From: Thiobacillus sp.
Lineage (GTDB): Bacteria > Pseudomonadota > Gammaproteobacteria > Burkholderiales > Thiobacillaceae
Direction: 5' to 3'
Length of the DNA stretch: 35,937 bases
Assembly (NCBI GenBank): GCA_019911765.1
Contig: JAIOJU010000061.1
Span: forward strand, 1 to 35,937
How positions within the stretch are numbered: position 1 is the stretch's first letter; each line of letters begins with the position of its first letter. A program made the position numbers and the translations under genes. The notes beneath the pieces are model-generated. The model was not told where the DNA came from, did not search any database, and saw only the letters and a program-made list of their open reading frames with translations. Below, in pieces: positions 1 to 35,937 of the stretch.

Positions 1-2
1 TC

Positions 3-227
3 GACCTCGGCGACCTCGGCACACGCCAGGTGTTCGCCGGGATCAAGTCGGCCTATCTGCCCAAAGCCCTGATCGACCGTCTCACCATCGTGGTCGCCAA
101 CCTCGCTCCGCGCAAGATGAAATTCGGCATGAGCGAAGGCATGGTGCTGGCCGCCTCCGGCAGCGAACCGGGCCTGTTCATCCTGTCGCCGGACCACGGC
201 GCCCAGCCCGGCATGAAAGTGAAGTAA
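3..227 (+). CDS. metG: Methionyl-tRNA synthetase C-terminal tRNA-binding domain (5' truncated by window)
   Basis: Frame reads [52 protein letters not shown]...[17 protein letters not shown], typical of the MetRS C-terminal EMAP/tRNA-binding domain. Confidence 0.88.
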
Positions 228-234
228 ATCGCCG

Positions 235-510
235 GTGGTCACATTCCACCTCAAAATCCAGGGTCGCGTGCAGGGCGTGTGGTTTCGTGAATCCATGCGC
301 CGTGAAGCCGAACGCCTGGGGGTCAACGGCTGGGTCTGCAATCGGTCGGATGGTTCAGTGGAGGCCACGGTTCAGGGGGCAACTGATGCAGTCAACGCCT
401 TGATCGAATGGGCTCACTCGGGCCCACCGCTGGCGCAGGTACAGCAGGTTGTCCAGACAGCCATCGTGACGCAAGACCTGTTCAGCACATTCGAGAAACG
501 GGCGGCATAA
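235..510 (+). CDS. acyP: Acylphosphatase
   Basis: 91 aa, GTG start; [42 protein letters not shown] acylphosphatase signature. Confidence 0.93.
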
Positions 511-550
511 AATCAGGCGCTCATACGGGCGTCAACAAAGCACTCAGGCA

Positions 551-580
551 AAAAAAAGCCCGACTCGTTTGAGTCGGGCT
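551..580 (-). terminator. Rho-independent terminator (minus strand)
   Basis: Perfect 10-bp stem AGCCCGACTC/GAGTCGGGCT, 4-nt loop, followed by T-run on minus strand. Confidence 0.9.
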
Positions 581-650
581 GAATATCCACCAAAGGAGGA
601 GGATTGGAGGAGACAACACCTATGTGCCATTGCGGCCACATCAGCGTTAT
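551..650 (-). ncRNA. Candidate small RNA with anti-Shine-Dalgarno C/U-rich region and rho-independent terminator
   Basis: Minus strand: 5' hairpin (622-641), unpaired TTGTCTCCTCCAATCCTCCTCCTTTGGTGG, then AGCCCGACTC-AAAC-GAGTCGGGCT + T7; TTGACA-like box at 684-679. No ORF. Resembles (from memory) the betaproteobacterial toxic small RNA family; boundaries approximate. Confidence 0.6.
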
Positions 651-751
651 AAGAATCTTCTAATATTACGTTATGCCTGTCAACAAGTTTTTAACAAAAA
701 AGCCTGAATTGGTACGATTATTCCAACGCCTCAATTGCCTAAACGCCACAC

Positions 752-3700
752 TCAGTAAATAACGCTCACCGCTTCGGGCTTCAGCCACCCCCCAAGCGAC
801 TCAAGCAGGCGGTCATCCAGTCTCACCTTCCAGTCCTCGCCCAGCCGTACCCGACAGCGCGCATGCGGAGTACGGTAATCCACCCACACCGGGCAGCCAT
901 CTTCCTGCACCTTGTAGGGCGCAAGCAATTCCGCCAGCTTGCGGCCACTATCGGGTTGGGGCGTGCACTGACCATTGCACGCCAGTTGCAAGCCTTGGGC
1001 AAACCGGGTGCGTGCACCGGCCAGATCGTAGATCTTTTCCGCCGTGACCCGGACGCCACCCGAATAATCATCGCGGTTGACCTTGCCTTCGATGATCAGC
1101 AGCGCGTCATCCTTTAACAGGTGCCGGTTCTGCTCGTAAAGTTCGTTGAAAATCACCACCTCGACCTGCGCCGTCACGTCATCCAGCAACAGAATCAGCA
1201 TCTTGCCGCGCCGCGTCATCTGGGTGCGCAGCGACACCGCGATACCGGCCAGCATCACCGGATCACGCGAGGGTTCCAGACTGTCGAGCTGTTTCTTGGC
1301 AAAGCTCGACACTTCAGCCAGATAGGAAGTGAACGGATGGCCGCTGAAGAAATATCCCAAGGCGGATTTTTCCTGCTGCAGTTTTTCCTGATCCGACCAC
1401 ACCGGCACGTCGACCAGATCTTCGCCGCCATCCAATGCCTCGCCGAACAGGCCAACCTGCCCGCCGCTGCGCGCGACGCGGTCGGCGGTTTCCAGTGCAG
1501 CGGCAACCGAAGCCATCAGGCTGGCGCGGTGATCGTTGATTTGATCGAACGCTCCGGCCTTCACCAGCGCTTCGAGCACACGGCGGTTCAGATAGCGCTT
1601 GTCGACCCGGCGAGTCAGGTCAAACAAGCCTTTATACGGACCATTGGCCTCACGTTCGGCGACGATCGCACCAATTGCCGCCTCTCCGCTGCCCTTGATC
1701 GCCCCCAGGCCGTAACGGATTTCGGTCTTGCTGACGGGTTCGAAGCGATAACCGGACTGGTTGATGTCGGGCGGCAACAGCGTCATCCCGTTGGCGCGGT
1801 TGTCCTCGAAAAACACGCGCACCTTGTCGGTATCCGACATTTCGGACGACATCGTCGCCGCCATGAACTCGGCCGGGTAATACGCCTTGAGCCAGGCCGT
1901 GTGATACGCGATCAGCGCGTAGGCGGCCGAGTGCGACTTGTTGAAGCCGTATTCGGCAAACTTCTCCATCAGGTCGAACAGGCGCTCGGCGACCTTGGTG
2001 TCGGCGCCGCGCTTGGCGGCGCCTTCGAGGAAAATGGTGCGCTGCTTGGCCATTTCCTCGGGTTTCTTTTTACCCATGGCGCGCCGCAGCATGTCGGCGG
2101 CGCCGAGACTGTAGCCTGCCAGAATCTGCGCCACCAGCATCACCTGCTCCTGGTAGACGATGATGCCGTAGGTCGATTTCAGTACCGGTTCGAGGTCAGG
2201 GTGGAAATATTCCGGCTTCTGCTTGCCCTGCTTGCGCGCGATGAAATCGTCCACCATGCCCGACCCCAGCGGACCCGGCCGGTTGAGCGCCATCAGGGCG
2301 ATGATGTCCTCGAAGCAGTCGCCCTTGAGCTTCTTTTCCAGATCCTTGGCCGAGCGCGATTCGGACTGGAACACGGCGGTGGTGTTACCGTCGGCAAACA
2401 GCTTGTAGACCGCTGGATCGTCGAGCGGCAGGTCTTCCAGACGGAAATCCTTGCGGTCTTCGTGGCGCTGCACGAAGCGCACCGCCTCGGCGAGAATGGT
2501 CAGGGTGCGCAGGCCGAGGAAGTCGAACTTGACCAGACCAATCGCCTCGACATCGTCCTTGTCGAACTGCGACACCGCCGCATCCGAGCCTTCGGCGCGA
2601 TACAACGGGCAAAAGTCGGTGAGCTTGCCCGGCGCGATCAGCACGCCGCCCGCGTGCATGCCGACGTTGCGGGTGACGCCTTCGAGCTTTTCAGCCAATG
2701 GCAGCAACTCGGCGAGTTCTTCCTCATTACGCGCCCGCTCGTCGATCTGCGGTTCCTTCTCGCGCGCCTCGGCCAGCGAAATCCCCAGTTCGTTGGGCAC
2801 CAGCTTGACGAACTTGTCGACGAACAGATACGGCAGATCAAGCACGCGCCCGACATCGCGCAGCACCGCCTTGGCCGCCATAGTGCCGAAGGTGGCGATC
2901 TGCGACACCGCGTCATGGCCATAGCGGTCTTTCACGTACTGAATCACGCGGTCGCGTCCATCCTGGCAAAAGTCGATATCGAAGTCGGGCATCGACACCC
3001 GTTCCGGGTTGAGGAAACGCTCAAACAGCAAGTCGTATTCCAAAGGGTCGAGATCGGTAATCAGCAGGCTGTACGCCACCAGCGAGCCGGCGCCGGAACC
3101 GCGCCCCGGCCCCACCGGCACACCATTGTTCTTGGCCCAGTTGATGAAGTCGGACACGATCAAAAAATAGCCCGGAAACCCCATTTGAATAATCGTGCCG
3201 AGTTCGAATTCCAGCCGCTCGGTGTACTCGGGCATTTTGGCGGCGCGAATGGCTTCGTCCGGATAGAGCACGGCCATGCGCGCCTGCAGGCCTTCATGGG
3301 AGCGCTGCCGCATGTAGTCGTCAAGACTCATGCCGTCGGGCGTCGGAAAGTCGGGCAGCTTGCTCTTGCCCAGTTCCAGCGTGAGATTGCAGCGCTTGGC
3401 AATTTCCACGCTGTTGGCGAGCGCCTCGGGCAAATCGGCAAACAGCGTCGCCATTTCCTCCGGCGTCTTGAAATACTGTTCGGCAGTGAACGGCCGCGGA
3501 CGACGAGGGTCACCCAGCATCATGCCCTCGGCGATGCACACCCGCGCCTCGTGCGCCTTGAAGTCATCCGGTGCAATAAACTGGATCGGGTGCGTGGCCA
3601 CGGACGGCAAATCAAGCGCCGCCCCGATATCGAGCAGGCCGTCGATCAGACGCTCGGTGTGCGGCTGACCAAAACGCTGCAACTCCAGGTAGTAACGAGC

Positions 3701-4189
3701 GGGAAACAGCGCAGCCCAGGCTTCGGCGGCTGCGCGCGCCGCTTCGGGCTTGTCGTCGAGAATCGCCTGCGCCACATTGCCGGCATCGCCGCCCGACAGG
3801 GCCAGCAGGCCATCGGTGCCTTCGGCTAGCCAGGCCGGATCAATCTCGGCGTGGCCACGATGGATATTGTGCTGGAAAGCACGGGTCAGCAATTCGCACA
3901 GGCGGCGATAGCCTTCACGGTGTTGCACCAGCAGCAACAGACGCGAGGGCCGGTTGCGGTCCGCAACATTGGTCACCCACACATCGCACCCGAAAACCGG
4001 CTTGATGCCCGCGCCACGGGCCGCACGGTAAAACTTGACCCAGCCAAAGGTGTTGGACAAATCGGAAAGACCCATCGCAGGCATCCCGATCGCGCGCGCG
4101 CGCTTGACCGCGTCGCCCACGCGCACCAGGCCATCGACGACGGAGTACTCGGTGTGCAGACGAAGATGGATGAAATGCGGATCGGTCAT
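752..4189 (-). CDS. dnaE: DNA polymerase III subunit alpha
   Basis: 1145 aa; FIHLRLHTEYSVVDGLVRV PHP N-terminus, PVGPGRGSGAGSLVAYSL, PDFDIDFCQDGRDRVIQYV polymerase motifs. Confidence 0.98.
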   Translation of the reverse strand: MTDPHFIHLRLHTEYSVVDGLVRVGDAVKRARAIGMPAMGLSDLSNTFGWVKFYRAARGAGIKPVFGCDVWVTNVADRNRPSRLLLLVQHREGYRRLCELLTRAFQHNIHRGHAEIDPAWLAEGTDGLLALSGGDAGNVAQAILDDKPEAARAAAEAWAALFPARYYLELQRFGQPHTERLIDGLLDIGAALDLPSVATHPIQFIAPDDFKAHEARVCIAEGMMLGDPRRPRPFTAEQYFKTPEEMATLFADLPEALANSVEIAKRCNLTLELGKSKLPDFPTPDGMSLDDYMRQRSHEGLQARMAVLYPDEAIRAAKMPEYTERLEFELGTIIQMGFPGYFLIVSDFINWAKNNGVPVGPGRGSGAGSLVAYSLLITDLDPLEYDLLFERFLNPERVSMPDFDIDFCQDGRDRVIQYVKDRYGHDAVSQIATFGTMAAKAVLRDVGRVLDLPYLFVDKFVKLVPNELGISLAEAREKEPQIDERARNEEELAELLPLAEKLEGVTRNVGMHAGGVLIAPGKLTDFCPLYRAEGSDAAVSQFDKDDVEAIGLVKFDFLGLRTLTILAEAVRFVQRHEDRKDFRLEDLPLDDPAVYKLFADGNTTAVFQSESRSAKDLEKKLKGDCFEDIIALMALNRPGPLGSGMVDDFIARKQGKQKPEYFHPDLEPVLKSTYGIIVYQEQVMLVAQILAGYSLGAADMLRRAMGKKKPEEMAKQRTIFLEGAAKRGADTKVAERLFDLMEKFAEYGFNKSHSAAYALIAYHTAWLKAYYPAEFMAATMSSEMSDTDKVRVFFEDNRANGMTLLPPDINQSGYRFEPVSKTEIRYGLGAIKGSGEAAIGAIVAEREANGPYKGLFDLTRRVDKRYLNRRVLEALVKAGAFDQINDHRASLMASVAAALETADRVARSGGQVGLFGEALDGGEDLVDVPVWSDQEKLQQEKSALGYFFSGHPFTSYLAEVSSFAKKQLDSLEPSRDPVMLAGIAVSLRTQMTRRGKMLILLLDDVTAQVEVVIFNELYEQNRHLLKDDALLIIEGKVNRDDYSGGVRVTAEKIYDLAGARTRFAQGLQLACNGQCTPQPDSGRKLAELLAPYKVQEDGCPVWVDYRTPHARCRVRLGEDWKVRLDDRLLESLGGWLKPEAVSVIY

Positions 4190-4243
4190 GGGCGCGCGAC
4201 AAAAAATCTGACTGCTATTTTAACGCTGCAGACCAGCCGCCAA

Positions 4244-4275
4244 AAACAAAAGGCAGCCGAAGCTGCCTTTTGTTT
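4244..4275 (-). terminator. Hairpin terminator downstream of efp
   Basis: AAACAAAAGGCAGC-CGAA-GCTGCCTTTTGTTT perfect inverted repeat with A/T flanks, between efp 3' end and dnaE 5' end. Confidence 0.8.
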
Positions 4276-4312
4276 GATTTAAGAAGTGGAATTCACCCGC
4301 AAGGGGCAGGCC

Positions 4313-4346
4313 GTGGTTGTACAGCCGATTAATCGGCAACAACCAC
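4313..4346. repeat. Two nested inverted repeats directly after efp stop
   Basis: GTGGTTGT (4313-4320)/ACAACCAC (4339-4346) enclosing perfect palindrome CCGATTAATCGG (4325-4336). Confidence 0.7.
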
Positions 4347-4348
4347 GC

Positions 4349-4909
4349 TCAATTGGCGCGGCGCTTGAATTCGTTTGTGCGGGTATCGATTTCAATCATG
4401 TCGCCGATATCGACGAAAGCAGCGACCGGCAATTCATAGCCGGTGGGCTTGATGCGGGCAGGCTTCATCACCTTGCCCGAGGTGTCGCCACGAACGGCCG
4501 GCTCGGTGTATTCGACTTCGCGGATCACGGTGGTCGGCATTTCGACCGAGATCGCCTTGCCGTCATAAAACACCACTTCCAGCGGCATGCCATCGTCCAG
4601 ATAGTTCAGGGCATCGCCAAGGTTTTCGGCTTCGATCTCGTACTGGTTGTAGTCGGCGTCCATGAACACATACAGTGGATCGGCGAAGTAGGAATAGGTG
4701 CAATCCTTGCGATCCAGCGACACCACTTCAAATTTATCGTCGGCGCGATAAACCGTTTCGGTGCCGGAACCATTGAGCAGGTTCTTGAGTTTCATCTTGA
4801 CGACGGATGAGTTGCGGCCCGATTTCGAGAATTCAGCCTTCACGACCACCATTGGGTCTTGGCCGATCATCACGACGTTGCCGGCGCGGAGTTCCTGTGC
4901 GGTTTTCAT
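4349..4909 (-). CDS. efp: Elongation factor P (arginine-32 type)
   Basis: 186 aa [21 protein letters not shown] with Arg at position 32. Confidence 0.97.
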
Positions 4910-4953
4910 GGGTGTATCCTGCTGCGAGAGCGCTAAGAGTTTGAGAAAGCTCG

Positions 4954-6105
4954 CTATTTTAGCGTATTTTCCGCAAATTCCACCAGCTTCCCGGTCAGTT
5001 TTCCCGCCAGCCTGAGGTGATCAGGCCACACGCCAGCGTGCGACTCGATTGCGCCTTGCTGCGCCCGCCATTCGGCCCAGCACGTAGCCATATCCGGACC
5101 CGGCATGCCATTCCATATCTGCCACAGGTGCTTTACTGCCTGTGTGGCGGCTGCATCCATTTGGGCCGTGTAATGCGCCAACAGCGCATTGAGCTTGTCC
5201 CAGTGCGCCTGCTCGTCCTGCGGATACGCCTGCCACACCAATGGATGCGACGCCCACTGTGCCCGCACGCAGGAATCCTCTCCGCGTACGAAATTCAGAT
5301 CGCACGCCCAGAGCAGATGGTCGTATGTATCCTGATCGGAGAACGGCAACACCTGCAACCGCAACGCGCCACGCTGATGCACGTCGCCTGCCGCCAGCGT
5401 GTGGACATCCAGCCATGCAGCCAGTTGCGGAATCACCCGGCCTTCGGGCACCAGACACGTCACGGCATGCGCGTCGCCCGCCCAGGCATCGAGCAAACCC
5501 GGCAGCGCAGGGTTTTCATAGGCAAAGAGCGACACCCGCAACTCGTCCGCCTGCGGGGCGTCCAGCCCAAGCCCGCGCCAATAGTCCGTCACCCCCGATT
5601 TGAAAAAAGCTGTGCGCTGGTCATCAAAACCGGCTTCAATCAGCAAGCCGCCCGTGTCCGGGGTGTAGCCAGGAAAAAAGAAATATTTGGTCAGCGGCAA
5701 ACGCGGATGAGGCGACGGCAAGCCGTGATGCCCGGCCACCCAGGGTTCCGCGCTCAGGTATTCGAGATTGATCCAGACCGGCCGTGGCAACTGTTCGCTC
5801 ATCGCCGTCAGATAGCTTTCCGGCAGGGCACAGCCGAACGCCTCGACCACCACCTGCGCCGGTTCAACCAGACTGAATGGCGTGCGCCACGCGCAGATCA
5901 CCACGCCTTCGCAAATTTGCTGATCCGCATTCACATCGACGACAGGCCAGATGCGCTGAAATGCCCGCAGATCGTCCACCCACAGGCGCACGGCAAGGTC
6001 ATGTTCCCGCACCAGTCCGCGCGCCAGACGCCAGGCGATACCGATGTCGCCAAAGTTGTCGATGACGTTGCAGAAGATGTCCCAGGCTTTTTGCATAGCG
6101 CGCAT
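4954..6105 (-). CDS. earP: EF-P arginine-32 rhamnosyltransferase EarP (DUF2331)
   Basis: [29 protein letters not shown]-terminus and [25 protein letters not shown] motif; next to efp. Start may be the Met at the fourth codon. Confidence 0.94.
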
Positions 6106-6465
6106 GCTACCGCATCACTCCGCGCCTCCGGGCGGCCATCGCCGTAATGCCGGGCGCCAACCCCTGGGCATAAAACACGCGCGTTTCGCACCATTCCATT
6201 TAAATAAAAACCACAATCCAGCCAAGACCCTTGTTTTCAACCGGTTTTTACTTGTAAAAATTCATGCGCGGTAGTAAAAAGCAAAAAGTTTGGTTTCAAG
6301 AACCTATTGGTTTGGCATTACCAAGGAGAACACCGGGTAGCGCGCTTGAACTCAGATCGGCGGCAATAAAAACCAGGCCGCCCAGTCTTCCACCAGTGCA
6401 ATTGTGTTTATCACGGTTAGCTTGAGTGGTTGTATTTTTTTGGTCCGCCCAGGAGGAAGTATTAA

Positions 6466-6672
6466 ATGGCAACAGGTACAGTCAAGTGGTTCAGCGACGC
6501 CAAGGGTTTTGGCTTCATTACCCCGGATAACGGCGGCGAAGATGTGTTCGCACATTTTTCCGCCATCCAGAGCAACGGTTTCAAGACCTTGAAGGAAGGC
6601 CAGAAAGTGTCTTTCGAAGAAACCCAGGGCCCCAAGGGAAAACAGGCTTCCAACATCCAGCCGCTGGCTTGA
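6466..6672 (+). CDS. cspA: Cold-shock protein, CspA family
   Basis: 68 aa [34 protein letters not shown]...; RBS AGGAGGAAG. Confidence 0.95.
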
Positions 6673-6690
6673 ACAGCTGGACTGGAACTA

Positions 6691-6718
6691 AAAAGCCCCG
6701 CCGAAGCGGGGCTTTTTT
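6691..6718 (+). terminator. Rho-independent terminator of csp gene
   Basis: AAAAGCCCCGC-CGAA-GCGGGGCTTTTTT. Confidence 0.93.
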
Positions 6719-6741
6719 ACGGCCATGTTTCAAAGCCAACC

Positions 6742-7980
6742 TTACATCTTCGCGACCATGGCCTCGGCGAACGCCGAGCACTTCACCTCGGTCGCACCGT
6801 CCATCAAACGCGCGAAATCGTAGGTCACGGTCTTGTCGGCAATTGCTTTTTCCATGCTGGCAATAATGAGGTCGGCTGCTTCGATCCAGCCCAGGTGACG
6901 CAGCATCATTTCCGCCGACAGGATCAGTGAACCGGGATTGACGTAATCCTTGCCCGCGTACTTGGGAGCCGTGCCGTGGGTGGCCTCGAACATCGCCACC
7001 GTGTCCGACAGGTTGGCACCCGGTGCGATGCCGATGCCGCCGACTTCCGCTGCCAGCGCGTCGGACACGTAGTCGCCGTTGAGGTTGAGCGTGGCGATGA
7101 CGTCGTACTCGTCAGGACGCAGCAGGATCTGCTGCAGGAAGGCATCGGCGATCACGTCCTTGATCACGATACCGTTCGGCAGCTCCATCCACGGGCCTTC
7201 GCCGATCAGCTTGGCGCCGAATTCGCGCGCGGCCAGCTCGTACCCCCATTTCTTGAAGCCGCCTTCGGTGAACTTCATGATGTTGCCCTTATGTACGAGC
7301 GTGACTGATTTTCTTCCATTATCCAGCGCGTACTGGATTGCTCTTCGGATCAGCCGCTCGGAACCTTCGACCGATACCGGCTTGATGCCGATGGCCGAGG
7401 TCTCGGGGAAACGGATTTTCTTGACACCCATTTCCTTCTGCAGGAATTCGATGACCTTCTTCACTTCGTCGCTGCCGGCTTCCCATTCGACGCCGGCGTA
7501 GATGTCTTCGGTGTTCTCGCGGAAGATCACCATGTCGACTTTTTCCGGCGCCTTGACCGGGCTGGGCACGCCGGTGAAATAACGCACCGGGCGCAGGCAC
7601 ACATACAGATCCAGCATCTGGCGCAGCGCCACGTTGAGCGAGCGGATGCCGCCCGAGGTCGGCGTGGTAAGCGGGCCCTTGATCGAAATCATGTAGTCCT
7701 TCACCGCCTGCACGGTTTCTTCCGGCAGCCACTGGTCGGCGCCGTACACCCTGGTGGCTTTTTCGCCGGCAAACACTTCCATCCAGGCGATCTGCTTCTT
7801 GCCGCCGTAGGCCTTGGCCACGGCCGCATCGACCACCCGACGCATGGCCGGGGTGATGTCAACGCCGGTGCCATCGCCTTCGATGAAGGGAATGATCGGC
7901 ATGTCGGGGACGTTCAGGGTATTGTCGGCGTTAACGGTGATTTTCTGGCCTGCGGCGGGAATCTGGATATGTGTGCTCAT
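6742..7980 (-). CDS. icd: Isocitrate dehydrogenase (NADP+)
   Basis: [17 protein letters not shown]...[23 protein letters not shown]...; IDH signature [23 protein letters not shown]. Listed ORF extends upstream; ATG at 7980 chosen. Confidence 0.96.
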
Positions 7981-8043
7981 GGTGTCTCGAAACGTTGCTG
8001 ATGCCCTTGAGGTACTTGGGCCCTGTTTGGGTAAAATGGGACT

Positions 8044-8601
8044 TTGTCCCTCCGAAGCGTGTCGCGCCTGATTCTTTTCAATAAACCCTACGGCGTACTC
8101 AGCCAGTTCACCCCGGAGGGGCGCTGGCAGGGTTTGCGGGATCATATCGACTTGCCGGGCGTATATGCGGCCGGGCGTCTGGATGCAGACAGCGAAGGCC
8201 TGCTGATTTTAACCGATGACGGTGCCTTGCAGAGCCGGATTGCCGATCCCCGGCACAAACTGCCCAAAACCTACTGGGCACAGGTTGAAGGTGCGCCCGA
8301 TGAAGCGGCGCTGGAACCGCTGCGGCACGGCGTCGATCTCGGCGATTTCGTCACCCAGCCGGCGCAGGTCCGGATCATCGACGAGCCCGCCGGGCTGTGG
8401 CCACGCAACCCGCCAATCCGCGCCCGCCAGACCATCCCCACCCACTGGATCGAACTCGTCATCACCGAAGGCAAAAACCGCCAGGTGCGCCGCATGACCG
8501 CCAAAGTGGGCTTTCCCACCCTGCGGCTGATCCGCGCCGCCATCGGCGACTGGACCCTGGGCGCACTGCAGCCCGGAGAATGGAAAGAACTGAATGTCTG
8601 A
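8044..8601 (+). CDS. rluE: RsuA/RluB/E-family 23S rRNA pseudouridine synthase
   Basis: [18 protein letters not shown]...[20 protein letters not shown]...[15 protein letters not shown]; start TTG 8044 or GTG 8059. Confidence 0.9.
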
Positions 8602-9058
8602 ACCAAGCCTGAATACACAGTGGCTGCCCCATGTCGTGGTTGCTGCCATCGTCGAACGCGACGGCAAGTTTCTGCTGGTGGAGGAGCACACCGCCGAGGG
8701 CCTGCGCCTCAACCAGCCGGCCGGCCACTGGGAGCCGGGCGAAACCCTGCTCGACGCGGTGCGCCGCGAAGCGCTGGAAGAGACCGCGCATCACGTCGAG
8801 CCGCTCGCGCTGCTGGGCTGTTACAGCACCTACTATGCGCGGCGCGACATCACCTATCTGCGCTTCGCCTACATTTGCCAGGCCACCGGCCTTGATGCGG
8901 AGCGCGTACTGGACGATGGCATCGTGCGCGCAGTGTGGCTGACGGCGGACGAACTCGCGGCAAGCGCCGTCCCCCACCGCAGCCAGCTGGTGATGCGCTG
9001 CGTACAGGACTATCTGGCCGGGCGACGCTTTCCGCTCGATTTCGTGAGCCATTTATGA
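8594..9058 (+). CDS. nudJ: NUDIX hydrolase, NudJ-like
   Basis: Nudix box [27 protein letters not shown]; overlaps upstream gene end. Confidence 0.88.
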
Positions 9059-10131
9059 GCACCCGCGTCGTCGTCGGCATGTCGGGCGGCGTCGATTCCG
9101 CGGTCGCCGCTTATCTCTTGAAACAACAGGGTTACGACGTGCTCGGCGTGTTCATGAAGAACTGGGATGACGACGACAACACCGACCACTGCACTGCACG
9201 CCAGGATTTTCTCGACGTGCTGGCGGTGGCCGACGTGCTCGGCATCGAAGTCGAAGCGGTCAACTTTGCGGCCGAATACAAGGAACGCGTGTTCAGCTAT
9301 TTCCTCGCCGAATACCAGGCCGGGCGCACGCCGAACCCGGATGTGCTGTGCAATGCCGAAATCAAGTTCAAGGCCTTTCTCGACGACGCGATTTCGCGCG
9401 GCGCCGAGTTCATCGCCACCGGGCATTACGTCGGCAAGGGCACGGACAGCGCGGGCCGCGCCACGCTCATGCGCGCGGCCGACAGCAACAAGGATCAGAG
9501 CTATTTTCTCTATCGCCTGAGCCAGTCCCAATTGAAACCTGCCCTCTTCCCTCTGAGGGCCCTGCCCAAGCCCGAGGTGCGCCAGATTGCGGAAAAGATC
9601 GGCCTGCCCAATGCCAGGAAGAAGGACTCGACCGGCATCTGCTTCATCGGTGAGCGCAACTTCCGCGAATTTCTCGAACGCTACCTGCCGCGCAACCCGG
9701 GTGAAATGAAAACGCCCGAAGGCCGCGTCGTCGGCCAGCATCAGGGGCTGATGTACTACACGCTCGGTCAGCGGCAGGGCCTGGGCATCGGCGGGCAGAA
9801 GGACGGCAATACCGAACCGTGGTTCGTCGCCGCCAAGGACATGGCGACCAATACCCTGGTGGTGGTGCAGGGCCACGACCACCCGCTGCTGCAGCGCTCG
9901 ACGCTCACCGCCGGACAACTCAACTGGATCAGCGGCGAAGCGCCCGACCCGGACAAGCCCTGCACCGCAAAAACCCGCTACCGGCAGACCGATGCCCCCT
10001 GCCGCATCACCCGGCTGGAAGCCGACGCGCTGGACCTCGTGTTCGATGCGCCGCAGTGGGCGGTCACGCCCGGTCAGTCCGTTGTTTTGTATGATGATAA
10101 GACCTGTCTCGGCGGCGGCATCATCGAGTAA
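9055..10131 (+). CDS. mnmA: tRNA-specific 2-thiouridylase MnmA
   Basis: [50 protein letters not shown] overlap with upstream stop. Confidence 0.97.
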
Positions 10132-10134
10132 ACC

Positions 10135-10290
10135 ATGAAGAAAATTCGCAAACTCGCACTCCCTCCCAAAGACCCTCAAGTTAAAGCGCTGCTGACTCTA
10201 CTGGAGATAGGAGAGCGCGAACGGAAACGTGGTTTGTTCCGTCCGCTGAGTGAAGTCGTCCAGCGCCTGCGCCAAAACCGCACACGCTGA
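10135..10290 (+). CDS. Small basic hypothetical protein (51 aa)
   Basis: Translated by eye: MKKIRKLALPPKDPQVKALLTLLEIGERERKRGLFRPLSEVVQRLRQNRTR*; 3 nt after the mnmA stop; below the ORF-track length cutoff. Confidence 0.55.
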   Translation: MKKIRKLALPPKDPQVKALLTLLEIGERERKRGLFRPLSEVVQRLRQNRTR

Positions 10291-10367
10291 TTTCCACCGC
10301 ACCCACGCTCAAGGGCGGTTTTACGCGATAATTCGGCTGTCCCGTTCTCACGCAACACCACCCCCCA

Positions 10368-12062
10368 ATGTCGCACGAAGCCCCCACACCCGCTGCCAAC
10401 TTCATCCGCAACATCATCGACGAGCAGAATGCTTCCGGAAAATGGAATGGCCGCGTCGAGACGCGCTTTCCGCCCGAGCCAAACGGCTACCTGCACTTGG
10501 GGCATGCCAAATCGATCTTCCTGAACTTTGGCCTGGCGCGTGATTACAACGGCGTGTGCCATCTGCGTTTCGACGACACCAATCCGGAAAAGGAAAGCCA
10601 GGAATACGTCGATGCTATTACCGAATCGGTGAAATGGCTGGGCTTCGACTGGGGCAAGCACCTCTACTTCGCGTCGAATTATTTCGACACCATGTACGCC
10701 TGCGCCGAATACCTGATCCAGGCCGGCCATGCCTATGTGGATTCGCTGTCCGCCGACGAGATGCGCAGCTATCGTGGCACGCTGACCGAACCGGGCAAGG
10801 ACAGCCCCTATCGCAGCCGCAGCGTGGACGAAAACCTGGCCATGTTCCGTTCGATGCGCGCGGGCGAGTTTGCCGATGGCGCACATGTGCTGCGGGCCAA
10901 GATCAACATGGCCTCGCCCAACATCAACCTGCGCGACCCGGCGATCTATCGCATCAAGCGCGCACATCACCACAACACCGGCGACACCTGGTGCATCTAC
11001 CCGATGTACACCTACGCCCACCCGATCGAGGACGCAATCGAGCACATCACGCATTCGATCTGCACCCTGGAATTCGAGGATCAGCGCCCGTTCTATGACT
11101 GGCTGCTCGACAAGCTGGCCGACGGCAATTTCTTCCCCCGCCCGCTGCCGCAGCAGATCGAATTCGCCCGGCTCAATCTCACCTATGTCGTGCTGTCGAA
11201 GCGCAAGCTGATCCAGCTGGTCGATGAAAAGCACGTCAGCGGCTGGGACGATCCGCGCCTGCCGACGCTGGTCGGCGCGCGCCGCCGCGGCTATACCGCC
11301 GAAGGCTTCAAGCGCTTCACCGACCGTATCGGCGTGTCCAAGTCTGACGGCTGGATCGACTACAGCGTGTTCGAGGAATGCCAGCGCGACGTGCTGAACG
11401 ACACCGCGCTGCGCCGTATTGCCGTGCTCGACCCGGTCAAGCTCATCATCGACAACTACCCGGCCGACCAGTCGGAAGACTGCTTCGCGCCCAACCACCC
11501 GCAGCATCCCGACCTGGGCAAGCGCGTCGTGCCGCTGTCAAAGGAACTGTGGATCGAGCGCGAGGACTTTATGGAAACCCCACCCAAGGGCTACTTCCGA
11601 TTGTTCCCTGGCAACTCGGTGAGGCTGCGCTACGGCTATGTCATCACCTGCACCGGCTGCGACAAGGATGCCAATGGCACCATCACCGCCGTGCACTGCG
11701 ACTACCTGCCCGACACCAAATCCGGCACGCCCGGTTCCGACTCGATCAAGGTCAAAGGCAACATTCACTGGGTATCAGCCGCGCATGCGTATGAAGCCGA
11801 AGTGCGGCTGTACGACCGCCTGTTCACCACCGCGCAGCCGGGCGGCGAAAGCGGCGACTTCCTGAAAGACCTGAATCCCGACTCGGTGCGCACCATCCGC
11901 GCACAACTGGAACCAGTGTTAAAAGACGCCAACGCCGAAGACCGCTTCCAGTTCGAACGGCACGGCTATTTTGTTGCGGATCGCGTTGACTCGAAGCTGG
12001 GTGAGCCGGTGTTCAACCGGACGGTGACGTTAAAGGACTCGTGGGTTAAAACAACAAAATAG
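10368..12062 (+). CDS. glnS: Glutaminyl-tRNA synthetase
   Basis: [34 protein letters not shown] class I aaRS motifs. Confidence 0.97.
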
Positions 12063-12175
12063 CCTTCCGAAATCGACCAACTACGCCCACTGAGTGAGCC
12101 GAAACCATGCGTTCCCAGACGGCCGGTGTACCTTAGCAAGCTGCCGGTGGCTGAGCTGGCATGGTTGGCAAGTCA

Positions 12176-12299
12176 TCGGCCATTGCGGCCGGTGGCGTCG
12201 CTTCAGCTGAATGACCGGTGTCGCGCAGGTTGCCGACGTTTAGGGAGTACGCCGCCGAATGGCCGCTTTCGTTAGCGGCGAAGGACGGCACCCGACCCA
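12176..12299 (+). repeat. Left copy of ~125-bp inverted repeat
   Basis: Near-identical to reverse complement of 21126-21250 (about 8 differences by eye; perfect 50 bp core 12207-12256). Confidence 0.9.
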
Positions 12300-12397
12300 A
12301 AGCGGTAGTAGCCCGAACGGAAAAGCTGCCCCTCAACGTTTGAAATGGTTTTGTCCTTATTTTGAATCTCTGAGTGCAACGAGCGGTTGGCCCCGCG

Positions 12398-13489
12398 CTA
12401 CTCCCATCGACTGAGCCAGTGTGCGTAAGGTGCCGGAAGAGTCCATGCCGGCCTCTCGATCCCCAATTCCCGCGCGGCTTGGTAAGGCCAGTGCGGATTG
12501 GCCAGATGCGCACGGCCAATCATGACGATGTCGATTTGCCCCTCTGAAATAGCGCGATTGGCCAGCTTTGGATCGTCCATCCCCCATGCCGTCGCGACAG
12601 GAATTGCCGCTTCACGGCGTACGCGCTCGGCAATGGGCGCCAAGAAAGCCGGCCCCCAGGGAATCTGGGCGGTCGGGATTGAAAAGCCGACGCTGACATT
12701 CAGGAAGTCCAGTCCTTCGCGCTTTAAATTACGGACTAGCTCAATGGATTCGGAAAGGGTTTCCTCATCGCGTCCGTCATACTCAATGACTCCAAAACGT
12801 GCCGTCAAAGGCAGATGGTCGGGCCAGACCTGACGCACCGCAGCCAGGGTTTCCATCATAAAGCGGCTGCGATTTTCAAAGCTGCCACCGTAGCGATCAG
12901 TTCGTTGGTTAGAGTGCGTCGAGAAAAAGCTTTGACCCAGATAGCCATGCGCAAAATGTAATTCCAGCCACTCAAAACCAGCCGCCAACGCGCGTTTGGC
13001 GGCGCTGACAAAATCCTCACGCACCCGTGCAATATCATCTAGCGTCATTTCCCTGGGGGTTCTTGGCAGATGCACACCAAAGGCGATGGGCGAGGGGCCA
13101 ATGGGTTCCCACGCCAGCGGATCATGGGGATCAAGATGGTCATCACCTTCCCAGGGACGATGCGAGCTGGCCTTGCGTCCGGCATGCCCAATCTGTATCC
13201 CAGGCACCGACCCAGCAGCCTTGACCGCCGCCACTGCCGGCGCCCACACTTCCATTTGAGCGTCATTCCACAGCCCGGCACACCATGGCGTAATGCGACC
13301 TTCGGGCGAAACGCTGGTCGCCTCGGCAATGACAAGACCGGCACCGCCACGCGCCATCCCGGCAAGGTGCACGTGATGCCAGTCGTTAATCACGCCATCG
13401 TTCGCCATGTATTGACACATAGGAGGAACCGCAATGCGATTGCGTAAAGTGATGCTTTTGAGGGTAAAAGGGTCGAACAAGTCTGACAT
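12398..13489 (-). CDS. Old Yellow Enzyme family NADH:flavin oxidoreductase, YqjM-like
   Basis: LFDPFTLKSITLRNRIAVPPMCQYMANDGVINDWHHVHLAGMARGGAGLVIAEATSVSPEGRITP...GIQIGHAGRKAS; FAHGYLGQSFFSTHSNQRTDRYGGSFENRSRF. Confidence 0.95.
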   Translation of the reverse strand: MSDLFDPFTLKSITLRNRIAVPPMCQYMANDGVINDWHHVHLAGMARGGAGLVIAEATSVSPEGRITPWCAGLWNDAQMEVWAPAVAAVKAAGSVPGIQIGHAGRKASSHRPWEGDDHLDPHDPLAWEPIGPSPIAFGVHLPRTPREMTLDDIARVREDFVSAAKRALAAGFEWLELHFAHGYLGQSFFSTHSNQRTDRYGGSFENRSRFMMETLAAVRQVWPDHLPLTARFGVIEYDGRDEETLSESIELVRNLKREGLDFLNVSVGFSIPTAQIPWGPAFLAPIAERVRREAAIPVATAWGMDDPKLANRAISEGQIDIVMIGRAHLANPHWPYQAARELGIERPAWTLPAPYAHWLSRWE

Positions 13490-13966
13490 CAGAGCATCTC
13501 CATTCATATTGAGAAGGGGGTTAATGAAGGGCGCCGCTATTCATTTAGTTAGCCCCCCCTACCAAACCTCACAGGCTCAAACTTACCCGCACGGGATTGG
13601 TAGCACAACGCAGAGTCCCAAATTCCATCGCCATAAGGTTCGACCGTCCGCTTCTTGGCGTAACCATGGATGACCGCTCGTGGTCGACAGTGACGGTTGA
13701 GCTAAAGCGCCCCAAAGCAGCCTCTGGAAAATGATGCTTTCCGTCCAATGACTGCAATGCAGCAACGTTGCCCAACAGGTGCTGTCGGCCAAGAGCGGTC
13801 GCTTCCTTGTTTGCCAGACCGGACATCCGAGGGGCTGCTCTACTCTGAAACCTGCCGGAACCTCAATGAGTGCAACTCGGCCTAAGTCAACGCTCGAACC
13901 CAGACGCAGGAAGGTGGCCGATGTCCGCCTTGCGGGAGTGTGCCTCAATGGGGGCTCCAACCATTT

Positions 13967-14116
13967 TCAGTCTGCTAGAGAATTAAATGCAGCTGTCTTA
14001 CTGGCGACGTCGATCTCGATGGCCTCAATGCGGCCATTGCTGCCGACTGGACCAGTTTCGCTGTCCTTGAGTCGATAGCGTTGCCAAGCGAACACCGTCA
14101 CCACACCGTCGATCAT
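13967..14116 (-). pseudogene. Possible gene remnant / 49-aa ORF
   Basis: MIDGVVTVFAWQRYRLKDSETGPVGSNGRIEAIEIDVASKTAAFNSLAD*, in-frame stop shortly upstream; no recognisable RBS. Confidence 0.3.
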
Positions 14117-14259
14117 CACGGCCGTCTGCCAGATCAACCATTTTTTCTACTGTGGGGGGTATCGATGTCCTTCCATGCCTTGCTTGGGTGGTGTTGTCGT
14201 TCGTCAAACTCTGGTTCACTTTTTCATATATCTCTACCAACGGCTCTTTTACGTAGCCG

Positions 14260-14877
14260 CTAGGTGGGTTGTGTGAGCAGATCACTGATCATGCGCCGGA
14301 ACAGCTTTACCACGACATCCCGGTCAATATTGGGATTGCGGATGGCGCGAATACGCAAACCATCGAACATGGCCGAAATAGCTTCCACCATACCGGCGAG
14401 CGTGGCAGCGTTGTCCTCATGGCCAGCGGCCTGCCGCTGTGTACGGATGGTTTCGGCGAGGCTGTCTCGACACTGCTTGTCGGCTGCGCGCACGATCTCT
14501 GCGATATGCGGATTGCGAGCGGCTTCGGCGACGATTTCCAGTTGCAGTGCGGCTGAGCCCGGGTCGAGATTGTCCTGAACCCCCTCGACAGCGCGCTCGA
14601 TCATGGCCGCCTTGACGTCGCTTGCTGCGCGCAGTTCGGCAGTCAGCACCAGCAGTCGCTCCAGATCCTGTGCGACGATGTCGGCAATGATCGCCTCCTT
14701 GTTTTCGAAATAGTGATAGATGTGGCCGGTGCTCATGCCGGCTGCTTTCGATATCTGCGCAATGCTGGTGCCGTGAAAGCCGTGCTCGCGAAAACAGTCC
14801 GCTGCGGCTACGCGGATTTGCGTACGTCGCACATCGGCTCGCGACGTTTCGGTTGGTTGTTCGGGGGAAGCGGGCAT
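14260..14877 (-). CDS. TetR family transcriptional regulator
   Basis: RTQIRVAAADCFREHGFHGTSIAQISKAAGMSTGHIYHYFENKEAIIADIV HTH; divergent from RND operon. Confidence 0.94.
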   Translation of the reverse strand: MPASPEQPTETSRADVRRTQIRVAAADCFREHGFHGTSIAQISKAAGMSTGHIYHYFENKEAIIADIVAQDLERLLVLTAELRAASDVKAAMIERAVEGVQDNLDPGSAALQLEIVAEAARNPHIAEIVRAADKQCRDSLAETIRTQRQAAGHEDNAATLAGMVEAISAMFDGLRIRAIRNPNIDRDVVVKLFRRMISDLLTQPT

Positions 14878-14940
14878 GCTTTATCTCCAAAGTGGGAGGC
14901 GCAAAAGTGCGAGAGGGTAATTCGAATCTTGCATTTTTTT

Positions 14941-14989
14941 GAATACTAATATAGATTGAACGTTCATTCTAGTTTTAGTATTCAATCTA
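14941..14989. promoter_or_regulatory. Palindromic operator/promoter region between tetR and RND operon
   Basis: GAATACTAA(14941)...TTAGTATTC(14983), central TGAACGTTCA (14957-14966), plus TAGATTGAA(14952-14960)/TTCAATCTA(14981-14989). Confidence 0.7.
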
Positions 14990-15055
14990 TTCCGTGCCCC
15001 CCCTTCATCAGGCCACCTGCCAATGCAGGCAGCACACATTCACGAAAGGCTATCC

Positions 15056-16249
15056 ATGCAGACCCCGCGCATCCTGCAATTCCTACCCATAGGTTTGGCA
15101 TTGGCAAGCACCCTGTTGCTCAACGCCTGCAGCGGCGAGCAACAGAATGCGCCCGCTGGCGGCATGTCGGGCGCGCCTGCCGTTACGGTGATGACGGTCC
15201 AGCCCGAGCCGGTACCGATAACCGCCGAACTGCCTGGCCGTACCACACCTTACCTGGTGGCTGAATTGCGGCCGCAGGTGAGCGGTATCGTCAAGGAGCG
15301 GATGTTCAAGGAAGGCAGTGATGTCAGGGCTGGCCAGGTGCTGTACCGGATCGATCCGGCGACCTATCAGGCGGCCCATGACAGTGCACGCGCGAGTCTG
15401 GCGCGGGCGGATGCCAATCTGGACGTCTCACGACAGAAGGCCATTCGCTACGCCGATCTGGTCAAGATCGAGGCAGTGAGTGCACAGACCAACGAGGAAG
15501 CACAGGCCGCGCAGAAGCAGGCACAGGCCGATGTCGGTACAGCGAAGGCGGCACTCGACAAGGCGCGCGTCGATCTCGGCTTCACCCGTGTCACCTCGCC
15601 GATTGCAGGGCGCATCGGCCGCTCGACTGTGACGGTGGGGGCGCTGGTCACCGCAAACCAGGAAGCAGCGCTCGCCACGGTGCAGCAACTCGACCCGATC
15701 TATGTCGACTTGACGCAACCCAGCGCCAAGTTGTTGAGCCTGAAACGCGATCTCGAATCCGGCAAACTGCAGCGCGCTGCAGGCAATACGGTGCCTGTGC
15801 AACTGGTGCTGGAAGACGGCAGCCTATACGGCGCTGAAGGCCGGCTGGCGTTCTCGGAAGTGACGGTCGATCAGGCCACCGGTAGCGTGACGCTGCGCGC
15901 GGTGTTTCCCAATTCAAAGGGTGATCTGTTGCCTGGCATGTATGTTCGCGCACGCCTGACGCAAGGCGTGAATCGCGCTGCCATGCTGGTGCCGCACGCG
16001 GCGGTCAGCCGCACGCCGCGCGGCGAAGCGCAGGTGATGGTGGTGAACGACGACAACAAGGTCGAGTCGCGCACCGTCAAGGCGGAGCAATCGATCGGCG
16101 ATAAGTGGGTGGTAACCGAGGGCCTCGCCGCCGGCGACCGCGTCATCGTCGAAGGCCTGCAGAAGGTGAAGCCGGGTGCGCCGGTGCAGGCGCAGGAGGC
16201 CGGTTCAGCGCCTGCCGCCGCGACTCCCGCAACTGCCACCACCAAGTGA
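15056..16249 (+). CDS. RND efflux periplasmic adaptor lipoprotein (AcrA/MexA type)
   Basis: MQTPRILQFLPIGLALASTLLLNAC lipobox; VAELRPQVSGIVKERMFKEGSDVRAGQVLYRIDPATYQAA; RBS-like GAAAGG before ATG 15056. Confidence 0.95.
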   Translation: MQTPRILQFLPIGLALASTLLLNACSGEQQNAPAGGMSGAPAVTVMTVQPEPVPITAELPGRTTPYLVAELRPQVSGIVKERMFKEGSDVRAGQVLYRIDPATYQAAHDSARASLARADANLDVSRQKAIRYADLVKIEAVSAQTNEEAQAAQKQAQADVGTAKAALDKARVDLGFTRVTSPIAGRIGRSTVTVGALVTANQEAALATVQQLDPIYVDLTQPSAKLLSLKRDLESGKLQRAAGNTVPVQLVLEDGSLYGAEGRLAFSEVTVDQATGSVTLRAVFPNSKGDLLPGMYVRARLTQGVNRAAMLVPHAAVSRTPRGEAQVMVVNDDNKVESRTVKAEQSIGDKWVVTEGLAAGDRVIVEGLQKVKPGAPVQAQEAGSAPAAATPATATTK

Positions 16250-16260
16250 GGTAACGGACC

Positions 16261-19200
16261 ATGGCCCGCTTCTTCATTGACCGCCCCATCTTCGCGTGGG
16301 TCATCGCGATCGTCATCATGCTCGCCGGTGGACTGTCCATTCTGACGCTGCCGGTGTCGCAGTATCCGGCCATCGCGCCGCCCACCATCGCCATCAACGC
16401 CACCTATCCCGGCGCCTCGGCGAAGACGGTGGAGGACTCCGTGACCCAGGTCATCGAACAGAAGCTGACCGGCCTCGACAACCTGCTCTACATGAGTTCG
16501 TCATCCGACTCCTACGGCAAAGTCACGGTGACGCTGACCTTCGACGCCGGCACCGATCCCGACATCGCCCAGGTGCAGACGCAGAACAAGCTGCAGCTCG
16601 CACTGCCGCTGCTGCCGCTGGCAGTGCAGCAGCAGGGCGTGCAGGTGGTGAAATCGACGCGCAACTTTTTGATGGTGATTGGCTTCGTGTCCAAGGACGG
16701 CAGCTTGAGCCGGATCGACCTCGCCGATTTCATCAACTCGACGGTGCAGGAACCGCTGTCGCGTGTGACGGGTGTGGGTGAAGTACAGGTTTTCGGCGCG
16801 CAGTACGCCATGCGCGTCTGGCTCGATCCGGCCAAGCTGAACAGCTTCAGGCTCACGCCGAGCGACGTGCAGGCCGCGGTGCTGGCGCAGAACAACCAGG
16901 TGTCCGCCGGCCAGCTAGGCGGCACGCCGGCAGTGTCGGGCCAGGGCTTTACTGCATCGATCACGGCGCAGAGCCGGTTGCAGACGGTGGAGGAGTTCGA
17001 GCGGATCCTGTTGCGCAGTTCGGCGCAGGGCGGCGAAGTGCGCCTGAAGGACGTTGCGCGGGTCGAGATCGGCGCCGAGAACTACGGCATCGTCGGCCGC
17101 TTCAATGGCCAGCCCGCCGCAGGCATCGGCGTCAAGCTTGCCGCCGGCGCCAACGCGCTGGAGACGGCAGAAGCGGTACGCGCCAAGCTCGAGCAGATGA
17201 AAGCCTACTTCCCTGCCGGCATCGACGTCGTGGTGCCTTATGACACCACGCCTTTCGTCAAGATTTCCATCATGAACGTGGTGGAAACGCTGATCGAGGC
17301 GGTCATCCTGGTGTTCCTGGTGATGTACCTGTTCCTGCAGAACTTCCGCGCCACCCTCATCCCGACCATCGCTGTGCCGGTGGTTCTGCTCGGCACCTTC
17401 GGCGCCATGGCGGCGTTCGGATTCTCGATCAACACCCTGACCATGTTCGGTCTGGTGCTCGCGATCGGCCTGCTGGTCGACGACGCCATCGTGGTGGTGG
17501 AAAACGTCGAGCGCATCATGAGCGAAGAAGGCCTGTCGCCGAAGGAGGCGACCAAGAAATCAATGAGCCAGATTACCGGCGCGCTGGTCGGCATCGGCCT
17601 GGTGCTGTCGGCGGTGTTCGTGCCGATGGCCTTCTTCGGCGGCTCCACCGGCGTCATCTACCGCCAGTTCTCGATCACCATCGTCGCGGCCATGTCGCTG
17701 TCGGTGCTGGTGGCAATCGTATTCACGCCGGCGCTGTGCGCCACCATGCTGAAGCCGGTCGAGAAGGGCCACGACCACGGCGAGGGAGGCTGGTTTTCCG
17801 GCTTCTTCGTCTGGTTCAACCGCATGTTCGCGCGCAACACGCAGCGCTACGAGTCAGTGGTGGGCAGGATGCTGCAGCGCAGCCTGCGCTTCCTGGCAAT
17901 CTACGCCGTGATCATCGGCGTGCTGGCCCTGTTGTTCCTGCGCATGCCGACGGCTTTTCTGCCGGAAGAGGATCAGGGCATCATGTTCACCCAGGTCATG
18001 CTGCCTGCCGGCGCGACCCAGGAGCGCACGGTCGAGGTGCTGAAGAAGGTCGAGCGCCACTTCCTCGAAAACGAGAAGGACAGCGTGAGGTCGATCTTCA
18101 CCGTGGCCGGCTTCAGCTTCGGTGGCAGCGGCCAGAACATGGGCCTCGGCTTCGTCGGCATGAAGGACTGGGGCGAACGCCATGAACCCGGACAGGACGT
18201 GAAATCGGTCGCCGGGCGCGCGATAGGGGCGTTCTCGCAGATCCGCGAAGCGATGGTGTTCGCTTTCGTGCCGCCGGCGGTGCTTGAACTCGGCACCTCG
18301 AGCGGCTTCAACGTGCAGTTGCAGGACCGGGCCGGACTCGGCCACGATGCGCTGATCGGCGCGCGCAACCAGTTCCTCGGGCTCGCCGTGCAGGACAAGC
18401 GCCTGGTGGCGGTGCGTCCCAACGGCCAGGACGACGTCGCCGAGTACCAGCTCGACATCGACCATGCCAAGGCCGGCGCGCTCGGTGTCTCGGTGGCGGA
18501 CATCAACCATACGCTCGCCACCGCCTGGGGCGGCACCTATGTCAACGACTTCATCGACCGTGGCCGCATCAAGAAGGTGTACCTGCAGGCCGACGCCGAT
18601 GCGCGCATGAAGCCGGAAGATTTGGCCAAGTGGTACGTGCGCAACAAGCAGGGCGAGATGGTGCCGCTATCGGCATTCGCTACCGCGCACTGGGCCTACG
18701 GCTCGCCGCGCCTCGAGCGCTTCAACGGCCAGTCGTCGGTCGAGTTGCAAGGCCAGGCCGCACCCGGTCTGTCATCTGGCGACGCGATGGCGGCAGTCGA
18801 GGAGATCATCGCCAAGCTGCCGCCGGGCATCGGCTACGAATGGACCGGCACCTCGTTCGAGGAGCGCCGCAGCGGTTCACAGGCGCCCGCCCTCTACGCA
18901 CTGTCGCTGCTGGTGGTGTCCCTGTGCCTGGCGGCGCTGTACGAAAGCTGGTCGGTGCCGTTCGCCGTCATGCTGGTGGTGCCGCTCGGCGTGCTTGGCG
19001 CGATTCTGGCTGCGACCGGACGCGGGCTGTCGAACGACGTCTACTTCCAGGTCGCCCTGCTCGCCACTATCGGCCTGTCGTCGAAAAACGCGATCCTGAT
19101 CGTCGAATTCGCCAAGGCGCAGATGGAGCAGGAGGGCAAGGACCTGATCAGCGCAACGCTCGAAGCGGTCCGCATGCGGTTGCGCCCGATCCTGATGACT

Positions 19201-19425
19201 TCGCTGGCCTTCGGCCTCGGCGTGCTGCCGCTGGCGATCGCCACCGGCGCCGGCTCGGGCAGCCAGAACGCGATCGGAACCGGCGTCCTCGGTGGCACTC
19301 TCGTCGGCACTGTGCTGGGCCTTTTCTTCATCCCGCTGTTCTACGTGGTGATCATGCGCCTGTTCAGGAACAAGCTACAGGCGGCAGACGCAGCCCCCGC
19401 CGCAACCCAACAGGAGGCCAAGTGA
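16261..19425 (+). CDS. RND efflux permease (AcrB/MexB, HAE1 family)
   Basis: 1054 aa; [58 protein letters not shown]. Confidence 0.97.
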
Positions 19426-20822
19426 TGAGCCCGTTACGCACCCTGACCGTTGCAATTGCCGCCAGCCTGGCGAGTGCCTGCACGATGATGCCGGACTATC
19501 AGCGCCCCGTGGCGCCGGTGCCGGCGAATTTTCCGAATGCGCCGCAGGCCTCTACGGCGACGCCGGCCGACGCCATCGTCTGGCGCGACTATTTCGCCCA
19601 TGCACAACTGCGCGACGTAATCGCGCTGGCGCTCGCCAATAACCGCGACCTGCGCGTCGCTGCGCTCAACATCGAGAAAGCGCGTGCGCAGCACCGCATC
19701 CAGCGCGCCGACCTGTTCCCCGCCATCGGTGCAACAGGCAGCCAGACCGCACAGCGACTGCCGGGCGCACTGACCAGCAGCGGCGAGGCCGAAATCAACC
19801 GCCAGTACAACGCCATGATTGGTTTTTCCGCTTACGAGCTGGACTTCTTCGGTCGTATTCGCAGCCTCAACGCAGCGGCACTGGAGCAATATCTCGGCAC
19901 TGAGGAAGCGCGCCGCAGCGCCCAGATCAGCCTGGTGGCCGAAGTCGCCGGCACCTGGCTGACACTCGCGTTTGACAATGAACGTTTGGCACTGGCGCGC
20001 AGCACCTACGAAACGCGGCAGAAGTCCCATGATCTGATCCGCCGCAGCTTCGAAGCCGGTGCGGTCTCGGCGCTCGACCTGAACCAATCGCAGCAACTGC
20101 TGCAAAGCGCCCGTGCCGACGTTGCGCGATACACCAGCTTCGCCGCGCAGAACGGGAACGCGCTCTCACTCGTTGTCGGCGCCCCGGTGCCGGCCGACCT
20201 GCTGCCCGCCACGATCACCGACACAGTCAGCACTGTGGCCGAATTGCCAACTGGCGTGCCTTCCGATGTGCTCACCCGCCGCCCCGATATCCTGCAAGCC
20301 GAACGCACGCTGCGTGCGGCCAATGCGAGCATCGGCGCCGCACGCGCGGCTTTCTTCCCAAGCATAACGCTGACCGCCGCCGCCGGCACCGCCAGCAGCA
20401 CCCTGGACGGCCTGTTCAGTGGAGGATCCGGAGCCTGGAGCTTCATCCCGCTGATTCGCATTCCTGTTTTCGAGGCGGGCCGCTTGCAGGCGAGCCTGGA
20501 CGTAGCCGAGGTGCAGCGCGACATCAACGTGGCGCAGTACGAGAAGGCTATCCAGAGCGCCTTCCGGGAGGTGGCCGATGCGCTGGCAGACCGTGCCTCG
20601 CTCGCCGAACGGCTTGACGCCCGGTACCAGCAGGTTGAGGCCACGCAGGCAGCTTTCCGCCTGTCGGATGCGCGTTACAAGGGCGGGGCGGACAGCTTCC
20701 TGGGCTTGCTCGACGCCCAGCGCTCGCTCTACCTTGCCGAACAGGAGTTGATCATCGTGCGGCTAGCCGACGCCGCCAACCGCGTGACGCTGTACAAGGT
20801 ACTCGGCGGCGGTTGGCGATGA
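19425..20822 (+). CDS. RND efflux outer membrane factor lipoprotein (NodT/OprM type)
   Basis: [33 protein letters not shown] lipobox; GVPSDVLTRRPDILQAERTLRAANASIGAARAAFFPSITLTA; start overlaps permease stop. Confidence 0.95.
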   Translation: MSPLRTLTVAIAASLASACTMMPDYQRPVAPVPANFPNAPQASTATPADAIVWRDYFAHAQLRDVIALALANNRDLRVAALNIEKARAQHRIQRADLFPAIGATGSQTAQRLPGALTSSGEAEINRQYNAMIGFSAYELDFFGRIRSLNAAALEQYLGTEEARRSAQISLVAEVAGTWLTLAFDNERLALARSTYETRQKSHDLIRRSFEAGAVSALDLNQSQQLLQSARADVARYTSFAAQNGNALSLVVGAPVPADLLPATITDTVSTVAELPTGVPSDVLTRRPDILQAERTLRAANASIGAARAAFFPSITLTAAAGTASSTLDGLFSGGSGAWSFIPLIRIPVFEAGRLQASLDVAEVQRDINVAQYEKAIQSAFREVADALADRASLAERLDARYQQVEATQAAFRLSDARYKGGADSFLGLLDAQRSLYLAEQELIIVRLADAANRVTLYKVLGGGWR

Positions 20823-20837
20823 TAAAGGATGATAAAG
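20818..20837 (+). repeat. Tandem 10-bp duplication
   Basis: GATGATAAAG GATGATAAAG at the outer membrane factor stop codon. Confidence 0.85.
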
Positions 20838-21125
20838 GCGGTGCCCAAATAACGCATACGCGCAGCCCTTCGATTTTGCTGTGGGCGCGGTGCGATGGTG
20901 CAATCGGTGATCGTCCGTTTAAGGCTGGCGCCCTCCATCAACCCGTCTGCAATGGGTCGAAAATGACGATTCGGCATCTTCAGAAGCAGACGTACCTGAA
21001 TGACCGGTTGTGAAAAGTAGGGACCGGCTGCTTAGGCCGACCTGCTCTCAGTGAGTAGGCGCGTCGAGCGACTGCTCCAATCGGATACCTGCCATTGAAC
21101 CTCTGGTGGCTCGACCGGCAGCAGT

Positions 21126-21250
21126 GGGTCGGGTGCTGTCCTTCGCTACTGACGAAAGCGGCCATTCAGGCGGCGTACTCCCTAAACGTCGGCAACCTGC
21201 GCGACACCGGTCATTCAGTTGAGGCGACGCCACCGGCGGCAATGGCCGAA
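21126..21250 (-). repeat. Right copy of ~125-bp inverted repeat
   Basis: Reverse complement matches 12176-12299; perfect core 21170-21219. Confidence 0.9.
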
Positions 21251-21454
21251 TAGCACTCAGCCGATTCCGGGAGCACAGCGGCAGCACCACCCCAGATAGC
21301 CGACCTCCATTGCCTTGAAACCACAACTGCGGTTCAGGGACGGCAGCCGACTTGCGCTCTCGCAGATAAAAAAGGGACGGCTATCCTTTTATTCAACGGG
21401 CGAATTTAACAATTCAACAAAAGGGAAATTGAGCAGGGCGATGCGCAAGATCGA

Positions 21455-21865
21455 TCACAGCACTTCTCTACAGAAAACAGCAGGCGTAACAATCCGGGTG
21501 CGCTCGATATGCCCGCGTTGCAGCAAGCCGGCACGGCGGTCGCCGGTCACCAGATAGTCCGCATTGCCAGCTGTGGCCATGGCCAGCAGAAACGCATCGT
21601 CCGGGTCATCGGTTTCAGCCTCAATGGTCAAGCGCTCCAGTATCACTGCGCGTTGCAGGTTGTTGACCATGACGCCCACTTTGGCGGGCTGTAAAACGGC
21701 CTGGAACTTGGGGTAACGACTGGCCCGGCGAATTTCATCGAGTTGCATCCGTGACGTCACCACCTCGAAACGCGCTGCTCGCCAGGCGCGATAGAATGCA
21801 TCGGGAAACCCGTGCGGCGAAATCAGTGTGCTGAACAGGATGTTGGTATCCAGCACCACCCACAT
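21455..21865 (-). CDS. PIN-domain toxin
   Basis: MWVVLDTNILFSTLIS..., DDPDDAFLLAMATAGNADYLVTGDRR: acidic PIN residues preserved. Confidence 0.92.
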   Translation of the reverse strand: MWVVLDTNILFSTLISPHGFPDAFYRAWRAARFEVVTSRMQLDEIRRASRYPKFQAVLQPAKVGVMVNNLQRAVILERLTIEAETDDPDDAFLLAMATAGNADYLVTGDRRAGLLQRGHIERTRIVTPAVFCREVL

Positions 21866-22104
21866 CAGTTCTTGCGTGCCGACTGGAGGGCTTCATCGAC
21901 CATTGCGGTCAAATCGGCTTCGCTCACGATTGCATTGGCGGCCTTGGCCTGTTCAGCTGTCAGTTCGAGGATGTGCGCCCGTACCGCTTCTTCGATGAAA
22001 CGCGACAAGTCGCCTTTTCTGCCGCCGCCCTGGCTTGCCAGAAACATGCGTAGGGATTGATCTGTATCAGCCGAGACGGCAACATTCCAACGTATGGTGT
22101 CCAT
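21865..22104 (-). CDS. Ribbon-helix-helix-type antitoxin
   Basis: 79 aa MDTIRWNVAVSADTDQSLRMFLASQGGGRKGDLSRFIEEAVRAHILE...; stop overlaps toxin ATG by 1 nt. Confidence 0.82.
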   Translation of the reverse strand: MDTIRWNVAVSADTDQSLRMFLASQGGGRKGDLSRFIEEAVRAHILELTAEQAKAANAIVSEADLTAMVDEALQSARKN

Positions 22105-22122
22105 GCTTGCGCTCCTGGATGA

Positions 22123-22138
22123 GTGTTTATGTGTTTAT
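22123..22138. promoter_or_regulatory. Tandem GTGTTTAT direct repeat upstream of antitoxin
   Basis: GTGTTTAT GTGTTTAT, about 20 bp upstream of antitoxin ATG; candidate RHH operator. Confidence 0.4.
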
Positions 22139-22217
22139 ACACCGACATCTGTAGCGACGCAACGCATGTTGTCACACGCGGGAAAGTACATAAATATCCG
22201 GGCCAAAATCGCTACGT

Positions 22218-22754
22218 TCAGTCTTTGAGACGATCAGCGAATTTAGCCCGCGCCTTGGTCACCTTTGGCGCCACCACAAACTGGCAGTAAGGCTGGTGGG
22301 GATTCTGGTCGAAGTAGCCCTGGTGATAATCCTCGGCCGGGTAAAACGTCTCCGCCTCGGTGACTTCGGTCACGATGGGGGCATTGAACTGGCTGGCTGC
22401 GGTGAGTTCGGCGATGACGGCTTCAGCTTCGGCTTTCTGTTCCGGCGTGTGCCAGAAAATGGCCGAGCGATACTGGGTGCCGACGTCGTTGCCCTGGCGG
22501 TTCAGTTGCGTGGGGTCGTGCAGGGTGAAGAAGATTTCCAGCAGGTCACGATAGGAAATCACGTCTGGATCAAAGGTGATCTGTACCACCTCGGCATGGC
22601 CGGTATCGCCGTTGCAGATATCCTTGTAGGTGGGATTAAGGGTGTGGCCGCCCATGTAGCCCGATACGGCGGATTCGACGCCACGCAGGCGGTTGAACAC
22701 CGATTCGATGCACCAGAAACAGCCGCCGGCGAGGGTTGCGATTGCATGGGGCAT
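22218..22754 (-). CDS. msrA: Peptide-methionine (S)-S-oxide reductase MsrA
   Basis: ATLAGGCFWCIESVFNRLRGVESAVSGYMGG; ATG 22754 preferred over listed ORF start. Confidence 0.96.
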   Translation of the reverse strand: MPHAIATLAGGCFWCIESVFNRLRGVESAVSGYMGGHTLNPTYKDICNGDTGHAEVVQITFDPDVISYRDLLEIFFTLHDPTQLNRQGNDVGTQYRSAIFWHTPEQKAEAEAVIAELTAASQFNAPIVTEVTEAETFYPAEDYHQGYFDQNPHQPYCQFVVAPKVTKARAKFADRLKD

Positions 22755-22767
22755 GGGGCATCTCCGC

Positions 22768-23376
22768 TTAAAGGATGGGGACAGTCTCCACGAACGACGT
22801 GCGGGTCGCAAGCTTGGCGGCCAGCCTGGCGAGGTTGGGATGGGCACTACGCCAGTCGATTTCACTGAAGCGGAAATCCAGATAGCCCAGCATGCAGCCG
22901 CAGGCGATATCGGCCAGGGTCATGCTGTTGCCGAGATACCAGGGCTTTTCGCCCAAGGCTTCGGCCAGGGCTTCCAGTCCGCGGAACATGGCTTTTTCCT
23001 GCAGCACCAGCCAATCGCTGCTCTGCTGTTCGGGCGCCCGCTTCTTTTCCATGAACACCAGCACGGCCGCGTCGGTGACGCCATCGGCCAGCGCCTCGAC
23101 GCCGCGCACCATCATGCGGCTTTTCGGTTCGTTTGGAATCAGGTGGCCGACCGGACTGACGTGGTCCAGGTATTCAACGATCACACGTGAATCGAACACG
23201 CTGACGCCATCTTCCAGCACCAGTACCGGCACCTTGCCGAGCGGGTTGAACGTGGGCACGGTGCTGTCGGGCAGCCAGGGATTTTCGACCTGAAGCTGGA
23301 ATGGAATTTTCTTTTCCAGCAGGACCACACGGGCTTTTCGGCCGAATGGGCTGGTAAGTGAGGTAACGAGTTTCAT
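22768..23376 (-). CDS. Glutathione S-transferase family protein
   Basis: MKLVTSLTSPFGRKARVVLLEKKIPFQL...VPTFNPLGKVPVLVLEDGVSVFDSRVIVEYLD. Confidence 0.93.
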   Translation of the reverse strand: MKLVTSLTSPFGRKARVVLLEKKIPFQLQVENPWLPDSTVPTFNPLGKVPVLVLEDGVSVFDSRVIVEYLDHVSPVGHLIPNEPKSRMMVRGVEALADGVTDAAVLVFMEKKRAPEQQSSDWLVLQEKAMFRGLEALAEALGEKPWYLGNSMTLADIACGCMLGYLDFRFSEIDWRSAHPNLARLAAKLATRTSFVETVPIL

Positions 23377-23382
23377 ATTGTT

Positions 23383-24063
23383 CTAATCCTGTGTCTCGCG
23401 TGATGACATGAGGTGCTGCTGCGCGCCGCCATTATCGCCCGCCAGCCCCGCTGTTCCAATCTGTTTGCGCAAGGCCGGCAGCACGTCCTGCTCGAACCAG
23501 GGATGACGTTTGAACCACAGACGATTGCGCGGGCTGGGATGGGGCAAGGGGAAATAGTCGGGGAGAAAATCGCGCCAGGCGGCGACGGTGTCGGCCAATG
23601 TCCGGCCACGGCGTTTGCCCAGGTAATACGCCTGGGCATAGGCGCCGATCAGCAAGGTCATCTGAATGTCCGGCATGGCCGCACGCAGCGGCGGATGCCA
23701 CAGCGGCGCACACTCCGGACGCGGCGGCAGGTCGCTGCCCTTGACCGTGCCGGGGTAGCACAGGCCGGTGGGGACGATGGCGATGCGCGAGACATCGTAG
23801 AACTGCTCGCGCGTCATCCCCAGCCATAGTCGCAGCTGGTCGCCGGACGGATCGTTCCAGGGGATGCCGGTTTCGTGCACGCGTCGTCCCGGCGCCTGGC
23901 CGACGATCAACAGGCGCGCGGTTGGAGAAACGCGCAGAACGGGGCGCGGTGGATGCGGCAAATTCGCGGCGCAGACCGTGCAGGCCTCGGCACGCGCAAC
24001 CAGGCCTGCGAGTGACCGGAGGTTACTGCCGCGAGTGGTCGACGACGAACTGCTTGACCGCAT
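23383..24063 (-). CDS. Uracil-DNA glycosylase family protein
   Basis: ARLLIVGQAPGRRVHETGIPWNDPSGDQLRLWLGMTREQFYD...LPHPSPRNRLWFKRHPWFE; start uncertain, ATG 24063 lies inside thrC. Confidence 0.85.
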   Translation of the reverse strand: MRSSSSSSTTRGSNLRSLAGLVARAEACTVCAANLPHPPRPVLRVSPTARLLIVGQAPGRRVHETGIPWNDPSGDQLRLWLGMTREQFYDVSRIAIVPTGLCYPGTVKGSDLPPRPECAPLWHPPLRAAMPDIQMTLLIGAYAQAYYLGKRRGRTLADTVAAWRDFLPDYFPLPHPSPRNRLWFKRHPWFEQDVLPALRKQIGTAGLAGDNGGAQQHLMSSRETQD

Positions 24064-25468
24064 TGACGTCGGCATCCATGACATGTTTCCGCTGCGGCTG
24101 CGCTTCCAGATCGGCAAGTTCGGCCGGCCGCACCGGCTCGATGCCAAGCGCCTCACGGATCGCATCGTCAAATTTGGCGGGCTGCGCGGTTTCCATGCAG
24201 ATCAGCGGCACGCCGGGCTCGCGGTGCTCCAGGCCGACCTTGATGCCGTCCGCCGTATGCGGGTCGATCATCGTGCCGTACACCTCGTACACGGTGCGGA
24301 TGGTGTCGATGCGGTTGGCGTGGTTGCTGGAGCCGGACACCATGCCGAAATCGGCGACGCGATCAAACAGGCTGCCTCCTTTGGGATCGGTATGGGCGTT
24401 CAGGTCGAAACTGCCGCCGGACTCGACCGTGCCCCACAGCGCGCGGATCCTGGCCGCATCGCGCCCCGACAGGTCGAACACAAAGCGCTCGAAGTTGGAC
24501 GCCTTGGAGATGTCCATCGACGGGCTGGAGGTATGCTTGGTTTCGGGGCGCGGACGATATACGCCGGTCTTGAAGAATTCGTCGAGCACGTCGTTTTCGT
24601 TGGAGGCGACGATCAGCTTGTTGATCGGCAGTCCCATCTGGCGTGCGATATGCCCAGCGCAAACGTTGCCGAAGTTGCCCGACGGCACCGAGAACGACAC
24701 GCTCTGGTCGTTGCTGTGGGTGGCGGCAAAATAGGCCTTGAAGTAATACACGCTCTGCGCGGCGACGCGTGCCCAGTTGATCGAATTGACCGCGCCGATA
24801 TGGTGTTTCGATTTGAACTCGAGATCGTTCGACACCGCCTTGACGATGTCCTGGCACTGGTCGAACACGCCGCGAATCACCAGATTCTGGATGTTGTCGT
24901 CCTGCAGCGCATACATCTGCGCCTGCTGGAAACGCGTCATGCCGTGCTCAGGCGACAGCATGAACACACGGATGCCGCGCTTGCCGCGCATGGCGTATTC
25001 GGCTGCCGAGCCGGTATCGCCCGAAGTCGCGCCCAGGATGTTCAGTTCGCCGTGGGTCTTGTCCAGCACATACTCGAACAGGTTGCCGAGCAACTGCATC
25101 GCCATGTCCTTGAACGCCAGCGTCGGGCCGTTCGACAGTCCCAGCACATGCAGGCCAGGCTCCAGCGTTTTCAGCGGAGTGATGTCCTCGGCGTTTTCAC
25201 CCGCGTTAGTAAAACGATAGACATCGGCGGTGTAGGTCTTGTCGATCAACTTGCGCAGGTCATCGTGCGGAATGTCGTCGATCAGACGCGACAGCACGGC
25301 AAACGCCAGTTCACGATAGTTCATGCCGCGCATGGCTTCGAGGTCGGCCGTGCTCAGCTTCGGATAGCTATCCGGCACATACAGGCCGCCATCGCTGGCC
25401 AGTCCGCCAAGCAGGATTTGCGTGAAGGACTGGATGGGAGCATTGCCGCGAGTGGATTGGTACTTCAT
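24023..25468 (-). CDS. thrC: Threonine synthase
   Basis: MKYQSTRGNAPIQSFTQILLGGLASDGGLYVPDSYPKL, GNGPTLAFKDMAMQ-type motif (SNGPTLAFKDMAMQLLG), GATSGDTGSAAEYAM. Confidence 0.97.
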   Translation of the reverse strand: MKYQSTRGNAPIQSFTQILLGGLASDGGLYVPDSYPKLSTADLEAMRGMNYRELAFAVLSRLIDDIPHDDLRKLIDKTYTADVYRFTNAGENAEDITPLKTLEPGLHVLGLSNGPTLAFKDMAMQLLGNLFEYVLDKTHGELNILGATSGDTGSAAEYAMRGKRGIRVFMLSPEHGMTRFQQAQMYALQDDNIQNLVIRGVFDQCQDIVKAVSNDLEFKSKHHIGAVNSINWARVAAQSVYYFKAYFAATHSNDQSVSFSVPSGNFGNVCAGHIARQMGLPINKLIVASNENDVLDEFFKTGVYRPRPETKHTSSPSMDISKASNFERFVFDLSGRDAARIRALWGTVESGGSFDLNAHTDPKGGSLFDRVADFGMVSGSSNHANRIDTIRTVYEVYGTMIDPHTADGIKVGLEHREPGVPLICMETAQPAKFDDAIREALGIEPVRPAELADLEAQPQRKHVMDADVNAVKQFVVDHSRQ

Positions 25469-25498
25469 GATTTCCCCAGGAGTGTATTTGGTGCGTTG

Positions 25499-26809
25499 TC
25501 AGGCGATCTGGTTCCGGCCGCGATGCTTGGCCAGATAGAGGCGTTGGTCGCACTCCGCGATCAGATTGTTCACAAGTTCGCTATCGATGAAGGAGGTCTT
25601 GTTGCCGCTGACTTCCAGCAGGCCGAAGCTGGCCTGCAAGGTCAGCTGTCCGGCACCGGTAGCCAAGGAATGCTCGGCTACCGCGCTGCGCAGCTTTTCC
25701 GCAACCTCCCATCCCTGCTGGTAACCGGTGGACGGCAGCATGAGCAAAAACTCATCTCCACCGAAGCGGAACATGAGATCGGACTGGCGCAGGCTGTTGC
25801 GGAGCGCATTCGCGAAATGCACGATGGCGCCATCGCCGACCGTATGGCCATGTCTGTCATTGATCTGCTTGAAGTGATCGACGTCACACATCAGCAGGCA
25901 GAAAGGCGTTTCTGTGGCACGCGATATCTCAAGCTGGTTGATCATCACCCGTTCCAGCGAGCGCCGGGTCAGGGCACCCGTCATCGGATCCTTGTTGTAA
26001 CTGATCATGATCACCATGCTGTTCAGCATGGATATCTCGTTGCCGAGGTCCAGCGAATAATTCTCGGCCTTCTTCATCAGGGCGTAGAGCGGCAGGCTGT
26101 CGCTTGCCAGTCCCACCATGCCGGCGATCTCGTCAACGACATGGTGCATGGCTGCATGGGTTTCGACCAGATGCATGTAATGGCTGCGGTCGCGCATGAG
26201 CTTGGCGCCCTCGCCATGCAGCCACTTGCCGAATTCGCATCGCTCGTGATGCGCCTCGGGCATGGCCGACCTGTCCCGTCCGGATACCGCGACCGTCAGC
26301 TGCTTGAGCCAGTCCAGATGCTTTTCAAAATGGATCAGCAGATTCTTCTCGGCCAGCGCGGAGATGTGGCGCAGGCGCACGTTGTTGCGATGGCCCAGCG
26401 TACCGAGGAAACCGGCGAGGTAGATTTTCGCCAGCGTATCCTCCAGCACGTCGAAGAAGGTCATGATCGCGCCGACGGCATTCATATTGCTGTCTCCGGC
26501 GGCCAGCCGGATCAGCAAGTCGCGCAGATGCGAAAGCTCGTGCGCGACGATCATGAAAGGCACGTTCTGTCCGCACATCCTCGTCATCAGTTCATGGCAG
26601 GCAGGGCTGTCATGATCGGCCAGCAACTGCTGCAGGCAATCAACGAGTTCCTCCTGCTCGAAACCGGGGCTGGTTCGGTGCTGCTCCAACTCCTCGATAT
26701 GCCAGGGCCCGACATACTGGTTGCGGGCCTGCCGGAAATACCGCCCCATATCCTGCCGAACGGACTCGGTGACAACCGATGCGAGTTCGTCGCCGGATAT
26801 GACGTTCAT
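25499..26809 (-). CDS. Diguanylate cyclase with N-terminal CZB-like zinc-binding region
   Basis: C-terminal RQSDLMFRFGGDEF (I-site RxxD + GGDEF); central HERCEFGKWLH and HYMHLVETHAAMHHVV CZB-like ligands. Confidence 0.88.
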   Translation of the reverse strand: MNVISGDELASVVTESVRQDMGRYFRQARNQYVGPWHIEELEQHRTSPGFEQEELVDCLQQLLADHDSPACHELMTRMCGQNVPFMIVAHELSHLRDLLIRLAAGDSNMNAVGAIMTFFDVLEDTLAKIYLAGFLGTLGHRNNVRLRHISALAEKNLLIHFEKHLDWLKQLTVAVSGRDRSAMPEAHHERCEFGKWLHGEGAKLMRDRSHYMHLVETHAAMHHVVDEIAGMVGLASDSLPLYALMKKAENYSLDLGNEISMLNSMVIMISYNKDPMTGALTRRSLERVMINQLEISRATETPFCLLMCDVDHFKQINDRHGHTVGDGAIVHFANALRNSLRQSDLMFRFGGDEFLLMLPSTGYQQGWEVAEKLRSAVAEHSLATGAGQLTLQASFGLLEVSGNKTSFIDSELVNNLIAECDQRLYLAKHRGRNQIA

Positions 26810-26857
26810 GGTGCGGAACGAGGACGCGTCAGACCGAACGGTACGGGGTGGTTCATG

Positions 26858-28171
26858 TTATCTGGCAGCCAGTTCTTCGAGGCGGATGCGCATCACCTGC
26901 CCCGCCACGGCATCGAGCGCCTCGATCTTGGTGATCGCGGCGTTGATGTTCTTTTCCACCGTGATGTGGGTCAGCAGAATGATATTGACCTGCTCTTCGC
27001 CTTCGGCCGGCTCCTTCTGCACCATGGCGTCGATGGAGATGCTGCCGTCGGCCAGGATGCGGGTGATGTCGGCCAGCACGCCGGGGCGGTCGAAGGCGCG
27101 CAGGCGCAGGTAGTACGCGGTGCGCACCTCTTCCATCGGCAGGATCGGCGTATCCGACAGCTGATCCGGCTGGAATGCCAGATGCGGCACACGGTGGTGC
27201 GGGTCGGCGGTGTGCAGGCGCGTCACGTCGACCAGGTCGGCGACCACGGCAGAAGCGGTCGGCTCGGCGCCGGCACCGGCGCCGTAATACAGCGTCGGGC
27301 CGACGGCGTCGCCCTTCACCAGCACGGCGTTCATCGCGCCATCGACATTGGCGAGCAGGCGACGCTCCGGGATCAGTGTCGGGTGCACACGCAGCTCGAT
27401 GCCGTTCTCGGCACGGCGTGCGATGCCCAGCAGCTTGATGCGGTAGCCGAGTTCCTCGGCGTATTGCACGTCTTCGCGTGTAAGTTTCGAGATGCCCTCG
27501 GTGTAGGCGTGGTCGAACTGCATCGGGATGCCGAAGGCAATGGCCGACAGGATGGTGAGCTTGTGCGCGGCGTCGATGCCTTCGATGTCGAAGGTCGGGT
27601 CGGCTTCGGCATAGCCCAGTGCCTGCGCTTCCTTCAGCACGTCCGCGAAGGCCGCGCCCTTGTCGCGCATCTCGGTGAGGATGAAGTTGCTGGTGCCGTT
27701 GATGATGCCGGCCAGCCACTCGATGCGGTTGGCGGTAAGGCCTTCGCGCAGCGCCTTGATGATGGGGATACCACCCGCCACGGCAGCCTCGAACGCGACC
27801 ATCACGCCCTTGGCCTGGGCCGCGGCAAAGATCTCGTTGCCGTGCTTGGCCACCAGATGCTTGTTGGCGGTGACCACGTGCTTGCCGTTGGCAATCGCCT
27901 GCATCACCAGTTCCCTGGCCGGCTCAAGACCGCCGATCAGCTCGACCACGATATCGATTTCGGGATCATCCACGACATCGAACGGATTGGTCGACAAGGG
28001 CAGATCGCCTGCCATGGCCTTGGCTTTTTCCAGATTGCGCACCGCAGCGCGCACCACGCGGATTTCGCGACCAGCGCGACGGCTGATTTCTTCTGCATTG
28101 CGGCGCAACACGGTGAGCGTGCCGCCACCGACCGTTCCCAGGCCCAGCAGGCCGACATTGATGGGTTTCAT
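26858..28171 (-). CDS. hom: Homoserine dehydrogenase
   Basis: MKPINVGLLGLGTVGGGTLTVL, C-terminal ACT domain (AYYLRLRAFDRPGVLADITRILADGSISIDAMVQ). Confidence 0.97.
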   Translation of the reverse strand: MKPINVGLLGLGTVGGGTLTVLRRNAEEISRRAGREIRVVRAAVRNLEKAKAMAGDLPLSTNPFDVVDDPEIDIVVELIGGLEPARELVMQAIANGKHVVTANKHLVAKHGNEIFAAAQAKGVMVAFEAAVAGGIPIIKALREGLTANRIEWLAGIINGTSNFILTEMRDKGAAFADVLKEAQALGYAEADPTFDIEGIDAAHKLTILSAIAFGIPMQFDHAYTEGISKLTREDVQYAEELGYRIKLLGIARRAENGIELRVHPTLIPERRLLANVDGAMNAVLVKGDAVGPTLYYGAGAGAEPTASAVVADLVDVTRLHTADPHHRVPHLAFQPDQLSDTPILPMEEVRTAYYLRLRAFDRPGVLADITRILADGSISIDAMVQKEPAEGEEQVNIILLTHITVEKNINAAITKIEALDAVAGQVMRIRLEELAAR

Positions 28172-28197
28172 TTAAATAATCTCAGTCAAAAAAACTG

Positions 28198-28424
28198 TTA
28201 TCCGCGAAGGACGCGAAGAGACGCGAAGTAAATTCAAAACAAAAAAGACATACCTTGGAAATCTGTCTTTTAGGGAAGCGCTGAATAAGTTGGTTTGCTG
28301 TGTGGTTCGACAGGCTCACCACGAATGGAATCAATCACTTACCGTTCGTCCTGAGCTTGTCGAAGGACTTGTTCAGCGCTTCCTTAGGGTTTTCTTCGTG
28401 CATCTTCGCGTCCTTCGCGGATAA
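28198..28424. repeat. Nested inverted-repeat element
   Basis: Outer perfect 22-bp IR TTATCCGCGAAGGACGCGAAGA (28198-28219)/TCTTCGCGTCCTTCGCGGATAA (28403-28424); inner GGAAGCGCTGAA (28274-28285)/TTCAGCGCTTCC (28372-28383); innermost GTTCGACAGGCTCACCACGAA.../CGTTCGTCCTGAGCTTGTCGAA. Confidence 0.88.
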
Positions 28425-28437
28425 AAAAACAAAAAAA

Positions 28438-29682
28438 TCAGCGATGTGAGCGCTGGCGGTCAAAGAACCGGCCCATGCGTTCAATCGCCTTGCTCAACTC
28501 TTCTTCATGCGGCAGGAACACGACGCGAATATGGTCAGGCGTCGGCCAGTTGAAGCCACTCCCCTGCACCACCAGTACCCGCTCTTCCTCCAGCAGCTTG
28601 AGGATGAACTTCTGGTCATCCTCGATCGGATACATCCTGGAGTCCATCCGCGGAAACAGGTACATCGCCGCCTTGGGTTTCACACAGCTGATACCGGGAA
28701 TCGAGGTCAGCAGGTCATGCGCCAGATCGCGCTGGCGGGCCAGCCGCCCGCCCGGCGCCACCAGATCGGTGATGCTTTGGTAGCCGCCCAATGCCGTCTG
28801 GATCCCGTACTGCCCCGGCACATTGGAACACAGCCGCATCGACGCCAGCATGTTGAGGCCTTCCAGATAATCCGAGGCGTGACGCTTGTCGCCCGACACG
28901 ATCAGCCAGCCCGAGCGATAGCCGCAGGCACGGTAATTCTTCGACAGGCCGTTGAAGGTCACGATCAGCACGTCGTCGGCCAGCGAAGCAACTGACGTGT
29001 GCGTCGCGCCGTCAAACAGCACCTTGTCATAGATTTCGTCGGCGTAAACAATCAGCTGGTTCTGCCGCGCGATTTCCAGAATGCCCAGCAGCAGATCGTC
29101 CGGATACAAGGCACCGGTGGGATTGTTCGGATTGATGATGACAATCGCCCGCGTGTGCGTCGTGATCTTGGAGCGGATATCGTCCAGGTCCGGCAGCCAG
29201 CCGGCACCTTCGTCGCAGATGTAGTGGCACGGCTTGCCGCCCGCCAGGCTCACTGCCGCCGTCCACAACGGGTAATCAGGCGCCGGCACCAGCACCTCGT
29301 CGCCGCTGTCCAGCAAGGCCTGCATCGCCATCACGATCAGTTCGGACACGCCGTTGCCGATGATGATGTCGTCGATCTGCACCCCGGCAATGCCCTTGCG
29401 CTGCGTTTCGTGCATGATCGCCTTGCGTGCCGAGAACAGTCCTTTCGAATCGCTGTAGCCCGATGCGTTGGGCAGGTTCAGGATCACGTCCTGCACGATT
29501 TCCTCGGGCGCCTCAAAGCCAAACGGAGCCGGGTTGCCGATGTTCAGCTTGATGATGCGCTGGCCGTCCTCTTCCATCTGCCGCGCGCGCGCCATCACCG
29601 GGCCACGGATGTCGTAGCAGACGTTATCGAGCTTGGACGATTTATTGATCGTGCGTAAACGTGGATTGTTCTCTGCCGTCAC
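28438..29682 (-). CDS. alaA: Alanine/pyridoxal phosphate-dependent aminotransferase AlaA-like
   Basis: KLNIGNPAPFGFEAPEEIVQDV, YADEIYDKVLFDGATHTSVASLADDVLIVTFNGLSKNYRACGYRSGW; GTG 29682 preceded by AGGAAG. Confidence 0.92.
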   Translation of the reverse strand: MTAENNPRLRTINKSSKLDNVCYDIRGPVMARARQMEEDGQRIIKLNIGNPAPFGFEAPEEIVQDVILNLPNASGYSDSKGLFSARKAIMHETQRKGIAGVQIDDIIIGNGVSELIVMAMQALLDSGDEVLVPAPDYPLWTAAVSLAGGKPCHYICDEGAGWLPDLDDIRSKITTHTRAIVIINPNNPTGALYPDDLLLGILEIARQNQLIVYADEIYDKVLFDGATHTSVASLADDVLIVTFNGLSKNYRACGYRSGWLIVSGDKRHASDYLEGLNMLASMRLCSNVPGQYGIQTALGGYQSITDLVAPGGRLARQRDLAHDLLTSIPGISCVKPKAAMYLFPRMDSRMYPIEDDQKFILKLLEEERVLVVQGSGFNWPTPDHIRVVFLPHEEELSKAIERMGRFFDRQRSHR

Positions 29683-29839
29683 GGCGTTCTTCCTGGTCAA
29701 CCTGCACAAAACCAAAGCAAAACAAAGCCTTGGAAAACGGGCGATTTTACCGGAGGCGCGGGGCCCGGGCAAACGAAACCGGGCGGCCTGCGCCCATTCT
29801 GGCGCTCACGACCCTGACGGAATCTGCTAAGGTTTGCCC

Positions 29840-30247
29840 ATGAAACTGCATCTCAACACCTGCGCCAACCAGCGCCTGTTCACCGGCTACGGCGACGATC
29901 ACGTCCTCATCAACGGCCAGCGCCACGAATCCAGCCTGCTGCTGTCGCCACAAGGCGTCGAGGTCGCCCCCTGGGCCGGGCTGGGGTTTGATGCACTGAC
30001 CGCCGAGCATTTCGAATGGGTGGCGCTGCGGGAACTGGATATTTTGCTGCTGGGCACGGGTAACCGGCTGCGGTTTCCCCATCCTTCGCTGACGCGGGCC
30101 CTGGCGGACGCGCAGATCGGGCTGGAGGTGATGGATGTGGGGGCGTTGTGCCGCACCTATAACATCCTGGTTGCCGAGGGGCGGAGCGTGGGGGCGGCGG
30201 TGTTGATTGAGCCAGCCCCACGCGGTGAAAGCAATCAGGGCCTGTAG
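29840..30247 (+). CDS. Mth938-like / DUF498 family protein
   Basis: MKLHLNTCANQRLFTGYGDDHVLINGQRHESSLLLSPQGVE...LLLGTGNRLRFP. Confidence 0.82.
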   Translation: MKLHLNTCANQRLFTGYGDDHVLINGQRHESSLLLSPQGVEVAPWAGLGFDALTAEHFEWVALRELDILLLGTGNRLRFPHPSLTRALADAQIGLEVMDVGALCRTYNILVAEGRSVGAAVLIEPAPRGESNQGL

Positions 30248-30696
30248 CTGGCGTCATCAAGCTGGGACTTGTTGCCGAGTTCCTCGATCCGCTTTTTTTC
30301 TTCCTTGCGAATCTCGGCCATTAGCGCCGCATCCGGGTCCTGCCACGTGGCCCCTGAGCTGCGCGCCATCCAGGCAACAGCACGGGCAAACTCTTCCAGC
30401 GTGAGGTCCGGCTGCCCGCCACGGGGCGGCATCCCGCGCAAACCCACCCAGCCATGCGCCGTTACCACCGACTGGCCTTCGGCAATCAGCTCACGCCAAC
30501 GCTCCCCGTCTCCGGATTTTGGCGCATTGGCCACACCGGTGGAATGACAGGCGATGCACACGTTCTGATAGACCTGCTCACCGCTTTTCAAGGCAGAAGT
30601 GGCTGTCTGATCGAATGTGCCCACCACGGGGGGCTGACTGCAAGCGCCAAGTGCCAGGCTCAGTGCAGTCAAAACGACGAAAGAACGGTAACTCAT
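30235..30696 (-). CDS. Cytochrome c5-like c-type cytochrome, lipoprotein
   Basis: ALSLALGACSQP lipobox; CIACH haem site; LRGMPPRGG. Confidence 0.9.
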   Translation of the reverse strand: MSYRSFVVLTALSLALGACSQPPVVGTFDQTATSALKSGEQVYQNVCIACHSTGVANAPKSGDGERWRELIAEGQSVVTAHGWVGLRGMPPRGGQPDLTLEEFARAVAWMARSSGATWQDPDAALMAEIRKEEKKRIEELGNKSQLDDASYRP

Positions 30697-30742
30697 GTAA
30701 TGCTCGCTCCTGATCATGCAATGATTTACATCATCCTTTGAA

Positions 30743-31417
30743 TCAGCCTGCATTTGGCATCACCTGTTCAAAACTGGTGATCGCCGCAAACCCCTCGCAA
30801 TCCTTATGCGGCTGTTTCGAATCCGGATTGCACACCGCCAGCAATTGCGCGATCCCATACGCCTGCGCGCTTTTCAGCACCGGCAAGCTGTCATCGACAA
30901 ACAGTGTCCGTTGCCTGTCGAACGACTCGATTCCCTGCAGACCCTGCCAGAAATCCGGATGTTCCTTGGGCAGCCCAATTTGATGCGATGAAATCAGCGC
31001 ATCGAAATAGGCATCGATGCGGGTCTCGCGCATTTTCAGGTCAAGGCTTTTGGGGTGCGCATTGGTGACCATCACCACCCGCCGCCCCGACTCGCGCAAC
31101 GCCCCGAGGAACGCCGGAACGTCCGGACGCACGGCGATGAGGTGCACCACCTCTTCCTTCAGCTGCATGATGTCGAGCGCGAGTTCGCTGGCCCAGAAAT
31201 CCAGGCAATACCAGTTGAGGGTGCCGGCGTGGCGTTCGTAATGGGCAGTGAGGTGGGCACGCGCAGTGTCCGGCGCCAGGCTGTGATACTCGGCATAGCG
31301 GCGCGGCATGTGTTCCAGCCAGAAGTGGTTGTCGAAGTGCAGGTCGAGCAGGGTGCCATCCATGTCGAGCAGGACGGTGTCGACGTGTGACCAGTCAATC
31401 ACGGTGTTACCCGGCAT
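30743..31417 (-). CDS. yrfG: HAD hydrolase, GMP/IMP nucleotidase YrfG-like
   Basis: VLLDMDGTLLDLHFDNHFW; VMVTNAHPKSLDLKM; FVDDSLPVL. Confidence 0.9.
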   Translation of the reverse strand: MPGNTVIDWSHVDTVLLDMDGTLLDLHFDNHFWLEHMPRRYAEYHSLAPDTARAHLTAHYERHAGTLNWYCLDFWASELALDIMQLKEEVVHLIAVRPDVPAFLGALRESGRRVVMVTNAHPKSLDLKMRETRIDAYFDALISSHQIGLPKEHPDFWQGLQGIESFDRQRTLFVDDSLPVLKSAQAYGIAQLLAVCNPDSKQPHKDCEGFAAITSFEQVMPNAG

Positions 31418-31421
31418 GGCT

Positions 31422-32378
31422 TCAGAACAGTTCGTCTTTCGATACGCCACGCCGCCGCAGCAGTTGTCGCAGGATGCGCAGTGACTCCATCTGGATCTGG
31501 CGCACGCGCTCACGCGTGACCTGCAATTCCAGCGCCAGGTCTTCGAGGGTGCAGGCTTCGCAGTTGTTCAGGCCAAAGCGGCGTTCAATCACCCAGCGCT
31601 GCTTGTCGTTGAGCTGGGTCAGCCATTCATGGACGTGATGCTCGATTTCCTCGAGCTGGAGCATTTCATCCGGCAGGTGGGCGTTGTCGTCGGCGATGGC
31701 CTCGCCCAGCGACAGGGTGGGATCGACATCCAGCGGCGCATCGAGCGAGGCAACGCGTTCATTGAGCTGCATGATGCGGCGCACGTCTTCGACCGGGTGG
31801 CCGGTCAGCGCAGCGATGTCATCGGAACTGGCGTCGGTCACCCCATGGGTTTCCAGATGGCGCTTGGCACGCAGGTAGATATTGAGTTCCTTGATGATAT
31901 GCACCGGCAGGCGGATGGTGCGCGACTGGTTCATGATCGCGCGCTCGATGTTCTGCCGGATCCACCAGGTGGCGTAGGTGGAAAAGCGGAAGCCGCGCTC
32001 GGGATCGAATTTTTCCAGCGCATGGATGAGGCCGAGATTGCCCTCCTCCACCAGATCGAGCAGGGTCAGCCCGCGATTGGCGTAATGCTTGGCGATGTTG
32101 ACCACCAGCCGCAGGTTGCGCTCGATCATGGTCTGACGCGCCTCGAAATCGCCCTTCACCGTGAGCCGGGCCAGCGCGGCTTCCTCTGCCGCAGTCAGCA
32201 GCGGCGCCTTGCCAATTTCATTGAGGTATAGCTGGGTGACGTCAACCTGCGATTCGCCCAGAATCGCGGAGGCAAGTTCCTCGCTGCTGTCTGCAGCATT
32301 TTCTGCCGCAGCCTGCTGTTCCGCTTCGGCATCTTCAGGCGTCAGGTCGTCCGATTCTTCCTTGGGTTGGCGGCTCAT
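31422..32378 (-). CDS. rpoS: RNA polymerase sigma factor RpoS
   Basis: [59 protein letters not shown]. Confidence 0.96.
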
Positions 32379-33304
32379 GAGCGCTCCGGCAGGTAGTTCA
32401 GTGGATCAAGCGGTTTGCCATATCGGCGGATTTCAAAATGCAGCTTCACCCGGTCGGCGTCGCTGTCGCCCATCAAGGCAATTCTTTGTCCGGCGGTTAC
32501 GGTATCGCCTTCCTTCACCAGGATGGTTTCATTGTGCGCATAGGCCGACAGAAACTCGCCCGGGTGTTTGACGATCAGCAATCGACCATAACCTCGCAGA
32601 CCGCTGCCACTGTACACCACCTTGCCGGGGGCCACGGCTTTTACCGGTGCATTGCGTGCGCCGACAATATCGATGCCCTTGCCACCCGCAGCGCCAAAGC
32701 GTCCGAGCAGGGTGCCGTCCGTCGGCCACAGCCAGCTGCCAGCCGTCCCGGCCGCGGCGGGGGCCACAGGCGGGACGGGTGTCACCGCGGGTGTGGAAGT
32801 GGGCGTTACAACGGGTTTGATCGCAGGCGGGGCCACCGCGGCAACAACTGCCGGAGGATTCGTCACCTGTGCCCAATTGGCTGCGGAATACGGCAGCAAA
32901 ATCGCCTGCGGGGTGCTGACCAGCGCCGGATCGTCAAGCGGAATCGCGGTCGGTGCGTCCAGCGGGCGGGCGTTCAGCCCGGGTCCCATATCGAGCGGCT
33001 GGATTTCAACTGCGCCCGGTGGCGGCGTCAACCGCAGCACCTGATCGACGAGGATACGGTCCGCCGATTCAAGCTGGTTCCATCGGGCGATCTCGCGGTA
33101 ATCCAGATTATTGGCAAATGCGATGGCATACAGGGTATCGCCGCGCTGCACGGTGTGCAGGCCATTGGTGGAGGGGGCGATTTGCGCGGTCACAATCGGT
33201 GCGGAGCGAACTTGCGCTGCTGCGCGATCGCTCACCGGCGCCGGACCGTAGGCGGAACAGGCGGCCAGGCCCAGTAACGACAAGCTCAACCCGAGGTTTC
33301 TCAT
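32375..33304 (-). CDS. nlpD: LysM/M23 murein hydrolase activator NlpD
   Basis: Lipobox LLGLAACS; Lys[29 protein letters not shown]23 domain [26 protein letters not shown]. Confidence 0.94.
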
Positions 33305-33327
33305 GCTCCGCCCGACGGCTGTCTCCA

Positions 33328-34008
33328 TCAAGCCACCCCCGGCAGCAGAGGAACAAACTTCACGCCTTCAAGCAGGCTTTCGCTATAGCTATCACCCTGG
33401 CGTTCCACCACGCACAAGGTTTGCGTGGCATTGCCGAGCGGCATCACCAGACGTCCGCCCTCTGCCAATTGCGGCAGCAGTGCCTGCGGCACCTCACCAA
33501 ACGCGGCTGCGATCACGATGGCATCGAACGGGGCAAAATCCTGTGCGCCTGAAATGCCATCACCATGCTTGGGCTTGACGTTGTTGATCCGCAACTGGCG
33601 CAGGCGCGGGCGCGTTTTGCCGACCAGCGCAGCGATGCGCTCCATCGACACCACTTCGCGTGCCAGCTTGCCCAGCACCGCAGCCTGATAGCCGCAACCC
33701 AGGCCGATTTCCAGTACGCGGCCGAGGTCACGGCCATTGCCGTTCTCGCCATGGCGCGCAAGTTCAGCCATGCGCGCCACGATGTAGGGATTGGAAATCG
33801 TCTGCCCGAAGCCAATCGGCAACGCCGTATCTTCATAGGCACGCGATTCCAGCGCCTGATCGACGAACAGATGGCGCGGCACGTCGCCCATGGCAGCCAG
33901 CACGATGGCATCCTTGATCCCCTGCTCACGCAGGCGCTCGACCATGCGGCCGCGCGTGCGGGCCGAGGTCATGCCGATGCCGGCGCGCGAGTTCAGGGTT
34001 TCAGCCAT
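33328..34008 (-). CDS. pcm: Protein-L-isoaspartate O-methyltransferase
   Basis: [50 protein letters not shown] 34008 chosen. Confidence 0.95.
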
Positions 34009-34736
34009 GCGTTCACACTGTCCATCTGGCTGTAACGGGTCAAATCCATTTGCAGCGGGGTGATCGAAACCGAGCCATTGGCCACGGCATGAAAATCGGT
34101 GCCCTCGCCCGCATCCTGCGCCGCACCGGCCGCCCCCACCCAATATACGGTCTGGCCGCGCGGGTTGGTGGTCTTGACCACCGATTCGGCCTTGTGGCGC
34201 TTGCCCAGACGGGTCACATACTGGCCTTTCAAGTCGTCCCAGGCGCAATCCGGCACGTTGACGTTGAGCAGCATCGGCTCGGTGGGCGGTTGCGCCTGAA
34301 TGCGCTTGGCCAGTTCGAGCACCACGCGTGCGGCCGTGTCGAAATGCTGGGCGTCATGCGTGGCGACCGACACCGCAATCGACGGAATGCCCAGCAGATA
34401 GCCTTCGGTCGCAGCGGCAACGGTGCCGGAATAAATCGTGTCATCGCCCATGTTGGCACCGTGATTGATGCCGGAAATCACCATGTCGGGCAGGTGATCC
34501 AGCATGCCGGTCACGGCCAGATGCACGCAGTCGGTGGGGGTGCCGTTGACGTAGTAGAACCCGCTGGGCGCCTGGCGCAGCATCAGCGGGCGGTCGAGCG
34601 TGAGCGAGTTGGAGGCGCCGCTGCGGTCACGCTCGGGCGCCACCACGGTGATGTCGGCCAGCGTGCCGAGCGCCTGGGCCAGTGCGGCCAGGCCTGGAGC
34701 AAAGTATCCATCATCGTTGGAAAGCAGGATACGCAT
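33993..34736 (-). CDS. surE: 5'/3'-nucleotidase SurE
   Basis: [50 protein letters not shown]. Confidence 0.97.
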
Positions 34737-34839
34737 CAGCGGCTGCCCCCGAACAGGGCAGGCAATCGAGTGAAGGAATTCATGGCGATGATGCGTGCGT
34801 CGAACATGCGCCCGATTCTACCATCGGGTGTTGCCTGAT

Positions 34840-35937
34840 TCAGTCGTATTCCCGGCTGTAGAACGCATCAAAGCTGCTTTGCTGTCCAGCCTGCGCTTCC
34901 AGCCGGATGCGCGGCGTCAGTTGGTACAGCACCTTGACCACCTGGCTCAGGCCATCGAGGCTTTGCTCGTAACTCAGCGTGGCACGCGAGGACAGGCGCT
35001 TGCCCACGCTGACCACGGTGCTGGTGAGGTCTTCCCCGCCACCGGAGCGCACGTCGAAACTGTCGATGCCCAGCGTGTCGGCCAGCTTCGACTGAAAACT
35101 CACCGAGTCGGCCTGGCTCAACAATGCGGCCGCCGCCACCTGCATCACCACGAATTCCTGCTGGCCCACGTTATCCAGGCCATGACCCAGCACCAGCCAG
35201 GAAAGCTTTTCGGTATCGGGCAGGGCCGGATCGGAATACAGCTTCACCACCGGGCGCTGCACCGTGCCGCCGACCTGCACGCCCGCCTTGACGGTCGGCG
35301 TCTTGCGCACTGCCAGCACATCCAGTCCGGGATTGCCGATCGGCCCGCCGAAGCGCAGCACGCCACGTTCGATATCCAGCGTCTGCGCATAGGCGGCGTA
35401 GCGCCCTTCCTCCACCATGATCGTGCCTTCGCCGCGCAGGGTCTGGTTGGCGGTGAACACACGCAACTGGCCGCCCAGTCGCGCATCGAGTCCGGCGCCC
35501 TTGAACAGGAAATCCTTGCCCAGCTTGAGGGTGAGATCGAGCGCCAATGGATAGCGTTGCGCCACCGGCTTTTCGCGTGGCGGACGGCCCACGACCACCA
35601 CATCGGACGACAGGGTGGGGCGGCTGGATTCGGGCATTTCCAGTCGGGCGCGGTCCGCCGTGAGTTCACCGGTCAGTTGCAGGCGCTGCGCATCCAGATT
35701 GAGCTGGGTGACGCCGGACACGATGACGCGACGGTCACTGCGGTTGGTGACGGCAAATTTTTCGAACGTCAGGATCAACCCGGCCTGTGGATTCTTCAGC
35801 TGGGCTTCGCCGCTCACCACGATGCGTCCACTCTGCCCCTTCAGCTCGCCCTGCTCCACCCGCACCCGGTCGTCGTTCAGCGCCAGTTTGAGGGCGCCAT
35901 CGGTAATGGCGACGCCTTCTTCCGGCATGGCAAAGCG
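34840..35937 (-). CDS. tamB: Translocation and assembly module TamB, C-terminal part (5' end outside window)
   Basis: DUF490-type C-terminus: GEGTIMVEEGRYAAYAQTLDIERGVLRFGGPIGNPGLDVLAVRK...PDTEKLSWLVLGHGLD. Confidence 0.92.
   Translation of the reverse strand, partial: RFAMPEEGVAITDGALKLALNDDRVRVEQGELKGQSGRIVVSGEAQLKNPQAGLILTFEKFAVTNRSDRRVIVSGVTQLNLDAQRLQLTGELTADRARLEMPESSRPTLSSDVVVVGRPPREKPVAQRYPLALDLTLKLGKDFLFKGAGLDARLGGQLRVFTANQTLRGEGTIMVEEGRYAAYAQTLDIERGVLRFGGPIGNPGLDVLAVRKTPTVKAGVQVGGTVQRPVVKLYSDPALPDTEKLSWLVLGHGLDNVGQQEFVVMQVAAAALLSQADSVSFQSKLADTLGIDSFDVRSGGGEDLTSTVVSVGKRLSSRATLSYEQSLDGLSQVVKVLYQLTPRIRLEAQAGQQSSFDAFYSREYD

Follow-up and report, generated by a model that had tools for sequence, protein, structure and literature searches.

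The window analysed here, a 35,937-nucleotide stretch of Thiobacillus sp. DNA (contig JAIOJU010000061.1), carries a small RNA (sRNA) locus on the minus strand between dnaE and acyP. An earlier note, made from the sequence of this DNA, had placed a promoter box, a hairpin, a C/U-rich run and a terminator there, and on re-reading positions 690-545 we found all of these elements present. The features of the locus, some of them with shifted boundaries, are as follows:

4189-752, minus strand: dnaE, the same-strand neighbour upstream of the sRNA
683-678, minus strand: -35 box TTGACA, read from the sequence and near-invariant across 49 Thiobacillus loci
665-648, minus strand: candidate operator palindrome TATTAGA-AGAT-TCTTATA, covering the -10 box (consensus TATTAGA-N4-TCTAATA, one mismatch here)
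660-655, minus strand: -10 box GAAGAT, with GANNAT as the family form and a spacing of 17 nt to the -35 box, from compared loci
648-550, minus strand: predicted primary transcript of about 99 nt with a start near 648, from the -10 position and the covarying 5' hairpin
648-615, minus strand: 5' hairpin AACGCUG...GCCGCAAUGGC...GGUGUU, from folding, with 6 of 12 pairs changed on both sides
615-550, minus strand: match to Rfam family RF02278 (cmscan) and likely processed short form of 66 nt (compare the 67-nt S17S, PMC11722255)
615-605, minus strand: site 1, UGUCUCCUCCA, an unpaired segment complementary to ribosome-binding sites (anti-RBS), from folding and alignment
604-585, minus strand: hairpin 1, exposing UCCUUU in the fold AUCC-U-CC(UCCUUU)GG-U-GGAU, from folding and Rfam
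602-592, minus strand: site 2, CCUCCUCCUUU, within hairpin 1 and including an 8-nt anti-Shine-Dalgarno match at 599-592
580-550, minus strand: intrinsic terminator, a 10-bp stem (580-557) with 4 pairs changed on both sides, and a T run to 550
235-510, plus strand: acyP (acylphosphatase), the convergent neighbour of the sRNA

The earlier note had named a "betaproteobacterial toxic small RNA" family and proposed an Rfam scan. The family named was the right one: cmscan of the whole window places RF02278 (Betaproteobacteria_toxic_sRNA) at 615-550 on the minus strand over the full model (positions 1-64 of 64), with 62.5 bits and E = 1.9e-10, which exceeds the gathering cut-off of 50 bits by 12.5 bits. 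The architecture of the family is found here as two hairpins, the second of them an intrinsic terminator, together with a CU-rich unpaired segment. We regard it as nearly certain that the window sRNA is a new member of RF02278. The same scan returned one other family, the cspA thermoregulator (RF01766, 6240-6720 on the plus strand, 94 bits). "Toxic" in the family name denotes a cloning phenotype in Escherichia coli (PMC11722255), and so toxicity of the window copy is not to be assumed; growth inhibition on cloning in E. coli is reported for other RF02278 members only.

RF02278 is single-copy in the genome of the window, and a search for it gave no match in 14 control genomes. Among 101 genomes in the search of relatives, 81 carry the family, namely 52 of the 57 from Thiobacillus and 29 from other genera. 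It is rarer in a broader sample of the class, where most matches fall below the cut-off and 3 of 369 genomes, including that of the window, lie above it. The 3' end of dnaE lies directly upstream of the sRNA in 85 of 105 fetched loci and acyP lies near it in 60 of the 105, duplicates included in both counts. Additional copies were seen in G055 and G067. In G055 (L030 / L062 / L093) the main copy is followed, at a distance of about 250 nt, by a diverged tandem copy resembling RF02278, in which TTGACA is retained and the palindrome degraded. G067, an order-level relative (L068, L069, L336-L340), has nine copies, and three of these are clustered within about 4 kb.

The TTGACA box reported in the earlier note is present, one base lower than the 684-679 given for it. 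The note had also called the -10 box unclear, and from a single sequence it is, because GANNAT is buried in the conserved palindrome; comparison of 49 Thiobacillus promoters identifies it as GAAGAT at 660-655. The spacing from TTGACA to GANNAT is 17 nt in the loci inspected, other genera of the family included. A sigma-70 scan listed no promoter for the sRNA because GANNAT fails the -10 rule of that scan. We infer from these comparisons a promoter of the form TTGACA-N17-GANNAT with a predicted start near 648, a position that follows from the -10 box and from the covarying 5' hairpin, necessarily a part of the RNA.

The hairpin described earlier at 641-622 exists and is only the tip of a longer one (648-615), the last stem base of which is where the Rfam RF02278 model starts. 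The C/U-rich run, which had been described as unpaired, is free at 615-605, and its remainder (604-585) is able to form hairpin 1. The perfect terminator hairpin with its T run was located at 580-557 with the run ending at 550, and the anti-Shine-Dalgarno match CCTCCTTT at 599-592 was confirmed. The folding z-score of the 66-nt form was -6.0, and a 111-nt form gave -5.0. An alignment downstream of dnaE across genomes, which the note had proposed as a check, showed the 49 Thiobacillus loci to be conserved from TTGACA through the T run and unconserved in the intergenic flanks on either side. In 48 distinct Thiobacillus sequences UGUCUCCUCCAAUCC is nearly invariant, a conservation that is partly built in because the 49 loci were chosen by similarity to the CU segment and thus partly by this seed; conservation of the promoter and the leader is independent of that choice.

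Across the whole structure, 11 of 27 pairs are changed on both sides, compared with 4.7 +/- 1.3 in shuffled controls (0 of 500 reach 11), while slid controls reach no more than 6. Most hairpin 1 pairs never vary among the loci, so it is the terminator and the 5' hairpin that supply this support. The Rfam-type pairing UCCA/UGGA and the pairing AUCC/GGAU both fit hairpin 1, and near-invariant pairs do not discriminate between them. Comparison shows promoter, hairpins and terminator as one conserved block, which is predicted to yield a primary RNA that is folded and about 99 nt long. That the leader instead codes for a small protein extending into the CU segment is very improbable: a frame opens at 641 in the window (ATG 641-639), as S17L has a putative 32-residue frame (PMC11722255), but most copies in Thiobacillus lack this ATG, and what varies in the region is its length and its compensated base pairs, not its codons.

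The suggestion in the earlier note that the RNA mimics the anti-Shine-Dalgarno sequence agrees with what has been published on other RF02278 members (PMC5688073, PMC11722255). In Burkholderia cenocepacia, ncS27 and its homologues are short RNAs with two hairpins and with CU-rich runs predicted to cover ribosome-binding sites (RBSs), with 55-80% of their predicted interactions around gene starts; overexpression of ncS27 slows growth and its silencing speeds growth (PMC5688073). In Bordetella pertussis, S17L is converted to the 67-nt S17S by RNase E-dependent processing, and S17S directly represses BP2158 (PMC11722255). Because the window sRNA has the same anatomy as ncS27 and S17S, RBS masking would, by inference, be its best-supported action. 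In a simple complement search of its own genome, the complement of site 1 has 26 matches (5 for the reversed control) and that of site 2 has 22 (45 for the reversed control), with about one-third of the matches just upstream of possible starts. This signal is too weak to name targets.

Like ncS03, ncS05, ncS27 and ncS62 of B. cenocepacia, the window copy combines RF02278 membership with a CU-rich anti-RBS segment, a hairpin and a terminator, and, like ncS27 (92 nt, processed), it is predicted to have a longer primary form that extends further at the 5' end. It differs from the B. cenocepacia members in being single-copy, in having a 5' leader that is a conserved, covarying hairpin and in a promoter that bears the TATTAGA-N4-TCTAATA palindrome. 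The predicted 66-nt form resembles S17S in length, in its putative RBS-pairing sites and in its likely origin by processing, whereas S17L is about 190 nt with the leader in the window about 33 nt, and the S17L level is enhanced by BvgA~P and Hfq where an ArsR repressor is predicted here (PMC11722255).

The palindrome recurs at other genes too. In 49 Thiobacillus sRNA promoters it matches at 14 of 14 positions in 36 and at 12 or more in 48, and it covers the -10 box in 48. A search of 57 genomes at up to one mismatch found 110 sites, and the reversed pattern gave 0. Sites away from the sRNA, in the sample fetched, lie mostly 15-70 bp upstream of protein genes, among them genes for rhodanese, DUF302, 1-Cys peroxiredoxin, flavohaemoglobin and RND membrane-fusion proteins and for a small secreted protein without a Pfam match. 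The genome of the window has two palindromes, one in the sRNA promoter and the other preceding an RND membrane-fusion gene. Many Thiobacillus genomes (L173, L174, L176, L182, L186, L187-L189) have a palindrome-driven rhodanese gene with a DmsC/SoeC-like membrane-protein gene upstream and a DsrE-like gene downstream, the neighbours being named by resemblance only.

There are two alternative readings of the palindrome in which it is something other than an ArsR operator. It may be no more than promoter sequence, the RNA being an ordinary RF02278 member that masks RBSs and is induced by growth arrest or nutrients without any sulfur control. Members of the family do respond to biofilm, starvation and glucose (PMC5688073), and a palindrome overlapping the -10 box and start region would be constrained anyway, but the palindrome also precedes protein genes that have no sRNA, and sRNA promoters lack it in genomes without ArsR. 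We consider this reading unlikely, although it is the strongest of the alternatives.

Proximity points to an ArsR-family protein. In many Thiobacillus genomes, the RND membrane-fusion gene follows arsR with the palindrome between them; the same order occurs in G057, G059, G060 and G088 and, with three mismatches in the palindrome, in G095, and a weaker palindrome lies upstream of arsR in G074, G088 and G093. Some palindromes adjoin Rrf2-family genes instead, so that the site could belong to an NsrR-like sensor of nitric oxide or iron-sulfur status, with the sRNA answering nitrosative stress in these denitrifiers. Palindromes do lie between the genes for an Rrf2 protein and flavohaemoglobin, and two genomes have one next to an Rrf2 gene and a gene resembling multicopper nitrite reductase. 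Adjacency to Rrf2 is nevertheless confined to few genomes while adjacency to ArsR extends over several genera, and the two Rrf2-adjacent efflux loci still have arsR about 9 kb away; we rate this second reading as less probable again than the first.

An ArsR match is present in 55 of 57 Thiobacillus genomes, nearly always at 90-100% identity; in the genome of the window the gene ends at the contig end, giving residues 1-102 only, with the position of Cys105 beyond. Its nearest solved chain is BigR (3pqj, 2.5e-17), followed by HlyU, YgaV and the 6o8l series (SqrR). Cys39 and Cys105 are kept in 30 of 30 Thiobacillus homologues examined, with a spacing of 66, as for Cys50/Cys116 of SoxR (PMC10451225). 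The Thiobacillus ArsR is thus a sequence relative of BigR, SqrR, YgaV and SoxR with both cysteines equally spaced, and this pair, with the homology, suggests a persulfide sensor. As with those regulators, the candidate operator lies over a promoter; YgaV binds over its own (PMC9774250). Written as ATTA-N8-TAAT, the palindrome is spaced like the SqrR site, which PMC9774250 gives as ATTC-N8-GAAT, with ATTA rather than ATTC as the half-site. Unlike those of the named regulators, the proposed Thiobacillus ArsR regulon includes an sRNA.

Co-occurrence outside the genus points the same way. Among 28 sRNA-bearing non-Thiobacillus genomes, the palindrome (score of at least 11/14, null probability 0.005 per locus) is found at the sRNA in 10 of 16 with ArsR and in 0 of 12 without; the Fisher p-value of 6e-4 (0.007 without Thiobacillaceae) is indicative only, because the genomes are phylogenetically related. 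The palindrome is missing at the sRNA in six genomes whose ArsR relative has 63-84% identity. Taking proximity and co-occurrence together, we think it likely that the palindrome is the operator of a BigR/SqrR-type ArsR. Control of the sRNA by persulfides has about even odds.

We propose the following course of events. ArsR bound to the operator over the -10 box would keep the sRNA off at rest, as its co-occurrence with the palindrome suggests. When persulfides or polysulfides accumulate, the sRNA would be released along with the rhodanese, DUF302, peroxiredoxin and efflux genes that bear the palindrome. The primary RNA of about 99 nt (648-550) would consist of the 5' hairpin, the CU-rich segment, hairpin 1 and the intrinsic terminator, and cleavage near 615, by analogy with characterised relatives, would leave the short form of about 66 nt. 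Its UCUCCUCC and CCUCCUCCUUU would pair with the purine-rich RBSs of many mRNAs and block their translation, with Hfq probably aiding the pairing, by the same analogy. For this combined statement, in which the sRNA masks RBSs, is kept repressed by an ArsR of the BigR/SqrR type and is freed by reactive sulfur, we estimate a probability of about 0.6.

Other regulators may control the RNA elsewhere in the family. The motif TGCRNTGCA, which forms the core of the PhaR consensus TGCRNYGCASMA given in PMC6201568, often lies upstream of palindrome-free RF02278 loci at a distance of 72-112 nt. It occurs in 10 of 26 such loci against 0.07 expected from shuffles (maximum 2), namely L324 (G087), L325 (G092), L329 (G090), L330 (G091), L010 (G062), L006 (G070), L026 (G099), L007 (G063) and L337 and L339 (G067). 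PhaR, a polyhydroxybutyrate-linked regulator, may thus control RF02278 sRNAs in other families.

The RNA itself is ordinary for RF02278; the novelty lies in the proposal for its control. Promoter sequences in B. cenocepacia remain largely uncharacterised (PMC5688073), and the defined promoter, operator and repressor candidate described here make the question of how RF02278 RNAs are switched directly testable. It is an evenly balanced proposition that in Thiobacillus and several other betaproteobacteria the sRNA belongs to a persulfide-responsive ArsR regulon and resets translation, and that elsewhere it is wired to other sensors, as the PhaR-like box would indicate, making it a portable output module. 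We found no post-transcriptional arm of the reactive-sulfur response of sulfur oxidisers in the cited literature; if the proposal is true, these organisms would gain one.
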